Origin: an uncultured Eubacteriales bacterium
GTDB taxonomy: Bacteria > Bacillota > Clostridia > Christensenellales > CAG-138
Length of the DNA stretch: 64,000 nucleotides
Assembly: GCA_900319345.1 (NCBI GenBank)
Contig: ONNZ01000005.1
Location: forward strand, 1 to 64,000
Direction: 5' to 3'
The position numbers and the translations under genes are program-made. Within the stretch, counting starts at the first letter, position 1. Each line of letters begins with the position of its first letter. Below the pieces are notes generated by a model. It saw nothing but the letters and a program-made list of their open reading frames with translations, was not told the DNA's origin and ran no database searches. Below, piece by piece: positions 1-64,000 of this stretch.

Positions 1-80
1 ACCTTGCTCATCATGGAGATGCCCAACAACACCAGACCGGCCAGGAGGATGCAGAGAACGTAGTAGACGGAATCGATCAT
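1..80 (-). CDS. pntB: NAD(P) transhydrogenase subunit beta, N-terminal fragment
   Basis: Only the first 26 codons lie in the window; the gene runs off the left edge. The visible peptide starts MIDSVYYVLCILLAGLVLLG, a hydrophobic first helix as in the membrane and NADP-binding beta subunit. Its ATG overlaps the stop of the preceding pntAB gene in an ATGA four-base overlap, so the two are translationally coupled. The identity rests mainly on context (it directly follows the two alpha-subunit genes) together with the typical N-terminus. Confidence 0.85.
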   Translation of the reverse strand, partial: MIDSVYYVLCILLAGLVLLGISMMSK

Positions 81-376
81 GCTTCCTTCTCCTCCTTCTC
101 CTTCTTATGGCCGAACATCAGCAGCATGCGATGGGTCACCAGGAACCCGCCCGCCACGTTGAGCATGGCGAGGGCGATGGCGATCACGGCCAGGACCCTG
201 CTGCCCGTGAAGGCGGCGGTGGCCACGGCGATCATGGCTCCCAGCACGGTGACGCCGGAGAGGGCGTTCATGCCGGACATGAGGGGCGTGTGCAGCAGGC
301 TGGGCACGTTTTTGATGAGCACGTACCCCAGGACGCTGGACACGATGAAGATACCCACAAGGATCAGCGGATGCAA
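77..376 (-). CDS. pntAB: NAD(P) transhydrogenase subunit alpha, part 2 (membrane part)
   Basis: This 99-residue protein is the membrane portion of the split alpha subunit of the proton-translocating transhydrogenase, which moves hydride between NADH and NADP+ using the proton gradient. It has three to four hydrophobic segments (about residues 4-22, 34-55 and 60-85) and the motif PLMSGMNALSGVTVLGA typical of this subunit. It ends in a charged Lys/Glu tail (HKKEKEEKEA). It lies 12 bases after pntAA and overlaps pntB by four bases, in one operon. Confidence 0.92.
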   Translation of the reverse strand: MHPLILVGIFIVSSVLGYVLIKNVPSLLHTPLMSGMNALSGVTVLGAMIAVATAAFTGSRVLAVIAIALAMLNVAGGFLVTHRMLLMFGHKKEKEEKEA

Positions 377-388
377 GGGAAACCTCCT

Positions 389-1549
389 TTATTTCAGGCC
401 CATGGCCTCCAGGGCCCCCTCATGGACGATCTTGCCGTCTCGAGTGACCAGGATGGACTTGACGATCTCGTCGTTCATATCCAGCCGGATCTCGCCGTCG
501 TGGGTGAGGAAACGGGTCAGGTTATAGATGTTCTGGGCGAACATCCAGGTGGAGCTGGAGGCCAGCATGCCGGGGATGTTCTTGATGCCCTCCAGGACCA
601 CGCCGTGCTTCACTTCCCGGCTGCCCGGCGGGGTGATGGCGCAGTTGCCGCCCTGGTCGATGGCGATATCCACGATGACGGAGCCTTCCTTCATGGTCTT
701 GACCATGTCCTCGGTGATGACCACGGGGGCCAGCTTTCCGGGGATCAGGGCGGAGCAGAACACCACGTCCATGTTGGGGAGCACCTCGGCAATGGCCTTG
801 CGCTCCTTCTCCAGCGTGGCGTCGGGAAGCTTCAGGGCATAGCCGCCCGGGGCGATGGCTTCCTCGGCGGGGACACCCAGCTCGATGGGCTTGGCGCCCA
901 GGGACTTGGCCTGCTCGGCGGCGGCGGGACGGATGTCGGCGGCATAGGTGACGGCGCCTAGGCGCTTGGCGGTGGCGATGGCCTGCAGACCGGCCACGCC
1001 CGTGCCGATGACCAGCACGTTGCAGGGTTTGATCATGCCCACGGCGCAGAAGATCTGGGGCATGAACTTCTCCAGGTCGGAGGCAGCCATCAGCATGCCC
1101 TTATAGCCGGCCACGGTGCTCATGGACGTGAGGGCGTCCATGTTCTGAGCTCGGGAGATACGGGGCACACCGTCCAGAGTGAGGCCGATGACGCCCTTCT
1201 TCGCCATATCCTTGACCATCTGATGGTTCACGGGAGAGGCAGGATGGATGAAGGTGATGATGTACTGACCGGCATGCATCATGTCGATCTCGGAGCAGCC
1301 CTTCTCCTCGTTGAACAGGGGCTCCTTGACCTTCAGGATCACGTCCGCGCGGGCGTATAGGTCGGCTACGTCGGCCACCATCTCGGCACCGGCCGCCGCA
1401 TAGGCTTCGTCCGCGAAGAACGCGCCGACGCCAGCGCCATTCTCCACCAGCACATGGGCGCCGTCCTTGACGAACTTCGCCACGGTCTCAGGGGTAGCGG
1501 CCACACGGCGCTCGCCGTGCATGATTTCTTTAGGGACACCGATGATCAT
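389..1549 (-). CDS. pntAA: NAD(P) transhydrogenase subunit alpha, part 1 (NAD-binding)
   Basis: This 386-residue protein is the soluble NAD(H)-binding part of the transhydrogenase, related to alanine dehydrogenase. The N-terminus MIIGVPKEIMHGERRVAATP is typical of the family, and SRAQNMDALTSMSTVAGYK and the Rossmann motif VIGTGVAGLQA (about residue 170) are visible. An open frame continues upstream, but the ATG at 1549 is chosen because AUGGAGGAAAAACAA places GGAGG nine bases before it and the family begins at MIIGVPKE. It follows the Lrp-type regulator by 29 bases, so the two are probably co-transcribed. Confidence 0.95.
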   Translation of the reverse strand: MIIGVPKEIMHGERRVAATPETVAKFVKDGAHVLVENGAGVGAFFADEAYAAAGAEMVADVADLYARADVILKVKEPLFNEEKGCSEIDMMHAGQYIITFIHPASPVNHQMVKDMAKKGVIGLTLDGVPRISRAQNMDALTSMSTVAGYKGMLMAASDLEKFMPQIFCAVGMIKPCNVLVIGTGVAGLQAIATAKRLGAVTYAADIRPAAAEQAKSLGAKPIELGVPAEEAIAPGGYALKLPDATLEKERKAIAEVLPNMDVVFCSALIPGKLAPVVITEDMVKTMKEGSVIVDIAIDQGGNCAITPPGSREVKHGVVLEGIKNIPGMLASSSTWMFAQNIYNLTRFLTHDGEIRLDMNDEIVKSILVTRDGKIVHEGALEAMGLK

Positions 1550-1578
1550 TTGTTTTTCCTCCATTTTTATTGTATAGG

Positions 1579-2034
1579 TTATTTCGTCGCTTCCGGCAGC
1601 GGGGACAGAATGTTTTTGTCCGTCCTCAACACCAGATGCGTCCGTGTCTTGCTGACGCCGGGGATGCGCTTGATATCCTCCAGCACGCGGGTCAGAGTGC
1701 TGGTGGAAGCGGTCACCACATGGAGCAGGAAGTCGAAGTCGCCGGCCATGTAGTAGCACTGGATGATATCCTTGTGGCCGTTGACGGTGCTCACGAACCC
1801 CTCCACGTATTTGGGATGCTCCATGCCCACTGAGATGAAGGCGGACACGTCCCGACCCATGGCGGACTCACTAAAAATAGCGGTGTACCGTTCGATACAG
1901 CCGCTGTTTTCCATTTTACGCATGCGTTCGATCACCGCCGAGGTGGAAAGGTTCACCCGTTCGGCTATGGTGGAAGCATTCATTCTGGCGTTTTCCTGCA
2001 AGCAGGTCAGAATCTGAATATCCGTACGATCCAC
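1579..2034 (-). CDS. Lrp/AsnC family transcriptional regulator
   Basis: This 151-residue protein has an N-terminal AsnC-type helix-turn-helix (DRTDIQILTCLQENARMN, then TIAERVNLSTSAVIERMRKM) and a C-terminal RAM ligand-sensing domain (about residues 65-140, with CYYMAGDFDFLLHV). Longer readings start at an ATG at 2064, but that ATG overlaps the -10 box TATAAT at 2063-2068. The GTG at 2034 has GGAG ten bases upstream and gives the normal family N-terminus, so I use it. It directly precedes pntAA and is inferred to control its own operon, presumably in response to an amino acid; the ligand cannot be read from sequence. Confidence 0.87.
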   Translation of the reverse strand: MDRTDIQILTCLQENARMNASTIAERVNLSTSAVIERMRKMENSGCIERYTAIFSESAMGRDVSAFISVGMEHPKYVEGFVSTVNGHKDIIQCYYMAGDFDFLLHVVTASTSTLTRVLEDIKRIPGVSKTRTHLVLRTDKNILSPLPEATK

Positions 2035-2062
2035 GATCTTCACGCTCCGTATTTTTTTCTTC

Positions 2063-2091
2063 ATTATAGACAGCGTAATGTAGAAATTCAA
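2063..2091 (-). promoter_or_regulatory. Sigma-A promoter of the lrp-pnt operon
   Basis: On the minus strand TTGAAT (2086-2091) and TATAAT (2063-2068) are separated by 17 bases. The -10 box overlaps the upstream ATG of the long reading of the regulator gene, which supports the internal GTG start at 2034. Confidence 0.72.
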
Positions 2092-2238
2092 TCAATTATT
2101 CCAATTTCAAGAAAAGATTTTGTCCATAGAAAAGAAACACAATAAACTGCCGGCAGATGCTGCATTTAGCGGTCAATACCGAAAAATTTTCGCATTTTTC
2201 GCTGCATAGGCGGAAAGAATACTGTGTCAAAAAAAGGC

Positions 2239-2267
2239 TTGACTTTTTTCTATGCCGATGCTAATAT
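2239..2267 (+). promoter_or_regulatory. Promoter of tRNA-Pro
   Basis: TTGACT (2239-2244) and TAATAT (2262-2267) are separated by 17 bases and lie about 30 bases before the tRNA. The rest of the 2092-2297 gap is AT-rich and holds a small hairpin (CGTTCGCAAGAACG) but no gene that I can see. Confidence 0.72.
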
Positions 2268-2297
2268 AACCACGTTCGCAAGAACGACCGCATATTT

Positions 2298-2374
2298 CTG
2301 GGTGTAGCGCAGTTTGGTAGCGTGCTTGAATGGGGTTCAAGAGGCCGGAAGTTCAAATCTTCTCACCCAGACCA
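2298..2374 (+). tRNA. tRNA-Pro (anticodon GGG)
   Basis: A cloverleaf can be folded by hand. The acceptor stem is CTGGGTG/CACCCAG, the D stem GCGC/GCGT, and the anticodon stem CTTGA/TCAAG with loop ATGGGGT, giving anticodon GGG (codon CCC). The T stem is GGAAG/CTTCT. The discriminator A and CCA are encoded (2371-2374). Confidence 0.96.
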
Positions 2375-2413
2375 AACAAAAGAGGCAGGAAATTTTCCTG
2401 CCTCGTTTGTTTA
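2375..2413. terminator. Bidirectional intrinsic terminator after tRNA-Pro
   Basis: GAGGCAGGAAA and TTTCCTGCCTC form a tight hairpin (2382-2404) followed by GTTTGTTT on the plus strand and TTTTGTTT on the minus strand. It can stop the tRNA transcript and the convergent small membrane-protein gene. Confidence 0.8.
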
Positions 2414-2428
2414 TCATGGATAAAAGGA

Positions 2429-2448
2429 CTTTCGGCCTCTTGAACCCT
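2429..2448 (-). repeat. Inverted partial copy of tRNA-Pro
   Basis: Read on the minus strand, these 20 bases match tRNA-Pro positions 2332-2351 (3' side of the anticodon arm through the start of the T arm) at 18 of 20 positions. Together with the terminator arms this suggests a decayed palindromic duplication of the tRNA 3' half. Confidence 0.6.
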
Positions 2449-2456
2449 TGACTAAC

Positions 2457-2702
2457 TTAATATGTAGGATTCGTGGTTTGCTGCTGATTGGGATCGATGG
2501 TGGCCGTAGGCAGCAGGTACCCTTCCTCGTGGAGGAAGTCCTCCGTGTCGTTCTTGATGCCGAGGACATGCTCGGTCATGGTGGAGATCCACTGGGACAG
2601 ATTCCCGGACAGGAATCCCCTTTCATTCAGCTTGAACAGCACAAAACCGGCCAAAACGACGATAAGCACGACGGCGCCGATAAAGCGGGTGATAGATTTC
2701 AT
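2457..2702 (-). CDS. Small single-pass membrane protein, unknown function
   Basis: This 81-residue protein has one N-terminal membrane helix (about residues 7-25, FIGAVVLIVVLAGFVLF). A polar tail with acidic residues and a Gln/Thr-rich end (PNQQQTTNPTY) follows. A GGGAG site lies upstream of the ATG. I do not recognise a family. It sits 57 bases downstream of thiI in the same direction and may be read from that transcript or from its own promoter near the TATACT at 2739-2744. Confidence 0.6.
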   Translation of the reverse strand: MKSITRFIGAVVLIVVLAGFVLFKLNERGFLSGNLSQWISTMTEHVLGIKNDTEDFLHEEGYLLPTATIDPNQQQTTNPTY

Positions 2703-2759
2703 AGATCACATATGCTCCCTTCCCAGGAATTTACGTTAGTATACCATATATGTAGACGG

Positions 2760-3941
2760 TCAATCGGAAATATTGTGTGAAATCCGTATGACCTCCGTGT
2801 TACGAATGGCGGCCTCGATCATGGGCTCGAAGTCCACCAACGCTTCGCTCTCCCGGAGCTTTTGGACCTGTGGCCGGGTCACGGGATGCTGGGGCACGAA
2901 CACGGTGCAGCAGTCCTCGTAGGGCAGGATGGATGTCTCGAAGGTGCCGATCTTCTTCGCCCGCTCGATGATCTCCTCCTTGTCGAAGCCGATCAAAGGC
3001 CGGAACACGGGCATGTCCACCGCGTCGTTGGTGACGGCCAGGCTTTCGATGGTCTGGCTGGCCACCTGGCCGATGGATTCCCCGGTGATGAGGGCCAGGC
3101 ACCCGCAGCTGCGGGCCGTGCGCTCGGCGATTTTCATCATAAGCCGCCGCATGAGCACCGTGGTCTCCGAGGAGGGGCACTTATCGTAGATGGTGGTCTG
3201 GATATCCGTGAAGGGGACCAGATAGAGGTCGAAGGCTCCGGCATATTGGGACACGATCTGGGCCAGTTCCACCACCTTGTCCCGGGCCCGCTCGCTGGTG
3301 TAGGGGTAGCTGTAGAAATGGATGGCGGACAGAGCCACGCCCCGCTTGGCGATCATGTACCCGGCTACAGGGCTGTCTATGCCGCCGGAGATGAGGAGCA
3401 TGGCTTTGCCGTTCGTGCCCACGGGCATGCCGCCGGCGCAGGGGATCTCGCCGGTGTACAGGAAGGCCTTGTCCTGCCGGATCTCCACGGTCAAGGGAAT
3501 CTCAGGATGGTGCACGTCCACCTTCAGATTGGGATAGGTCTGCAGCAGCTCCCCGCCCAGCTCCCGGCAGATCATCTCCGAGGTCATGGGGAACCGCTTG
3601 TCCGCCCGGCGGGCGAACACCTTGAAGGTCTTGGGCTCGTCCCGATAGGCCGCCATGAGGCGGATTCCCAGGGCTCGCACCTCCTCCCAGGTCTTCTCCC
3701 CGCAGGCGGCGACGGATACGGAATGGATGCCGAAGACCTTCTGGAGCCGTGCGGCGTATTCCTCCAGGTGTTCCTCGGGTAGCTCGTACACGAAGATGCG
3801 GCCCTGCTCCCGGACCACCCGGGGCTTGGCGTCAGAAAGGGTCTCCTCTATCTTCTCCACCAGTTTGCGCTCGAAGAAGGGGCGATTGAGCCCCTTCAAA
3901 TGTATCTCCGCGTATTTCACCACCAGTGCGCTGTTGTTCAT
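2760..3941 (-). CDS. thiI: tRNA 4-thiouridine synthase ThiI
   Basis: ThiI adenylates U8 of tRNA and passes sulfur from a persulfide to make 4-thiouridine; in some bacteria it also serves thiamine thiazole synthesis. The 393-residue protein has an N-terminal ferredoxin-like/THUMP region (to about residue 165) and a PP-loop ATPase domain with LISGGIDSPVAGYM. It lacks the C-terminal rhodanese domain of the E. coli form, as is normal in Firmicutes. The ATG lies one base after the stop of the cysteine desulfurase, which would supply its persulfide sulfur. Confidence 0.95.
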   Translation of the reverse strand: MNNSALVVKYAEIHLKGLNRPFFERKLVEKIEETLSDAKPRVVREQGRIFVYELPEEHLEEYAARLQKVFGIHSVSVAACGEKTWEEVRALGIRLMAAYRDEPKTFKVFARRADKRFPMTSEMICRELGGELLQTYPNLKVDVHHPEIPLTVEIRQDKAFLYTGEIPCAGGMPVGTNGKAMLLISGGIDSPVAGYMIAKRGVALSAIHFYSYPYTSERARDKVVELAQIVSQYAGAFDLYLVPFTDIQTTIYDKCPSSETTVLMRRLMMKIAERTARSCGCLALITGESIGQVASQTIESLAVTNDAVDMPVFRPLIGFDKEEIIERAKKIGTFETSILPYEDCCTVFVPQHPVTRPQVQKLRESEALVDFEPMIEAAIRNTEVIRISHNISD

Positions 3942-3942
3942 C

Positions 3943-5088
3943 TTACCTTCTCCTGTATTTACGTAAAAACTTGACTTGTTCCGAAACGATCTGGGCCGCT
4001 TTGTCCATCTCTTCCACCGTATTGAAGGGACAGAGGCTGAAGCGGATGGCTCCCTCCTGCCGAGAGCCGATGATGCCCGCCGCGGTGAGGATGCGGTTCT
4101 TTCCCGCCTTCCGAGCCGCGCAGGCGGAGCCGGTGGACACGCATACGTCGAACTGCTCCAGGGCGTGGAGTAGCACCTCTCCCCTGATCCCCATGAAGGA
4201 CAGGTTCAGGATATGAGGCGCGGCCTCGTCCAGGGACGGCCCGTTGAGGATCACGTCCGGTATAGCCATGAGGTCATCATATAGACGGCGCTTGCAGAGG
4301 CGCATGTTCTGCCGCCAGGCGCTCAGGTTCTGCTCATACAGGGCAACCGCTTTCTCCATGCCAAGGATGCCCGGAACGTTCAGGGTGCCGGAGCGCAGGT
4401 TGTTCTCCTGGCCGCCGCCCATCTGGCCCCCGGCGAAGCGGACGCCGCTGCGCTTATAGAGGGCGCCCACACCCTTAGGCGCATGGAACTTGTGGGCGGA
4501 GATGGAATAGAGGTCCACGCCCAGATTCTCCGTGTCTACCTTCATATATGCCTGTACGCCGTCCGCATGGAAGATGGCCCGGGGCGCATACCGGCGGATC
4601 AACCGAGCGACGGCGGAAAGATCCGTCACCGTGCCCAGCTCGTTGTTCACGTGCATCATGGACACCAGGGCCGTGTTCTCCGTCAGCGCATCCCGCAGGA
4701 CGGTCAGATCGGGATACCCCTGCTCGTTCACGGGCAGGATCACGATATCTACGTCCCCACTTTGCTTCAGGGACTGGACCGTTTCAAATACGGAAGGATG
4801 CTCCACCGCGGTGGTGATGACCCGCTTTGGTCCATGCCACATCCTGAGGCTCCCGAACACGGCGGCGTTGTTGCTCTCCGTGCCGCCGGACGTGAAGATG
4901 ATCTCCTCCCGCTTCGCCCTGAGGGGCCGTGCGATGATGGCGCGAGCCTCGTTCACCCGCTTTTCCGTACGGGCCCCGTAGGCATAGGCTGCCGCCGGAT
5001 TATAGAAATCCTCCGTCATGGCCTGCATGGATGCCTGAGCAGCCTCCGGTAGCGTGCGGGTCGTGGCGCTGTTATCCAAATAAATCAT
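3943..5088 (-). CDS. Cysteine desulfurase (NifS/IscS-like), partner of ThiI
   Basis: This 381-residue PLP enzyme takes sulfur from cysteine as a protein-bound persulfide. Visible landmarks are the N-terminus MIYLDNSATT, TSGGTESNNAA (PLP phosphate binding), SAHKFHAPKGVG with the PLP lysine, and the active-site cysteine loop STGSACAARK. The tight coupling to thiI (one-base gap) points to tRNA thiolation rather than general Fe-S assembly; no IscU gene is adjacent. No strong ribosome-binding site precedes the ATG. Confidence 0.93.
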   Translation of the reverse strand: MIYLDNSATTRTLPEAAQASMQAMTEDFYNPAAAYAYGARTEKRVNEARAIIARPLRAKREEIIFTSGGTESNNAAVFGSLRMWHGPKRVITTAVEHPSVFETVQSLKQSGDVDIVILPVNEQGYPDLTVLRDALTENTALVSMMHVNNELGTVTDLSAVARLIRRYAPRAIFHADGVQAYMKVDTENLGVDLYSISAHKFHAPKGVGALYKRSGVRFAGGQMGGGQENNLRSGTLNVPGILGMEKAVALYEQNLSAWRQNMRLCKRRLYDDLMAIPDVILNGPSLDEAAPHILNLSFMGIRGEVLLHALEQFDVCVSTGSACAARKAGKNRILTAAGIIGSRQEGAIRFSLCPFNTVEEMDKAAQIVSEQVKFLRKYRRR

Positions 5089-5110
5089 CTCAAAAAACCC
5101 ATCCTGTCGC

Positions 5111-5147
5111 AGTATACTCTATGGTATTCGAAAAAGCGTCATAGAGT
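5111..5147 (-). promoter_or_regulatory. Cysteine desulfurase-thiI -10 box with inverted repeat
   Basis: On the minus strand a TATACT box (5111-5116) directly follows the right arm of an inverted repeat, ACTCTATG...CATAGAGT, with arms at 5116-5123 and 5140-5147 spaced by 16 bases. No good -35 box is visible where the repeat sits, so an activator- or repressor-type site is possible. The rest of the gap up to 5322 is AT-rich leader for the divergent gene. Confidence 0.4.
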
Positions 5148-5322
5148 TACGCCCCATGGCAATGCACTATTTATACCATAAGTAGTTGTTGGTTACAATG
5201 TAAAAAGAAGGGCTGTCCCGAAAATGTTAACATATTCGTCATATATCGGCAACAAAACCTCAACATACATACTTTATACTTTAAACTGTTTCTATGTAAA
5301 TATGTCCAAGGAGGCAGTTTTT

Positions 5323-7422
5323 ATGATCTGTAAAAAATGCGGAGCCTACAACCCCGACCACGCGACCTTCTGCAAGGTCTGCGCCGCGAATCTGAAGGAT
5401 CAGACGGATGCAGACGAAGCAGCTCAGGCCACCGACGCGGAAGAGGTCGTCGAGAAGGAAGCCCGTCCCCGGCGGGGCAATGTAAAAGCCCCCGACTTTT
5501 CCGCGGCCCGCCGTGCAAGCAGCTACAAGGCACCGCAGAAGGTGGCGGAGCCTGAAGACGACGAAGATGTGGACGAAGAGGATTACGACGAGGAAGAGGA
5601 AGAGGTCAAGCCGGCCAAGAAGCCTCTGTTCTCCCGTACCGCTGCGCCCGCCAAGAAGCGCCGTGTGGTCGACGAAGAGGAAGAAGACGACGATGACGAG
5701 GACGAGGACGATTACGACGATGACGAGGACGTCAAGAAGTTGGAGTCCGAACCTAAAACGACCCGTTTCGCCCGTTCTTCCAGCAAGAAGAAGCGCGTCA
5801 TCGAAGAGGAAGACGACGATGACGATGAGGATGAAGAGGACGATGGGTACGACGATGACAGCTACGATGACGACGAGGAAGACGATGGCTATGAGGAGTA
5901 CGAGCCTACCCCTCCCCGCCGGAAGAAGTCTTCCCAAAACCGGGGCCGCAAGGGCGGCAGCGATTTTAATATCGTCACCATTTTGATCGTCTGCCTGCTG
6001 GCGATCCTGCTGATCATCGTGGGCATCGTCGCTTTCTGCAACATCAAGGGCGGCGACACGAAGGCCAAGCTCCCCGGCTTCCTGCAGTTCAACTGCGCCG
6101 GAAAGAAAGCGGCAACCGTCACCAACGTTCCCACCCAGGCCAATGTGCCCGCCGACAACCAGAACACCGAGCCTGTGGACGCGCCTGTTACCGGAACGCC
6201 GGTGGACTACTCCGTCACCCATCTGGAGGAGATCATCGACGGTGAGGGCATCCCCTGCATCACCATCAGCATGACCGCCCGGCCTGGGGATACCGTAACC
6301 ATCGTGCTGCCCAATCAGGATGATTTTGTGCAGCCCAACAACGAGGCCACCGACCAGCCGTATCTACTGACCATCCCCAAGTCCTGCTTCTTCCCCAACA
6401 CACCGCTGTCCGATTCCGTGTACACGGTGACCCCGGAGATCCTGGTGACCCATGCGGATGGAACGCAGGAGTCCTTGCAAGTGGATTCCTTCGACATCAC
6501 CTTCCCCACCCTTCAGCTGGAGGTCACAGAGCCTGCTCAGGCCGACATCCCCGAGGAAGGCATCATGGCCGGTGAAGGCAACGAGCTGCCTATCAAGGGC
6601 AAGGTGGACGATCACACCGTGACCGTGACCATCAACGGCCAGCCCGTGGCCATCTACGAGGGCGGCAACTTCGAGTACACCTACACCCTGTCCGGCGACG
6701 AAGCGGAAACGGTGCTGGTGGAAGCCAACAAAGCCAACTGTGTGTCGGTAAGCCAGTCCTTCACCGTTACGCCCTATGTGTTCGTTCCCGAGCAGATGCC
6801 CCTTACGGTGGAGACCGCCGTGGACAAGCTACGGGCGGACAAGAACAACAAGGTTACCGTGACCGGTAAAACCGCTCCTGGCGCGACCCTGACCGCCACG
6901 CCTGCTGCGGAGTATATGTCCTCCGTGGCCTGCGGTTCCCCCACCGTGGATGCAGAAGGCAACTATTCCTTCGATGTGACCTTCGGCAAGGATTACTACG
7001 GCATCGCCACCATCACCATCCATGCCAAGAAGGACGGCTATGAGGAAGGCGAGACCAGCTGCAACGTCTCTCGGATGTATGCGGATCGGGCCAAGGCCAT
7101 TGCCGGTTATAACAAGACCAATTCCTTCCATGAAGTACCTACTGGCTATGCTTTCGCCAAGGTCATGGAGAATCCCACCGACAGCGGTTTGTACCGGTTC
7201 GTGGGCAAGATCCTGGAAGTCGACGCGGAGACCGGTGTCATCACCTTCGAAGCGAAGACCAGCTACAAGGAGACCATCAAGATCTACGTACTCAACGCTG
7301 TGGCCAACTGGGATGCCACCAAGAAGGTCGGCAAACCCTTCAAACTGTATTGCACGCTCAACGGTTTGTATACGGACGGCACCAGCCTGTACGTCACTGC
7401 CTGGTTCCAGATGCCCGACTGA
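5323..7422 (+). CDS. Zinc-ribbon, acidic-tract, single-pass membrane protein
   Basis: This 699-residue protein of unknown function has four parts. An N-terminal zinc ribbon (residues 3-20: CKKCGAYNPDHATFCKVC) comes first. Then comes a long cytoplasmic region with three Asp/Glu-rich tracts (about 76-96, 117-137, 161-194) separated by Lys/Arg patches. One membrane helix (about 216-241) and a 450-residue extracytoplasmic part rich in Thr/Val/Pro, probably beta-sandwich domains, follow. The start at 5323 is chosen over an upstream ATG because AAGGAGG lies eight bases before it and the zinc ribbon begins there. The stop overlaps the next gene by one base (TGATG). Confidence 0.85.
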   Translation: MICKKCGAYNPDHATFCKVCAANLKDQTDADEAAQATDAEEVVEKEARPRRGNVKAPDFSAARRASSYKAPQKVAEPEDDEDVDEEDYDEEEEEVKPAKKPLFSRTAAPAKKRRVVDEEEEDDDDEDEDDYDDDEDVKKLESEPKTTRFARSSSKKKRVIEEEDDDDDEDEEDDGYDDDSYDDDEEDDGYEEYEPTPPRRKKSSQNRGRKGGSDFNIVTILIVCLLAILLIIVGIVAFCNIKGGDTKAKLPGFLQFNCAGKKAATVTNVPTQANVPADNQNTEPVDAPVTGTPVDYSVTHLEEIIDGEGIPCITISMTARPGDTVTIVLPNQDDFVQPNNEATDQPYLLTIPKSCFFPNTPLSDSVYTVTPEILVTHADGTQESLQVDSFDITFPTLQLEVTEPAQADIPEEGIMAGEGNELPIKGKVDDHTVTVTINGQPVAIYEGGNFEYTYTLSGDEAETVLVEANKANCVSVSQSFTVTPYVFVPEQMPLTVETAVDKLRADKNNKVTVTGKTAPGATLTATPAAEYMSSVACGSPTVDAEGNYSFDVTFGKDYYGIATITIHAKKDGYEEGETSCNVSRMYADRAKAIAGYNKTNSFHEVPTGYAFAKVMENPTDSGLYRFVGKILEVDAETGVITFEAKTSYKETIKIYVLNAVANWDATKKVGKPFKLYCTLNGLYTDGTSLYVTAWFQMPD

Positions 7423-7721
7423 TGCGTATTTGGGCCAAAGTGCTGCAAGATCATAGGATACTGCGTGAGACCGTGCGGGAGTTTTCTTCCGCACGGCCTT
7501 TCGATATGGAGGGTTGGAGCGTGCTCCTCCATGAGCTGTGTCAGGATTTGGATCTGTGCCGTCCCTTGATCCTGCGCAAGCATGTGAACGATCTTCAGCA
7601 GTTTTCGCGCGTGGTTTTCAAGTCGACGGATTTCATCGAACCTGTGGATTTCGACGAATTTGAGATCGAAGTGATTTCCGAGAAGAAAAAGCGCAGCAAC
7701 AATCCCTATTCCTTTGCATAA
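7422..7721 (+). CDS. Conserved-looking small protein, unknown function
   Basis: This 99-residue protein (MRIWAKVLQDHRILRETVRE...) is probably soluble and helical, with a basic end (SEKKKRSNNPYSFA). Its ATG shares one base with the stop of the zinc-ribbon membrane protein, so translation is probably coupled. The sequence resembles small clostridial proteins of no assigned function; I cannot name a family. Its partner is presumably the upstream membrane protein. Confidence 0.7.
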   Translation: MRIWAKVLQDHRILRETVREFSSARPFDMEGWSVLLHELCQDLDLCRPLILRKHVNDLQQFSRVVFKSTDFIEPVDFDEFEIEVISEKKKRSNNPYSFA

Positions 7722-7769
7722 CTTCCCTTCTTTCACGAAACACTATCGTCGAAAGGAGAGGAAAAAGGA

Positions 7770-7979
7770 ATGAATGTACTTGCTTTGATCATTATGGTCA
7801 TCGGCGCGCTGAACTGGGGACTTATCGGGTTGTTCCACTTCGACCTGGTGGCGGCGCTGTTCGGCTCCATGACCACGTTTTCTCGCATCGTATACGCTTT
7901 GGTGGGCATCGCCGGCATCTGGGGCATCGTGATGCTCTTTCAAAAAAACGTGCGGCATACGGGTGAATACGACGAATGA
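7770..7979 (+). CDS. DUF378 family small membrane protein
   Basis: This 69-residue protein has two membrane helices (about 4-25 and 38-58) and the DUF378 signature MVIGALNWGLIGLFHFDLVA. The family is widespread in bacteria with no established function. AAAGGAGAGG lies upstream of the ATG. It follows the two preceding genes in the same direction and ends at a strong terminator. Confidence 0.9.
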   Translation: MNVLALIIMVIGALNWGLIGLFHFDLVAALFGSMTTFSRIVYALVGIAGIWGIVMLFQKNVRHTGEYDE

Positions 7980-7992
7980 ACTGACCTGAAAC

Positions 7993-8020
7993 GGCCTGCC
8001 TCTCACGGCAGGCCTTCTCT
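7993..8020 (+). terminator. Intrinsic terminator
   Basis: GGCCTGCC (7993-8000) and GGCAGGCC (8007-8014) form an eight-base-pair stem followed by TTCTCTTT, ending the DUF378 transcript. Confidence 0.85.
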
Positions 8021-8077
8021 TTACAGAAAAGATCGTATGGGGTATACTGGATGGCAGCAAATCGGGAGGAGCTTCAC

Positions 8078-8803
8078 ATGAAGATAGCTTTGATCACCGG
8101 CGCTTCCGGCGTCATCGGCGGCGCTTGCGCCAAGGCTTTGAGCAAAAAAGGATATGCGCTTGCGCTCCAATATCACAGCCATCCTGAACGGACACAAGCG
8201 CTATTAAAGGACATTTCGAGCAAAACGCCGGTATTGATATGTCCTGCGGATATCACCCAAGAATCCGACGTTTCAGGGCTTTATACGGCTATCGAAACAC
8301 GCCTTGGCCGTGTAGACCTGCTGGTGAATTGTGCAGGCGTGGCGCTGCCGCAAAAGACGCTTACGGACGTGAGCGAAGCGGAGATGGACAAAGTGTATTC
8401 CGTGAACGTGAAGGGCGCCATGCTCCTCACCAAAGCGGCTGTCCCCCATATGCTGAAGAAGGAGGGCGGATCCATCGTCCATATCTCCTCTATGTGGGGT
8501 CTCACAGGGGGGTCCTGCGAAGCCGTCTATTCCGCCTCCAAGGGCGCCTTGAACGGCTTTGTGAAAGCTATGGCTAAGGAACTGGCCCCCGCTCATATCC
8601 GGGTCAACGCCGTGGCGCCGGGGCTGGTCCCCTCCCCTATGAACGCTTCCCTGGACGAACAGTCGCTCATAGCATTTCAGCAGGAAACGCCTTTAGGGAA
8701 GCTGATCGTTCCGGAACAGGTAGCCGATGCCGTCTGTTACCTTGCGGAAGCAGAAGCGGTCACAGGACAGATACTGTCCGTGGACGGCGGCATCGTCATC
8801 TGA
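8078..8803 (+). CDS. SDR family oxidoreductase (FabG-like)
   Basis: This 241-residue short-chain dehydrogenase has the Rossmann motif TGASGVIGGACA (residues 7-18), NCAG, the catalytic Ser (VHISSMWG) and the YSASK tyrosine-lysine pair. The C-terminal QILSVDGGIVI is typical of FabG-type enzymes. Because no fatty-acid genes are near, the substrate is unknown and a 3-oxoacyl-ACP reductase is only one option. The ATG at 8078 is preferred to 8051 because GGGAGG precedes it and the Rossmann strand begins there. dinB starts eight bases after its stop. Confidence 0.88.
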   Translation: MKIALITGASGVIGGACAKALSKKGYALALQYHSHPERTQALLKDISSKTPVLICPADITQESDVSGLYTAIETRLGRVDLLVNCAGVALPQKTLTDVSEAEMDKVYSVNVKGAMLLTKAAVPHMLKKEGGSIVHISSMWGLTGGSCEAVYSASKGALNGFVKAMAKELAPAHIRVNAVAPGLVPSPMNASLDEQSLIAFQQETPLGKLIVPEQVADAVCYLAEAEAVTGQILSVDGGIVI

Positions 8804-8811
8804 TTGAAAAA

Positions 8812-10041
8812 ATGTGGAAACCTGAGAACAGCCATATGGATCCTGGTTTTCTGCCGGACGACAGGATCATCCTCCATGCCGACTGCAACAGCTATTTTGC
8901 TTCCGTGGAATCCATCGATCATCCCGAATGGAAGCTGGTGCCTATGGCCGTATGCGGGGACCCTGAATCGCGACATGGGATCATCCTGGCAAAGAACGAG
9001 CTCGCCAAGGCATATCATATCCAAACCGCCGAGACCATTTACAGCGCCAAAAAGAAATGTCCTGACCTGCTGCTGGTCCCGGCTCATCACGAAAAGTATA
9101 CCGCTGTATGCGAACGTATAAACGCCATATATGAAGGCTACACGGACCTGGTGGAGCGATTCAGTATCGACGAAAGCTTTTTGGACGTGACCGGCAGCCG
9201 CCATCTGTTCGGCTCCGGTCGCGAGATCGCCGACGAACTGCGGAGGCGGATCCGGGAAGAGATCGGCGTGACCGTTTCCGTAGGCGTATCCTTCAACAAG
9301 ACCTTTGCCAAGATGGGCTCCGATTACAAGAAACCTGACGCCACCACGGTGATCTCTCGAGACAACTACCGGGAGCTCCTTTGGCCGCTGCCCATCGAAG
9401 ACCTGTTGTTCGTAGGCAAATCGAGCGCATCCATCCTGCGTGAACACGGCATCCTTACCATAGGAGATCTTGCCCAAGCAGACCCCAAATCCCTATCCTT
9501 TTTCATGGGTAAGGCGGGCATTCAGCTGCAGAAGAGCGCAAAAGGCGAGGACCTCTCCCCTGTCCTTCCCACCGGTCATGAGGAACAACCTAAAAGCATC
9601 AGCCACAACGTCACCTTCGATCACGATCTGGTGGACCCATCCGAGGTGATGGCAGGCCTAACGCTGATCTCCGATCAGGTGGCGACCCGGCTGCGGCGCA
9701 AAAAGCTGTATGCCTCCGTTGTTCAGATACAGGTGAAGGATGTTTTTTTGAAGGTCATCAATCGACAAAAAGCGTTGGAGGAGTATACCTGCAGCACTCG
9801 ACTCATTCGGGACACGGCCATGGCGCTGCTGCAGGAGAATTGGCCTGCCGGGAAGCCTATACGGATGCTGAGCGTTGGGGTCACGGGGCTCAGCATGGAC
9901 GGCGCACAACAGCTGAACATGTTTTCAGATACGGTCAAAATGGAAAAAGCCCGGCGGCTGGATGAAGCGGTGGACACCATCCGATCCAAATTCGGAAAGG
10001 AAGCCGTTCGCTTCGGCCGTGGGCTCAAATCAAACGATTGA
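8812..10041 (+). CDS. dinB: DNA polymerase IV (Y family)
   Basis: This is the error-prone translesion polymerase. The 409-residue protein has the N-terminal catalytic Asp in ILHADCNSYFASVE, the second acidic site SIDESFLDV, the thumb HhH region (FVGKSSASILREHGI), and a little-finger domain. Near the end is QLNMF, a clear beta-clamp binding motif. No strong ribosome-binding site precedes the ATG at 8812, and a second ATG lies at 8836; coupling to the preceding SDR gene is plausible. No LexA-type box is evident. Confidence 0.93.
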   Translation: MWKPENSHMDPGFLPDDRIILHADCNSYFASVESIDHPEWKLVPMAVCGDPESRHGIILAKNELAKAYHIQTAETIYSAKKKCPDLLLVPAHHEKYTAVCERINAIYEGYTDLVERFSIDESFLDVTGSRHLFGSGREIADELRRRIREEIGVTVSVGVSFNKTFAKMGSDYKKPDATTVISRDNYRELLWPLPIEDLLFVGKSSASILREHGILTIGDLAQADPKSLSFFMGKAGIQLQKSAKGEDLSPVLPTGHEEQPKSISHNVTFDHDLVDPSEVMAGLTLISDQVATRLRRKKLYASVVQIQVKDVFLKVINRQKALEEYTCSTRLIRDTAMALLQENWPAGKPIRMLSVGVTGLSMDGAQQLNMFSDTVKMEKARRLDEAVDTIRSKFGKEAVRFGRGLKSND

Positions 10042-10050
10042 ACTGCTGGA

Positions 10051-10968
10051 TTATTGCCCGTTGCTGGGGCTCCATTTGCCGTCGTAGTAGGCTTGCCTCG
10101 CAACCTCCCGCAGGCTCCGCACCCAGAACTCCTTGCCCTTCTTGTTCAAGTGGAACCGATAATCTGAAGCGCTGCAGTCGCGGGCCAGGTACCCGTTTTC
10201 ATCTCGAACCGGATCGGCTATCTCGATATAGCCGTACCCCTTCTCCTCACAATACGCTTTCAGCCATTCGTTGATCTCCATGTTCTGTTCCGCCGTCACG
10301 TTGACCGATTTCGCGTAGCTCTCGATCATAGGTACGATGGAATGGATATATATCTCGATATCGGGGTATGACGTCTTCACGATCTCGATCAGGGTATCGT
10401 AAGCTTCGATGAACTGCTCCGGCGTATACCAACGTACGTCGCTGACGCCCAGATTGATGAACAGCCGATTCGTTTCGGTGGCCTCAATCACTTCACAGAT
10501 GGTCATGTATCTGGTCCGATACTTCAGCTCCCGATTGCGGATCTTTTGCTCGCATTCCATAGCTTTTTTGAGCGTCAGAGCGCTGGCGGACACGATCTTC
10601 ATGTCGCCCAGGCAGGGATGCTTCAAATACCGTTCGTTCTGCACGTACCCGGAAAAACCGGCGGACAAAGAGTCGCCCACCAATACAGAGCCGTTGAACC
10701 ATTCGTCCAAGTAACCAGCATCCAGCTGCTCATCCGTGACGATCTCCACGACAGGTTTTGCTTCTTCCCCATCGCCCGTGTCATCGCCCTCGTTCTGGAT
10801 CAGATTCGTCCCAAAGAGACGCATGCTTTGATCGACAACGCTGCCCGTTACTTGAACGGCGGGAAAGGTGTTATGTGCGGCTGCAAAGGCAGAGCTGTAG
10901 ATGCCGTTTACGGACAATCTGCACAGCAGCAGGCATATGGTCACGCTTTTTATCAAAAGAGAATGCAT
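10051..10968 (-). CDS. Secreted SGNH/GDSL-type hydrolase
   Basis: This 305-residue protein has an N-terminal signal peptide (about residues 1-29, ending SSAFAAA) and an SGNH fold. The nucleophile block is LVGDSLSAG (about residue 97), Asn is in INLGVSDVRW, and the C-terminal Asp/His block is CSASDYRFHLNKKG. It is probably an esterase acting outside the cell on wall or polysaccharide acyl groups. CAGGAGG precedes the ATG. It stands alone and converges on dinB with a nine-base gap and no visible terminator. Confidence 0.85.
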   Translation of the reverse strand: MHSLLIKSVTICLLLCRLSVNGIYSSAFAAAHNTFPAVQVTGSVVDQSMRLFGTNLIQNEGDDTGDGEEAKPVVEIVTDEQLDAGYLDEWFNGSVLVGDSLSAGFSGYVQNERYLKHPCLGDMKIVSASALTLKKAMECEQKIRNRELKYRTRYMTICEVIEATETNRLFINLGVSDVRWYTPEQFIEAYDTLIEIVKTSYPDIEIYIHSIVPMIESYAKSVNVTAEQNMEINEWLKAYCEEKGYGYIEIADPVRDENGYLARDCSASDYRFHLNKKGKEFWVRSLREVARQAYYDGKWSPSNGQ

Positions 10969-11059
10969 GTACGTCCTCCTGTTTCTTTCCTGTTATTTAT
11001 ACAACATGACGACCGTTTTGTCCACCTTTTTCCGTCGGGTTTAACTTGTTGGACACATA

Positions 11060-11092
11060 TAAAAAGAAAGAACAGCAGAGGCTGTTCTTTCT
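11060..11092 (-). terminator. Terminator of the rplJ-rplL operon
   Basis: On the minus strand AGAAAGAACAGC-CTCT-GCTGTTCTTTCT forms a 12-base-pair hairpin followed by TTTTATAT. Confidence 0.9.
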
Positions 11093-11111
11093 AAGTGATT
11101 TGAAAGATCTC

Positions 11112-11483
11112 TTATTTGATCTCGCAGACAGCGCCGACTTCCTTGAAAGCAGCGACGATCTTCTCGGCGTCTTCCTTGGAGATGCCTTCCTTGACGGGGG
11201 CGGGAGCGCCATCGACCACAGCCTTGGCTTCCTTGAGGCCCAGACCGGTCTGCTCGCGGACGATCTTGATGACCTTGATCTTCTCGGGGCCGACTTCCTT
11301 AAGGATGACGTCGAACTCGGTCTTCTCTTCCACGGGCTCGGCAGCGGCGGCAGCGGGGCCAGCGGCGACGACGGCGCCGGCAGCGGCGGACACGCCAAAC
11401 TCTTCTTCCAGAGCCTTGACCAGCTCGGCCAGCTCCAGAACGGACATTGCCTTCAGATCAGCAATCAGTTGTTCCTTATTCAT
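11112..11483 (-). CDS. rplL: 50S ribosomal protein L7/L12
   Basis: This 123-residue stalk protein binds translation factors. It has an N-terminal dimerisation domain ([30 protein letters not shown]), an Ala/Val-rich hinge, and the C-terminal domain with [33 protein letters not shown] and VVDGAP. It is the second gene of the rplJ-rplL operon, 60 bases after rplJ, as is usual. Confidence 0.98.
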
Positions 11484-11543
11484 GATATTTCTCCTTAAAA
11501 ATTTATAATATTGTTTGTTGTTCTGTGGGCATATGCCCGGTTG

Positions 11544-12059
11544 TTACGCTTCGGCGGGGGCTTCGCCCTTCTGCTTAGCGATCTGATCCAGTACGATAAC
11601 GAACTTGGAAATGGGGCTCTTCATGCTGCCCAACAGACGGCCTATAAGCACTTCCTTGCTGGGAAGCTCAGCGATCGCATCCATATCGGCGGCGCTGGTC
11701 AGCTTGCCGTCCACGATACCGCCCTTGATCTCGCACTTCTTCGCCTTCTTAACGAAAGCCTTCAGGATACGAGCGGGAGCCACTTCGTCATCATACCCGA
11801 AAGCGTACGCCACGGGCCCCTTGAGCATCTCCTCGATCTTGGAGTCGATGGAAGCATTCTCGGCGGCGCGGGACACCATGTTGTTCTTCAACACCACGTA
11901 TTCCACGTTCTCCTTGCGCATGCTCCGACGCAGCTCGGTATCCTCGGCCACCGTGATGCTGCGATAATCGAAGAACACGATGGACTTCGCCTTCTCGATC
12001 TTCGCCTGGATCTCAGCGACCTTGGCTGCTTTTTGCTCGATAAACTTCGCGTTTGCCAT
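11544..12059 (-). CDS. rplJ: 50S ribosomal protein L10
   Basis: This 171-residue protein is the base of the L7/L12 stalk. It has FIEQKAAKVAEIQAKIEKAKSIV-type N-terminal helices, DYRSITVAEDTELRRSMRKENVEY, and a C-terminal helix region that binds L12 dimers. AAGGAGGTGAAACA precedes the ATG. It is preceded by a structured leader with an intrinsic terminator. The rplK-rplA genes do not lie directly upstream; an amino-sugar operon does. Confidence 0.97.
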   Translation of the reverse strand: MANAKFIEQKAAKVAEIQAKIEKAKSIVFFDYRSITVAEDTELRRSMRKENVEYVVLKNNMVSRAAENASIDSKIEEMLKGPVAYAFGYDDEVAPARILKAFVKKAKKCEIKGGIVDGKLTSAADMDAIAELPSKEVLIGRLLGSMKSPISKFVIVLDQIAKQKGEAPAEA

Positions 12060-12189
12060 TGTTTCACCTCCTTGTATAAAAAATCCTCCCGTCGCTTAAG
12101 ACGGAAGGACACAATACAAGTCTGTGTTCCACCACCTCGGCAGGATTTACACGGTTTTCACCGCTACCGGCTGTCTTGGGCGACGTTCG
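12060..12189 (-). promoter_or_regulatory. L10 leader with attenuator
   Basis: The 5' untranslated region of rplJ holds stem-loops typical of the ribosomal protein L10 leader. The last one, TCCTTCCGTC/GACGGGAGGA with loop TTAAGC (12084-12109), is followed by TTTTTT at 12078-12083 and lies just before the rplJ ribosome-binding site. It is an intrinsic terminator inside the leader. In this RNA family, excess L10 (with L12) binds the leader and reduces expression. Confidence 0.82.
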
Positions 12190-12195
12190 GCTTGT

Positions 12196-12224
12196 ATTAT
12201 AGCCTCACCTGCCGAGGAAGTCAA
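12196..12224 (-). promoter_or_regulatory. Strong promoter of rplJ-rplL
   Basis: On the minus strand TTGACT (12219-12224) and TATAAT (12196-12201) are exactly 17 bases apart. The -35 box begins 20 bases after the stop of the upstream acyltransferase-like gene, for which no terminator is visible. Confidence 0.88.
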
Positions 12225-12243
12225 CACCTTTTTTATGAATATT

Positions 12244-12903
12244 TTAGGCTTTTTTAACGATCCGGGCACCAGTCTTGAAGATGGAGTCAGCTGGGATCTC
12301 GCCCCGGACGCAGCTGGTGGGATAAACGTTGCTGTGGCGGCCGATGACGGTGCCGGGATTGAGCACGCTGTTGCATCCCACTTCCACATAATCGCCCAGC
12401 ACGGCCCCCACCTTCTTGCGGTTGGTAGGCAGCTCCTGCTGACCGTCCTTCAGGACTACCAGGGTCTTGTCGGACTTCACGTTGCTGGTGATGGAGCCGG
12501 CGCCCATGTGGGATTTATACCCCAGGATGGAATCGCCCACGTAATTATAATGGGGCACCTGCACGTTGTCGAACAGGATCACGTTCTTGAGCTCCGTAGA
12601 GTTCCCCACCACGCAGTTGTCCCCCACCAGGGCGCTGCCCCGGACGAAGGCCCCGGGCCGGACTTCGGTCTTGTGGCCGATGATGCAGGGGCCGGCGATG
12701 TAGTTGTTGGGGTAGATGACGGCGTCCTTGGCGATCCACACGTCCTCCTTGGGATGGTCGTATTCCTCTGCGCTCAAGGTGGCGCCCAGCTCCAGAATGA
12801 AGCCCTTGATGCCGTCCAGCACCTCGTAGGGATAGGTCTTGCCCTCGAAAAGAGGCGCCGCCTTGGTATGGGAAAGATCCAGCAGATCAGAGATAGTATA
12901 CAT
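12244..12903 (-). CDS. Left-handed beta-helix acyltransferase-like protein (GlmU C-terminal type)
   Basis: This 219-residue protein consists mostly of hexapeptide repeats (about residues 50-210: CIIGHKTEVRPGAFVRGSALVGDNCVVGNS and so on), the fold of GlmU and related N- or O-acetyltransferases. It lacks the uridylyltransferase domain. Clostridial relatives are often labelled UDP-N-acetylglucosamine pyrophosphorylase. As the third gene of a nagB-glmM operon, it may acetylate glucosamine-1-phosphate; this is inference from context and fold. Confidence 0.78.
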   Translation of the reverse strand: MYTISDLLDLSHTKAAPLFEGKTYPYEVLDGIKGFILELGATLSAEEYDHPKEDVWIAKDAVIYPNNYIAGPCIIGHKTEVRPGAFVRGSALVGDNCVVGNSTELKNVILFDNVQVPHYNYVGDSILGYKSHMGAGSITSNVKSDKTLVVLKDGQQELPTNRKKVGAVLGDYVEVGCNSVLNPGTVIGRHSNVYPTSCVRGEIPADSIFKTGARIVKKA

Positions 12904-12916
12904 ATGTTACCTTCCT

Positions 12917-14269
12917 TTACTTGACGCGAATAAGCTGGCCCACTTCGTCCATGGCATGGATGATGGCGTCCACTTCCCTCTCGCAGGCCTCGGGCGTGGT
13001 GGCCTCTGCCATGACCCGCAGCACGGGCTCCGTGCCGCTCTTACGAAGCAGCACCCGACCGGAATTGCCCAGACGTTCCTCGGCGGCCTTCACCTCGGCC
13101 TGGACGTGAGGATCGTTCATGGTCTCGTCCTTGTCCTTCACCACCACGTTCTTCAACACCTGGGGATACATCTTGCAGGGTTCCGCCAGCCGGGACAGAG
13201 TGGTCTTCCGATCCAGGATCACCTGCATGACCTTGATGGCGGTCAACAGGCCGTCGCCGGTGGTGGCGTACTTGGAGAAGATGATGTGGCCGGACTGCTC
13301 GCCGCCAATCCGGTGGCCGTTGGCGCGCATGTTCTCGTAGACGTAGCGGTCGCCCACGGCGGTCTTTTCGTAGCCGATGCCCCGGGCTTCAAGAGCCTTG
13401 TAAAGGCCGAAGTTGCTCATGACGGTGGTGACCACCTTGGAGCTGCCCAGCTTCCCGCGCTCCTGCATGTAACCGGCGTAGATATAGAGGATATGGTCGC
13501 CGTTGACCACGTTCCCGTTTTCGTCCACGGCCAGGCAACGATCGGCGTCGCCGTCGAAGGCGAAGCCCACGTCCAGGTGGTTCTCCTTCACCAGCTTCTG
13601 CAGGTTCTCGATGTGGGTGGAGCCGCAGTCCTTGTTGATGTTGAGGCCGTCCGGGGTGTTGCCCACCACGTAGGTATCGGCGCCCAAAGCGTCGAACACG
13701 CTCTTGGCGATCTGCCAGGTGGAACCGTTGGCAGAGTCAAGGCCGATCCGCATGTGCTTGTAGGAATGGGTGGCCAGGCTGATGAGATAACCGATGTAGC
13801 GGTTGCGGCCGGCGGCGTAGTCGATGGCTCTGCCGATGTTCTCCCGCTCTGCCAGGGGCAGCTCCTCCATCTCACCGTCCAGGTACTTCTCGCACAGATC
13901 CTGGACCTCGTCCTCCATCTTTTCCCCGTTGCCGTTGATCAGCTTGATGCCGTTGTCGTAGAAGGGGTTGTGGCTGGCGGAGATCATGATGCCGCAGTCG
14001 AAATCGTCGATGCGGGTGATATAGGACACGCTGGGGGTGGTGGTCACGTGCAGCATATAGGCGTCCGCCCCGGAGGCGGTGATGCCAGCTATCAGGGCAT
14101 GCTCCAGCATGTAGCCAGACCGGCGGGTGTCCTTGCCGATGACGATGTTGGCCTTATGGTCGCGGCCGTAATACCAGCCGATGAACCGACCGATCTTGTA
14201 GGCATGCTCTACGGTCAGGACCTTGTTGACTTCGCCGCGAAAACCGTCCGTACCAAAATATTTACCCAT
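12917..14269 (-). CDS. glmM: Phosphoglucosamine mutase
   Basis: The enzyme interconverts glucosamine-6-phosphate and glucosamine-1-phosphate on the way to UDP-GlcNAc and peptidoglycan. The 450-residue protein has the N-terminal MGKYFGTDGFRGEVN, the phosphoserine loop ISASHNPFYDNGIK, the metal loop FDGDADRCLAVD, and the C-terminal phosphate-binding RKSGTEPVLRVM. It lies 12 bases after nagB and 13 bases before the acyltransferase-like gene in one operon. Confidence 0.96.
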   Translation of the reverse strand: MGKYFGTDGFRGEVNKVLTVEHAYKIGRFIGWYYGRDHKANIVIGKDTRRSGYMLEHALIAGITASGADAYMLHVTTTPSVSYITRIDDFDCGIMISASHNPFYDNGIKLINGNGEKMEDEVQDLCEKYLDGEMEELPLAERENIGRAIDYAAGRNRYIGYLISLATHSYKHMRIGLDSANGSTWQIAKSVFDALGADTYVVGNTPDGLNINKDCGSTHIENLQKLVKENHLDVGFAFDGDADRCLAVDENGNVVNGDHILYIYAGYMQERGKLGSSKVVTTVMSNFGLYKALEARGIGYEKTAVGDRYVYENMRANGHRIGGEQSGHIIFSKYATTGDGLLTAIKVMQVILDRKTTLSRLAEPCKMYPQVLKNVVVKDKDETMNDPHVQAEVKAAEERLGNSGRVLLRKSGTEPVLRVMAEATTPEACEREVDAIIHAMDEVGQLIRVK

Positions 14270-14281
14270 ATTCGACGCTCC

Positions 14282-14995
14282 TTACAGCAGCTTGGCGGCT
14301 TCGTAGTCCATGTAGACGGTCACGTCCGGATGGAGCTGCAGCACGGAAGCGGGCACCTTCTCGGTGACGGGTCCCTGCAGCATCTCCTTCATGATGGGAG
14401 CCTTGGCGGGCCCGATGGCCATGAGGATAATGGAGCGGGCCTGCATGACCGTCTTCACGCCCATGGTGACGGCGTGGGTGGGCACCTCGTCAATAGACTT
14501 GAAGAACCGCTTGTTGGCTTCCCGGGTGGACTCTGTGAGCTCCACGATGTGGGTCAGAGACCCGAAGGGCGTGCCGGGCTCGTTGAAGCCGATGTGGCCG
14601 TTGTTGCCGATGCCCAAGAGCTGCAGGTCCACGCCGCCCGCCGCTGCGATCTCCTTATCGTAGGCCGCAGGGTCGCTCACGTCGATGCCAGAGGGGACCC
14701 GGGTGCGGGATTTGTCGATGTCGATATGATCGAACAGGTTGTGATCCATGAAGTACCGGTAGCTCTGATCGTGGGTGCCGTCCAAGCCCACGTACTCGTC
14801 CAGATTGAAGCTGGAAGCATCTTTGAAGGAGATCTCCCCTGCCTTGTTCAGCCGGATCAGCTCCGCATAGAGACCGAGAGGGGTGGAACCGGTGGCGCCG
14901 CCCAGGATGGCGTTAGGCTTGCGTTTCAAAAGGGCGACATATTGCTGAGCAGCCATGGCCGCGATGTTTTTGGCAGAATCGATGATAACTTTCAT
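14282..14995 (-). CDS. nagB: Glucosamine-6-phosphate deaminase
   Basis: The enzyme converts glucosamine-6-phosphate to fructose-6-phosphate and ammonia. The 237-residue protein shows GGATGSTPLGLYAELI, FNLDEYVGLDGTHDQSYRYFM and GIGNNGHIGFNEPG, all diagnostic. It is short compared with E. coli NagB (266), as in Firmicutes. The ATG at 14995 is chosen because ATGGAGGTATTCT precedes it; an upstream start lacks a site. With glmM it forms a branch point between amino-sugar catabolism and wall synthesis. Confidence 0.95.
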   Translation of the reverse strand: MKVIIDSAKNIAAMAAQQYVALLKRKPNAILGGATGSTPLGLYAELIRLNKAGEISFKDASSFNLDEYVGLDGTHDQSYRYFMDHNLFDHIDIDKSRTRVPSGIDVSDPAAYDKEIAAAGGVDLQLLGIGNNGHIGFNEPGTPFGSLTHIVELTESTREANKRFFKSIDEVPTHAVTMGVKTVMQARSIILMAIGPAKAPIMKEMLQGPVTEKVPASVLQLHPDVTVYMDYEAAKLL

Positions 14996-15024
14996 AGAAT
15001 ACCTCCATAAAACAATTTTGATAT

Positions 15025-15053
15025 ATAATAACACCACACATTCCCCATTGCAA
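15025..15053 (-). promoter_or_regulatory. Promoter of the nagB operon
   Basis: On the minus strand TTGCAA (15048-15053) and TATTAT (15025-15030) are 17 bases apart, followed by the nagB leader. Confidence 0.7.
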
Positions 15054-15112
15054 TATTATTTCAAAATCTTGCAAAAAATGTAACAACTTCATACGAAATA
15101 TAGGGATAACGC

Positions 15113-15141
15113 TTGCTATCCGGCCCAACATCTTGTATTAT
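15113..15141 (+). promoter_or_regulatory. Promoter of the DNA methyltransferase gene
   Basis: TTGCTA (15113-15118) and TATTAT (15136-15141) are 17 bases apart. The start codon follows 35 bases later behind GGAGGAAA. Confidence 0.68.
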
Positions 15142-15175
15142 AATAAAGTATAATCAGGTATCGGAGGAAAGACGG

Positions 15176-16372
15176 ATGAGGATCTATTGCAAGGCGGAGC
15201 ATCATGAGATCGGCGGACCCGGTTCCTTCTTCCTGGCCCGTTCGGAAAAGCTCCTTCCGAAACTGATCGAAGAATACAAGGGGAAAGTCCAGTTGATCTA
15301 CCTCGATCCGCCCTTCGGTACGGGGGATTCCTTCCAGCGCAGGGGCGACAAGGACGAGGAGAGCAGGATACCCCTCTTCCGGGACGACATGCCCGAGGCG
15401 GAATACCTCAAATGGATGCGTACCATCCTCACCGGCTGCCATACCCTCCTTTCCCCCACCGGCAGCCTGTACCTGCATATCGATTGGCGCATGAGCGCCA
15501 AGCTCCGATTGATGCTGGACGATATCTTCGGCCCAGACAACTTCATGGACGAGATCATCTGGGGCTACAAATCCGGCGGCCGGGCCACCCGTTTCTATCC
15601 CCGCAAGCATGACACCATCCTCTTCTACCGCAAGAGCCGCCGGGTATACTTCAACATCGCCGCCGTGGGCCAGCCTCGGGGCCCGGAGCGTCGCAACCAT
15701 ATGAAACAGTTCGTAGATCAGGAAGGACGGGTGGGCTTTTCCATTCGTTCCCGCGGGAAGCTGTATACGTATTATGAGGACGATCTGATCTATCCCTCCG
15801 ACGTATGGACCGATATCGAGCATCTGCAGCAGAAGGACAAGGAGCGGCTGGGCTACGCCACCCAAAAACCGGAAGCGTTGCTGGAAAGGATCATCCTCGC
15901 TTCCTCCAAAGAGGGCGATCTCGTATGCGACCTGTTCTCCGGCAGCGGAACCACCGCCGCCGTCGCCGCAAAGACCGGCCGCCGGTTCCTGGCCGTGGAC
16001 GCCTCTCCCCTGTCCCTCATCACCCTGCGCAAGAGGCTGTTGAGCCTGGCTTCCAGCCCTTCGCTGCTGGACGATCCGGTGGCCGATCGTCATGCACTGT
16101 CTTTGCATTATCCGGCGGTAAGAAACAAATGCGACGTGGCGTATTCCTTGGATAAACGGACGGTCGCGATCACGGAGGCACAGTTGAACCGTCGCCCCTC
16201 TCCCCTTGCCTACGCGGCTATAGGATATGTGAAGGAGCAGGTGTTCTATCCCACCCGCACGGTCACCAAGCCAAAGCTGCCCTTGAAGCTCCCCCTCCCC
16301 AACGGCACGGACAAGCCAGTGGTCCAGCTGGTGAACACCTACGGAGATCATGCTTTCTTTACAGTGGATTGA
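15176..16372 (+). CDS. Site-specific DNA methyltransferase (beta class, adenine-N6 or cytosine-N4)
   Basis: This 398-residue protein has motif IV DPPFGTGD near the N-terminus (residues 44-51), then a variable target-recognition region. Motif I, FSGSGTTAAVAA, follows at about residue 254, the order of beta-class amino-methyltransferases such as type III Mod subunits. KPEALLERII (motif X) precedes motif I. The 110-residue C-terminal extension is not recognised. No restriction endonuclease or Res gene is adjacent, so it is an orphan. The start at 15176 is supported by CGGAGGAAAGACGG. Confidence 0.87.
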   Translation: MRIYCKAEHHEIGGPGSFFLARSEKLLPKLIEEYKGKVQLIYLDPPFGTGDSFQRRGDKDEESRIPLFRDDMPEAEYLKWMRTILTGCHTLLSPTGSLYLHIDWRMSAKLRLMLDDIFGPDNFMDEIIWGYKSGGRATRFYPRKHDTILFYRKSRRVYFNIAAVGQPRGPERRNHMKQFVDQEGRVGFSIRSRGKLYTYYEDDLIYPSDVWTDIEHLQQKDKERLGYATQKPEALLERIILASSKEGDLVCDLFSGSGTTAAVAAKTGRRFLAVDASPLSLITLRKRLLSLASSPSLLDDPVADRHALSLHYPAVRNKCDVAYSLDKRTVAITEAQLNRRPSPLAYAAIGYVKEQVFYPTRTVTKPKLPLKLPLPNGTDKPVVQLVNTYGDHAFFTVD

Positions 16373-16392
16373 TAATAAGATATGTCTTTTGG

Positions 16393-16417
16393 AGAGCCGT
16401 CAGTCGGCTCTTCTTTT
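16393..16417 (+). terminator. Terminator of the methyltransferase gene
   Basis: AGAGCCG and CGGCTCT form a hairpin with loop TCAGT, followed by TCTTTTG. The hairpin overlaps the stop codon of the convergent symporter gene (16400-16402). Confidence 0.75.
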
Positions 16418-17920
16418 GTTCAGGATAAGACCCAGGGCGCAGGTTATAAGCGATACCGCCATGCCGTATAAAAGCGGGTCGCCCGGTAAAGCAAGCACTT
16501 TGGAGAGGATATCCGCGCAGGGCGAAAGGATCATGGAAAGCAGGATGCAGCGCCCGTCCACTTTCCCCGGCAGCCAGAGAGCGGCGGTCATGGGCAGGAA
16601 CAGGACACAGGCACGGAAGCCCATGGAGAGGAACCCAAAGTCGTTGATGAGCGAATCGGGCAATGACACGGTCACCGCCACCGACGCCAAAAGAATGCCC
16701 GCGATACAGGCGCGCACTGCCAGCAGCTCCCCCTTCGGATCGTCCCAGCGGTGGGAGAAACGCTTCAGGATATCCCGCGTCAGGATAGTGGCCATGCCGA
16801 AGGAAAGGCCCGCTCCCCCGCTGACAGCAGTTATAAGTAATGTTCCCAGGATGACGCCAGCCACAAGGGGCGGGAAATGATTGAGAGCAAAGGTAGGCAT
16901 GGTGCGGATGGTGCTCTCCAGTATCGGCATCTCTGGCAAGGCCTGCCCCGCGGTAGTCAGCGCGACCGCCTCCGCGCGCAGCATATACCGGCTGCGCATG
17001 AACATGCCGATGGCCACGCCGCATAGACCGATGAACGGCGCTGCGAAGGCGCTGATCAACGCGCCGTTCCGGGCCGCTGCATCCGATTTGGCGGACCATA
17101 TGGCCTGGGCATAGGACTGAGTGCACAGAACGCCCAACAGCAGGGAAACGCCGGAGCTCAAGTCCTTAGCCACGCCGCGGGTTGTGAGGCTCAGGAATTG
17201 GGATTTTAAAATGTTGACATCCGATATATTCGGTATCCCCGATGCTTCCTGACGGATCATGCCAAGGGTGGTCCCCGTCAGCAGATCGTTTAAGCTGTTC
17301 CAAAATCCTTTTGGTCCGTGGCTCCAATAGAGGATGAAGCAAAGGCCCATAAGGGATACGCCGCAAAGCAGCAGAAGCTTGACGAAGCCCCCCATACCTG
17401 CACCCCAGGCGCCGCCAAAGATCACGTAAAGGCCCATCAGCAAGGCGGACAACATCGCCCCGACCCAAAGCGGCGTTCCCGGGAACAGGGTGGAAAGGAG
17501 CCCGGCGCAGGCGATGACCTGGGAGAAGACGCTGATGAAGATGCCGATGGAACAGAGTACGGAGCTGAGCGTGCCGGAGACGGGCCCGTATTCCTTGGTG
17601 ACGATGGCGAGCTCCGTGATGCAGCCGCTTTGCCTCAGCTTACGGGTGTACACGAGACCAAGCGCCAGGCAGCCGAAGCAGCAGCCCAGGGTGAACCACC
17701 AGCCGGAGAAGCCGAATTGGAAGGACAGCTGAGCGGTGCCCATGGTGGACTGACTCCCCACCAGGCTCCCCATGATCGCTCCGGCCACCAAAAAGGTGCC
17801 CGCCCTCCCGCTGCCGGAAAGAAAATCTGAGGAATCCTTCACGCGTCGCCCGGAAAGCAGGCCCACCGCCAGGATGAGGCCGACCACCAGAGCGATCCCT
17901 GCGAACACGCCGAACGACAT
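16400..17920 (-). CDS. Sodium:solute symporter family protein
   Basis: This 506-residue membrane protein of the SSS family has about 13 hydrophobic segments. Features typical of the family are the first segment with a GRRVKDSSDFLSGSGR turn, GSLVGSQSTMGTAQLSFQFG, and the helix-8 region with VILGTLLITAVSGGAGLSFG near the sodium site. The substrate (sugar, amino acid, proline or other) cannot be told. The gene stands alone. Confidence 0.87.
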   Translation of the reverse strand: MSFGVFAGIALVVGLILAVGLLSGRRVKDSSDFLSGSGRAGTFLVAGAIMGSLVGSQSTMGTAQLSFQFGFSGWWFTLGCCFGCLALGLVYTRKLRQSGCITELAIVTKEYGPVSGTLSSVLCSIGIFISVFSQVIACAGLLSTLFPGTPLWVGAMLSALLMGLYVIFGGAWGAGMGGFVKLLLLCGVSLMGLCFILYWSHGPKGFWNSLNDLLTGTTLGMIRQEASGIPNISDVNILKSQFLSLTTRGVAKDLSSGVSLLLGVLCTQSYAQAIWSAKSDAAARNGALISAFAAPFIGLCGVAIGMFMRSRYMLRAEAVALTTAGQALPEMPILESTIRTMPTFALNHFPPLVAGVILGTLLITAVSGGAGLSFGMATILTRDILKRFSHRWDDPKGELLAVRACIAGILLASVAVTVSLPDSLINDFGFLSMGFRACVLFLPMTAALWLPGKVDGRCILLSMILSPCADILSKVLALPGDPLLYGMAVSLITCALGLILNKRRAD

Positions 17921-17984
17921 TTGTTTCTCCTTTATCTTGCTTGTATAGGGATATCATAGCATCTCATGCGGAAAATGCAATCGA

Positions 17985-18015
17985 AAAATGCCCCGCATCC
18001 CTTTCGATGCGAGGC
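17985..18015 (-). terminator. Terminator of the LCP gene
   Basis: On the minus strand GCCTCGCATC and GATGCGGGGC form a stem with loop GAAAGG, followed by ATTTTTC. Confidence 0.82.
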
Positions 18016-18036
18016 AATTCAATAATAGATAGTGGA

Positions 18037-19701
18037 TCAATTGAAGTTGACCCTTATTTCGTTATACTTCTTATTGTCCCAGAAGTTCAGCATCCAGGGG
18101 CCGCTGTGGTCAGCGCTGTTGGGATAAGCGGTATCGGAGATATTTTTGACCTTCGTGTAGTTGAATCGGTTGGCCACGGCCACGGCCAGATCCTGCACCT
18201 TGATCATCTGATCCAGAAGGGAGCTGGATACGCTTTTCAAGGAGTTGCTTTTACGATTGGCAGCTTTCTTTGCTTCGCTGTCCGCGCTGCTGTACAGGCT
18301 CTTCAGCTCCTTCAGGGCGGATTTGTACTCGCTGAACAAATCCCTATCGGCGGTGGAATACTTATACTTTGGCGATTCTTCAGAGGATCCCTCCTCCCCT
18401 TCCTGGGCGGCTTCGGCCTGCTCGTCGTCCTGGTCGATCAGCTTCTGTACGTAGGATTTGAGCGGATCGCAGATATCCATATACTGGTCCTGCAGCATCT
18501 TGCACCAGGTGTAGCGGCTGTAAGCCAGGCCGTACTTCGGGTAGGTCTTTACATCCACGCCATAGATCTCTTTGATGAGCTTCACCCGATCCGACTGGTT
18601 CGTGATGACGAAATTCCATCCAAACAGGGTCGCACTGTCGCCGCCCATGGAATGGGCGCCGATATTGTCGGGGTCGAGCTTGTATCCAAAGAGGGCCAAA
18701 GCTGCGGTCTGCTCGGGCGTACAGTTGGTAAACAGCGCGCCGTCAAAGGCAGCCAATATTTCCGGCACCTTCAGCACCATGTTCTCTTCCTTCATCTTTT
18801 TAAAGATGGTCACCATCATATTCTTCTGGCGATTGACCCGGTTGCTGTCACCTGTGGGCAATTGCCCGTGTCCGGCCTTGCGCACCCGCATGTAGTCCAG
18901 GCAGGCCTGTCCATCCATGAATTGGAACCCGGCCTTATAGTATCGGCCGCCGTTGTCGAAATCGCCTTCCAAATTATACCAGACGCCGCCCACGATATCC
19001 ACGATCTGCTTGACCGATTCCATGGTCACGGCATAATAGTAGTCCACGTCGATGCCGCCCAGCATCCATTCAGCGGCTTCGCATACCTTGTCGAACCCCT
19101 CCCCGTTCTCGCAGAACAGACCGTAATTCTTGCCGTCCGTGCCGCAGTTCAGGGCGGCGTTCAGCTTGTATACACCCTTCACGCCAGGGATATTTGCATA
19201 GGTGTCCCGGGGCAGGGAGATGAGGTCTACCCGGTTTTCATTGAAGTTGACCGCACAGACGATCATCACGTCCGAATGGAAGGAGTTGCCTCCTTTCCCG
19301 GCCCAGCTCTTATCGATCCTGGCCGCCTCGTAGTCCACGCCGATGAACATGATGTTGACGATCCCGTTCATCATGCTGGTATCGGCCACTTGGGAAAGCT
19401 CTTCATACGGATCCAGTGTGGGCGCCGGCGTGATCACAGGCTCTTCGGTCGGTACGGGCGTAGGCTCCTCCGTTGGCACGGCAGCGGCGGTCGGAACGAC
19501 GATGGGCGCGGACGTAGCCTTTGTCGGAACGGGCGTAGCTTGAACGGTCTGCTCTTCCTTCGCGAACAGATCCTGACCCGAGAACAGTACGCCGGATATC
19601 TTCCCTCCCAGCAGTACGCCCATAGCAATGGCCAGGATGGCCACCGCGGCGAGTATAGCGAAAGTATAGATGCGTTTATTCTTATTGGAAACGTTTCCCA
19701 T
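18037..19701 (-). CDS. LytR-CpsA-Psr (LCP) family protein
   Basis: LCP enzymes transfer glycopolymers from lipid carriers to peptidoglycan at the outer membrane face. The 554-residue protein has a membrane anchor (about 10-34), a Thr/Pro/Val linker (about 52-95) and the LCP catalytic domain (about 110-330). Within it are NIMFIGVDYE, SDVMIVCAVNFNENRVDLIS, LPRDTYANIPG, and later RVRKAGHGQLPTGDSNRVNRQK. The 150-residue C-terminal part contains charged helices. AAGGAGAACT precedes the ATG. The gene is divergent from a GT2-GtrA gene, which suggests a common polymer pathway. Confidence 0.91.
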   Translation of the reverse strand: MGNVSNKNKRIYTFAILAAVAILAIAMGVLLGGKISGVLFSGQDLFAKEEQTVQATPVPTKATSAPIVVPTAAAVPTEEPTPVPTEEPVITPAPTLDPYEELSQVADTSMMNGIVNIMFIGVDYEAARIDKSWAGKGGNSFHSDVMIVCAVNFNENRVDLISLPRDTYANIPGVKGVYKLNAALNCGTDGKNYGLFCENGEGFDKVCEAAEWMLGGIDVDYYYAVTMESVKQIVDIVGGVWYNLEGDFDNGGRYYKAGFQFMDGQACLDYMRVRKAGHGQLPTGDSNRVNRQKNMMVTIFKKMKEENMVLKVPEILAAFDGALFTNCTPEQTAALALFGYKLDPDNIGAHSMGGDSATLFGWNFVITNQSDRVKLIKEIYGVDVKTYPKYGLAYSRYTWCKMLQDQYMDICDPLKSYVQKLIDQDDEQAEAAQEGEEGSSEESPKYKYSTADRDLFSEYKSALKELKSLYSSADSEAKKAANRKSNSLKSVSSSLLDQMIKVQDLAVAVANRFNYTKVKNISDTAYPNSADHSGPWMLNFWDNKKYNEIRVNFN

Positions 19702-19877
19702 ACCAGTTCTCCTTATTCGTTATCAGTATCATATACTGGAAGGGGTGTTCTTTCTACCCAAACACCCTTGATATTACAAACAGTTTACAAATCTGTGACA
19801 TGTTCAAGCTTTTTCCTCTTTCTTTTTTGGGGCTCTGTGGTATAATGAGGAAAGTTTTTTAGGAGACATACCAGTAT

Positions 19878-20909
19878 ATGATAATCGTGATCCCCGCCTA
19901 CCAGCCAGACGAAAAGCTGACCGGTGTGGTGGACACCTTGATTTCCAAGACGAAATTTCCCATCGTGATCGTGGATGACGGCAGCCAGGCTGACTGTCAG
20001 CCTATCTTTGCATCCTTGTCCGAGAAGGAACAGGTGACCGTTCTGCACCACGAGGTGAACCGGGGCAAGGGTGCCGCCATGAAGACGGCATTCCAATATG
20101 TGTACGACAACTGCCCTGATGCGGAGGGCGTGATCACCGTGGATGCTGACGGACAGCATCTTCCTGACGACGTGCTGCGCGTGGCAGAGGCCTTCCGTTC
20201 CCATCGGGATGCTCTCGTCACCGGCTCCCGTCGCTTCACCGGCAACGTTCCTTTCAAGAGCCGCGCTGGAAACGCCATCACCCGATTCGTGTTCGCCATC
20301 TCCACCGGTGTCAAGGTCTACGACACACAGACGGGCCTGCGCGCCTTTTCCCGGGAAAACATCCCCCGCATGCTTTCCTTGAAAGGAGATCGGTACGAGT
20401 ACGAGATCAGCCAGCTCCTCTACTGCTGTCGGGAGCTTATCCCCATCGTAGAGGTGCCCATCGAGACCGTCTATATCGAAGACAACGCCTCCTCCCACTT
20501 CCGGGCGCTGCGGGACGGCTGGCGCATCTATAAGATGATCCTGATGTTCGTCAGCTCATCGTTGTTGAGCTTCCTCCTGGAATACATCGTATTCCTGTTT
20601 CTGATATGGCTCACCAGGAACTGGGCGCAAACGACCTCCATTTTCTTCTCCACCGCTGTTTCCAGGGTGTTGAGCTCCATCTTCAACTACCTGTACAATA
20701 AGCGGCTGGTGTTCGAATCTGCCAACAGGACCAGTTTCCTCCGCTATACGGTGCTGGCGCTGTTCATCTTTGGATGCCATTATGGACTGCTGTATCTGTT
20801 CACGGTTATATGCGGCATACCGGAATGGATCTCCTATGCCCTCGTCCAGCTGATCGTCTACCCCATGAGCTTCGTGCTTCAACGTAAATTCGTGTTTTGT
20901 AAAGGATAA
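19878..20909 (+). CDS. Glycosyltransferase family 2 fused to GtrA-like membrane domain
   Basis: This 343-residue protein starts with a GT2 domain (residues 1-210: MIIVIPAYQPDEKL, VIVDDGSQADC, TVDADGQHLPDD, YDTQTGLRAF). It continues with a GtrA domain of four membrane helices (about 220-340). Such fusions make polyprenyl-phosphate sugars and move them, or donate to wall polymers. The stop (TAA) abuts the next ATG directly (TAAATG), so the two are coupled. A GGAG sits about 12 bases before the ATG, somewhat far. Confidence 0.9.
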   Translation: MIIVIPAYQPDEKLTGVVDTLISKTKFPIVIVDDGSQADCQPIFASLSEKEQVTVLHHEVNRGKGAAMKTAFQYVYDNCPDAEGVITVDADGQHLPDDVLRVAEAFRSHRDALVTGSRRFTGNVPFKSRAGNAITRFVFAISTGVKVYDTQTGLRAFSRENIPRMLSLKGDRYEYEISQLLYCCRELIPIVEVPIETVYIEDNASSHFRALRDGWRIYKMILMFVSSSLLSFLLEYIVFLFLIWLTRNWAQTTSIFFSTAVSRVLSSIFNYLYNKRLVFESANRTSFLRYTVLALFIFGCHYGLLYLFTVICGIPEWISYALVQLIVYPMSFVLQRKFVFCKG

Positions 20910-22109
20910 ATGCAGCAAATGAGAAAAACCAGTAAAAAGCGGATCCTGCGCATGGTCATCCTGGACCTACTAGGCTTTTGTGTGCTCGCGTATCTGGTCT
21001 GTGCACAGGTCTTCCACTTCTTCCCCTGGAAGCCGGTGGAGATCGACTTGACGGATTTCAACAGTGCCAACGCCAGCGTCGTGGCCGCCAGCACCCCTGC
21101 CCCCACCGATACGCCTGCCCCTACCCCCGTACTGACGGATACGCCTGCGCCAACTGACGCTCCTGACGGGACAGACGATCCTTCCGCCGAGACTCCCGCG
21201 CCGACGGATACGCCTGAACCGACGGAAACGCCGGAGCCGACGCCCGAACCGACTCCGGAACCTAAGGGACTGCTCAAGGGCAAATATGCCGAGAAGTTCT
21301 CTCCGGATCAGGTGATCTCCAACGATAACGAGTATCGCAGCGAGAACATCGCCATCGAGCTCACCCAGGTGGAAGGCTATTACTGCCGCAGCTGTACCCA
21401 CGTTTCCAAGACGTGGCCCAACTGCGAGTACTGCGGCACCGAGCTAAGGAAAGGCGATTACGTTCCCTACACTGTCGCCGACATCTATCTGCAGGATATC
21501 AATTGCTTCCGCACCAGCATTGCGCCCAGCTTTGAAAAGAACCTTCCTGTATGGGCCATGTGCAAGGAACAAAAAGGCATCCTGGCCATCAATACGGATT
21601 TCTATCTGAATGCCTATGGCAACCAGCACGGCTGGTTCGTCCGCAACGGCGTCACGATCAAGCGGTTCAAGAAGATCGACTTCGATCTTGCCATCCTCTA
21701 TCCTGACGGTGTTTTCGACACCATCGACGTATCCACAGAGACCTACTCTCCCGAAGAGATCGAGGCCGCGAACCCCTATCAGATCTGGTTCTTCGGTCCC
21801 GCGCTGCTCACCCGGGACGGCCAGCCCAAGACCAAGTTCACCATGGAGAAGATCGTGGGCGATCCCAATCCTCGTTCCATCATCGGCTACTACGAGCCGG
21901 GGCATTACTGCTTCATCGCCGTCAATGGCCGTGGCAAGCTCAGAGGATTATCGTTGTCCGAAGCGTCCCAGCTCTGCGCGGACATGGGCCTGACGGCTGC
22001 CTATAACATGGATGGCGGTGCATCTTCAGGCATGTGCTTCAATGGCAAGAACTACGGCAACAACGGCCGCGCCACCAGCGATATCGCCTATATCATCGAA
22101 CCAAGCTAA
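20910..22109 (+). CDS. Membrane-anchored phosphodiester glycosidase (NAGPA domain) protein
   Basis: This 399-residue protein has an N-terminal membrane anchor (about 13-33), a Thr-Pro linker (62-119), a four-cysteine CxxC...CxxC knuckle (C159, C162, C172, C175), and a C-terminal NAGPA domain. In the NAGPA domain INTDFYLN, GPALLTRDG, RSIIGYYEPGHY and NMDGGASSGMCFNG are visible. NAGPA proteins cleave sugar-phosphodiester links, as in the enzyme that uncovers mannose-6-phosphate, so a substrate among wall or capsule polymers is likely. The zinc-ribbon-like insert on the outer face is unusual. AAAGGATAA precedes the ATG. Confidence 0.87.
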   Translation: MQQMRKTSKKRILRMVILDLLGFCVLAYLVCAQVFHFFPWKPVEIDLTDFNSANASVVAASTPAPTDTPAPTPVLTDTPAPTDAPDGTDDPSAETPAPTDTPEPTETPEPTPEPTPEPKGLLKGKYAEKFSPDQVISNDNEYRSENIAIELTQVEGYYCRSCTHVSKTWPNCEYCGTELRKGDYVPYTVADIYLQDINCFRTSIAPSFEKNLPVWAMCKEQKGILAINTDFYLNAYGNQHGWFVRNGVTIKRFKKIDFDLAILYPDGVFDTIDVSTETYSPEEIEAANPYQIWFFGPALLTRDGQPKTKFTMEKIVGDPNPRSIIGYYEPGHYCFIAVNGRGKLRGLSLSEASQLCADMGLTAAYNMDGGASSGMCFNGKNYGNNGRATSDIAYIIEPS

Positions 22110-22122
22110 GGAGAAGATTGAC

Positions 22123-22428
22123 ATGAAAAAGAAGAATTCCGTTCCTCGCTGGCTTCAGATCGTCTCCACGATCGTCGCCAATACCGCTATTGTTCTGTCC
22201 ATCGTGTATATCGTGTTCTACATTCTTGACCGCTTCAACCCCATGCTCCACTTCCTGGGCGAGCAGGTCTTCGTGTCCCGGTATCTGGACGTGATCATCG
22301 CCGCCCTGGCGCTGATCCTGGGCATCCTCTTTCTCATCTGCACCTGGAAGATCTTCTATGGCAAGAAGGGCAAGAAGGTCAAGCGTCAACCTCGTCCGCA
22401 GTATGACGAGGAGTACCCCGAGGAATGA
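22123..22428 (+). CDS. Small two-pass membrane protein
   Basis: This 101-residue protein has two helices (about 12-34 and 54-76) and a basic-then-acidic tail (KKGKKVKRQPRPQYDEEYPEE). It follows the NAGPA gene by 13 bases with AAGGAG before the ATG at 22123, so it belongs to the same transcript. No family recognised; it is probably an accessory of the polymer enzymes. Confidence 0.78.
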   Translation: MKKKNSVPRWLQIVSTIVANTAIVLSIVYIVFYILDRFNPMLHFLGEQVFVSRYLDVIIAALALILGILFLICTWKIFYGKKGKKVKRQPRPQYDEEYPEE

Positions 22429-22452
22429 TCTGACAGTCTTATAGTAAACGGA

Positions 22453-22480
22453 AACGGACGGGAGGACCCGTCCGTTTTTC
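22453..22480 (+). terminator. Terminator of the GT2-NAGPA operon
   Basis: AACGGACGGG and CCCGTCCGTT form a ten-base-pair stem with a short AGGA loop, followed by TTTCTCT. Confidence 0.88.
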
Positions 22481-22491
22481 TCTGCTAAAGA

Positions 22492-23727
22492 TCAGTCCTG
22501 AGGCTTTGGTGCTCGTTTCCGATTCAGGTAGACGTCCAGCTTGTCCTTGATCTTCTCTGGGATCTCCCGCTTCACGGGGCAGCGGACGGCGTTGGCCATG
22601 CGTCCGGTAAAACCTGCGATGAACTCTATATCCGTCAGCACCTGCTGCGGGGAAACGATGGCTGGCGTATCGTACCGTTCATGGATGGATCCGGCGGTGG
22701 GCGGTGCCAGCCGCGCAAAGGAAAGGCTGGGAACTCCCTTGTCCGCAAAGGGCGTGGAGTCGCTGGAATAGACGCCGCTACGGGCGGCCACAGGGAACCC
22801 GAGCTCGTCCGCCGTATATTCGAGGAAGGAAACCAGGCGCTCCTCTGCGGAGCAGCAGGCGATGAATTTGCCCATGATGCTGCCGATCATGTCCAGGTTT
22901 ATGTTCAACACCACCTTTTCCAGCTCCCCTTCATGGTCGGCGCAGTAGGCTTTGGAGCCCAAAAGGCCCAACTCTTCTCCGCCGCACCAGATGAACCGAA
23001 GGCCCCGCCGATGAGGCGCTTTCACGAACTGTTCCGCTACGCCCAGGATACCGATGGACCCGGTCATGTTGTCGTAGCTGCCGCAGGACAGGGGTGTGGA
23101 ATCGTAGTGGGCTGTCAGTACCACCCACTCGTCGATCTCCCCGGGGAGTTCTCCGATCAGGTTATGGGCCTTTCCCTCATATGACTCCTGGTCGATCTCG
23201 ATACAGGCGGACTTACTTCCCTTGGCCACGATGTCCATGGCGTCCTTCACGTTGATATTCACGCCCAGAAGAAGCTTTCCCAGGCTGGTGGAGGGCCGCA
23301 GCGTCTTTTGATCGATATCCCGATCGGGACAATTATACCGCCCCGTGAAGGTGATGAACCCCAGGGCGCCGTTCTTGAGCATGTCCTGATAGGTCCACAT
23401 CTTCAGCGGCTGATCCGTCAGCACGATGTGGTCCCTACACAGGGACAGAGATAGATCGTCCGTGCTCCGAAGGTAATAGAGCGGCGCCTCCACTTTCCCG
23501 CTGCCGCAGCCGATATAGGCCTTGCAGTGGTACTCCTTCCCGTCCACCGTAAGGGTAGCGGATCGGATGTTGGAACGCTCCAAGGGGAACGCTTCTACCC
23601 TTGTCTCCAAGCCAACCTTGCGGCATCTTTCCTGCAGGTATTGCAGGCATTTCATCTCTTCCGGGGAGGCCGCTGTATGGGGATACGCCGTATCCTTCAA
23701 AATCTGTTTCACGTCTCTGCTGTTCAT
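22492..23727 (-). CDS. M28 family zinc aminopeptidase/carboxypeptidase-like protein
   Basis: This 411-residue protein has a PA-type insert in its middle and the M28 zinc peptidase core. The core shows VVLTAHYDSTPLSCGSYDNM (metal His-Asp and bridging Asp), WCGGEELGLLGS (catalytic and metal Glu) and NLDMIGS. No signal peptide is visible, so it may act in the cytoplasm. The longest reading begins at a GTG (23736); I prefer the ATG at 23727, which has AGGTGA seven bases upstream. Confidence 0.87.
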   Translation of the reverse strand: MNSRDVKQILKDTAYPHTAASPEEMKCLQYLQERCRKVGLETRVEAFPLERSNIRSATLTVDGKEYHCKAYIGCGSGKVEAPLYYLRSTDDLSLSLCRDHIVLTDQPLKMWTYQDMLKNGALGFITFTGRYNCPDRDIDQKTLRPSTSLGKLLLGVNINVKDAMDIVAKGSKSACIEIDQESYEGKAHNLIGELPGEIDEWVVLTAHYDSTPLSCGSYDNMTGSIGILGVAEQFVKAPHRRGLRFIWCGGEELGLLGSKAYCADHEGELEKVVLNINLDMIGSIMGKFIACCSAEERLVSFLEYTADELGFPVAARSGVYSSDSTPFADKGVPSLSFARLAPPTAGSIHERYDTPAIVSPQQVLTDIEFIAGFTGRMANAVRCPVKREIPEKIKDKLDVYLNRKRAPKPQD

Positions 23728-23809
23728 CAGGGTCACCTGCCTTTCTTATGAAACATGATACCATAGCAATACATATCTAACAAGTGCAAATCATTTTCAA
23801 AAAAAGGAC

Positions 23810-23838
23810 TTGCAAATTGCAAAACGATGCTGTATAAT
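23810..23838 (+). promoter_or_regulatory. Promoter of tRNA-Val
   Basis: TTGCAA (23810-23815) and TATAAT (23833-23838) are 17 bases apart, 13 bases before the tRNA. Confidence 0.83.
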
Positions 23839-23851
23839 CTTGCTTGCGCGT

Positions 23852-23928
23852 GGGGATGTAGCTCAGCTGGTTAGAGCGCTGTGTTCACATCGCAGAGGTC
23901 TAGGGTTCGAGTCCCTACATCCCCACCA
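23852..23928 (+). tRNA. tRNA-Val (anticodon CAC)
   Basis: The acceptor stem is GGGGATG/CATCCCC and the D arm is GCTC...GAGC. The anticodon stem CTGTG/CGCAG encloses loop TTCACAT, giving anticodon CAC (codon GTG). The T arm is TAGGG-TTCGAGT-CCCTA. CCA is encoded. Confidence 0.96.
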
Positions 23929-23983
23929 ATAAAAAACCACCTTTTCAGGTGGTTTTTTATTGGTGGGGATGTAGGGCTCGAAC
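23905..23983. repeat. Near-perfect palindrome of the tRNA-Val 3' end plus terminator
   Basis: The left arm (23905-23941) begins in the T arm of tRNA-Val and runs through the acceptor stem and CCA into AAAAAACCACC. The right arm (23948-23983) is its reverse complement with a single one-base bulge; the loop is TTTTCA. The inner part is an intrinsic terminator working in both directions; the outer part mirrors the tRNA itself. Confidence 0.9.
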
Positions 23984-24030
23984 GGGTTCGGTAGTGAATG
24001 GAGCGCCAGTGGCGCTCCAGAGCCGAACCC
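23984..24030. repeat. Two-stage stem-loop
   Basis: GGGTTCGG (23984-23991) pairs with CCGAACCC (24023-24030), and inside it GGAGCGCC (24000-24007) pairs with GGCGCTCC (24011-24018) around loop AGT. It directly follows the tRNA palindrome. No function known to me. Confidence 0.75.
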
Positions 24031-24033
24031 CGA

Positions 24034-24117
24034 CCAAGCCCGCAGGCGCGAATTCGAGTCCCTGAAGCTTCATCTACCATTACACCTCCAAGCCCGCAGG
24101 CGCGAATTCGAGTCCCT
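24034..24117 (+). repeat. Two 30-base direct repeats ending in a T-arm-like sequence
   Basis: Identical 30-base units lie at 24034-24063 and 24088-24117, separated by 24 bases. Each starts CCAAGCCCGCAGG and ends GAATTCGAGTCCCT, close to the T arm of the nearby tRNA-Val; the second copy continues ACATC as the tRNA does. They look like degraded tRNA-tail copies. Confidence 0.82.
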
Positions 24118-24132
24118 ACATCTTTTATATTT

Positions 24133-25257
24133 TCATTCAAACAGCTCCGCCGCTTTCTCCATATGCACCGCCGACTCGATATGCTGTGGGCAGATATCCA
24201 AACACTGTCCGCAGCCCACACAGGCGGACGCAAGCCCCTTCTCCCGGGTCCTAAACCCGTAGCTGCGCTTGGCGCTCTCCAGGGAACCGAAGCGAGCGTA
24301 TTCGTTCAACAGATCCAGGATGGCCGGGATATCGATGTTCGCCGGGCAGCCCTCCACGCAGTATTTGCATCCCGTGCAGGGGATGGCCCCGGCCGCCCGC
24401 AGCATATCGGCAGCCTGTGTCAGCAAAGCCTGCTCCGCGTCCGATAGGGGGGTTATATGGCTGAACAGGGCCACGTTCTCCTCCAGCTGCTGGAAGGTGG
24501 ACATACCGGAAAGAACCATGGCTACACCCGGCAACCCCGCTACGAACCGCAAAGCCCAGGAAGCTAAGGTCGCTTTAGGATCAGCTTCCTTCAACAGCGG
24601 CGCGCACACCGCCTTTTCCGACGCAAGGCTACCGCCTCGGACAGGCTCCATGACGATGACGGGCTTGCCGTGTTTCTGCGCCACCTCGTAGCAGCGGCGG
24701 GACTGGACCTCCTGATCCTCCCAGTCCGCATAGTTGATCTGGAGCTGGACGAACTCCGCTTCCGGAAGGTCGGTCAACATCCGGTCCAGCACCTCCGGCG
24801 AATCGTGGAAGGAGAACCCCAGCCGACGGATCCGTCCCCTCTCCTTCTCCTGGAGCAAGTACGGCCACACTTGCAGCTCCTTGACCTTCTCAAGGCGTTC
24901 CGCGCCCATGGCGTGTAGCAGATAAAAGTCGAAATAGCCGGCCCCGGTCCGTTCCAGCTGCTCCTCGAAGGTGGCGAGGGCATCCGGGGATTCCTTCAGC
25001 TTATAGACCGGCATCTTGTCGGCCAGCAAAAAGCTCTCCCGAGGATGGCGCTCCACCAGTACCTTCTTGACGGCGCGCTCGGAGAAACCGTTATGATAGG
25101 GATACGCCGTGTCGAAGTAGGTGAAGCCCTGCTGCAGAAAGTGATCGGCCATCTTGCATACCAGCTCGATATCGATGTCTTCGCCCTTGCCGTTCAGAAC
25201 GGGCAGCCGCATCAATCCGAACCCCAGTTTTTTTGTATTTTCGGGAAGAAATGCCAT
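24133..25257 (-). CDS. Aldo/keto reductase with C-terminal 4Fe-4S domain
   Basis: This 374-residue protein has an aldo/keto reductase barrel (about 1-270) with FDTAYPYHNGFSERAVKKVL (catalytic Asp-Tyr region), ADKMP and YLLHAM. A ferredoxin-like tail carries CTGCKYCVEGC and CVGCGQCLDICP. This clostridial subfamily is predicted to couple NAD(P)H or ferredoxin chemistry to carbonyl reduction; the substrate is unknown. The ATG at 25257 is supported by CGGAGGCGATCAT. A similar enzyme is encoded at 33198-34238. Confidence 0.9.
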   Translation of the reverse strand: MAFLPENTKKLGFGLMRLPVLNGKGEDIDIELVCKMADHFLQQGFTYFDTAYPYHNGFSERAVKKVLVERHPRESFLLADKMPVYKLKESPDALATFEEQLERTGAGYFDFYLLHAMGAERLEKVKELQVWPYLLQEKERGRIRRLGFSFHDSPEVLDRMLTDLPEAEFVQLQINYADWEDQEVQSRRCYEVAQKHGKPVIVMEPVRGGSLASEKAVCAPLLKEADPKATLASWALRFVAGLPGVAMVLSGMSTFQQLEENVALFSHITPLSDAEQALLTQAADMLRAAGAIPCTGCKYCVEGCPANIDIPAILDLLNEYARFGSLESAKRSYGFRTREKGLASACVGCGQCLDICPQHIESAVHMEKAAELFE

Positions 25258-25281
25258 ATGATCGCCTCCGTTTTTGTTTAT

Positions 25282-25310
25282 ATTGTACAAAAATAGCGTT
25301 TCACCGTCAA
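25282..25310 (-). promoter_or_regulatory. Promoter of the aldo/keto reductase gene
   Basis: On the minus strand TTGACG (25305-25310) and TACAAT (25282-25287) are 17 bases apart. Confidence 0.76.
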
Positions 25311-25383
25311 GAAAATATAAGATTGCACTTTCAAATACGATCGATCTGTGATACTATATGCCATCATGTGTTTCGAGGTCGCT

Positions 25384-26316
25384 ATGCTTTACATCCTTAT
25401 TCCCATCTGTCTGTTGCTTCTGTTGCTCCTGGGCGCCAGCTTCTATGCCTTTGAAAGAGGCAGCACCCGGCGAGACAGGACCGAGCTCTTTCGCGTGACC
25501 AGCGTGGTCCCCTCCGGCCGATACGCCTTCCGGGACCAGATGCAGCAGGGCGTGGACTGGTATGAGAGCCAGCCTAAGACGGAGCTCCATATCACCAGCC
25601 GGGACGGGCTTGCCTTGACTGCGGAATTGCTGGAAGCGGAGAATCCCATCGGCCTTATAGTGGCGGTCCACGGCTTTCGCTCCTGGCCCGCCCGTGAGTT
25701 CGCCAAGGTCGCCCAGCATCTGTACGAGGAAGGATACACCGTGCTCTACCCCTATATGCGTGCCCATCGCAAGAGCGAGGGCAAGTATATCACCTTCGGC
25801 GTGAAGGAGCGATACGATATCGCCGCCTGGGCCAAGCTCCTTTCCGACAAACATCCCGATCTGCCCCTGTTCCTTTACGGCCAAAGCATGGGCGGCGCCA
25901 CGGTGATCATGGCTTCCGGCCTGGATCTGCCCAAACAAACCCGTGGCATCATCGCCGATTCCGCCTTCCACTCCCCGCGGGACGTGATCGCCACCGCCCT
26001 TACCAATGCTTACAAGGTCCCCGTCTTCCCCATGCTCCCCGCCATGGACATGTGGGCCAGGATCATCGCCGGATACTCTTTGACCGCCACCACCTGCCGG
26101 GAGGCGCTGGATAAGACGGATCTCCCCTTCCTGTTCATCCATGGAAAGCTGGACGAGCTGGTCCCTTATGACATGGGATATCAGAACTACGTGGAGTGCC
26201 ATACGGAGAAGGAGATGCTCACCGTGGAAACGGCTGCCCACTGCGCGTGCTGCTACGTGGACCCCGTGGGCTATATGACGTATCTGGACGATTTTCTCAA
26301 AAAATATACAAAATGA
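25384..26316 (+). CDS. Membrane-anchored alpha/beta hydrolase
   Basis: This 310-residue protein has an N-terminal hydrophobic anchor (about residues 2-18) and an alpha/beta hydrolase fold. VAVHGFRSWPAREF is the oxyanion region, LYGQSMGGATVIM holds the nucleophile Ser, LFIHGKLDELVPY the acid, and AAHCACC the His. Similar YqkD-like proteins occur in Firmicutes without a settled substrate. The start at 25384 is chosen for GAGGTCGCT before it; two upstream ATGs exist. Confidence 0.85.
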   Translation: MLYILIPICLLLLLLLGASFYAFERGSTRRDRTELFRVTSVVPSGRYAFRDQMQQGVDWYESQPKTELHITSRDGLALTAELLEAENPIGLIVAVHGFRSWPAREFAKVAQHLYEEGYTVLYPYMRAHRKSEGKYITFGVKERYDIAAWAKLLSDKHPDLPLFLYGQSMGGATVIMASGLDLPKQTRGIIADSAFHSPRDVIATALTNAYKVPVFPMLPAMDMWARIIAGYSLTATTCREALDKTDLPFLFIHGKLDELVPYDMGYQNYVECHTEKEMLTVETAAHCACCYVDPVGYMTYLDDFLKKYTK

Positions 26317-26319
26317 CTC

Positions 26320-26348
26320 TTGCATTAAACGGCCTTTTACAGTAGAAT
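26320..26348 (+). promoter_or_regulatory. Promoter of the phosphofructokinase gene
   Basis: TTGCAT (26320-26325) and TAGAAT (26343-26348) are 17 bases apart, 36 bases before the start codon. Confidence 0.7.
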
Positions 26349-26384
26349 GTTCAGCATTGATGCAAACACCAAAGGAGAACAATA

Positions 26385-27635
26385 ATGGATAAACTCATTG
26401 GCGCCTGCCTGGTCGCTCAGTCCGGCGGGCCCACAGCTGTCATCAACGCCAGTGCGTACGGCGTGATCCGTACCGCCCTGGATAGCGATTCTATCACCCA
26501 CGTCTACGGCGCTGCCCATGGCATCAAGGGCGTATTGGACGATATCCTCTACGATCTCGATCAGGAAGACGAGCACGAGCTGCGCCTCCTGCTTAACACC
26601 CCCTCCGCCTCCCTGGGCTCCTGCCGCTATAAGCTGAAGGACTACACGGAGGACGACACCGACTTCCGCCGGATCCTGGAAGTGTTCAAGAAGCACGACA
26701 TCCGCTACTTCTTCTATATCGGCGGCAACGACTCCATGGACACCTGCAACAAGATCAGCAAGTTCTTCCAGCAGGAAAACTACCTCTGCCGGGTCATCGG
26801 CGTACCCAAGACCGTGGACAACGACCTGTACGGCACGGACCACTGCCCGGGCTTCGCCTCCGCCGCCAAGTACGTCATCACCAGCTGCATGGAGATGCGC
26901 CGCGACTGCAACGTGTACGACTACTTCTCGGTACTTATCGTGGAGGTCATGGGCCGTCACGCCGGATGGCTGGCCGGTGCTGCCGGCGTCGCCACCGCCA
27001 CGGGCGACGGACCGGATCTGGTGTACATGCCGGAGACGGATTTCGACATGGGCCAGTTCCTGACGGACGTGAAGCGGGTCATGGACGAGCGGGGCGACTG
27101 CATGGTGGTGGTCTCCGAGGGTATCCATGACAAGAACGGCGTCTTCATCGCGGAATACGGCGCCGCTGTCGCCAACACCGACAGCTTCGGCCATAAGCAG
27201 CTGGGCGGCGTGGCCGCCACGTTGGTGAGCTACGTAAAAGCCAAGCTGGGCGTGAAGAAGATCCGCGGCGTGGAGCTGTCCCTGCTGCAGCGCTGCTCCT
27301 CCCATTTTGCCTCTGCCACAGATATCAACGAATCCTTTGCCGCCGGTCGCGCGGCGGTGAAGGCCGCCGTCAACGGCATGTCTGACAAGATGATGGCCTT
27401 CCATCGCCATATGGACGTGTACGGCGACTATGCCTGCGACGTGGTCCCCGAGGACCTGTCCCTGGCGGCCAACACGGAGAAGAAGGTGCCCCGGGAATGG
27501 ATCAACGAGGCCGGCAATGGCGTCACCCAGGAGTTCGTGGACTACGTGCTGCCCCTCATCCAGGGCACGCCCAATCTGCCCCTCGAAAACGGTCTCCCCC
27601 GCTTCGCCCGGTTGAAGCGGATCGTCGTCAAATAA
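26385..27635 (+). CDS. pfp: 6-phosphofructokinase, PPi-dependent type
   Basis: The enzyme phosphorylates fructose-6-phosphate in glycolysis. In the 416-residue protein the phosphoryl-donor loop reads GGNDSMDT, with Asp where ATP enzymes have Gly. The catalytic segment reads PKTVDND with Lys, both marks of pyrophosphate-dependent enzymes. MGRHAGWLA supports the family. If correct, the reaction is reversible and saves ATP, as in many Clostridia. AAAGGAGAAC precedes the ATG. Single gene with its own promoter and terminator. Confidence 0.92.
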   Translation: MDKLIGACLVAQSGGPTAVINASAYGVIRTALDSDSITHVYGAAHGIKGVLDDILYDLDQEDEHELRLLLNTPSASLGSCRYKLKDYTEDDTDFRRILEVFKKHDIRYFFYIGGNDSMDTCNKISKFFQQENYLCRVIGVPKTVDNDLYGTDHCPGFASAAKYVITSCMEMRRDCNVYDYFSVLIVEVMGRHAGWLAGAAGVATATGDGPDLVYMPETDFDMGQFLTDVKRVMDERGDCMVVVSEGIHDKNGVFIAEYGAAVANTDSFGHKQLGGVAATLVSYVKAKLGVKKIRGVELSLLQRCSSHFASATDINESFAAGRAAVKAAVNGMSDKMMAFHRHMDVYGDYACDVVPEDLSLAANTEKKVPREWINEAGNGVTQEFVDYVLPLIQGTPNLPLENGLPRFARLKRIVVK

Positions 27636-27649
27636 ATATCTGCATGATG

Positions 27650-27677
27650 AAAAGAGTCTCCCTGCGAGGCTCTTTTA
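27650..27677. terminator. Bidirectional terminator
   Basis: AAAAGAGTCTC (27650-27660) pairs with GAGGCTCTTTT (27666-27676) around CCTGC, with one wobble. It ends the phosphofructokinase transcript and overlaps the stop codon of the convergent gene. Confidence 0.77.
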
Positions 27678-28370
27678 TGTTTCTCGGTATAGGGTCACGG
27701 ACCTTCGTATCGCACCGATCAGCAGGCACAGAGAACCTAAAAAGCGCCAATAGAGGGCCCGCCGCAGGACGATGGAAAGGAGCAACAGCAAAGCTCCGGT
27801 CAAAAGATACCGATTCCCCGGCAAATCCAGGAGCCTTTTCCACAGAGCGCCGTTCCGTTTCGGCGCGTTCCGTCGGAGCCGTTCCATGACCTGTTCCTGG
27901 CTGGGCTCCGGCCCCTCCTGCCAGGGATGAAAGACGACGCTGCAGCCATAGTCTTCTGCAACAGTAAGTAAATTGCTATTTGTATCTCCAAAACAGTGGA
28001 AGACGGTACCCTGCCCAAAGTTCAGGCAAAGGCCGATCATCCTCTCTCTATCCGGCGTCGGGTATATAATCACGCCGCCCTCCCCGCGTATGCGCTCCGC
28101 CTCCTGCTGCAGCCAAGCTTCCCGCCTTAAGGCTTTGACTGCGTCCTGCCAGATGCGATGTATATAATTGTCCCATCGCTTCCTGTCCCACAGCACGAAC
28201 AATAGCAGCAATACAGCGGATACGACGGCCGAGAAAACCAAGTTCCTTTTGAGGATGTACAGGCAAGCGCCACCCAACAAGGAGAAGAATGCCATGTCCA
28301 GGGAACGGGCCACCATTCCCCGTCCCTGGAAGCATTCTCTCTTATACGCCCTTTCCGTCATCCTGTCCAT
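27675..28370 (-). CDS. Membrane protein of unknown function
   Basis: This 231-residue protein has an N-terminal helix pair (about 25-60), a soluble middle (about 65-170, with IIYPTPDRERMIGLC and TVFHCFGDTNSN) and a C-terminal helix pair (about 180-225). I recognise no family. The longest reading uses a TTG at 28376; I use the ATG at 28370. It is divergent from the NadD fusion gene with only about 50 bases between start codons, so the promoters overlap. Confidence 0.66.
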   Translation of the reverse strand: MDRMTERAYKRECFQGRGMVARSLDMAFFSLLGGACLYILKRNLVFSAVVSAVLLLLFVLWDRKRWDNYIHRIWQDAVKALRREAWLQQEAERIRGEGGVIIYPTPDRERMIGLCLNFGQGTVFHCFGDTNSNLLTVAEDYGCSVVFHPWQEGPEPSQEQVMERLRRNAPKRNGALWKRLLDLPGNRYLLTGALLLLLSIVLRRALYWRFLGSLCLLIGAIRRSVTLYRET

Positions 28371-28384
28371 TTTCAAATTCAGTA

Positions 28385-28414
28385 TTGCCTCATGGGTAAG
28401 AAGTATACTATACT
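28385..28414 (+). promoter_or_regulatory. Promoter of the NadD fusion gene, leaderless arrangement
   Basis: TTGCCT (28385-28390) and TATACT (28409-28414) are 18 bases apart. The ATG follows exactly six bases after the -10 box and no ribosome-binding site is visible, so transcription should start at or next to the A of ATG. Confidence 0.62.
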
Positions 28415-28420
28415 ACACAC

Positions 28421-29971
28421 ATGAAGATAGGTATTTTAGGGGGCAGTTTTCACCCCATCCACAACGGACATCTGGATATGGCCCGCAGCGCTCGAGACGC
28501 CCTGGGCCTTGATGAAGTTATCCTCATGGTGGACCGTATCCCGCCCCATAAGGAGCTGGCCCAGGGAGCGACCAGCCAGCAGCGCTATACAATGGTACAG
28601 CTGGCCTGCGCAGGAGAAGTCGGATTCGTGGCTTCCGATTGGGAGTTGAACCAAAGCGGCACCAGCTATACGGCCCTCACCCTGACGCACCTGAAGGAGG
28701 AGCACCCTCAGGACCAGCTGTATTTCATCATGGGCAGCGATATGCTCCGCTCCCTTACCTCCTGGTATCATCCGGAGATCGTCTGCGAAAAGGCCCATCT
28801 GGTCTGCATCTGCCGGGCCGGGCAGGACGGCGGCGAGGCGGAGGCTGCCAAACAGGTCACGGAGCTGTTCGGCGCCCAAGTGACCCTCCTCCCCCCCGTG
28901 CGAGAGCTTTCCTCCACCGAGATTCGGAATCGTTTAGCTGATGGACGGCCCATCTCCGGCCTTGTGCCCCAGGCTGTGGAACGGTACATCTACGAGGAAG
29001 CCCTGTACACGAACGAACAGCTCGTGACGTTGACCGATGCCATGCGAGATACTCTGAAGCCCAGCCGCTTCCGGCATGTGCTGGGCGTGGAGATGACGGC
29101 GGTACAGCTGGCGGAGAATTTAGGCGCCGACGGGCAGAAGGCTCGATTGGCCGCCCTGCTCCACGACTGCGCCAAGTATCTCTCCGTCACCGAGCAGGCC
29201 ATCCTGGCCAAGCGGGACGGCAGCACCCTGGACCCCCAGAAGGACGATATGATCCTCCACGCTCCTGCCGGCGCCACCCTGGCCAGAGAGCAATACGGCA
29301 TCACGGACGACGAGGTTTTGGAGGCCATCCGCTATCACACCACCGGGACGGAGGGCATGACGCTGCTGGACGAGATCATCTGGGCAGCGGACCTCATAGA
29401 GCCTGGCCGAGACTATCCCTCCGTGGACAAGCATCGTGCCCTGCTCCTCTCCGCCAACGATCCCGTCAGCTTTGAAAAGGGGCTGCTACTTGTATTTGAC
29501 GACAATATCTGCTATATTCAGAGCAGAGGACAGGGCATCAACCCTGCCACCCTCCGCGCCAGGGACTACCTGAAGCGCAAGACCACAGCAAAGGAGACAT
29601 ACATGGAAACCCTGAACAAGGAAACGATCCTTCAGCTCTGCAGGATCCTGTACGACAAGAAGGCCCTGGACATCCGGGCCATCGAAGTGACGGACAAGAC
29701 CATCATCGCCGATTGGTTCATCGTCTGCAGCGGCCGCGGCGTGCCCCAGGTGAAGGCTCTCTCTGACGAATTGGAGGAGAAAGCCGCTGAGATGGGCCTT
29801 ATCCCCCGCCGAAAGGAGGGCTATCAGGAGGGCCGCTGGATCGTGCTGGACTTTGGAGATCTTCTGGTGCATCTGTTCCATCCGGAGGAGCGCACCTATT
29901 ATAATCTGGAGCGCCTGTGGGACGACGGGCAAAACGTGATCACCTACACCGAGGAAGGAGATGCGAAGTAA
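28421..29971 (+). CDS. nadD: Fusion: nicotinate-nucleotide adenylyltransferase - YqeK HD hydrolase - RsfS ribosome silencing factor
   Basis: The 516-residue frame holds three proteins that are usually separate. Residues 1-195 are NadD ([15 protein letters not shown] with HNGH, and [10 protein letters not shown]), which makes deamido-NAD. Residues 200-385 are a YqeK-type HD hydrolase ([27 protein letters not shown]), a diadenosine tetraphosphatase family. Residues 395-516 are RsfS/Iojap ([42 protein letters not shown]), which blocks ribosomal subunit joining. There is no stop between them. An ATG at residue 395 has AAGGAG six bases upstream, so RsfS may also be made alone. deoC follows with a one-base overlap. 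Confidence 0.93.
29591..29605 (+). promoter_or_regulatory. Internal ribosome-binding site and start for a separate RsfS
   Basis: AAGGAG (29591-29596), a six-base spacer and ATG (29603-29605) lie in frame inside the fusion, exactly where a normal RsfS N-terminus ([13 protein letters not shown]) begins. Confidence 0.65.
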
Positions 29972-30615
29972 TGGAACTGAACAAATACATCGACCATACC
30001 CTGCTGAAGCCGGAATCCACCCATGAGGACATCCGCCGGGTCTGTGAGGAAGCCAAGGCTTACAACACCGCCAGCGTCTGCGTGAACCCCATCTTCGCTT
30101 CCTTCGTTGCCAAGGAGCTTGAAGGCACGGATATCAAGACCTGCTGCGTGGTGGGCTTCCCACTGGGGGCCACCCCCTCCGCCATCAAGGCCGCGGAAGC
30201 GAAGCTGTGCGTGGAGAATGGAGCCCAGGAGATCGACATGGTCATCTCCGTGGGCGCTGCCCGGGAAGGCGACTGGGAGTATGTGGAAAAGGATATCAAG
30301 ACCGTGGCCGATGCCATCCGGGGCAAGGCTCTCCTAAAGGTCATCATCGAGACCTGCCTCTTGAACGACGAGCAGAAGGTGAACGCCTGCCTGTGCGCCA
30401 AGAACGCCGGGGCCGACTTCGTGAAGACTTCCACCGGCTTCTCCACCGGCGGCGCCACCGTGGAGGACGTGGCCCTCATGCGGGGCGTGGTAGGCGACGA
30501 GCTGGGCGTGAAGGCCTCCGGCGGTATCCGCTCCAAGGAGGCGGCCGAAGCCATGATCGCCGCCGGCGCCAGCCGCATTGGCGCCAGCTCCTCCAAGAAG
30601 ATCATCGAAGGCTGA
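29971..30615 (+). CDS. deoC: Deoxyribose-phosphate aldolase
   Basis: The enzyme splits 2-deoxyribose-5-phosphate into acetaldehyde and glyceraldehyde-3-phosphate. The 214-residue protein has [10 protein letters not shown] at the start, [20 protein letters not shown], the Schiff-base lysine in [16 protein letters not shown], and KASGGIRS. Its ATG overlaps the TAA of the fusion gene by one base (TAATG) with GAAGGAG upstream. deo-type nucleoside genes are not adjacent. Confidence 0.97.
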
Positions 30616-30630
30616 GCTGATTCGGATATA

Positions 30631-30662
30631 AAAGCCCCTGACCGATCGTCAGAGGCTTTTTT
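30631..30662 (+). terminator. Terminator after deoC
   Basis: AAAGCC-C-CTGAC and GTCAG-A-GGCTTT pair around CGATC with one mismatch, followed by TTTTTG. Confidence 0.85.
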
Positions 30663-30665
30663 GTG

Positions 30666-31181
30666 TCACCATAAGGGAGAAAAATGCTCGTACACGAAGT
30701 CGCTGTATTCGGCAAATTCTCCTTTCTTCCATCCCTCCTGAATGGCCAGGGTCATCTGCCGCTGTTCCTGCGGATCTATGTCCGCGTAACGGTGGATGAT
30801 CACGCCGCCCGCTCGTTCCTCCTTCAGTATCTCGGCATACACGTCCGGCACATGTTCAAAAAGGGTCACCGGCACGTCTGTCACACTCTCAAAGGAACGC
30901 CCTCTGGTACGAACCAAACCTTCCTCTGAGACGGGCGTATACAGATACCCCTCCCTGCCTGCGTACATGACCTTGAGCTGATCGGGGAATCGCTCATAAT
31001 AATTCTGTTTGCCGCTTTTGTCCGGGCCCATGGTCACGAAGTTTTCCGTAGGCATTCGGCAGCATACCAGGGCGTACACCCTGTCCAGCGTAAAGTATGC
31101 CACCTTTTCGCCGGAGGAATGAGACTTTGATCTTGCCCATATGGTCGTCAAACCGCCGACCACGCTGCCATGATATAACAT
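30666..31181 (-). CDS. Hypothetical protein with YHGS-type N-terminus
   Basis: This 171-residue protein begins MLYHGSVVGGLTTI and continues with a short SSGEKVAYFT segment. The layout (LYHGS, then G..aYfT, then an acidic C-terminus) recalls the NAD-binding core of small ADP-ribosyltransferase-like families such as DUF3990. That link is only a pattern match; a catalytic Glu cannot be assigned. The ATG at 31181 is favoured because GTGAGGGGAAGA precedes it. It stands alone, converging on deoC. Confidence 0.62.
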   Translation of the reverse strand: MLYHGSVVGGLTTIWARSKSHSSGEKVAYFTLDRVYALVCCRMPTENFVTMGPDKSGKQNYYERFPDQLKVMYAGREGYLYTPVSEEGLVRTRGRSFESVTDVPVTLFEHVPDVYAEILKEERAGGVIIHRYADIDPQEQRQMTLAIQEGWKKGEFAEYSDFVYEHFSPLW

Positions 31182-31285
31182 TCTTCCCCTCACTTTCGCT
31201 TGTTTTAAAACCATAGTACAAGATGTATTCCTTCAGTACAAGTCTTGAAAGTCAGCGGTATGTGTGGTATTATACATTTAGAGAG

Positions 31286-31320
31286 AAAAACGCCTTTCCG
31301 TTCAGCGGGAAGGCGTTTTT
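31286..31320 (-). terminator. Terminator of the ten-gene run
   Basis: On the minus strand AAAAACGCCTTCCC pairs with GGAAAGGCGTTTTT around GCTGAAC, followed by CTCTC. The stop codon of the metallophosphoesterase gene lies in the loop. Confidence 0.82.
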
Positions 31321-32108
31321 AATGTGATGAGATCGATTTCGGGACGGTTGAAGATGCGGGGCGGCAGGAAGCTGTGGGTACCCGCGCCTCGGGAGACATA
31401 AAGCTTTGTACAGTCCTTCACATATATCCCCGACGTGTATCGGGGCAATACGCCCTGATCGGGGCTGTACAACCCTTGGCCGAAGATACGGACTTGGCCG
31501 CCGTGAGCGTGGCCGGACAGGACCAGGTCCACGCATGTACGAGCATAGTCTTCGATCCGTTCCGGGTGGTGGGCCAAAAGGATGGTGCATCTTTCCTTGG
31601 GGATCAGCTCTTCGATCTCCCCAGGTGAGGCTTCCTCACGTATGCCGCACAAGGCCAACTGGTCGTTCTCTCGCATCAAAGTCATCGCTTCGTTGTCCAG
31701 CACGTGGACGCCCCGGTCCGTCAGCTCTGCCTTGATGCTGTCCCAATGGCCGATCTCCGCTTCGTGATTGCCCTCCACGAAATAGACGGGCGTTTTGTCC
31801 TTCAACGCTTTGAGCAGGGCGTAGACGTTCTTCCGCTGCTTGGGAAGATGCCGGTCCAGCAGGTCCCCGGTGAGCGCCGCCATATCAAAATCCAGCGTTT
31901 CGATAGCCCGCAGAAGTTCCTGACCATCCTTCCCGTAAGCTCGGTTGTGGAGGTCCGACACCTGCAATATAGTGAACCCGTCGAAGGCTTTGGGCAGACG
32001 ATCCAGCTCGATCTTAGTTCTGCGCAGGTCGAAACGGTTGGTGTCCCACCAGCCGTAGAGCAGCACCAGGATGCCCGCTATGAGAATGGCGATCAGCGTG
32101 TAGAGCAC
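31302..32108 (-). CDS. Membrane-anchored metallophosphoesterase
   Basis: This 268-residue calcineurin-like phosphoesterase has an N-terminal helix (about 2-18) and metal motifs VSDLHNR, ALTGDLLDRH, VEGNHEAEIG, LLAHHPE and LVLSGHAHGGQ. Related proteins act on lipid or nucleotide phosphates. The longest reading uses a TTG at 32123, but GGAAAGGAGAATC places a ribosome-binding site just before the GTG at 32108, which I use. The gene overlaps the preceding glycosylase gene by 16 bases and ends the run. Confidence 0.87.
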   Translation of the reverse strand: MLYTLIAILIAGILVLLYGWWDTNRFDLRRTKIELDRLPKAFDGFTILQVSDLHNRAYGKDGQELLRAIETLDFDMAALTGDLLDRHLPKQRKNVYALLKALKDKTPVYFVEGNHEAEIGHWDSIKAELTDRGVHVLDNEAMTLMRENDQLALCGIREEASPGEIEELIPKERCTILLAHHPERIEDYARTCVDLVLSGHAHGGQVRIFGQGLYSPDQGVLPRYTSGIYVKDCTKLYVSRGAGTHSFLPPRIFNRPEIDLITLKTPSR

Positions 32109-32605
32109 GATTCTCCTTTCCAAATGAAGCGCCAGGGACGCAGTTGGTCCTCCTTCGAGGCATAGCCGATGCCCACCCGCGGCGCGGTCTCAAAGGCGCA
32201 TTTCGGACCTTTCCACAAGCTTATTCTGCCCGTGGTCAAGATATCGATGCCATTATAGGACAGGTCTATCCCCAGGGCCTTAGTGAGCTTCCCCGGCCCC
32301 TCAGCCCCCTGGCAGCAGCGGATCAGCACGCCCTGGGGCTCGTCCTCGGGCCCGGTGATGATGTTGAGGAGGCTATGGATGCCGTAGCATAGGTATACGT
32401 ATACATACCCGCCCCGGCGGTACAGCATCTCCGTCCGTTTCGTTCGTCCACGGTGGGCGTGGCAGGCCGTATCTGATTCGCCCCGGTAGGCCTCCGTCTC
32501 GGTGATGACCAGCTCTCGACCGTTCACCGCCAGGCAGCAGCCCAGCAGCCGGGGTGCCACCGTCAGGGCGTCCTGAAGAAAGAAATCGGCGGGCAGGTCC
32601 GTCAT
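32093..32605 (-). CDS. 3-methyladenine DNA glycosylase (AAG/Mpg family)
   Basis: The enzyme removes alkylated purines from DNA. The 170-residue protein shows the AAG-family blocks APRLLGCCLAV, ITETEAYRGESDTACHAHRGRTKRTEMLY, GYVYVYLCYGIHSLLNI, GVLIRC and GPGKLTKALGI. It is at the short end of the family. The ATG shares one base with the upstream stop, so it is translationally coupled. A second, unrelated alkyl-base glycosylase (AlkZ type) opens the same run. Confidence 0.92.
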   Translation of the reverse strand: MTDLPADFFLQDALTVAPRLLGCCLAVNGRELVITETEAYRGESDTACHAHRGRTKRTEMLYRRGGYVYVYLCYGIHSLLNIITGPEDEPQGVLIRCCQGAEGPGKLTKALGIDLSYNGIDILTTGRISLWKGPKCAFETAPRVGIGYASKEDQLRPWRFIWKGESCSTR

Positions 32606-32856
32606 CAGCCCTGGAGCCCACGGGCCTGCCGGTCCATGTCCTCCACCACGATGTCGAAAATCTCCCCTAGGCTCGCGCAATATTCGAGCACCAGCCAGGG
32701 CTCGTTGGTGTGGAAATGGATCTTGATCAGGGTCTCGTCCCCCACGCACAGGAGGCAGTCGCCCTTGAAGTTCTCGGTGAAATAATCGCTGATTTTGTCC
32801 TCGTCGAGATCGGTCCCTTCAATCAGCAGTTGGGTGTCATACTTGTATTCCAGCAT
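32605..32856 (-). CDS. Small stand-alone protein like the C-terminal part of fatty acid kinase FakA
   Basis: This 83-residue protein (EYKYDTQLLIEGTDLDEDKI, GDCLLCVGDETLIKIHFHTN) matches my recollection of the segment after the DAK2 domain in FakA/YloV proteins, which reads VG-D-.LVKVHVHTN-PG.VL. No kinase domain is present or adjacent. Such fragments are annotated in Clostridia as kinase to dihydroxyacetone kinase. A role in fatty-acid kinase regulation is only inference; a DegV protein (a FakB relative) is encoded at 63109. Confidence 0.7.
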   Translation of the reverse strand: MLEYKYDTQLLIEGTDLDEDKISDYFTENFKGDCLLCVGDETLIKIHFHTNEPWLVLEYCASLGEIFDIVVEDMDRQARGLQG

Positions 32857-32871
32857 CTTTCTATCCTCTCT

Positions 32872-33183
32872 TTACAATGTGTCCGTTTCCAACGCGGCCG
32901 TGACCAGCCGCAGCATCCGCACCAGCAACTCACGGTTCTCCGTGGTCAAATCGTAGACGGCGTCCTCCGACAGCACGCCTCTCTTGAGGTATTTGGGGAG
33001 CTTCCCCGCCTCGTCGTCCTCGTAGTCCTCCATCCACTGGTCGCTGCCGTAGTAATCGCTGAGCTGACGATACTGTGGCTGAACTTCCTCAAAGGCGGAC
33101 AGCGCCTCCGACAGCTCCCGAATGGCCTTCTCCGAAGCGTCCAGGCATTGCTCCATCTTCATGATACGTTCGATCTGTTCCAT
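32872..33183 (-). CDS. DUF4298 domain protein
   Basis: This 103-residue helical protein begins MEQIERIMKMEQCLDASEKAI and contains YRQLSDYYGSDQWMEDYEDDEAGKLP, typical of DUF4298. Its function is unknown. GGAGGAGCAGGCC precedes the ATG at 33183; longer readings overlap the preceding gene. It lies 14 bases after the aldo/keto reductase gene. Confidence 0.83.
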   Translation of the reverse strand: MEQIERIMKMEQCLDASEKAIRELSEALSAFEEVQPQYRQLSDYYGSDQWMEDYEDDEAGKLPKYLKRGVLSEDAVYDLTTENRELLVRMLRLVTAALETDTL

Positions 33184-33197
33184 GGCCTGCTCCTCCC

Positions 33198-34238
33198 TCA
33201 CTCCGTCACTTTGGTCTTCCCCGCCAGGACGTTCCGATAGTCCTCCAGGTTCTTCCGCAGCAGGTTCGGGATATCCAGCTCGTAGGGGCACTTGCTGACG
33301 CACTGGCGGCAGTCCACACACTCGTCGATCTTTTCCATCTCCACCTGCCACTTTTCGCTGAGCCAGCCGGCGCTGGGAGCACGGCGGATCATCAGCGACA
33401 TGCGGTTGCAGTCGCTGATCTTGATGCCCACCGTGCAGGGCAGGCAGTAGCCGCAGCCACGGCAGAATGAGCCCATGAGCTCCTGCCGCTCGCTAGCGAT
33501 ATAGGCCAGCAGCTCGTCGTCCATTTGGGGCGTATCGTCCATAAAGGACAGCCAATCGTCCAGCTCCCTCTCCCGCTGGATGCCCCAGATGGGGATCAGC
33601 CCGTCGAATTGGCTCACGAAGGCCATGGCCGCCTTGGCGTTGGTGATGAGGCCGCCAGCCAGGCCTTTCATGCACACGAAGCCCATGTTGTGCTGCTGAC
33701 AGGCGGCCAACAGCTCCAGCTCCTTATCCTCTGCTAAGTAGCTCATGGGGTACTGCAGGGTCTCGTAGAGCCCGCTTTCCACCACCTCCCGGGCTACGCC
33801 GATCTTGTGGGCGGTGGCGCCGATGTGGCGGATCTTTCCCTGGGCCTTCGCCTCCAGCATGGCCTCGTACATGCCCGTGCCGTCCCCAGGCCGGTAGCAT
33901 TGGGACAGGTTGTGGAACTGGTATACGTCGATATAGTCCGTCTTCAAAAGTTTCAGAGAGGTCTCCAGATCCTGCCAGAACCCCTCGGGAGTCTTGGCGT
34001 GGGTCTTGGTGGCGATATATACTTCCTCCCGCTTCAGCCAGCCGTCGCCGAAGGCGGCGCCCAGCTTCTCCTCGCTGTCCGTATAGCCGCGAGCGGTGTC
34101 GAAGTACCGCATGCCGCCCTCGTAGGCCCGCCGCAGGAGCTTCACGGCCTTCTCTTTCGAGATGCGCTGGATGGGCAGTGCCCCGAATCCATTCTGCGGG
34201 ACCACGATCCCGGTGTTTCCCAGGGTGATGTTCTTCAT
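33198..34238 (-). CDS. Aldo/keto reductase with C-terminal 4Fe-4S motifs
   Basis: This 346-residue protein has an aldo/keto reductase barrel (YFDTARGYTDSEEKLG, VYIATKTHAK, VYQFHNLS). Its cysteine-rich tail has CRGCGYCLPC and CVDCRQCVSKCP, which fit iron-sulfur clusters. The start at 34238 is supported by AAGGAGAATATGGT. It belongs to the compact run between a radical SAM gene and DUF4298; its substrate is unknown. It is a second copy of the architecture at 24133-25257 but clearly divergent. Confidence 0.89.
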   Translation of the reverse strand: MKNITLGNTGIVVPQNGFGALPIQRISKEKAVKLLRRAYEGGMRYFDTARGYTDSEEKLGAAFGDGWLKREEVYIATKTHAKTPEGFWQDLETSLKLLKTDYIDVYQFHNLSQCYRPGDGTGMYEAMLEAKAQGKIRHIGATAHKIGVAREVVESGLYETLQYPMSYLAEDKELELLAACQQHNMGFVCMKGLAGGLITNAKAAMAFVSQFDGLIPIWGIQRERELDDWLSFMDDTPQMDDELLAYIASERQELMGSFCRGCGYCLPCTVGIKISDCNRMSLMIRRAPSAGWLSEKWQVEMEKIDECVDCRQCVSKCPYELDIPNLLRKNLEDYRNVLAGKTKVTE

Positions 34239-34261
34239 ACCATATTCTCCTTGTGCTTTGC

Positions 34262-35263
34262 TCAATATCTACGGCTGCCGCTCTGCCGCTCGTCCGTTAC
34301 GTCATACACCTCTATGCCGAACTCCCTGGCGTACTGCTGCCGACAGCGGTGAAACAGGTCCCGGCGGCTGTACAGCTTGTCCCCTGCCTTGTCTCCATAC
34401 CGGTCCAAAAGCTCTTTGAAAGACGGGAAAGCGGCATAATAGGCATCGTCCAGTGCTTCCACTTCGGCGATGATCTCGGAGAAGGGGGTCTGCACAAATC
34501 GTTCTATATTCTCCTCGGTCAAAGAGATGATCAGCGTCCTGCTCTGCTCCGGGTCCCCGCCCCCTATCTTACACCATTCCGCCTCGGTTTGGTAGACCTT
34601 TCGGTTCAATTTCGCTTTTGCGGATTCGCTAAGCCTGGGAAGATCGTCCAGGGAAAGGCGGACGCTTTCCAAAGAAACCCCTCTCCCCTCCCTATGGGGG
34701 ATGAACAGGCGGACATCCTTTGCGCCGTGAGCCTCCAACACATCGATCAGCTCGTCGGCTTGCCCTACGTTCTCCTGGGTCAGCGGGATTATAACGCTCA
34801 CTATGAACTCCATCTGCGCTGCATGGCTCACCATGCGCAACAAGTGGGCGTGATCTCCCTTTCGCCCGGCAAATCGATCATGATACGCTTCCGTCCCGTA
34901 GAAGGTGAAATTCAGCTCCTCTACCCCATGGTCCTTCAACCCGGCAAGCCGATCCTTCATCTCCCCTTCCTCTCGAAAAGCCAAGCCGTCGCATTGAAGA
35001 AACTTTCCGCTCACGGAGCCGATGCGGTTCATAAAGTCGATGGCATCCAGCAGACGGGGGTGCTCCATGCTGTACCCGAAGGAAAAGTTAAATTTTAGTT
35101 CAGGACGCTCCTGTCTTATCCAGGTATAGAATCGCTCCGCAAGCCGCTGGCTGCGGTCATAGTCTGCGCCAACGGTTTTGCCGTCCCAACGCAACAGACA
35201 ATACCGACAGCGACAGGCACATGGCACGCACAGCGTTTGCAGCATCACGCTTTTGGTTTCCAT
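34262..35263 (-). CDS. Radical SAM protein
   Basis: This 333-residue protein carries the cluster motif CACRCRYC (CxxxCxxC) near the N-terminus, inside a cysteine-rich segment CVPCACRCRYC. The rest lacks a recognised auxiliary-cluster domain. Three ATG codons stand in a row after GGAGGG; the third (35263) has the best spacing and is used. The neighbouring GNAT acetyltransferase and aldo/keto reductase suggest small-molecule or peptide modification, but this is inference. Confidence 0.8.
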   Translation of the reverse strand: METKSVMLQTLCVPCACRCRYCLLRWDGKTVGADYDRSQRLAERFYTWIRQERPELKFNFSFGYSMEHPRLLDAIDFMNRIGSVSGKFLQCDGLAFREEGEMKDRLAGLKDHGVEELNFTFYGTEAYHDRFAGRKGDHAHLLRMVSHAAQMEFIVSVIIPLTQENVGQADELIDVLEAHGAKDVRLFIPHREGRGVSLESVRLSLDDLPRLSESAKAKLNRKVYQTEAEWCKIGGGDPEQSRTLIISLTEENIERFVQTPFSEIIAEVEALDDAYYAAFPSFKELLDRYGDKAGDKLYSRRDLFHRCRQQYAREFGIEVYDVTDERQSGSRRY

Positions 35264-35275
35264 CATCATCCCTCC

Positions 35276-35746
35276 TCACTTTAGCTTTTTCTTCAAGAGA
35301 AAGGTCATCTCTTTTTCTGCTTCTATCTCAAATCCCTCGCTGAGGAACAAGCGTATGGCCGGATTGTCCTTAGCGATATCGTCATAGAGAACGTCTATCC
35401 CATTCTTCCTGGCTGATTCACAAAGAAGCCGCAGGCCCTCTCGTCCATATCCCTGCCCGCGGCACGAGGCGAAGACGATCACGTCCGCCAAGCAGATGCC
35501 CTCTTCCTCGTCCCAATGGTAGGCGATCTCGCCCACGAAGCTTCCGGTTTCATCGTCCTTCAGATAGCGATAGAACCGCTTGCCCTCCGGATCACACAAC
35601 CAGCGATCATGCCAGCTTTTCCACTTCTCTTTTGGAAAAGAGATCGTGCCGTCCCAGGCAAGGTTATAGGCCATGGTATCGGGGTCCTCCAGCATCTGCT
35701 GTCGGAACCACAAGTCGTCCATGGATGGCTTGTACAGCGTCAGCAT
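35276..35746 (-). CDS. GNAT family N-acetyltransferase
   Basis: This 156-residue protein has the acetyl-CoA binding block VFASCRGQGYGREGLRLLCE (R/Q-x-x-G-x-G) and DNPAIRLFLSEGFE near the end. The substrate is unknown. GGAGGGGTAGG precedes the ATG, and the preceding gene ends in the TAG within that site, so the two are closely coupled. Confidence 0.88.
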   Translation of the reverse strand: MLTLYKPSMDDLWFRQQMLEDPDTMAYNLAWDGTISFPKEKWKSWHDRWLCDPEGKRFYRYLKDDETGSFVGEIAYHWDEEEGICLADVIVFASCRGQGYGREGLRLLCESARKNGIDVLYDDIAKDNPAIRLFLSEGFEIEAEKEMTFLLKKKLK

Positions 35747-35747
35747 C

Positions 35748-36389
35748 CTACCCCTCCATGGCTTCCAGCATAAGCCGTCCCAGGGAAATTCCCATCCTCT
35801 TTGCCCCAAAGGTCGCCCGCATGAACCCCTCGCAGAGGGCTCCATTGACCTCCATTACATGGATGGGCGGCTGACTTTCTACTGTACGTAGGTTTCTGTT
35901 CTTGTCGCCCATAAGCAGCAAAGCGAATTCTCCGTCCTCCCATTGGATTTCCCATACTGGAACGGTTTGAGGCAAGTCGCACCGAAGGAGGAGCGTTCGG
36001 GCATCCTCTTCTATATGCTCCGCATAGGGTCCTCCATACAAAGGTTCATCCTTGAAACGCTGTCCCAACCTTTTGGCTATCTGGTCCAATCGGCTATAAT
36101 CCACTCCAAGACGACGGTAAACGTCGCCCATGAAGTCCACCAGGAATTCTTCCCCTACAAGGTTTTGCAGCTTGCGCTCCAGCTCGTCTGCATCCTCCAT
36201 CGTAAGGGGGCCGCACGCAGTGAACCTGACTATGATCTGTCCGCCAAAGTATGGCAGGGCGATATACTCCTCCATGCGGACCAAGTCGTCTGTGGATGAA
36301 CGGACCCGTCGATCCAGTTCAGCGATCCTCTCCCGCAGCCAGGATCCGGTCAAAAACAATTCGCAATTCCCATTCGAACTCATCTTCAT
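35748..36389 (-). CDS. Hypothetical protein, possibly DUF3786-like
   Basis: This 213-residue soluble protein (MKMSSNGNCELFLTGSWLRE...) contains LLRCDLPQTVPVWEIQWEDG and EFALLLMGDKN, which faintly recall DUF3786 proteins. I cannot confirm this. Its ATG overlaps the stop of the TIGR04076 gene by four bases (ATGA). A six-base-later ATG (36383) is also possible. Confidence 0.66.
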   Translation of the reverse strand: MKMSSNGNCELFLTGSWLRERIAELDRRVRSSTDDLVRMEEYIALPYFGGQIIVRFTACGPLTMEDADELERKLQNLVGEEFLVDFMGDVYRRLGVDYSRLDQIAKRLGQRFKDEPLYGGPYAEHIEEDARTLLLRCDLPQTVPVWEIQWEDGEFALLLMGDKNRNLRTVESQPPIHVMEVNGALCEGFMRATFGAKRMGISLGRLMLEAMEG

Positions 36390-36634
36390 TCGATCCGTTC
36401 CCCGTGTACCTTCACTCGTCCGCCGTCGGGGCACTGGCCGTCGAAACAGGCGGCTTTTTCCTCTCCATAGTCCAATTCCGCCCCATTGAGCAGAGCGAAG
36501 ACCTGAGGATAGATGGCGTGCCATAGCTCATGACAGATAGGTGGACAAAGTCCCTCCACGACGAATTCATCCCCCGCCTTGCAGCTGCCGTCCCGGCATA
36601 AGCTATCCACGATCGTCAGTTTGACTTTAGACAT
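36386..36634 (-). CDS. TIGR04076 family small protein
   Basis: This 82-residue protein has the pattern of this cysteine-containing family: KVKLTIVDSLCRDG, AGDEFVVEGLCPPICHELWHAIYP, ACFDGQCPDGGRVKVHGERIE. It has five cysteines, so metal or cluster binding is possible. Function unknown. It starts nine bases after the AlkZ-like gene. Confidence 0.82.
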   Translation of the reverse strand: MSKVKLTIVDSLCRDGSCKAGDEFVVEGLCPPICHELWHAIYPQVFALLNGAELDYGEEKAACFDGQCPDGGRVKVHGERIE

Positions 36635-36643
36635 ATTTCCCTC

Positions 36644-37714
36644 CTAAGCTTCCATGAAAAGGATTTCTTTCACCTGGTCGCCAAACACCTCTTTCACCTT
36701 GCGACGGATGGCCGCCTCGTCCTTTTTGAGCCGCTTGTCGAAGGAGGTGACGATGACTTTTTGACCGTCCAGCTTCCACCGGGCCCGGATGCGGCCTCGG
36801 ATCAGGATAGACGGGGAGACGATGCCGGAGATGTTGGTCAGCTCCCGTAGGAACCGCCTGTCGATCATGCGCTCCCGGTCCCTGTACCCCAGGACCAGCT
36901 GATCGAAGCCGGGCACCAGGACGCACGCGGGAATTTCCCCGTCCCTGATAGGCTCGTGGAGACTGTAGTACTGCTTGCTGTCGATCGAGGTGCAACATAG
37001 CTCCGGCAGCAGTTCTTGCAGCAGCGGGTCCATATCCGACTTCTTCCAGTTGCTGAAGAAATACCGGCAGTCGGACAGGGTGGCCGGACCGTAGTGATGG
37101 AAGTACCGCCTAAGGAACACCCGCCGAGCCTGGTCCCGATCCAACCACTGGACGGACTTCGGTAGAAAATAGGCCTTCTGGGTTCCCGTGCCGCATACGA
37201 TCCGGCCCCGGCAGACCATCTCCCGGATGAGCCCGCCCCAGCCGTAGAATACCTGGTGGAGCAGCTCCTCCCCCATGCCCTTATGGGCGCAGGCGACTTT
37301 GAGCCCGTCTCGGCTGTTGTTGCCTTTCCCTATCTGCTCCTCAATGAAGGGGGCCCAATACTCGGCGTCCGCCTGGGAGATGCCCCAATACCCATGGACG
37401 AAGGGACCGGCGTTATCATAAGCAGAAAGGTGGAGCCCCAGCTCGTCCTCAGGCACCAGGTGCATGGTGCCCCGATGGGACCATATCTTCACGAGTCCCG
37501 CGAAGGGGTCGGCCTCATGGTAATCTGACGCCCGTATCCTCAGCGACGCCTTGGGATAGTTGGCGAACTGAGCCTGTAGGCCCATCAGGTCGGACACCAC
37601 CCTGTGCGTGTCCGCTTTATCCAGCAGATACAGTCCCTTTAGGGAATTATATAGAAGCATCTCTTTGCCTGTCATGCAAATATGGTTCCCGTTTCGTTTT
37701 TTGTATTCTACCAT
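36644..37714 (-). CDS. AlkZ/YcaQ-like DNA glycosylase (winged-helix, HTH_42)
   Basis: This 356-residue protein has the HTH_42 fold with GLQAQFANYPK, which contains the QxQ catalytic motif of AlkZ-type glycosylases that excise bulky or crosslinked alkyl bases. It also has IWSHRGTMHLVPEDELG and a C-terminal GRIRARWKLDG block. It is the first gene of the compact minus-strand run. The ATG at 37714 has only a weak ribosome-binding site; an ATG at 37675 is an alternative. Substrate inferred from family. Confidence 0.84.
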   Translation of the reverse strand: MVEYKKRNGNHICMTGKEMLLYNSLKGLYLLDKADTHRVVSDLMGLQAQFANYPKASLRIRASDYHEADPFAGLVKIWSHRGTMHLVPEDELGLHLSAYDNAGPFVHGYWGISQADAEYWAPFIEEQIGKGNNSRDGLKVACAHKGMGEELLHQVFYGWGGLIREMVCRGRIVCGTGTQKAYFLPKSVQWLDRDQARRVFLRRYFHHYGPATLSDCRYFFSNWKKSDMDPLLQELLPELCCTSIDSKQYYSLHEPIRDGEIPACVLVPGFDQLVLGYRDRERMIDRRFLRELTNISGIVSPSILIRGRIRARWKLDGQKVIVTSFDKRLKKDEAAIRRKVKEVFGDQVKEILFMEA

Positions 37715-37745
37715 ATCTATCCCGTCAGGGCAAATAAAACCTGAA

Positions 37746-37777
37746 GGTTGTACAACCAGGTGGGAGTATGGTATACT
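37746..37777 (+). promoter_or_regulatory. Adenine deaminase promoter with palindromic operator candidate
   Basis: TTGTAC (37748-37753) and TATACT (37772-37777) are 18 bases apart. The -35 box lies inside the perfect 12-base palindrome GGTTGTACAACC (37746-37757), a position where a repressor dimer could block polymerase. Confidence 0.6.
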
Positions 37778-37804
37778 TTACCCAGTAAACAGGAGGTGAA
37801 CGGG

Positions 37805-39604
37805 ATGCTGAACAAATTCTGCAAGAAGCCCCTTTATGAAGTGACCCAGACCATGGCCCGGGTGGCTATGGGCGTGGAGAAAGCGGAGCTGGTCATTAAG
37901 AACGCCAAGCTGGTGAACGTCTGCACCGCCGAGATCCAGGAGGGGATCGACGTAGCCATCGCCCAGGGCCGGATCGCCCTCGTGGGCGACGCCGCCCACT
38001 GCATCGGCGAGAACACCAAGGTCATCGACGCCGCGGGCCAATACATCGCGCCGGGCTTTATGGACGCCCACATCCATGTGGAATCCTCCATGATCAGCGT
38101 GGGCGAATACGCCCGGGCGGTGGTGCCCCACGGGACCACCGGCATCTTCATGGACCCCCACGAGATCTGCAACGTCTGCGGGCCTGAGGGTGTGAAGGCC
38201 ATGATCGACGACGCCAAGCGCGCCCCCCTCAAGGCCATGTCCAATGTTCCCTCCTGCGTGCCCGCCGTGGCGGGCTTCGAGGACACGGGCTCCCACATCG
38301 GCCCCGAGGAGGTCCGTGAGATGATGACCTGGGACGGCATCATGGGTCTTGGGGAGATGATGAGCTTCCCCAACGTCCTCTGGGCGGAACCCAACATCCA
38401 CGGGGAGCTGGCGGAAACCTTGAAAGCGGATCAGATCATCACCGGCCACTACTCCGTGCCCGACACAGGCATGGGTCTCAACGCCTATATCGCCTCCGGT
38501 GTCCGCTGCTGCCACGAATCCACCCGGGCAGAGGACGTACTGGAAAAGATGCGCCGGGGCATGTACGCCCTCATGCGCTACGGCAGCGCCTGGCACGACA
38601 TGCCCGTCATCATCAAGGCGGTGCTGGACAACCATATCGACGACCGCTTCGCCTGCCTCATCTCCGACGACACCCACCCCGATACCCTGATCCAGGACGG
38701 GCATCTCGACCATATCGTCCGCTGTGCCATCAAGGAAGGGCTGGACCCCATCAAGGCCATCCAGTACGTGACCATCAATCCGGCCACCTGCTTTAGGATG
38801 GACCACGAGATGGGCAGCATCGCCCCGGGCAAGTGCGCCGACATCGTGTTCTTCGACGACCTCAACGATATCCGCATCACTCGCACCATCATCGACGGCG
38901 ACGTGGTGGCAGAGAACGGGAAGATGACCGTGGAGATCGGCAAGCCCAACTTCCCTGCCCATATCTACGACACCATGCATGTGGGCCATCCCATCACCGC
39001 TGACAGCTTCAAGATCGCCGCGCCCAAGGACAAGGACGTGGTCAAGACCCGGGTCATCGAGATCATCCCCAACCGGGTTGGCAATTACGAGCGCATCATG
39101 GAGCTGAAGGCCAAGGATGGATATCTGGAGGCCGATCCCGGGCATGACCTGCTGAAGATGGCCGTCTTCGAGCGCCATCACGAGACGGGCACCAAAGGCG
39201 TGGGCTTCCTCAAGGGATTCGGGTTCAAGAAGGGCGCCATGGCCCAGACCGTGGCCCACGACGCCCACAACCTGCTGGTGGCAGGCACCAACGACGAGGA
39301 TATGGCTCTCGCCGCCAACACCCTGATCGTATGCGGCGGCGGCCTCTGCGCCGTGGCGGACGGCAAGGTGCTGGCTCTGGTGCCCCTGCCCATCGCGGGC
39401 CTTATGAACGACCTGCCCGTGGAGGAGATGGCGGACCTGGTTAGCAAGCTCAGCGACGCCTGGCAGCAGATGGGCTGCGTCATCAACTCCCCCTACATGA
39501 CCATGGCCCTCATCCCCCTGGCCTGCCTGCCGGAGCTGCGGCTCACCAACCGAGGCCTGGTGGACTGCCGGACCTTCCAGTTTGTGGACCTGTTCGTGGA
39601 GTAA
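37805..39604 (+). CDS. ade: Adenine deaminase
   Basis: The enzyme converts adenine to hypoxanthine for purine salvage. The 599-residue amidohydrolase has the metal motif GFMDAHIHVESS, PHGTTGIFMDPHEICNV, GLGEMM, and the C-terminal Ade domain (HNLLVAGTNDEDMALA, the Gly-rich stretch at about 39331-39348, and LPLPIAGLMND). Its length matches bacterial Ade. The start at 37805 is fixed by CAGGAGGTGAACGGG; the upstream ATG at 37748 lies in the promoter. Monocistronic. Confidence 0.97.
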   Translation: MLNKFCKKPLYEVTQTMARVAMGVEKAELVIKNAKLVNVCTAEIQEGIDVAIAQGRIALVGDAAHCIGENTKVIDAAGQYIAPGFMDAHIHVESSMISVGEYARAVVPHGTTGIFMDPHEICNVCGPEGVKAMIDDAKRAPLKAMSNVPSCVPAVAGFEDTGSHIGPEEVREMMTWDGIMGLGEMMSFPNVLWAEPNIHGELAETLKADQIITGHYSVPDTGMGLNAYIASGVRCCHESTRAEDVLEKMRRGMYALMRYGSAWHDMPVIIKAVLDNHIDDRFACLISDDTHPDTLIQDGHLDHIVRCAIKEGLDPIKAIQYVTINPATCFRMDHEMGSIAPGKCADIVFFDDLNDIRITRTIIDGDVVAENGKMTVEIGKPNFPAHIYDTMHVGHPITADSFKIAAPKDKDVVKTRVIEIIPNRVGNYERIMELKAKDGYLEADPGHDLLKMAVFERHHETGTKGVGFLKGFGFKKGAMAQTVAHDAHNLLVAGTNDEDMALAANTLIVCGGGLCAVADGKVLALVPLPIAGLMNDLPVEEMADLVSKLSDAWQQMGCVINSPYMTMALIPLACLPELRLTNRGLVDCRTFQFVDLFVE

Positions 39605-39619
39605 CCCAAAGCAAAGGAA

Positions 39620-39656
39620 AAGCGGCTTTCCGATCCGATCGGAGAGCCGCTTGTTT
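39620..39656. terminator. Bidirectional terminator between ade and the radical SAM gene
   Basis: AAGCGGCT-TTCCGATC and GATCGGAG-AGCCGCTT pair in a long stem (39620-39652) with T-rich tails on both sides. Confidence 0.88.
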
Positions 39657-40534
39657 TATAGATCGAACAGGCTCATCTTGGCCTTGTTCTCGGGGAAGTC
39701 GTACATATATTCGAAGCACGCCTCCGGGGTGGCCAGGATATCGTTTTTGTCACAGATACTGTGAAGCAGCTTCCTTAGCTCCTTCGCCCGGGGGCTGGGC
39801 AGCTCGTAGGCGTTGCCGTACGTTCGGATATAGCGCTCCTTCATGCTCGGGAAATGCCGGTCCAGGGCCGCGTAGTAGTATTCCCGATCCCCTTCCCGCA
39901 ACGTCAGGCCCATGCCGAAATCGATTACGCCCTTGACGCCTACCCGGACGCACTCCTTCAGGATGGCTTCGACGTTCTCCGGCGTGTCGTTGATAAAGGG
40001 CAGGATGGGTGTGAGCCACACCACGGTGGGTATCCCCCGCTCCTGCATACGTTCCAGCACCTCGATCCGCCGTTTTGTGTTGCACACATTAGGTTCTAAA
40101 ATGCTGCACAGTTCGTCGTCGTATGTAGTCAGCGTCATCTGCACCACGCATTTAGCCGACCAATTGATCTCGTCCAGCAGGTCCAGGTCCCGCAGTATCC
40201 TGTCCGACTTGGTCTGGATGGCCACGCCGAAGCCGTACCTTTGTAGGACTTCAAGGCACCGCCGAGTGAGCCCCAACTGCTCCTCGCAGTGCATGTAGGG
40301 GTCAGACATGGACCCGGTGCCGATCATGCACCTCTTTCGCTTCGATTGCAGGGCCTTTTCCAGCAGCTCCGGAGCGTTCCGCTTTACCTCGATATCTTCA
40401 AACAGGTGCGTGAACTGATAGCACCGGCTGCGGCTGTCGCAGTACACGCAGCCGTGGGTGCAGCCCCGGTATATGTTCATACCGAGATGTCCCCCGCTAC
40501 CGGTCAATATTCCCTTGGCGTCTACAAAGTGCAT
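39656..40534 (-). CDS. Radical SAM protein, SplB-like family
   Basis: This 292-residue protein has the cluster motif YRGCTHGCVYC (CxxxCxxC) and GTGSMSDPYMHCEEQLGLTR, as in the SPL/Rv2578c-like radical SAM family. It does not contain the full spore photoproduct lyase C-terminus, so I do not call it SplB. It starts seven bases after rlmD, in the dnaE-rlmD run, with no clear ribosome-binding site. Confidence 0.86.
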   Translation of the reverse strand: MHFVDAKGILTGSGGHLGMNIYRGCTHGCVYCDSRSRCYQFTHLFEDIEVKRNAPELLEKALQSKRKRCMIGTGSMSDPYMHCEEQLGLTRRCLEVLQRYGFGVAIQTKSDRILRDLDLLDEINWSAKCVVQMTLTTYDDELCSILEPNVCNTKRRIEVLERMQERGIPTVVWLTPILPFINDTPENVEAILKECVRVGVKGVIDFGMGLTLREGDREYYYAALDRHFPSMKERYIRTYGNAYELPSPRAKELRKLLHSICDKNDILATPEACFEYMYDFPENKAKMSLFDL

Positions 40535-40541
40535 GGATGGG

Positions 40542-41891
40542 TCAGGGACGCGTCAGCAAGCAAACTGATTCTACATGCCCGCAGCGGGGGAACATATCCA
40601 CGGGCTGGACGGCTTGGACGGTGAAGCCGCCGGCGGTGAGGAGCTTCACGTCCCGGGCCAAGGTGGCGGGGTTGCAGGAGACATAGACCATGCGCTGGGC
40701 GCCGGAGGCAAGGATGGCGTCGATGACCTGGGAGTCGCAGCCCTTGCGGGGCGGGTCCACGGTGAGACAGTCGATGGTTTGGCCATCCGCCACCAGCCTG
40801 GGCAGGGCGTCCTCCGCAGGCGCGCAGAGGAAGGAAGCGTTCCGAATGCCGTTCCTGGCGGCGTTCTCCCTGGCGTTCTCCACCGCCTCTGGGACCACTT
40901 CGATGCCGATGACCTTCCCGGCCTTCCGGGCCAGGAGCAGGCTGATGGTGCCGATGCCGCAGTAGACGTCGGCTACGGTTTCGGTAGGCTGAGGAGAAAG
41001 CAGCTCCAGGGCGGCCCCATAGAGCTTTTGAGTCTGCACCGGATTCACCTGCAGGAAGGACCGTGGACTCACCTCGAAATCAAGGCCACATAAGGTCTCT
41101 CGCAGGGTGGGTTTGCCGGATAGCAGGGTGAAGCTGTCACCGAAGATCACGTTGGTGTTTCTATCGTTCTGGTTCCAACAGACGCTTTCCGCGAAGGACA
41201 GGGCGTCCACCAGCTCCTTTTTGTGGGAGAGTTCACCCCGGGTGACGACGACGATCATCAGCTCCCCGGCGGTGGTCACCCGGGCCACGGCGTGGCGCAG
41301 GCACCCCTTCCCCGTCCCCTCGTCGTAGGGTTGTATAGCATACCTCTCGGCCCAGATCTTTACAGCGTTGACGGCGTCGCAGACCTGTTTTTGTTCGATG
41401 AGGCAATCGTCAACAGCTACCAGCCGATGACTCCGGGGGACGTAGAACCCGAAGGCCGGGCCCCGATCCGTCATGCCGTAGGGGAAAGCGCCCTTGTTCC
41501 GATACCGGTCCGGCGCATCCATGCCCAGGATAGGCCGCAGGGGCACGTTTTGCAGCCCGCCCAGCCGCGTCATGGCCTCCGCCACCTGCTGCTCCTTGAT
41601 GCGCAGCTCCTCCTCGTAGGACACGTGACCGAAGGCGCAGCCCCCGCAGCGGGCATAGACGGTGCAGTTGGGTTCCACCCGATGGGGCGAGGGCGCCATC
41701 ACGTCCAGCAGCTTTCCAATGGCATAGGAGGCGGTGACTTTGATGATGTGCACCCGCACCCGTTCCCCTGCCAGCGCGCCGGGCACGAACACGGCGAAGC
41801 CGTCCACCCGGCCTACGCCCGCCCCCTCCAGGGTGACGCTGTGGATGGTCAGCTCCAATTCCTCGTTCTTTTCTATAGGCGGTCTGTTCAT
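40542..41891 (-). CDS. rlmD: 23S rRNA (uracil-5-)-methyltransferase RlmD-like
   Basis: The enzyme methylates uracil C5 in 23S rRNA (or tRNA in TrmA-like Gram-positive relatives). The 449-residue protein has an N-terminal TRAM domain (about 5-65), an iron-sulfur cysteine set (CTVYARCGGC), the SAM site VADVYCGIGTISLLLA, VDPPRKGC and the catalytic region VSCNPATLARD. It overlaps dnaE by four bases (ATGA). Confidence 0.92.
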   Translation of the reverse strand: MNRPPIEKNEELELTIHSVTLEGAGVGRVDGFAVFVPGALAGERVRVHIIKVTASYAIGKLLDVMAPSPHRVEPNCTVYARCGGCAFGHVSYEEELRIKEQQVAEAMTRLGGLQNVPLRPILGMDAPDRYRNKGAFPYGMTDRGPAFGFYVPRSHRLVAVDDCLIEQKQVCDAVNAVKIWAERYAIQPYDEGTGKGCLRHAVARVTTAGELMIVVVTRGELSHKKELVDALSFAESVCWNQNDRNTNVIFGDSFTLLSGKPTLRETLCGLDFEVSPRSFLQVNPVQTQKLYGAALELLSPQPTETVADVYCGIGTISLLLARKAGKVIGIEVVPEAVENARENAARNGIRNASFLCAPAEDALPRLVADGQTIDCLTVDPPRKGCDSQVIDAILASGAQRMVYVSCNPATLARDVKLLTAGGFTVQAVQPVDMFPRCGHVESVCLLTRP

Positions 41892-44800
41892 CGCAGGATC
41901 ACGTTCTCCTTGCCGAATACGGCCTGCAGAGTGCTCATGAGCTCCTCGTCCACCTTCACGTTCCAGTCCCGGGGCGCGCCCTTGGCCTGGCGCTTCGAAT
42001 CCACCAGCACGATGGGGGTCTGGCCCGGGTAGTTCTGGATGATTTTCTGGACCTTGTAGGAATCGGACAGGACCGTCAGCCGGATGTACAGCTTCTTGGA
42101 AGCACCCTCCAGGTCCGTCAGCTCCTCGATCAGCAGGGAGTTGACCCGATCCTCCCGGATGTTCAGCCGGCCCTTCACCAGCACCGGGGCGTCGTCGTGG
42201 AAATAGCGGCCGTAGAGCTGCAGAGTCCGGGGGAAGATCACCGTCTCCACTGTGCCCGTGACGCCCTCCAAATTGGCGTAGCCCATCATGCCCGTGTTGC
42301 CCTTGGTGGGGCGGGTCTTACAGGCGGTCAAGAGGCCGCCCACGGTCACGTATGCGTTATCCTCCAAGGTGGTGCCGTCCGCTTCGGCCAGGTCCATCAC
42401 GCTGACGGAAAGGCCCGACAGCACGTCCATATAGTCGTCCAAGGGGTGGCCGGAGAGATACAGGCCTGTGGCCTCCCGCTCCTTCTGCAGCAGGAGCTTG
42501 TGGGGCATCTCCGCCGACGGTAGGATGGGCGGATGGCTGGAGACGGAGGCGTCCCCGTCGTCGAAATCGAACAGAGACATCTGCCCCGCATCCCGATTCT
42601 TTTTCGTCTTGGCCGCCAGCTCCATGGCCTGGTCGTAGACCTTCAACAGCTGGGTCCTGGTGTAGCCCATGGAATCGAAGCAGCCCGCGTAGATCATGTT
42701 CTCCACCATGCGCTTGTTGAGGCTGGGAGCCCGATCGCAGAAGTCCCAGAAGTCCTTGAAGGGCCCATGGGCCTCCCGTTCCTTCACCAGCTCCTCCATG
42801 ATCCCTTCGCCCACGTTCTTCACGGCCGCCAGGCCGAAACGAATGCAGCCGTTCTCCACGGAGAACTTGGGCCGGGACCGGTTCACGTCCGGTCCAAGGA
42901 CCCTGATGCCGCTCCTGCGGGCGGAGTACACGTACTCGGCCACGGAATCGGAGTTGTACATATAGCCGTTGATCATGGCGGCCAGGAACTCCACGGGGAA
43001 ATAGCGCTTGAGATAGGCCGTCCGGTAGGTGGTCACGGCGTAGCAGGCAGCGTGGGCTTTGTTGAAGGCGTAGGAAGCGAAGTCCATCATCTCGTCGAAG
43101 ATATGGTCCGCCACCTGCTCCTTCACGCCCCGCTTCACAGCCCCTTCCACGCCGTCCGTGCCGTGGACGAAATACTCCCGCTCCCGGGCCATCACGTCGT
43201 GCTTCTTCTTGCTCATGGCCCGGCGGACGATGTCGGCTCGGCCCAGGGAGTAGCCGCCCAAGGTGCGGACAATCTCCATGACCTGCTCCTGATAGACCAT
43301 ACAGCCGTAGGTGGTGGAGAGGATGGGCTCCAGGCGCTTGTCCTCATAGTGGACGGAGCTGGGATCGTGCTTGCCCTGGATATACCGGGGGATGCTCTCC
43401 ATGGGGCCTGGACGGTAGAGGGCGATGCCAGCGATGATATCCTCGAAGCAGTCGGGTTTGAGCTGCATGAGGAACTGGCGCATGCCAGCAGATTCCAGCT
43501 GGAACACCCCGTCCGTGTCCCCCCGGGAGATCATGTCGTATACCTCTTTGTCGGAGAAATCGTTGGTGGAGAAATCCGGCGCCTCCTTCCCCTGCTCCCG
43601 GATGAAGGCCAGGGCGTCCCGGATGATGGTCAGGGTCCGAAGGCCCAAAAAGTCCATCTTGAGGAGGCCCAGTTCCTCCAGGGTGGTCATGGGGAACTGA
43701 GTGGTCAAGACTCCATCGTTGCTCTGGAGCGGCACCACCGTCTCGAGGGGCACCCCGGAGATCACCACGCCGGCCGCATGGGTGGAGCTGTGGCGGGGCA
43801 ACCCTTCCAGCTTCATGGATAGGTCCAGCACCTTCTTCGTGGTGGGGTCCGAGTCATAGAGGCTCTTCAGCTCCGGCTGCATTTGCATGGCGTCCTTCAG
43901 CGTGATCTTCAGCATGTTGGGCACCAGTTTGGCCAGCTTGTCCGCGTCGGCGTAGGGCACCCGCAATACCCGGCACACGTCGCGGATAACGGCCTTGGCC
44001 GCCATGGTGCCGAAGGTTATGATCTGGGACACGTGGCCTTCGCCGTACTTCTCCCCCACGTAGTCAATGACCTCCTGCCGCCGCTCGTAGCAGAAGTCCA
44101 CGTCGAAATCAGGCATGGACACCCGTTCGGGGTTCAAAAACCGCTCGAACAGCAGGGCGTATTTCAGAGGGTCGATATCCGTGATGCCCATGCAGTAGGC
44201 CGCCAGGCTCGCTGCGCCGCTGCCTCGTCCGGGACCCACCATGATGTTGTGGGATTTGGCGAAGTGGATGAAGTCCCAGACGATGAGATAGTAGTCCACG
44301 AACCCCATGTTCTCCACCACGGAGAGCTCATAGTTGAGCCGGTCCCAGGCCTCCTTCCCGGCGTTGGGCATCTTCTTGGCCATGCCCTCCTCACAGAGCT
44401 GTCGAAGATATGTCCGGTTGTCCATGCCGTCGGGCGCCGTGAACTTTGGCAAACGCCGCTTTCCGAATTCGATCTCCACGTTGCACTTGTCCACGATCTC
44501 CATGGTGTTTCGGAGGGACTGCTCCTCCCCAGGCAGGAACTGCAGCAGCTCCTCGGCTGATTTGCAGTAGAACTCCTCCGCACCCATGCGCATCCGGTCC
44601 TGTTCGTCCACGAACCGCTGGGTCTGGATGCACAACAGCACGTCCTGGGCCTCCGCATCCTCCTTGTCCGTGTAGTGGATATCATTGGTGACGATGGTCT
44701 TGATGCCCAGCTCGTAGGCCAGCCGCTTCAGCTTGGGCAAAATGATCTTCTGCTCCCGGATGCCGTGGTTCTGTAGCTCGATATAGAAGTCCTCACCGAA

Positions 44801-45298
44801 CATGTCCTTGAGGCGACGGGCCAGCTTGTACGCTTCCTCGTCACGGTCATGGAGCAGGAACTGGGGAATATCGCCGCCGATGCAGGCAGAGGTGCAGATC
44901 AGCCCCTCCCGATGCTTCGAAAGCAGATCATAATCGATCCGCGGCTTATAGTAGAAGCCGTGGATGAAGGCTTCAGAGGAGAGCCGCATCAGGTTTTGGT
45001 AGCCTACCTCATTCTTGGCCAGCAGGATCAGATGCCCGTATTCCCGATCCATCTTCGCATCCTTGAAGGTATATCCCCGGGGCGCTACGTAGGTCTCAAT
45101 CCCGATGATGGGCTTGATCCCTTGCTTCTTGCATTCTCGATAGAAGTCGATAACGCCGTACATGACCCCGTGGTCCGTGATGGCCATGGCGGTCTGCCCC
45201 AGGGCCTTAGCGCGGGCTACCAAAGCCGGAATACGGGACGCTCCGTCCAGCAAGGAGTATTGAGTATGCACGTGCAGATGCGCGAAGGGAATGGACAT
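41888..45298 (-). CDS. dnaE: DNA polymerase III subunit alpha
   Basis: The replicative polymerase family C, 1136 residues, non-PolC type. It has an N-terminal PHP domain (HLHVHTQYSLLDGASR), the catalytic motifs GPGRGSGAASLAAY and PDFDVDF, the helix-hairpin-helix region and a C-terminal OB domain (TVGGLLTACKTR). In Clostridia this enzyme works beside PolC. AGGTAAACG precedes the ATG, and a TATACT box lies at 45326-45331 (minus strand). Confidence 0.98.
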   Translation of the reverse strand: MSIPFAHLHVHTQYSLLDGASRIPALVARAKALGQTAMAITDHGVMYGVIDFYRECKKQGIKPIIGIETYVAPRGYTFKDAKMDREYGHLILLAKNEVGYQNLMRLSSEAFIHGFYYKPRIDYDLLSKHREGLICTSACIGGDIPQFLLHDRDEEAYKLARRLKDMFGEDFYIELQNHGIREQKIILPKLKRLAYELGIKTIVTNDIHYTDKEDAEAQDVLLCIQTQRFVDEQDRMRMGAEEFYCKSAEELLQFLPGEEQSLRNTMEIVDKCNVEIEFGKRRLPKFTAPDGMDNRTYLRQLCEEGMAKKMPNAGKEAWDRLNYELSVVENMGFVDYYLIVWDFIHFAKSHNIMVGPGRGSGAASLAAYCMGITDIDPLKYALLFERFLNPERVSMPDFDVDFCYERRQEVIDYVGEKYGEGHVSQIITFGTMAAKAVIRDVCRVLRVPYADADKLAKLVPNMLKITLKDAMQMQPELKSLYDSDPTTKKVLDLSMKLEGLPRHSSTHAAGVVISGVPLETVVPLQSNDGVLTTQFPMTTLEELGLLKMDFLGLRTLTIIRDALAFIREQGKEAPDFSTNDFSDKEVYDMISRGDTDGVFQLESAGMRQFLMQLKPDCFEDIIAGIALYRPGPMESIPRYIQGKHDPSSVHYEDKRLEPILSTTYGCMVYQEQVMEIVRTLGGYSLGRADIVRRAMSKKKHDVMAREREYFVHGTDGVEGAVKRGVKEQVADHIFDEMMDFASYAFNKAHAACYAVTTYRTAYLKRYFPVEFLAAMINGYMYNSDSVAEYVYSARRSGIRVLGPDVNRSRPKFSVENGCIRFGLAAVKNVGEGIMEELVKEREAHGPFKDFWDFCDRAPSLNKRMVENMIYAGCFDSMGYTRTQLLKVYDQAMELAAKTKKNRDAGQMSLFDFDDGDASVSSHPPILPSAEMPHKLLLQKEREATGLYLSGHPLDDYMDVLSGLSVSVMDLAEADGTTLEDNAYVTVGGLLTACKTRPTKGNTGMMGYANLEGVTGTVETVIFPRTLQLYGRYFHDDAPVLVKGRLNIREDRVNSLLIEELTDLEGASKKLYIRLTVLSDSYKVQKIIQNYPGQTPIVLVDSKRQAKGAPRDWNVKVDEELMSTLQAVFGKENVILR

Positions 45299-45367
45299 CG
45301 TTTACCTCCCCAGTTTACTGTATTCAGTATAGCATATCCAGGCCAGTGATGAAAAGAGAAAAAAGGA

Positions 45368-45400
45368 AAAACGCCGCCCTGTTCAGGCGGCGTTTTATCA
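45368..45400 (-). terminator. Terminator of the SH3 repeat protein gene
   Basis: On the minus strand AAAACGCCGCC and GGCGGCGTTTT pair around TGAACAG, followed by TTCCTTTTTT. It also has a T-run on the plus side. Confidence 0.86.
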
Positions 45401-45412
45401 GTTTTGAGAGTA

Positions 45413-47635
45413 TCAATCCTCGACGGTGATGGTACCTACCTTGACGAACCAGGTGTACACATAGCCGATCACGTCGCCGACCTTAACCTTGTACCAGGAG
45501 CCTTCCTGCTTGATGACTTTACCGGTCAGGCCCGCATCGAGGGAGCCGACCTTCTCAGCAGAATTCGAAGCAGCGGCACGTACGGGCGCCTTTGTCTGAG
45601 AGCCGTGAGCGATGATGGTGATATCCGTACCAGCGGGAACGCCCTCCAGGACTTGCAGCTTCACAGCTTCATGGTTGATGATATGACCGCCGCCGGTGGC
45701 GCGGACCTTAACGGTGAGCTTGCCGGGCTGGGTCAGGCTGGGAACCGTGGTGGACCACTTCTTGCCGCCGTCCGTGGAGTATTCGATGGTGAAGCCAGCG
45801 CCGTTCGTCAGCTTGGCCGTGACCTTATGCTCCTTGCCGTCGTAGACGAAAACACCGCCCTTGACCTCCAGCTTTGCCTTGGAGGGATCGGGATCAACGG
45901 TGGAATCGCTGTCTTCAGGAGGCAGAGAGCCGGTCTTGACGAACCACTCGTAGACGTATCCTTCCACAGAGCCGCACTTGACCTTGATCCAGCTGCCGGT
46001 CTGACTTACCAGCGTGCCATGGGTGCCGGCGTCGAGGCTTCCAATCTTAGGAGAGCCGTTGGAGGGACCGGAACGGACGGGGGCCTTGGTGGTCCCGTTA
46101 TGCGCGACGATGGTGATCGCCGTTCCGGCAGGCGCGACCTTGGTCACAGTAATGGTCACGTCCTTGGCGTTGAGTACGACCTTGCCGCCTGTAGCCCTGG
46201 TCTTGACCGTCAGCGTACCGGGATCAGCGAGACCGGGCACCTTGGTGCTCCAGGTCTTGCCGCCGTCAGTGGAGAACTCCACGGTAAGACCTGTGCCATT
46301 CTCCAGCTTATAGGTGACTTTGTGTACCATACCGTCATACATGAAGGTCCCGCCCTTTACGGTCAGCTTGGCTGCGGGATCGGGATCGGGCCCGGGTACT
46401 TCAGCAGGAGCCACGGGATCAGGAAGAGGATCCTGAGTCACGAACCAGTAGTAAACGAAACCAGGCTTACCGCCGAAATTGATCTTGTACCAAGAACCGG
46501 TTTTGCCCAAAAGATCGAACTTCTGACCGGGAATTGCCGTTCCGATCTTTTCAGAGCCGGTGCCCGTCCCGGAACGAACAGGAGCCTTGGTGGTGCTGCC
46601 GTGCGCGATGATGGTGACCTTCGTTCCGGCAGGGATATTCTCCAATACCTCGATGACAACGTCCTTATGCTTGATCTGATGGGTCCCGCCCGTAGCGCGA
46701 ACCTTGACGGTCAGCGTGCCGACTTCGGTCAGGCCAGGGACCTTGGTGCTCCAGGTCTTACCGCCATCAATGGAGTATTGGATGGTGTAACCTTCGCCCT
46801 TCGTCATGGAAGCGGTCACCTTGTGCTCCTTGCCGTCGTACATGAAGGAGCCGCCTTTAGCGGTCAGCGTGGCGGAAGGATCCGGATCGGCATCGGTCTC
46901 CGTGTTGAAAGAGCCGACTTTCACATACCAATTGTACACATAGCCGATTTTCGTACCAAACTTGATCTGATACCAAGAGCCTTCCTTGGTGATCATGCTG
47001 TACTTTTCGCCCTCAGTAGCTGTGCCGATCTTTTCAGAGCTGGAGGAAGCGCCGGCGCGGACAGGTGCTTTCTTGATGCCAGCGTGGGCGACGATGGTGA
47101 TCTCTGTGCCCTCTGGCGGAGTCTTGGTGATCTCCAACGTCACTTCCTTATGGTTCAGGATGACGTTGTCCTTGCAGGCGCGTACCTTGACCTTCAGCTT
47201 GCCGGGGTCCTTGAGGCTGGGCTGGGTGGTAGTCCAGCTCTTGCCATCGTCAGTGGAGTATTCCACTACGAATCCTTCCCCGTTTTTGATGGAGACAGTC
47301 ACCTTGTGATCCAAACCATCATACAGGAACAGGCCGCCTTTCACCGTCAGGGTGATGTCATATGGAGCGGTGACCTCAGCGGTCTTCACATAGCCGGAAG
47401 GATTTGCGATGCGCGTAAAGGCGCCGCTGACGCTCACATACTTTGCAACTGCATTGGGAGCCAGCGTACCGACCACAGGATTGGCGTCGCCTGCCTCCTT
47501 GTACACATTGATCACGCCGGATGTCTTATTCCGGACGTACTTGTCTTCCGCTGCAACACCGTCCCTTACGAACAGGGCCGGAACCAGCGAAAAGACCATG
47601 ATCGCTGTCAGCAGCAAAGAGATCGCTTTTTTCAT
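45413..47635 (-). CDS. Secreted protein with repeated MBG-like and SH3 domains
   Basis: This 740-residue protein has a signal peptide (about 1-29, ending GVAA). A divergent SH3-like segment (31-90) follows. Then come four units of about 160 residues (92-243, 255-400, 423-570, 587-737). Each unit has a YDGxxHKVT beta domain resembling MBG domains with a YSTDGGKxW block, and then an SH3 domain with KAPVR and GSWYKIKxG. It has no wall-anchor motif; SH3 domains could bind peptidoglycan. AGGGGAAAACACACA precedes the ATG at 47635. It is monocistronic. Confidence 0.88.
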   Translation of the reverse strand: MKKAISLLLTAIMVFSLVPALFVRDGVAAEDKYVRNKTSGVINVYKEAGDANPVVGTLAPNAVAKYVSVSGAFTRIANPSGYVKTAEVTAPYDITLTVKGGLFLYDGLDHKVTVSIKNGEGFVVEYSTDDGKSWTTTQPSLKDPGKLKVKVRACKDNVILNHKEVTLEITKTPPEGTEITIVAHAGIKKAPVRAGASSSSEKIGTATEGEKYSMITKEGSWYQIKFGTKIGYVYNWYVKVGSFNTETDADPDPSATLTAKGGSFMYDGKEHKVTASMTKGEGYTIQYSIDGGKTWSTKVPGLTEVGTLTVKVRATGGTHQIKHKDVVIEVLENIPAGTKVTIIAHGSTTKAPVRSGTGTGSEKIGTAIPGQKFDLLGKTGSWYKINFGGKPGFVYYWFVTQDPLPDPVAPAEVPGPDPDPAAKLTVKGGTFMYDGMVHKVTYKLENGTGLTVEFSTDGGKTWSTKVPGLADPGTLTVKTRATGGKVVLNAKDVTITVTKVAPAGTAITIVAHNGTTKAPVRSGPSNGSPKIGSLDAGTHGTLVSQTGSWIKVKCGSVEGYVYEWFVKTGSLPPEDSDSTVDPDPSKAKLEVKGGVFVYDGKEHKVTAKLTNGAGFTIEYSTDGGKKWSTTVPSLTQPGKLTVKVRATGGGHIINHEAVKLQVLEGVPAGTDITIIAHGSQTKAPVRAAASNSAEKVGSLDAGLTGKVIKQEGSWYKVKVGDVIGYVYTWFVKVGTITVED

Positions 47636-47695
47636 TGTGTGTTTTCCCCTTTCCAGACACAACATATTGTGATATCTCAAATCGGTCTGAATTTT

Positions 47696-47768
47696 ATGAA
47701 CATTATATGAACACTATACCATGATTTGCAAAAAAATAAAGCGTTATAAATGTGAACTTTTTATGAAC
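47696..47768 (-). promoter_or_regulatory. Two pairs of hexamer-N5-hexamer direct repeats
   Basis: On the minus strand GTTCAT-N5-GTTCAC (47752-47768) lies upstream of the -35 box and GTTCAT-N5-GTTCAT (47696-47712) overlaps the -10 box. The 11-base period is that of OmpR/PhoB-type response-regulator sites such as WalR and PhoP boxes. Confidence 0.58.
47702..47731 (-). promoter_or_regulatory. Promoter of the SH3 repeat protein gene
   Basis: On the minus strand TTGCAA (47726-47731) and TATAAT (47702-47707) are 18 bases apart. A small inverted repeat CACAACATATTGTG lies in the leader (about 47658-47671). Confidence 0.74.
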
Positions 47769-47782
47769 ATGCAAATAAAAAA

Positions 47783-47816
47783 GGCCTTTTTCCGTGATTT
47801 TTGGTGGAAAAAGGCT
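47783..47816 (-). terminator. Terminator of dapA-dapB
   Basis: On the minus strand AGCCTTTTTCC and GGAAAAAGGCC pair around a 12-base loop, followed by TTTTTTATTTG. Confidence 0.84.
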
Positions 47817-47840
47817 GCATAATCGGATTGCATACTTATC

Positions 47841-48599
47841 CTACACACTGATTACGTTCTCCATCGTATAAAACCCTGGTTCTTTATCTAAAAGCCAGGC
47901 GGCTGCGGTCAAAGCGCCGTCTGCAAAGACCCTTTTGCTTCCTGCTCGATGGGTGATGACGATCTCCTCATCGGTGCCAAGGAAGTACACAGAATGCTCT
48001 CCCGCTATGTTTCCGCCCCGCAGGGAATGAATGCCGATCTCCTTCTTGTCCCGCCGTTTGTTGGTCTCGTGCCGGCCGAACACCAGCTCGCTCTCCCCGT
48101 CCCGAGCTGCCTCGATGGCTTCCGCCAGCATCATAGCGGTGCCGCTTGGCGCGTCCACCTTCATGTTGTGATGGGTCTCCACGATCTCCGGATCGAAGGC
48201 GGAGCCCAGCACACGGGTCGCTGCCCGCACCAATGCAAGCTGCAGATTGACGCCCAAGGACATGTTGCGTGAATAGAATACGGGGATGGTCCTGGCGGCT
48301 TCCTTCAGCCGCGCCATCTCCGGCTCCCCCAGCCCTGTGGTGCCGGTGACGATAGGCTTCCTCTCCCGCAGGCATAGCTCCAGCACCGTCATGGCAGCCA
48401 TGGGCCGGGAAAAGTCGATGGCTATGTCGAAAGGCACGTCCACCGCTTCTGCCGAAGGGAAAAGCAGGCCGGGGAAATCCCCCGCCTTCAGGTCGACGCC
48501 CACAGCCGGGACCAGGTCCCCGTGGGCGGCCTTCAGGACGGCCAGGACCGCCTGTCCCATGTGGCCCATAGCCCCATTGATCAATACTTTCTTTTCCAT
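47841..48599 (-). CDS. dapB: 4-hydroxy-tetrahydrodipicolinate reductase
   Basis: The enzyme is the second step of the diaminopimelate/lysine pathway, needed for wall and for spore dipicolinate. The 252-residue protein has the Rossmann start KVLINGAMGHMGQAVL, VTGTTGLGE, and the catalytic ETHHNMKVDAPSGTA. It lies 12 bases after dapA and shares its transcript. Confidence 0.96.
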   Translation of the reverse strand: MEKKVLINGAMGHMGQAVLAVLKAAHGDLVPAVGVDLKAGDFPGLLFPSAEAVDVPFDIAIDFSRPMAAMTVLELCLRERKPIVTGTTGLGEPEMARLKEAARTIPVFYSRNMSLGVNLQLALVRAATRVLGSAFDPEIVETHHNMKVDAPSGTAMMLAEAIEAARDGESELVFGRHETNKRRDKKEIGIHSLRGGNIAGEHSVYFLGTDEEIVITHRAGSKRVFADGALTAAAWLLDKEPGFYTMENVISV

Positions 48600-48611
48600 A
48601 TAATCCTCAGC

Positions 48612-49493
48612 TTAGATCAATCCGAAATCTTTTAGCGCCTTGCGCATCTTCTCCTCATCCTCCGGCGTGGGCGGTACGAGGGGCAGCCGCAGCTCGGGGG
48701 AACAGAGGTCCATCATGCCCATCATGGTCTTGATGGGGATGGGATTGGTCTCGCAGAAGGCGGCCCGCCAGATGGGCAGGAGGCTGAACTGGAGCTTGCG
48801 GGCGATGTCCAGCTTCCCGGCGAAGAAGGCCATGCACAGGTTGTGGACCTCGGAGGGCACCACGTTGGCGATGGTGGAGATGACGCCCTTGCCGCCAAGG
48901 GACAGGACCGGCAGGATGTGGTCGTCGTTGCCGGAATAGATGTCGAGGCCCGGACATGTGGCCGCCAGGTTCACCATCTGCTCGATGTTGCCGCTGGCCT
49001 CTTTGATGCCCACCACGTTCTCGCATACGTCTAAAATCTCCCGCATGGTGGCGGGCAGCACATTGAGGCCAGTCCGGGAGGGCACGTTGTAGACGATGAT
49101 GGGGATATGTACTTGCTCGCAGATGGCGGCGTAGTGAGCCACAAGGCCCTTTTGGGTGGTCTTGTTATAGAAAGGCGTCACGATCAAAAGGCCGTCCACC
49201 CCGAGGGCTTCCGCTGTGCGGGAGAAGTCGATGACGGCGGCGGTGTTGTTGCCGCCGGTGCCGGCGATGACCGGTATCCGTCGGTTGACACGATCCACCA
49301 CGAAGCGGATCACCTCCACTCGCTCCTCCGTGGACATGGTGGCCGCCTCCCCGGTGGTGCCGCAGACGATGATGGCGTCCGTACCGCTGATGATCTGCAG
49401 CTCGATGAGCCGGGTCAACGCGGTATAATCCACCTCGCCGTTGGTGAACGGCGTGACCAAAGCGACGCCGGAGCCTTTGAAAATGGTACTCAT
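48612..49493 (-). CDS. dapA: 4-hydroxy-tetrahydrodipicolinate synthase
   Basis: The enzyme condenses pyruvate with aspartate semialdehyde. The 293-residue protein has GSGVALVTPFTNGEVDY, CGTTGEAATMSTEE, the Tyr in IVYNVPSRTG, the Schiff-base lysine in VVGIKEASGN, and YSGNDDHILP. The ATG at 49493 is fixed by GGGAGGGAAGGCC. No lysine riboswitch is visible upstream. Confidence 0.97.
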   Translation of the reverse strand: MSTIFKGSGVALVTPFTNGEVDYTALTRLIELQIISGTDAIIVCGTTGEAATMSTEERVEVIRFVVDRVNRRIPVIAGTGGNNTAAVIDFSRTAEALGVDGLLIVTPFYNKTTQKGLVAHYAAICEQVHIPIIVYNVPSRTGLNVLPATMREILDVCENVVGIKEASGNIEQMVNLAATCPGLDIYSGNDDHILPVLSLGGKGVISTIANVVPSEVHNLCMAFFAGKLDIARKLQFSLLPIWRAAFCETNPIPIKTMMGMMDLCSPELRLPLVPPTPEDEEKMRKALKDFGLI

Positions 49494-49542
49494 GGGCCTT
49501 CCCTCCCTAAGCATATTCTTCGATTTGATTGTACCGTTTTCC

Positions 49543-50484
49543 CTATTCTTTGTCAATTCCCGCTCTGTTGGGGACCAACAGGCCGCGAAACTCTTTTTGC
49601 GGCTGGCAGGCTTTTCTGTCGGCCAGGGTCAGGGCCAGGCTCTCTGCCAGGGAGGGCACGGCGTTTAGGGCTTGTTCCAGGGTATTGGCGTTATGTCCCA
49701 CCTCGATGAGCAGGCTCAGCTGCCCCACATGTTGGTTGTACCGCCCGGTCTTCACCCGCACATCCCTCGCCAGCCGCCGATCGATATGCCGCAGGTTTTC
49801 CGTAAGCGTCGATGCCAAAGCAAAATTTGTATCAAAATCCGGTTTATCCGCATACTTGGTCCCCTGCCCCACTACGCACATGAGCCGGGCCGTGGGGCAG
49901 CCGTCCACCACTACAAAATCCTTCTCATCCGAGCTGGCGTCCCGATGGATGTCGATGAACAGGACCAGGGAGGGATATCGTTCGAGATAGCCGCGCATGG
50001 TCTTCTCACTCCGTTCGTAAGCGGTCTTAAGGCTTGGCGGCTCGTGATCCGTGGTGTCGTGGATCACGGAAAAACCGTACTGTACCCGTAGCCGTTCCGC
50101 CAGCGCCTCCCCCACCGCCAGCACGCTCTTGCTGGGGTCCGCCGTGCGATAGGAGCCGGTCTGCACATAGGGGGACGCTTTTGTGGCGGTATAGGCTTCG
50201 GTGGTATGGGTATGGTATATGAGTATCTTCGGCTCCTTCCCCCTTAGGTCCAGCCCACGGGACAGGATCGCCGTCTCAGCATCCTCAATGGATAGCGAAG
50301 CGTCCTTCTCCTCTGTCGTCGTCGGCGCGGGCGTAAGGGGTGCCATCGTAGGCACGGCCACAGGCTCCTTCGGCGGCAGCAGGTCGATCACCCGCAGCAC
50401 GGACAGGAACAGCAGCAGGGCGAACAACAGGCGGATGAAGCCCTCCTTCCCGGCATGGGTTCGTTGGTTCTTTCGGCGTTTCAT
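49543..50484 (-). CDS. spoIIP: Stage II sporulation protein P
   Basis: SpoIIP is the amidase/endopeptidase of the peptidoglycan-degrading engulfment complex (with SpoIID and SpoIIM). The 313-residue protein has an N-terminal membrane anchor (about 17-35), a Pro/Thr linker (about 42-60), and the amidase domain. The domain contains IYHTHTTEAYT, VLFIDIHRDASS and LLIEVGHNANTLEQA, with zinc His and Glu ligands. It follows gpr by 44 bases, an order known in other spore formers. GAGGAGG precedes the ATG. Confidence 0.95.
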   Translation of the reverse strand: MKRRKNQRTHAGKEGFIRLLFALLLFLSVLRVIDLLPPKEPVAVPTMAPLTPAPTTTEEKDASLSIEDAETAILSRGLDLRGKEPKILIYHTHTTEAYTATKASPYVQTGSYRTADPSKSVLAVGEALAERLRVQYGFSVIHDTTDHEPPSLKTAYERSEKTMRGYLERYPSLVLFIDIHRDASSDEKDFVVVDGCPTARLMCVVGQGTKYADKPDFDTNFALASTLTENLRHIDRRLARDVRVKTGRYNQHVGQLSLLIEVGHNANTLEQALNAVPSLAESLALTLADRKACQPQKEFRGLLVPNRAGIDKE

Positions 50485-50528
50485 AGGGCATACCTCCTCA
50501 TCGTTACCCTATGCATGGGGGAAACGGA

Positions 50529-51413
50529 TTATCGCATGAGCCCTTCCAGCGCTCCATAATTCTCCCCGAACAGCGCCAAATTCAGTCCATAGGACAGGAT
50601 GCTGGCCCCGTCCTTCACCATGGCGTCGATGTCCTTGGGTGTGACGCACATGGAGAGGAAGTCGCCGCCCAGCCGCCGCTTGGCCTTGCTGAACAGGTCC
50701 TCCGCGTCCATGCGGACCAGGCCAGAATATAGGATCGCCTCCGCCGTCAGCACCAGGGGGATGCCCAGGGCGATGACCGGGATGCCCAGGGTGGCCTTAT
50801 TGAGCCCCATCCGGAAGTTCCCCACCCCGGCCCCAGGTGAGATGCCTGTGTCGTTCAGCTGGACCATGGCCCCAACATGATCGCTTTCTGAGGACGCCAA
50901 GGCGTCCACCGCCACGATGAGATCGGGCTCCAGTACGGAAGCGATGCCTGTCACCGCCTCCGCCGTCTCCACCCCGGTCATGCCCATGACCCCTGCCACG
51001 AAGGCCGCCACCGTGCGGGTGTTTGGCGGCAGAAGGTCCGGGAAATGGTTTTGCACATGACGGGTGACGAACAGGTTTTCGATGGTCTGGGGGCCCAGGG
51101 CGTCGGGGGTCACGTGCCGATTCCCCAGGCCCACCACCAGCACGCTCTGCACCTCCCCCATGAGCAAGGACAGTTCCGCAGCGAGGCACCGTCCCGCCTC
51201 CTGCCGCACTTCCTTGCTGGAAAGCCCATCTTCAGGCAGGGTCAGGGTGATATAGCTGCCCCGGGGCTTATCCAGCTTACGTTCCGCCCCCTGGGTTCGC
51301 ACCCGGATGCGGGAGATGCGCATGCGACCCTTCCGTTCGTTCTCCTCCTCCACGCCGGAGAGGGTCGGGCAGCGCTGCAGCGCCTCATGGGCCATATCGG
51401 TGCGGGTGTTCAT
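50529..51413 (-). CDS. gpr: GPR endopeptidase (spore germination protease)
   Basis: GPR degrades small acid-soluble spore proteins when spores germinate. It is made as a zymogen in the forespore. The 294-residue protein has the family N-terminus MNTRTDMAHEA, VVGLGNRHVTPDALGPQT and AVDALASSESDHVGAMVQLNDTGI. It is shorter than the B. subtilis protein. The start at 51413 is fixed by CAGGAGGAAG. I see no convincing sigma-G promoter. Confidence 0.94.
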   Translation of the reverse strand: MNTRTDMAHEALQRCPTLSGVEEENERKGRMRISRIRVRTQGAERKLDKPRGSYITLTLPEDGLSSKEVRQEAGRCLAAELSLLMGEVQSVLVVGLGNRHVTPDALGPQTIENLFVTRHVQNHFPDLLPPNTRTVAAFVAGVMGMTGVETAEAVTGIASVLEPDLIVAVDALASSESDHVGAMVQLNDTGISPGAGVGNFRMGLNKATLGIPVIALGIPLVLTAEAILYSGLVRMDAEDLFSKAKRRLGGDFLSMCVTPKDIDAMVKDGASILSYGLNLALFGENYGALEGLMR

Positions 51414-51425
51414 GCTTCCTCCTGA

Positions 51426-51453
51426 AAAAAGAATGCCGGCCCAAGTGGGCCGG
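51426..51453 (-). terminator. Terminator between spoIVA and gpr
   Basis: On the minus strand CCGGCCC-ACTT-GGGCCGG is followed by CATTCTTTTTT. It ends spoIVA, so gpr and spoIIP need their own promoter or read-through. Confidence 0.74.
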
Positions 51454-51472
51454 TAGTTAGGGTATCCAGATT

Positions 51473-52945
51473 TCAAAGCAGAATACAGATAAGGCCGTTG
51501 CAATCCTCGTTGACCATGCGTTCGATGGTGCCCTGCATCTTCTGCTGCACGTTCACTGGCATGCCGCCCAGCTTCCCCTGCATGTTTTCCGTCACCATGT
51601 CCTGCAACGTTTTTCCGAAAAATGAGGTCTGCCACAGGGCGTTCACGTCCTCCTGGCGTGCGGCGTTCAGATGCTCCATCAGGTTCTTTGCTTGCTCCTC
51701 GGAGCCGATCAGGGGGCTCACCTCCGTGTCGATGTCCACCTTCACGATGTGCAGCCCCTTGGCCCTGGCCCTGAGCCGCACCCCGCAGCGGCCGCCCTGC
51801 CGGAACATCTCCGGCTCCATGAGCTCCATCTCCTCCATGGAGGGGGTGACCACGCCGTAGCCCGTCTGTTCCGCCTCCTCCAATGCGTTAGCCAGCCGAT
51901 CGTAGGCTCGCTTGGCTGCAGCGAACTCCCGAATGGCGGAGAACAGGGCAAAATCGTCGGCGATCTCAACCCCCGTCTCCTCGCTCAAAAGGGTGTAGAA
52001 CATGCTTTCCTCCGGCGTCAGGGCCAGCGTCACCGTGCCTGTACCCAGATCGGCGCCCTCCCATTCCGCCTTTTTGAAATGCTCCAGGGACTGCATCCCC
52101 TCCACCAGCTTTCCACAGTCGCCCACGGTCTGCACCTCGGGCGACAGCTTCCGCAGCAGGGACAAAACGCCCTCCATCAGGGGGCTTTCTCCCGACAGGG
52201 CCCGCAGGAACCCCGGCACGCTGATCTCCACCAGCTTCACCGGGAAGGCGTACAGGATCTTGGTGATCAAGTCCCGGACCTCCGTCCCGGACATATTCTT
52301 CACGTCCAAGGGCACGGCGGTGACGCCGTATCGCTCCCTGATGTCCTCCGCCAGGGCCTGAGCGGTGTCGCTGGTGGGATTGTTGCTGTTCACCACCACT
52401 ACGAAGGGCTTTGCAGCCGCCTTGGCCGCCTCGATGGCCTGTCGCTCCGCATCCTCGTAGCTCTCCCGGGGCAGGTCCGTGATGGACCCGTCCGTGGTCA
52501 TGACGATGGAGATGGTGGCATGCTCCTGGATGACCCTTGTGGTACCCACCTCCGCCGCCTGGGAGAAGGGGATATCGTGATCGAACCAGGGGGTAGTGAC
52601 CATCCGGGGGCCCTCCCCCTCCCGGTCGCCCACAGCTCCGGGTACCATGTACCCCACGCAGTCGATGAGCTTGCACCGGCAGGACACGCCCTCCTCGAAG
52701 GTCACGTTCACCGCTTCCGCGGGCACGAACCGGGGCTGGGTGGTCATGATGCTGCGGCCCGCGCCGCTTTGGGGCAGCTCATCGGTCAGACGTTCCTTCT
52801 CATATTCGTTCTCCATATTCGGCAGCAGCAACAGCTCCGAAAACCGCTTGATAAAGGTGGATTTCCCGGTGCGCACGGGCCCGGCCACGGCGATATAGAT
52901 GTCGCCTCCGGTCCGTTCCGCCATATCTCGATAAATATCTCTCAT
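51473..52945 (-). CDS. spoIVA: Stage IV sporulation protein A (coat morphogenetic ATPase)
   Basis: SpoIVA polymerises on the forespore surface with ATP hydrolysis and forms the base of the coat. The 490-residue protein has the Walker A motif AVAGPVRTGKSTFIKRF near the start, SGAGRSIMTTQP, and LIDCVGYMVPGA, and the C-terminal membrane-tethering region ends NEDCNGLICILL. Length matches the B. subtilis protein. CGGAGGAACGGT precedes the ATG, and a sigma-E-like promoter lies upstream. Confidence 0.97.
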   Translation of the reverse strand: MRDIYRDMAERTGGDIYIAVAGPVRTGKSTFIKRFSELLLLPNMENEYEKERLTDELPQSGAGRSIMTTQPRFVPAEAVNVTFEEGVSCRCKLIDCVGYMVPGAVGDREGEGPRMVTTPWFDHDIPFSQAAEVGTTRVIQEHATISIVMTTDGSITDLPRESYEDAERQAIEAAKAAAKPFVVVVNSNNPTSDTAQALAEDIRERYGVTAVPLDVKNMSGTEVRDLITKILYAFPVKLVEISVPGFLRALSGESPLMEGVLSLLRKLSPEVQTVGDCGKLVEGMQSLEHFKKAEWEGADLGTGTVTLALTPEESMFYTLLSEETGVEIADDFALFSAIREFAAAKRAYDRLANALEEAEQTGYGVVTPSMEEMELMEPEMFRQGGRCGVRLRARAKGLHIVKVDIDTEVSPLIGSEEQAKNLMEHLNAARQEDVNALWQTSFFGKTLQDMVTENMQGKLGGMPVNVQQKMQGTIERMVNEDCNGLICILL

Positions 52946-52973
52946 ACCGTTCCTCCGCGTGTTTCTCTATCTC

Positions 52974-53001
52974 ACTGTATGCGATTCCTGCCGGGGTATG
53001 C
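52974..53001 (-). promoter_or_regulatory. spoIVA: Sigma-E-type promoter of spoIVA
   Basis: On the minus strand CATACAGT (52974-52981) fits the sigma-E -10 consensus CATACANT, and GCATA (52997-53001) fits the -35 element, 15 bases apart. Mother-cell control of spoIVA by sigma-E is established in B. subtilis. Confidence 0.7.
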
Positions 53002-53008
53002 GAGGCAC

Positions 53009-53037
53009 TTTTCAGCCTCCCCGGATGGTGGTATACT
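53009..53037 (+). promoter_or_regulatory. Promoter of the PIG-V-like gene
   Basis: TTTTCA (53009-53014) and TATACT (53032-53037) are 17 bases apart. The ATG at 53044 lies six bases after the -10 box; an in-frame ATG at 53038 touches it. The region overlaps the divergent spoIVA promoter. Confidence 0.56.
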
Positions 53038-54393
53038 ATGCGTATGAACAAACCGGTCCGCGTCATTCGAATAGTTGTGCCCGTCCTGTGCTGCATCGTC
53101 TTCGGCTGGTGGCTGTCGAAGCAGGATTCGATCCTGTCATTGGGCACGCTGTCCGCGCTGTTGAGCGCGGGCCTGTTCGCCTTGACCCTGACCGCCGCCC
53201 TGACCCGGCTGGCCGATGGTCGCTTTGACAGTGGGTTGCCTTCCTGTTCCACCCCAGACATGCCCCGCCAGCGGCTTGGGGCCTGGGGCATCCTCGTGGG
53301 ATTCGGCATTGTGGTGACGCTGGTACAGTATCTCGTCATCTCTCTGCTGTCTCGCCCCCACGGGGATTTCCTGCACAGTTTTCAGCAGCTGTATTACCGC
53401 AGCGACGTGGCCCACTATATGGGCATCGCCCGGCACTGGTACGTGAACGCAGGGAACGAACGGCTGCGGTTGGTGTTCCTGCCCCTCTATCCTCTGGCGG
53501 TCCGGCTGACCACCTGGAACAAGGACTATTTCACCGGGGCCCTTATAGCCGCCCAGGTCTTCTCCCTGGCCCTGCTGCCCGCCGCATACGAGCTGTTTCG
53601 GGTGGATCTGGACCGCCGTTCGGCCATGGCCTGTGCCCGGGTGCTGTTCCTGCTCCCCGGGGCCGCCTTCCTGCGGGTGCCCATGAGCGAAGGCCTGTTC
53701 CTTTTACTGACGCTGCTGGGCGTGCTGTTCGCCCGCAAGAAGCGCTTCCTGCTGGCCGGCCTGTTCACTGCCCTGTCCGCCCTGACCCGGTCCCTGGGCG
53801 TCCTACTACTGGGGTTGCTGTTCCTGGAGATGCTGTCCTCGTTCTTGGATGAATACCGAAAGGACAAGCAGGCGGCCCTTCGGCTGGTGCCTGGATATAT
53901 CGCGAGTCTCCTGCTGGGCTGCTGCGGTACGGCCCTCTATCTATTCATCAACTGGCAGGTCTCCGGCCATCCCTTGACCTTCCTCACCTACCAGCGTGAG
54001 AACTGGAACCAACAGCTGGGGTTCTTCTTCAACACGGCGTCCTATCAAGTGGAATACGCCTTCATGTATTGGAACAGCGGAGACCTGAAGTCGGTGCTGT
54101 CCCTGAGCCTCCCCAACCTGGTCTGCAGCTTCGGTACCCTGGCGTTGCTGTATACGGATCGAAATAAAATGCAGCTCAGCTATCTATTGTGGGCCCTGGT
54201 CTACTTCGCGATCTCCATCGGCGCCACCTGGCTTTTGAGCGGGCCCCGGTATCTCGCCATGGTGTTCCCCCTGGCGTTGGCCATCCGGCGAATATGCAAA
54301 ACGACTTTCTCCGAGGTACTCATGGAGATAGGTCTCCTGGTAACCCAGACAGCGTACCTGCTGATGCTTGCTCTCGATATGTACGTTTACTAA
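53038..54393 (+). CDS. PIG-V-like membrane mannosyltransferase (GT-C fold)
   Basis: This 451-residue protein has about ten membrane helices and a PIG-V-like layout. An acidic extracytoplasmic loop (YYRSDVAHYMGIARHWYVN) follows early, and later come FLPLYPLAVRL, RVPMSEGLFLLLTLLG and LTRSLGVLLLGL. Bacterial relatives are predicted mannosyltransferases using lipid-linked sugar. Either ATG 53038 (GGTGG six bases upstream) or 53044 (six bases after the -10) may be used. Substrate unknown. Confidence 0.78.
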   Translation: MRMNKPVRVIRIVVPVLCCIVFGWWLSKQDSILSLGTLSALLSAGLFALTLTAALTRLADGRFDSGLPSCSTPDMPRQRLGAWGILVGFGIVVTLVQYLVISLLSRPHGDFLHSFQQLYYRSDVAHYMGIARHWYVNAGNERLRLVFLPLYPLAVRLTTWNKDYFTGALIAAQVFSLALLPAAYELFRVDLDRRSAMACARVLFLLPGAAFLRVPMSEGLFLLLTLLGVLFARKKRFLLAGLFTALSALTRSLGVLLLGLLFLEMLSSFLDEYRKDKQAALRLVPGYIASLLLGCCGTALYLFINWQVSGHPLTFLTYQRENWNQQLGFFFNTASYQVEYAFMYWNSGDLKSVLSLSLPNLVCSFGTLALLYTDRNKMQLSYLLWALVYFAISIGATWLLSGPRYLAMVFPLALAIRRICKTTFSEVLMEIGLLVTQTAYLLMLALDMYVY

Positions 54394-54403
54394 ATAATAT
54401 ACG

Positions 54404-54432
54404 TGGACAAATCCAGCCCCTTCCGGTATACT
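54404..54432 (+). promoter_or_regulatory. Promoter of the ABC exporter, leaderless arrangement
   Basis: TGGACA (54404-54409) and TATACT (54427-54432) are 17 bases apart, and the ATG follows after exactly six bases with no ribosome-binding site. Confidence 0.68.
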
Positions 54433-54438
54433 GGACCT

Positions 54439-56175
54439 ATGGAAAAGTTGCGTCGATTTTTAGCCTATTACGGGCCCCACAAGGGGCTTTTCATCCTGGA
54501 CCTTGCCTGCGCGCTGGTGGTCGCCGCCGTGGACGTGGCGTTCCCCCTTGTGACTCAGTACATCCTGCGCACCCTGCTGCCCGCCATGACGGCGGACAAC
54601 GGCCTGGTCCGGGTATTCGTGATCCTGATCTGCTGCCTCATCTGCGCCTACATGATGCGGGCCGTCCTGCAGTTCGTCATCGGCTACTGGGGCCACCGGC
54701 TGGGCACCTTCATCGAAGCGGACATGCGGCGGGACATCTTCACCCACATCCAGACCCTGCCCTTCGCCTTCTATGACAGGATCCGCACGGGCAAGCTCCT
54801 CTCCCGGATCACCAACGACCTCTTCGAGGTGACGGAGCTGGCCCACCACGGCCCCGAGGACGTGCTCATCTCCACCATGACGATCCTTGGCGCATTCATC
54901 GCTATGTTCAGCATCGAATGGCGGCTCGCCCTGTGCCTGTTGATCCTGCTGCCGGTCATCGTCTATTTCGTGATGCACACCCGGCTCAAGATGCGTCGCA
55001 CCAGCCGCCAGGTGAAGGAGCGGATGGCGGAGATCAACGCAGACATCGAAAGCTCCATCTCCGGGGCCAGGACTGCCAAGGCCTTCGCCAACGAGAAGTA
55101 CGAGATCAAAAAGTTCGAGAAGGGCAACAAAAACTTCTTGTCCGCCAAGAAGGATTTCTATAAGGTCATGGCCGTCTTCAACAGCGGCACGGAGTTCTTC
55201 CTGGCCATGTTCAACGTGGCGGTCCTCGCCTGCGGCGGATACCTGATCTATCGGCGGCAGCTGGACACGGTGACCCTCATCACCTTCACCCTGTACATCT
55301 CCACCTTCACCTCCCCCATCAAGCGGCTGGCCGCTTTTGCGGAGCAGTACATGATCGGCATGGCCGGGTTCACCCGGTTTCTGGAGATCATGGACACCAA
55401 GCCCGCCATCGAGGACAAGCCTGACGCAATCGAATTGAAGGACGTGAAGGGCGACATCGCCTTCTCCCACGTGTCCTTCGCCTACAACGAGGGGCAGAAC
55501 GTCCTGCAGGACGTGGACCTCTTCATTCCCGCCGGGAAGACCCTGGCCCTGGTGGGCCCCTCCGGCGGCGGCAAGACCACCCTGTGCCACCTGCTCCTGC
55601 GGTTCTACGACATTCGGGAGGGCAGCATCACCATCGACGGCCACGACATCCGGGACGTGACCATGCGCTCTTTGCGGGAGAACGTAGGCATTGTGCAGCA
55701 GGACGTGTTCCTGTTCGCGGACAGCATCCTGGAGAACATTCGATACGGACGGCTGGACGCCACCGACGAAGAGGTCGTCGAGGCGGCCAAGCGGGCCCAC
55801 ATCCACGAGGAGATCATGACCTTCCCCGACGGGTACGAGACAAACGTGGGCGAACGGGGCATGCTCCTGTCCGGCGGTCAGAAGCAGCGGGTTTCCATCG
55901 CCCGGCTGTTTTTGAAGAATCCGCCGGTGCTGATCCTTGACGAAGCCACCTCCGCCCTGGACACCCTGACCGAAGCCGATATCCAGCACTCCTTCGACGA
56001 ATTGAGCAAAGGCCGGACCACCCTGGTCATCGCCCACCGGCTCTCCACTGTGCAGAATGCGGACGAGATCGTGGTCATCGACGAGCACGGCATCCAGGAG
56101 CGAGGCACCCACGAGGAACTGCTGGCCAAAAACGGCCTCTATTCGGGCTTCTATCAGGCCACGCTGCGGGGCTAA
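54439..56175 (+). CDS. ABC transporter, permease and ATP-binding domains in one chain
   Basis: This 578-residue half-transporter, probably an exporter working as a dimer, has six membrane helices (about 1-310) and an ATPase domain. The ATPase domain has VGPSGGGKTTLCH (Walker A, about residue 373), VQQDVFLFADSI (Q loop), LLSGGQKQRVSIAR (signature), PPVLILDEATSALD (Walker B) and VIAHRLSTV. The substrate is unknown; lipid or drug export is usual. It starts six bases after a -10 box. Confidence 0.94.
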   Translation: MEKLRRFLAYYGPHKGLFILDLACALVVAAVDVAFPLVTQYILRTLLPAMTADNGLVRVFVILICCLICAYMMRAVLQFVIGYWGHRLGTFIEADMRRDIFTHIQTLPFAFYDRIRTGKLLSRITNDLFEVTELAHHGPEDVLISTMTILGAFIAMFSIEWRLALCLLILLPVIVYFVMHTRLKMRRTSRQVKERMAEINADIESSISGARTAKAFANEKYEIKKFEKGNKNFLSAKKDFYKVMAVFNSGTEFFLAMFNVAVLACGGYLIYRRQLDTVTLITFTLYISTFTSPIKRLAAFAEQYMIGMAGFTRFLEIMDTKPAIEDKPDAIELKDVKGDIAFSHVSFAYNEGQNVLQDVDLFIPAGKTLALVGPSGGGKTTLCHLLLRFYDIREGSITIDGHDIRDVTMRSLRENVGIVQQDVFLFADSILENIRYGRLDATDEEVVEAAKRAHIHEEIMTFPDGYETNVGERGMLLSGGQKQRVSIARLFLKNPPVLILDEATSALDTLTEADIQHSFDELSKGRTTLVIAHRLSTVQNADEIVVIDEHGIQERGTHEELLAKNGLYSGFYQATLRG

Positions 56176-56879
56176 CGCATATAGGATTCGAAGATGGATA
56201 TGAGGGCATCCGCCGCCTCCGGGGCGTAGCGGGGCGAGATGGCTAAGGATATGAAATCATAGGGGGCGGCAGCACAAAAGCTGTCGTCTTCTTTGTATTC
56301 ACGATACGGAATGAGAGGTTCCGGTCCGTTCACCCGTTCGAACAGGTCCGGGAAGGATTGGGGCAGGCGGATGTGATCGCCGTCCTTTGCAAGGATCTGA
56401 CGAGGCACGTCCTCCCGGGAGAAGGGCCGGCGCACGTTCTCCAGGGAGCCCACGATCCGGGCGGCCAGGGCAAACAGCAGGTAGTTGGCCTCGTCCAGCT
56501 TCCTCTCCCGGTAGAACCGATCCAGCTCCAACCTGCGCTTCGGCGGCAGGGAAAGCACGTTATAGAGAACGTACCCCGGCCCGGGATAGCCGATGCCCAG
56601 GTCGCTGTGGGCGTCCACATGGGTCAAGTGAAAGGGAGCCTTGAGCTTTCCAGACTCCATCAGTTCCTTCCAGTAGCCAAGGGCCCCGTCGTGGGTCTCG
56701 AAAATGCGTCCCGGTATGGGGCGCTCTTTGGACAGCAGGCACCGCGTTTCTAAAAATGCGCGCACCGCCTCCCCCGCCCATGGTTCATGGCCGACCAGGG
56801 ACGGCCGCTGCCCCTGTTCCGCCATGGGGCAGCAGTCCTCCAGAAAGAAATCTAGATCCAAATCCAACACCCGCTGCAT
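56172..56879 (-). CDS. UPF0489 family protein
   Basis: This 235-residue protein starts VLDLDLDFF and contains HLTHVDAHSDLGIGYPG, the conserved acidic and His residues of UPF0489 (C5orf22-like, arginase-like fold). A metal-dependent hydrolase role is inferred only. GGAGGGAATGAAG precedes the ATG. It converges on the ABC gene with a four-base overlap. Its promoter TTGGAA-N16-TATACT lies near 56902-56929 (minus strand). Confidence 0.84.
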   Translation of the reverse strand: MQRVLDLDLDFFLEDCCPMAEQGQRPSLVGHEPWAGEAVRAFLETRCLLSKERPIPGRIFETHDGALGYWKELMESGKLKAPFHLTHVDAHSDLGIGYPGPGYVLYNVLSLPPKRRLELDRFYRERKLDEANYLLFALAARIVGSLENVRRPFSREDVPRQILAKDGDHIRLPQSFPDLFERVNGPEPLIPYREYKEDDSFCAAAPYDFISLAISPRYAPEAADALISIFESYMR

Positions 56880-56967
56880 GCTTCATTCCCTCCACGAATC
56901 TACAGTATACCACTTTTCTTTCCCATTCCAACATGCTATACTGATGAAAATATAAGGAGTCCTCTCC

Positions 56968-57630
56968 ATGAGACCGGTTTTCATCATCCTCTATCTATCC
57001 TTGCTGGGCCTGTATCTGTTCGTAGAGACCGGGGACAGCCTTCGGCGGCGGGCGGTGAACAAGATCCTCCTGTCCTCCCTGTTCCTGTTCTTCGGGCAGT
57101 TTTGGTTCTGGACCAACGGCTATGCCCGGGGCTGGCAGTTCATGGCCCTGGTGGGCATGTTCTACGCCTGTATGGGCGACGCCCTTCTGCTGTTCAGCTT
57201 CGGCGCCGGCGGCGCTGCCTTCGCCGTTTGCAACCTCTGCTTCATCGGCTACACCTTCTGCACCCTCTTTTTCGGCGGCGCGTTCCCCCAGGCGCTGATC
57301 TTTTTGGCGGTGGGGCTGCTGGCGTTCTTCGGCATCTTCTTAGGCGCCACGAGGAGCAAGTGGATCGATCTTGGCGAGAAGACCGGCCTGGCGTTTTTCT
57401 ATATGCTGACCGTAGCCCTCCACGGCATCCTGGGCGTCGCCGCCGCCGTCCTGCTGCCCAGCGCCCATATCATCCTGTTGGGCGTGGGCCTGTGTCTCTT
57501 TATGATCGCCGACCACTTCCTGGCGATCTATAAGTTCAGAACCAAAAATAAGCGGGCGCTGCGCATCAACACCTCCTGCTACTTTCTCGGGATGATGCTG
57601 GTGGCGCTGAGCTTCTCCGTTTTGCCGTAA
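56968..57630 (+). CDS. YhhN family membrane protein (lysoplasmalogenase-like)
   Basis: This 220-residue protein has seven to eight membrane helices and the YhhN/TMEM86 pattern: NKILLSSLFLFFGQFWFW, MGDALLLFSFG and FMIADHFLAIYKF. TMEM86B cleaves lysoplasmalogens, and many Clostridia contain plasmalogens, so a lipid role is plausible. AAGGAG precedes the ATG. A lipid-kinase gene follows after 27 bases. Confidence 0.86.
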   Translation: MRPVFIILYLSLLGLYLFVETGDSLRRRAVNKILLSSLFLFFGQFWFWTNGYARGWQFMALVGMFYACMGDALLLFSFGAGGAAFAVCNLCFIGYTFCTLFFGGAFPQALIFLAVGLLAFFGIFLGATRSKWIDLGEKTGLAFFYMLTVALHGILGVAAAVLLPSAHIILLGVGLCLFMIADHFLAIYKFRTKNKRALRINTSCYFLGMMLVALSFSVLP

Positions 57631-57657
57631 CGTACACTATCGAAAGAAGGCGAATGC

Positions 57658-58563
57658 ATGAAACACATCTTCCTCTATAACCCAGCCGCCGGACAGGGCG
57701 ACGCGAAGGCCTGCATCGAAGCGACCGTAGCCCAGCACCCGGACTGCGAACTCTATGTGACCCGAGAGCCCCGAGACGCCACCCGCTACACGGAGAAGCG
57801 CATCGCCTCATCCCCTGATGAAAAACTCTGCTTCGTGGCCTGCGGCGGCGACGGGACCATCAACGAGGTGGCTTCAGCCGTGGCCGGTCACGAAAACGCC
57901 TGCTTCACCGTCTACCCCTGCGGCAGCGGCAACGACTTCGTGAAGATCTACGGCGGCCGGGAGCGCTTCCTGGATATGAACGCCCTGCTGGCGGCGGAGC
58001 CGGCCCCCATCGACATCCTGAAGGTGGACGACCGCTGGTGCATCAACGTATTCAGCTTCGGCTTCGACACCGGCGTATTGAAGACCATGAACAACGTGAA
58101 GCGCAAGCCCCTCATGGGCGGCCAGCGAGCCTACTACGTAGGCATCGTCCACGCCCTCATGAAGTCCATGAAGACCGGCTGCACCATCACTGTGGACGGG
58201 GAGCCCTTCTATAGCGGCGACATCCTCCTCTGCACCTTCGCTAACGCCCAGTACGTGGGCGGCTCCTTCAAGTGTGCGCCTCGGGCCAAGGTGGACGACG
58301 GTCTCATCGAGGTCTGCCTGGTGAAGCCCATCTCCCGTCTCTCCTTCGTGAACCTGATCGGCACCTACACCAACGGCACCCATCTGGAGGACCCGCGGAT
58401 GAAGGACATCGTCCTCTACACCCAAGGGAAGAAGCTGACGGTGGAGAGCGCCAAGGGGTTGCTGCCCGTGTCCCTGGACGGGGAGGTCATCGAACGAAAG
58501 CGGTTCACCGTGGAGGTGGTCCCCGGCGGCGTGAACTTCGCTCTGCCGGAGGTAAAGGAATAA
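57658..58563 (+). CDS. Diacylglycerol kinase family lipid kinase (YegS/DgkB type)
   Basis: This 301-residue protein phosphorylates diacylglycerol or a related lipid. It has YNPAAGQGDAK, the ATP site CGGDGTINEVAS, and the later PCGSGNDFVKIYGG and IDILKVDDRWCINVFSFGFDT. It probably returns lipid moieties from polymer synthesis to phospholipid. It follows YhhN on the same transcript; AAGAAGGCGAATGC precedes the ATG. Confidence 0.92.
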   Translation: MKHIFLYNPAAGQGDAKACIEATVAQHPDCELYVTREPRDATRYTEKRIASSPDEKLCFVACGGDGTINEVASAVAGHENACFTVYPCGSGNDFVKIYGGRERFLDMNALLAAEPAPIDILKVDDRWCINVFSFGFDTGVLKTMNNVKRKPLMGGQRAYYVGIVHALMKSMKTGCTITVDGEPFYSGDILLCTFANAQYVGGSFKCAPRAKVDDGLIEVCLVKPISRLSFVNLIGTYTNGTHLEDPRMKDIVLYTQGKKLTVESAKGLLPVSLDGEVIERKRFTVEVVPGGVNFALPEVKE

Positions 58564-58572
58564 CCCAAAACA

Positions 58573-58606
58573 AAAGCAGGTCCCGCCAGAAGCAGGACCT
58601 GTTTTC
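58573..58606. terminator. Bidirectional terminator
   Basis: CAGGTCC (58577-58583) and GGACCTG (58595-58601) pair, flanked by AAAAG and TTTTCTT, between the lipid kinase and the convergent DUF3783 gene. Confidence 0.78.
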
Positions 58607-58966
58607 TTATGGATTCATGGCGGCGTGTTCCGCTACCAGCTCCCGATGGAGCCGGCTGGGCGTCCAGCAGAGGTTATGCTCTGTGGTAATTGCCTTATAG
58701 GTCACGGTAGCCTGAAGCATCTGCATCCCGTTCAGCAACCCGTGGAACTGCTCGGCGCTGAGTCCGTCCAGCACCAGCATCTCTTCCGTAAAGGGGGCAT
58801 CCAACGTAAGTGAAGCGGATGTGCCTCCCTTTCCAAGGAGCATCCCCAAGGGCCGATTGCAGTCCTCCGACTTCCCCTCGATAGCAACTATCCCATACTG
58901 CATCAGCAGAAACAGCAGCTTCATCTTCTTCTCGCCGGTGATATTGAACAGCAGCGCCTTGGCCAT
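58607..58966 (-). CDS. DUF3783 family protein
   Basis: This 119-residue soluble protein starts AKALLFNITGEKKMKLLFLL and contains EEMLVLDGLSAEQFHGLLN, as in DUF3783. The family has no assigned function. AAAGGATAAAACC precedes the ATG. It lies just after the tRNA-Leu terminator in the same direction. Confidence 0.78.
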   Translation of the reverse strand: MAKALLFNITGEKKMKLLFLLMQYGIVAIEGKSEDCNRPLGMLLGKGGTSASLTLDAPFTEEMLVLDGLSAEQFHGLLNGMQMLQATVTYKAITTEHNLCWTPSRLHRELVAEHAAMNP

Positions 58967-58995
58967 GGTTTTATCCTTTCATTTGGAAGAAATAG

Positions 58996-59025
58996 AAAAG
59001 AGCATCCCTTCACGGATGCTCTTTT
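58996..59025 (-). terminator. Terminator of tRNA-Leu
   Basis: On the minus strand AAAAGAGCATCC and GGATGCTCTTTT pair around GTGAAG. Confidence 0.88.
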
Positions 59026-59029
59026 CCGC

Positions 59030-59113
59030 TGGTGCGGTGGACGAGACTTGAACTCGTACGCGCGAAGCACACGCACCTCAAACGTGCCTGTCTGCCAATT
59101 CCAGCACCACCGC
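59030..59113 (-). tRNA. tRNA-Leu (anticodon GAG)
   Basis: This is a class II tRNA with a long variable arm (GTGCTTCGCGC region). The acceptor stem is GCGGTGG/CCACCGC, and the anticodon stem CACGT/GCGTG encloses loop TTGAGGT, giving anticodon GAG (codon CTC). The T arm is ACGAG-TTCAAGT-CTCGT. CCA is encoded. Confidence 0.95.
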
Positions 59114-59123
59114 GCATTTATGG

Positions 59124-59152
59124 ATTATAATGGAGGCGTGGCCATTTGTCAA
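59124..59152 (-). promoter_or_regulatory. Consensus promoter of tRNA-Leu
   Basis: On the minus strand TTGACA (59147-59152) and TATAAT (59124-59129) match consensus in all twelve positions with a 17-base spacer. Confidence 0.92.
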
Positions 59153-59193
59153 TCCTTCGTGTAAAAATCTTTTTATCGCGCATACTACCCTCC

Positions 59194-60411
59194 ATGAGAC
59201 ATGTATTGCTTTTGATGCTGTTGTTCTGCCTGCTGTGGGGCTGTACCGACAAGCGGGCGGAAGGGGCCAAGAAACCGACGAAAACCAGCATTCTAGGGCA
59301 GTCCCGGACCGCCTCGCCCTCTCCCACGCTCCTGGATCCGGCGCAAAAAACGCTGGACCTGTGCGTAGGCAACGACGTGGTCAGCTACCGGCTGTCCGAT
59401 ATGGGCGTGATGGTGGGCAGCGCCGGCGGGCTGGTCATCGACGAGAAGGTGTTCGAGGCCTTCTATCAGCGGCTGAACGATCTCTATGGGTCCCCGGCCC
59501 AGGACGCCAAGATCCTCTATTCGGAGGATCCGTCGTCGCCGTTGACCTTTATCCCGGAAGCAGAGGGCCAGCGGATCGACGAAGATTCTCTGTTGCGTGC
59601 CCTTACGGACGAATCCACCGCCGGCTCGTTCACGGTGGACCTGCTGCCGGTCAAGGCTGACCTGACCGAAGTGGAGCTCAAGGCGAGATATGCGCTGCTC
59701 TCCACCTTCACCACCTCCTTCAAGGGCTCCACCCTGGGGCGAAAGAACCGGGTGAACAACATGGCTCTGGCCGTGTCCCGGATCAACGGCGTTGTGCTGG
59801 AACCCGGCGAAGAGTTCAGCATGAATAAGACCATTTTGGATCGTACCAAGGAAAACGGCTACTATCTGGCACCGGCCATCCGCAACGGCGCCTATGAGAA
59901 GGAGTACGGCGGCGGGGTCTGCCAGGTGTCCTCCACCCTGTTCAACGCCGTCATGATGGCGGACCTGACCATCACCGAGCGCCACCACCACAGCTGGCCC
60001 ATGCACTACGTGCCCATCGGCCGGGACGCCACCATCGCCACCGGGTACAAAGATTTCAAGTTCGTCAACTCCACGGAGGGCGAGCTGGTGATCTTCGCCC
60101 ATCTCGACAAGAAAGCCAAGACCATAACCGTCCGCCTCTACGGCATCCATAGCACGGACTTCGACCATATCCAGATCACCTCCAAGCGCACCGGCTCCTT
60201 GCCCGCCAAGGGCACCAAGGTGAAGCTGGACGAAAGCCTGTCCCATGGGTCACGGGTGGAGGAACGTAAGGAGCGCCGGGGCCGGACCTCCGTGACCTAC
60301 AAGGAATACTACGACGCCGAGGGCAAGCTCATCAAAAAGGAGACCGCCTACGAGGACAGCTACCCCTCCATCGAGGGGCTGGTGTACGTGTCCGCGGACC
60401 TGTACCGATAA
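59194..60411 (+). CDS. VanW family lipoprotein
   Basis: This 405-residue protein has a lipobox signal (LLWGC, Cys17) and a Ser/Thr linker. A peptidoglycan-binding-like region follows (about 50-170). The VanW domain (about 180-310: GRKNRVNNMALAVSRINGVVLEPGEEFSMN, YGGGVCQVSSTLFNAVMMADL, ERHHHSWPMHYVPIGRDATI) is next, and a G5-like end closes the protein. VanW proteins are linked to peptidoglycan but lack a settled activity. The ATG at 59194 has no ribosome-binding site; CATACT lies seven bases before it. Confidence 0.89.
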   Translation: MRHVLLLMLLFCLLWGCTDKRAEGAKKPTKTSILGQSRTASPSPTLLDPAQKTLDLCVGNDVVSYRLSDMGVMVGSAGGLVIDEKVFEAFYQRLNDLYGSPAQDAKILYSEDPSSPLTFIPEAEGQRIDEDSLLRALTDESTAGSFTVDLLPVKADLTEVELKARYALLSTFTTSFKGSTLGRKNRVNNMALAVSRINGVVLEPGEEFSMNKTILDRTKENGYYLAPAIRNGAYEKEYGGGVCQVSSTLFNAVMMADLTITERHHHSWPMHYVPIGRDATIATGYKDFKFVNSTEGELVIFAHLDKKAKTITVRLYGIHSTDFDHIQITSKRTGSLPAKGTKVKLDESLSHGSRVEERKERRGRTSVTYKEYYDAEGKLIKKETAYEDSYPSIEGLVYVSADLYR

Positions 60412-60418
60412 GGATCAT

Positions 60419-60447
60419 TTGACGGCGGGCGGTTCGGGGAGTATACT
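60419..60447 (+). promoter_or_regulatory. Promoter of yqeB
   Basis: TTGACG (60419-60424) and TATACT (60442-60447) are 17 bases apart; CAGGAG and the ATG at 60474 follow. Confidence 0.82.
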
Positions 60448-60473
60448 GACAGAAAAAACAGGAGTGTACTGCC

Positions 60474-61259
60474 ATGATCCTGATCCGCGGCGCGGGCGAT
60501 ATCGCCAGCGGCATCGCCGTCCGCCTCTTTCGATGCGGGTTTACCCTGGTTATGACCGACCTTGCAAAGCCCACTTCCATCCGTCGAACGGTGTGCTTTT
60601 CTGAAGCGATCCTCCATGGTGCCTGCACCGTGGAGGACATCACGGCGGAGCAGGCCATAACGAAGGCCGACGCTGACGATATCTGGGCCCGAGGCCATAT
60701 CCCCGTGTTCGCTGACGACGAGGGCACGGCCCTGTCCCTGCTGCGACCTGATGCCGTGGTGGACGCCCGCCTGGCCAAGGTGAACCTGGATTCCTCCATC
60801 ACCGACGCCCCTATCGTGGTAGCCGTGGGCCCCGGGTTCACTGCCGGTCGTGACTGCCACGCGGTGGTGGAGACCCAACGGGGCCACTACCTGGGCCGGA
60901 CCATCTACGCGGGCGCCGCCGCTCCCAATACGGGCGTTCCCGGCAACATCGGCGGCTACACCGTGGAGCGGATCATCCGCGCCCCCCAGGCCGGCGTCTT
61001 CCATCCTCTCCGCGCCATCGGCGACCAGGTCCAAGCTGACGAGATCGTGGCATATGTGGACGAAACGCCCGTCACCTGCCGTATCAGCGGCATCCTGCGC
61101 GGCATCCTGCCCGAGGGTATTCGGGTCCATGAGGGCATGAAAAGCGGCGACGTGGACCCCCGCTGTCAGCCGGACCACTGCCGCTGCGCCTCCGACAAGG
61201 CTCTCTCCGTGGGCGGCGGCGTCCTGGAAGCCCTTCTCCATTTCGGATATCGGGAATAA
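60474..61259 (+). CDS. yqeB: YqeB family protein (selenium-dependent molybdenum hydroxylase maturation, EF2563 type)
   Basis: This 261-residue protein begins MILIRGAGDIASGIAVRLF, a Rossmann-like motif, and contains VVAVGPGFTAGRDCHAVVET, AAAPNTGVPGNIGGY and DPRCQPDHC. The family is a genomic marker for selenium-dependent molybdenum hydroxylases. No hydroxylase, YqeC, XdhC or selenium genes are visible in this window, so it is an isolated member. Own promoter and terminator. Confidence 0.86.
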   Translation: MILIRGAGDIASGIAVRLFRCGFTLVMTDLAKPTSIRRTVCFSEAILHGACTVEDITAEQAITKADADDIWARGHIPVFADDEGTALSLLRPDAVVDARLAKVNLDSSITDAPIVVAVGPGFTAGRDCHAVVETQRGHYLGRTIYAGAAAPNTGVPGNIGGYTVERIIRAPQAGVFHPLRAIGDQVQADEIVAYVDETPVTCRISGILRGILPEGIRVHEGMKSGDVDPRCQPDHCRCASDKALSVGGGVLEALLHFGYRE

Positions 61260-61271
61260 GCGACACGCATA

Positions 61272-61300
61272 AGGGCCGCATGACGCGGCCCTCTTTTTTT
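61272..61300 (+). terminator. Terminator of yqeB
   Basis: AGGGCCGC and GCGGCCCT pair around ATGAC, followed by CTTTTTTT. Confidence 0.92.
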
Positions 61301-61304
61301 CCGT

Positions 61305-61871
61305 TCAGAACGGCAACAGTCCCAGATGCTCCAGCAGTATCTTGATGCCCAGCAGGATCAGGATCACGCCCCCGGCCAACTCCGCCTTGCTCTTGTACTT
61401 GGTGCCGAAGATGCTGCCGATCTTCACGCCCAGGGCGGAGAGCAGGAAGGTGATGACGCCGATGAAGGTGACGGCGGGCAGGATGCGGACTTCGAGAAAG
61501 GCGAAGGTCACGCCCACGGCCAGGGCGTCGATGCTGGTGGCGATGGCCATGATCAGCATGGTCTTGAAGCCCAGGGAGGGGTTAACGTGCTCCGGGTCCT
61601 TATCCAGGGATTCCCGGACCATGTTGGCCCCGATGAGGACCAGCAGGATCATGGCGATCCAGTGATCCACGGCGGCGATGTATTCGGCGAAGCTGCTGCC
61701 CAAGAAATACCCGACGAGGGGCATCAAGGCCTGGAAGCCCCCGAACCAGAGGCCCACGATCAGCACGTGCTTCCACTGTATCCTGCCGATAGCCAGGCCC
61801 TTGCAGACCGCCACGGCGAAGGCGTCCATGGAAAGGCCCACCGACAAGATGAACAATTCGAATATGGTCAT
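61305..61871 (-). CDS. mntP: Manganese efflux pump MntP
   Basis: MntP exports Mn2+. The 188-residue protein has six membrane helices and two conserved acidic DAFAVAV/DALAVGV motifs ([15 protein letters not shown] and [15 protein letters not shown]). It has G-rich turns and ends [24 protein letters not shown] precedes the ATG. No yybP-ykoY manganese riboswitch could be folded in the short leader (about 25 bases from the predicted start site to the ATG), so regulation would be at the promoter. Confidence 0.93.
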
Positions 61872-61901
61872 AGCATGATTCTCCTGTCAAAAGCACTGTG
61901 C

Positions 61902-61930
61902 ATTGTACTAAATCCTGCGGTAAAAAGCAA
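61902..61930 (-). promoter_or_regulatory. Promoter of mntP
   Basis: On the minus strand TTGCTT (61925-61930) and TACAAT (61902-61907) are 17 bases apart. The -35 box sits in the left arm of an inverted repeat. Confidence 0.7.
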
Positions 61931-61960
61931 TAGGACCGTCGCAAAATGCGGCCTTTAGGA

Positions 61961-61989
61961 TTGCTTTTTCAGGGAAATGACCGTATACT
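61961..61989 (+). promoter_or_regulatory. Promoter of the DUF4097 gene
   Basis: TTGCTT (61961-61966) and TATACT (61984-61989) are 17 bases apart. The -35 box sits in the right arm of the same inverted repeat that holds the mntP -35 box (arms AAAAAGCAAT and ATTGCTTTTT). Confidence 0.76.
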
Positions 61990-62040
61990 GTTCTCCAGCA
62001 GGTTCATGGAACCGTATCTACAGGAATGGAGCGAAGAACG

Positions 62041-63030
62041 ATGAGTAGAACCGGATGGATCATCCTGATCGTGTGTCTGTGCCTGGTGCTCTGCATCTGC
62101 GCCGGGCTGTTCTTGGCCGGCAGAGTGGCCAACTCCCTGTTTTCAGGCCGGGAGAGCAGCAGCGATCACAGCAACGTCACCCAGAAGTACAAGGACCTAA
62201 AGAACCCCTATTCGGCCGACGGGGCCTATTCCGTCAAGGCGGACGATTTGAAGGAGCTAGATATCGACTGGATCAGCGGGTCGGTGAAGGTGGAGCTGAC
62301 GGACGGGGATGTGATCCGCTTCCAGGAGACCGCCGATCGAACCATCAGCGAGAAGGACGCCCTGCGCTACGGCGTTAGCGGCGGCAAGCTCCGCATCCAG
62401 GCCTGCAAGAAGAACCACGTGGGGAAGCTCCCCCGGAAGGATCTGGTCCTGTCCCTCCCCCGCACCTTGGCGGACCGGCTGCAGGAGCTCGAGATCGACA
62501 CCGTCTCCGCCTCCATCTCGGCAGCTGATCTTCAGGTGAAGGAGCTGGAGCTCAACACGGTCTCGGGCAAGGTGGAAGCCAGCTACATGATCGCGGAGGA
62601 AGCGGGCATCGACAGCGTGTCCGGGGCCGTGGCACTGCTGGATTCTCACGTGGAGTCCCTTCGGATCGACAGCGTCTCCGGGCGCATCAACGTCTCCGGC
62701 ACCTCGAGGAAGGTCAAGGTCTCCTCCGTCTCCGGGCCCATCGAATGCAATATGGACGAGTGCCGGGATATCCGCGCCAATACCGTTTCCGGGCAGGTCA
62801 CCTTCGTGCTCCGCAGCACGCCCAAGGATCTGAAGGTAGACACCACCTCCGGCGAGGTCCGCCTCGCCCTGCCCACGGAGGCCTCCTGCGCCATCGAGCT
62901 GGACGCCATGTCCGGCAAGCTGTTTCTCAACGACACCGCTGTGGGCGCCAAGCAGCTGACCTTGGGGGACGGCGACGCCCTGTTCGACATCGATACCATG
63001 AGTGGCAACGTGTACGTGTACACGAAATAA
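62041..63030 (+). CDS. DUF4097 family beta-strand repeat membrane protein
   Basis: This 329-residue protein has an N-terminal membrane helix (about 6-28) and an extracytoplasmic right-handed beta-repeat domain. About six units carry the repeated motif xVSGxV/I (DTVSASIS, NTVSGKVE, DSVSGAVA, DSVSGRIN, SSVSGPIE, NTVSGQVT, DTTSGEVR, DTMSGNVY). Function unknown; the family often accompanies envelope-stress regulators. The start at 62041 is preferred to 62026 because GGAG lies nine bases upstream. Confidence 0.86.
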   Translation: MSRTGWIILIVCLCLVLCICAGLFLAGRVANSLFSGRESSSDHSNVTQKYKDLKNPYSADGAYSVKADDLKELDIDWISGSVKVELTDGDVIRFQETADRTISEKDALRYGVSGGKLRIQACKKNHVGKLPRKDLVLSLPRTLADRLQELEIDTVSASISAADLQVKELELNTVSGKVEASYMIAEEAGIDSVSGAVALLDSHVESLRIDSVSGRINVSGTSRKVKVSSVSGPIECNMDECRDIRANTVSGQVTFVLRSTPKDLKVDTTSGEVRLALPTEASCAIELDAMSGKLFLNDTAVGAKQLTLGDGDALFDIDTMSGNVYVYTK

Positions 63031-63050
63031 TGCCCTTTCCCCTTTCCCAT

Positions 63051-63079
63051 TTGACGAACCCGCCATAATCTGATACTAT
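63051..63079 (+). promoter_or_regulatory. Promoter of the degV gene
   Basis: TTGACG (63051-63056) and TACTAT (63074-63079) are 17 bases apart. Confidence 0.62.
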
Positions 63080-63108
63080 GGTTTTCAACAACTAAGGAGG
63101 AACATCCT

Positions 63109-63966
63109 ATGGCAAGACCTGTGAAGATCACCGCCGACACCCCCTGCGACATCGGCCCCATGCTGACGGAGCGCTACGACGTGGAGCTCATCCCCCTGCA
63201 TGTGACCATGAACGGGCAGGAGTACCTGGACGGTGTCAACATAACCAACGAGATGATCTATGACAACTGGGAGAAGACGGGCTCCCTGCCCAAGACCAGC
63301 GCGGTCAGCGTGGGCGAATACGAGGAGGTGTTTCAGCGTCTCACCGGCCAGGGCTACGACGTGGTCCATATCTCCCTGGGTTCCGGCCTGTCCGTGACCC
63401 ATCAGAACGCGGTCATGGCGGCCGAGGAGGTCCCGGGCGTATACGTGATCGACTCCTGCTGTCTGTCCACCGGCACCGGCCTTTTGGTCTGCGAATCCGG
63501 GGAACGGGTCAAGAAGGGCATGGACGCCGCCACCATCTACGAGGAAGTGAAGGCCCTGAATCAGAAGAACTCCGCCAGCTTCATCCTGGACACCCTGGCC
63601 TTCCTCCACGCAGGCGGCCGGTGCTCCTCCCTCGCCCACATGGGGGCGAACCTCATGAGCATCAAGCCCAGCATTCGGGTGCTCAACGACCAGAACGGCG
63701 GCATGACCGTGGGCAAGAAGTACTTCGGGAAGCTGAAGAAGTGCATCATCGCCTACATCCACGATCAGCTGGACGGGCGGACCGACATCGTGCGGGACCG
63801 GATCTTCATCACCCATTCCGGCTTCCCCGCGGAGGACATCGAGTGGATGAAGGCGGAGGTGGAAAAGTACGGCCCCTGGGGCGAGATCATCATCACCACC
63901 GCCGGCTGCACCATCTCCTCCCACTGCGGCCCGGGCTGCATCGGTGTGCTGTTTCTGACGAAATAA
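63109..63966 (+). CDS. DegV family fatty-acid-binding protein
   Basis: This 285-residue protein binds a fatty acid and, as FakB, presents it to the kinase FakA. It has KITADTPCDIG, PLHVTMNGQEYLDG, LPKTSAVSVGEY (the TS segment contacts the acyl carboxylate), VVHISLGSGLSVTHQNA and the end SSHCGPGCIGVLFLTK. GGAGGAACATCCT precedes the ATG. A short FakA-like fragment is encoded at 32605-32856. The last 34 bases of the window hold nothing that I can identify. Confidence 0.93.
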   Translation: MARPVKITADTPCDIGPMLTERYDVELIPLHVTMNGQEYLDGVNITNEMIYDNWEKTGSLPKTSAVSVGEYEEVFQRLTGQGYDVVHISLGSGLSVTHQNAVMAAEEVPGVYVIDSCCLSTGTGLLVCESGERVKKGMDAATIYEEVKALNQKNSASFILDTLAFLHAGGRCSSLAHMGANLMSIKPSIRVLNDQNGGMTVGKKYFGKLKKCIIAYIHDQLDGRTDIVRDRIFITHSGFPAEDIEWMKAEVEKYGPWGEIIITTAGCTISSHCGPGCIGVLFLTK

Positions 63967-64000
63967 AAGATTTACAGATTTTCAACGTTCTGACCCTCCT

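Follow-up and report, generated by a model that had tools for sequence, protein, structure and literature searches.

A Stop-Free NadD-YqeK-RsfS Frame with a Conserved Candidate Internal Start for RsfS in Uncultured Clostridia

Introduction

RsfS is usually regarded as a small free protein. Genes in which an inner in-frame start yields a C-terminal isoform are known from IF2 alpha/beta, CheA short and SctQ. The genes nadD, yqeK and rsfS have a published synteny, in which they lie in this order and close together but as separate genes. A fusion of the first two is described in mycoplasmas (JCVISYN3A_0380), where the YqeK domain hydrolyses wrong NaAD analogues (PMC9426524); RsfS occurs nowhere in that paper (0 occurrences). 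YqeK hydrolyses Ap4A (cited in PMC7549365), and RsfS binds uL14 and blocks the association of ribosomal subunits (PMC9503621). More than 90% of non-CPR bacteria carry an rsfS gene (PMC12641178).

We analyzed a stretch of 64,000 nucleotides (the window; contig ONNZ01000005.1, assembly GCA_900319345.1) from an uncultured Eubacteriales bacterium, in which all three genes form one frame. Its product resembles JCVISYN3A_0380 in having NadD joined to YqeK in one chain, and differs in carrying RsfS as well. Like IF2, CheA and SctQ, the gene has one frame with two candidate starts; unlike them, its short product would be a complete conserved protein, encoded by a separate gene in close relatives. A search of openly available papers found no description of the three-part fusion. 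Such proteins may already carry automatic database labels, for example "multifunctional fusion protein". The first-pass annotation had treated the three-part joining as a whole. Only the RsfS joint is new, because NadD-YqeK joining proved common in the window's family and order and is already known from mycoplasmas (PMC9426524).

Results

Translation of the frame revealed no stop inside its 516 codons (Table 1). The first-pass annotation had proposed a single stop-free NadD-YqeK-RsfS frame, and this stands: the 516-residue product scored above the curated cut-offs for NadD (TIGR00482, 171.2 bits, cut-off 112.45), YqeK (TIGR00488, 123.8 bits, cut-off 70.15) and RsfS (TIGR00090, 103.4 bits, cut-off 56.9). 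Pfam matches were CTP_transf_like at residues 5-171 (86.1 bits, cut-off 21), HD at residues 216-327 (59.8 bits, cut-off 22) and RsfS (PF02410) at residues 406-500 (102.8 bits, cut-off 21.6), the last spanning model positions 3-98 of 98. NCBIfam NF005519 (PRK07152), which spans NadD and YqeK, gave 255.3 bits, under its cut-off of 315 bits; both of its domains are present in the window protein, yet the protein is outside that family by score. Since no stop separates the parts, any chain that begins at the NadD start and is translated in full includes RsfS. No second RsfS was found elsewhere in the window's genome, a draft of 68 contigs. Downstream, the frame's TAA stop and the ATG of the next gene overlap (TAATG, 29969-29973); by eye we take that gene to resemble deoC.

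Table 1. Coordinates of the fused locus and its predicted start signals within the window.
Feature	Position	Strand	Remarks
-35-like hexamer TTGCCT	28385..28390	+	In 9/9 fused loci of the window's genus
-10-like hexamer TATACT	28409..28414	+	6 nt before NadD ATG; predicted leaderless start
nadD-yqeK-rsfS fused frame	28421..29971	+	516 codons + TAA; 516 residues
NadD domain	28421..29014	+	Residues 1-198; TIGR00482, PF01467
YqeK (HD) domain	29015..29536	+	Residues 199-372; TIGR00488, PF01966
YqeK end and joint	29537..29602	+	Residues 373-394; within one helix 375-396 (AlphaFold2)
Inner Shine-Dalgarno AAGGAG	29591..29596	+	In 9/9 fused loci of the window's genus
RsfS part, inner ATG to stop	29603..29971	+	122 aa; TIGR00090; PF02410 at 29636-29920

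The presence of the three-domain frame in related genomes was then surveyed, and it was found in the window's genus (g1), in a second genus of the same family f1 (g2), in genus g44 of family f19, and in family f32. Among 12 g1 genomes, the window's own counted, nine carried it full-length and stop-free, G008 was split, and G006 and G009, both approximately 70% complete, gave no match; the frame is thus intact in 9/10 g1 genomes with a match. According to the first-pass annotation, the fusion would count as an assembly or strain artefact if every close relative had the proteins separate. The eight other stop-free g1 genomes show that this is not the case. In G008 the YqeK frame enters rsfS in another reading frame, and the gap between the matched parts, measured from the same residue, is 46 nt as against 45 nt in the fused relatives.

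Across family f1, 20 of 92 loci were fused, comprising 9/10 in g1 and 11/18 in g2 (one of the latter, L045, is cut by a contig end). Of 96 loci at the outset, two belonged to different families, one was a duplicate and one was incomplete; the remaining 92 have both parts. Several long shared open frames in the f1 search listings (e.g., L083, L091, L094) were considered as fusions and turned out to be split on sequence. On a family tree of 90 rows, which omits the truncated L045 and a partial match (L091), two changes are required to explain the fusion label, and the simplest history is a gain on two occasions with no loss. In g44, 6 of 18 examined loci were fused, these 18 being the top of the order-level listing and not a random sample.

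Family f32 was sampled through 74 genomes, of which 72 matched and gave 70 loci; with L213, which ends before RsfS, removed and G477 and G505 not included, 69 loci remained. Long open frames were checked on sequence, and many were fused while some were not (L224, L227). In total, 33 of the 69 loci were stop-free across all three parts, and these were concentrated by genus: g119 (19/19), g94 (5/5), g158 (3/3), g57 (2/2), g139 (2/2), g128 (1/2) and g100 (1/2). The other ten genera were split throughout (e.g., g104 with 0/14 and g72 with 0/8). A quick tree of 92 rows (69 f32 loci, 17 of the 92 f1 loci and six of the 18 g44 loci) required at least 10 state changes, gains and losses pooled, of which seven were forced by well-supported branches. 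This suggests that the fusion arose several times.

At the level of the class, 243 genomes with a completeness of 90% or more were surveyed. Among the matches listed, only the window's own genome showed the full-length stop-free frame; the class search shows long-linker fusions as separate matches, so this survey is not exhaustive. None of 13 inspected stretches (12 from outside the order) contained the three-part fusion. Two of them contained YqeK-RsfS fusions, L320 (G603) and L321 (G668), from two other families of the class. Both resemble the window's gene in their stop-free YqeK-RsfS frame; unlike that gene, L320 has NadD as a separate frame, and no NadD was found in the L321 stretch.

The joint between YqeK and RsfS had been said by the first-pass annotation to hold AAGGAG and an in-frame ATG, and to allow both a fusion and a free RsfS. 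The first point is borne out: the inner ATG (29603-29605) is codon 395 of the frame, and the pair is kept in 9/9 fused g1 loci. Within the window's long ORFs, AAGGAG or AGGAGG stood 4-9 nt ahead of an in-frame internal ATG at three of 389 such ATGs, the RsfS site counted. By pairing energy the site ranked eighth of the 389, itself counted, which is not extreme. A Shine-Dalgarno (SD) match of at least 4 nt with an ATG was present at the RsfS boundary in 9/9 g1, 11/11 g2 and 4/4 scanned g44 fusions, so that all 20 fusions of g1 and g2 retain an SD-led, in-frame ATG for RsfS. Five of the six g44 fusions keep at least GGAG with the ATG (L193 has GGAG), and L197 has the ATG with no clear SD. In g2 the distance from GGAGG to the ATG was 4 nt in 11/11 fused loci and 6 or 8 nt in seven split loci, the latter read by eye. 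A spacing of 4 nt is short by the usual rule.

Constancy of the SD codons was considered as stand-alone proof of the inner start and rejected as too weak, since several other columns in g1 are equally constant: conserved Lys columns were all AAG in 6/16 cases and conserved Glu columns all GAG in 6/26, SD codons included. Modelled accessibility of the inner start was the highest among the in-frame ATGs of the ORF in L001-L004 and not in L005-L009. Because the three-domain frame is real and its inner SD and ATG are conserved, production of a fusion plus free RsfS is plausible, as the first-pass annotation had supposed. The inner start is SD-led, and we infer its use in the window's organism.

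The sequence ahead of the NadD ATG points to an initiation mode that the first-pass annotation did not mention. TTGCCT and TATACT are separated there by an 18-nt spacer, and no SD is present. A promoter scan is weak by itself (two such sites in 3.4 kb against 1.3 expected from shuffling), so support for a leaderless start lies in the conservation of the layout: in each of the nine fused g1 loci TATACT stands 6 or 7 nt ahead of the ATG, and a clear SD is absent. Leaderless-type starts precede the fusions in 9/9 g1 loci, in 10/10 g2 loci with an intact start (L045 lacks its start and was left out) and in 4/4 scanned g44 loci, and L193 and L197 (g44) have similar sequence before nadD. A published criterion for leaderless genes combines a TANNNT motif, about 12 nt ahead of the start, with the absence of an SD (PMC3160421). 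The window's nadD, whose TATACT ends 6 nt short of the ATG and which lacks an SD, fits this description, and the starts with this layout are leaderless candidates. The outer start is probably leaderless. Many split loci also show starts of this type, so the layout is not peculiar to fusions; in most f32 fusions, judged by eye, nadD is instead preceded by an SD, often CGGAG.

Two more ORFs of the window (53038-54393 and 54403-56175) have TATACT exactly 6 nt before an inner ATG with no SD found, at 53032-53046 and 54427-54441. This arrangement occurred in 3/55 long ORFs kept in the window, nadD counted, versus 19/2260 ATGs on both strands. Leaderless genes may occur regularly in the window's genome.

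The f32 fusions differed at the RsfS boundary. A start with an SD of at least 4 nt near RsfS was present in 3/33 fused versus 35/36 split loci, and one with at least 5 nt in 0/33 versus 16/36. The stretches between matched domains, 28 to 152 residues long, contained 0 stops in 2706 codons, whereas shuffling gave a mean of 120 (minimum 93) and the other two frames of the same linkers held 98 and 121. Of 62 genomes searched for RsfS, 60 gave a match, exactly one each, and 59 of these 60 genomes have a fusion. No second free RsfS was found in those 60 genomes, which are mostly drafts, so that a second copy might be missed. With no RsfS found in the fused f32 genomes apart from the fused copy, the RsfS function, if it is needed there, must fall to the fusion. 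Recurrence across genera and the f32 pattern together indicate that the fusion recurs and can apparently become obligate, and in part of f32 it looks permanent; the first-pass annotation had not raised this.

Rates of change within g1 differed along the frame, with dN/dS of 0.11 for NadD, 0.15 for YqeK, 0.38 for the YqeK tail and joint, and 0.04 for RsfS. At 0.38-0.39, constraint on the joint is only moderate. Spacer length had one value in the nine g1 loci and two values, 3 nt apart, in the 11 fused g2 loci, compared with four values in seven split g2 loci and, in split genera, seven values in seven loci, five in five, ten in 11 and nine in 13, although the genera are unmatched for divergence. 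A side observation concerns the RsfS part (29603-29968; L002-L009), in which synonymous divergence was below that of NadD-YqeK in the same g1 frame (ratio 0.12-0.69) in six fused g1 pairs, unlike most pairs in other genera.

Motif and contact residues were compared over 58 fused proteins (L045 left out). We take HxGH and SSTxxR to be the NadD motifs, and their residues H14, H17, S164, S165, T166 and R169 were present in 9/9 g1 proteins. H219, H248, D249, H280, H306 and D324, presumably the HD metal residues of YqeK, were present in 58/58. In Staphylococcus aureus RsfS, the reported uL14 contacts are E70, W77, D81 and Y98 (PMC9503621), which by a count made by eye align to E466, W473, D477 and Y494 of the window protein. 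The last three were conserved in 58/58 proteins, and position 466 was Glu in 25/25 proteins of g1, g2 and g44 and Asp in 33/33 of f32. Separately, the NadD motifs vary in f32, where R169 is Lys in 21/33 and H14 is Thr or Gln in 12/33 (e.g., L208, L218); NadD activity may be altered in these fusions.

AlphaFold2 modelled the joint of the window protein as a continuous helix (residues 375-396, mean pLDDT 86.6). Confidence in its RsfS part was lower: pLDDT lay at 61-86 by block, and the C-terminal 20 residues fell below 55. One f32 protein was modelled with a low-confidence tether (394-411), probably disordered, followed by a confidently modelled RsfS with a mean pLDDT of 86.8.

Discussion

We consider it likely that the window's gene is a genuine fusion of recent origin that yields two products. 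From the relatives we infer an ancestor with overlapping or touching yqeK and rsfS genes, in which the ribosome site of RsfS lay within the end of yqeK, and a small indel would have brought the two into one frame. A transcript beginning at or beside the NadD ATG would now yield the fusion without a leader, while 30S subunits binding AAGGAG at 29591 would start at 29603 and produce a free RsfS of 122 residues. In the fusion, NadD would still serve NAD synthesis and YqeK the hydrolysis of dinucleotides. Free RsfS would bind uL14 and block subunit joining, as the fusion probably would too. With persistence of the fusion the inner start could be lost, leaving RsfS as a tethered C-terminal domain, as in the fused f32 genera.

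A possible, though rather doubtful, alternative is that the fusion is a tolerated accident. Loss of a stop between coupled genes would cost nothing because free RsfS would still be made, and the RsfS tail on NadD-YqeK would be idle. Such an origin fits the recurrent state changes, the split relatives with overlapping or touching genes, the retained SD and ATG, and the faster evolution of the joint than of the domains at amino acid sites. A spacer whose length is fixed over g1 and stays within 3 nt over fused g2 is less expected of an idle tail, as are f32 linkers that are plainly held open and carry the sole RsfS found.

The inner ATG could also be an unused relic, with RsfS working solely as a C-terminal domain, as it apparently does in f32. 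That family suggests that RsfS can exist solely fused, and the 4-nt spacing in g2 is short. All 20 fusions of g1 and g2, however, retain the SD and ATG that the f32 fusions have lost, and we regard a fusion-only gene as unlikely in the window's genus.

A regulatory link of NAD, Ap4A and ribosome silencing, as suggested in the first-pass annotation, is possible, and the inner start might, as also suggested there, set the dose of RsfS. The coupling itself might be adaptive, with NAD synthesis and Ap4A hydrolysis taking place on the silenced 50S subunit, or with the NAD/Ap4A state controlling silencing. The at least seven state changes forced by well-supported branches of the 92-row tree would agree with such selection, as would the HD residues, conserved in 58/58 proteins together with three of the four contacts to uL14. 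The variable NadD motif residues of f32 (R169 being Lys in most) weigh against it, and the modelled f32 tether, being probably disordered, argues against tight allostery, so that an adaptive coupling seems improbable to us. A more specific version, which we offer as speculation of low probability, is that NAD metabolism has taken over RsfS as a module for docking on the ribosome. Every RsfS in the fused f32 genera, and every full NadD-YqeK chain in the window's genus, would be tethered to its partner, so that NAD synthesis and Ap4A clearance would sit on the silenced 50S. In the window's genus, the balance between leaderless and SD-led initiation, which would itself respond to 50S silencing, would then set the proportion of fusion to free RsfS.

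An assembly error, frameshift or strain artefact can be dismissed: the genomes are mostly draft MAGs, but eight further g1 genomes share the stop-free frame at 80-96% identity, and it is also present in further genera and families.

Under the two-product reading, the genera in which RsfS was found solely as the tail end of an enzyme of NAD metabolism, and what would be living intermediates with an inner start, open two testable questions: how adjacent genes become one protein without loss of a needed product, and whether the old nadD/yqeK/rsfS neighbourhood reflects a functional tie. The named near relatives of the window's organism are uncultured "Clostridiales" or "Clostridia" bacteria, several of them labelled as coming from goat, sheep, cattle or buffalo gut.
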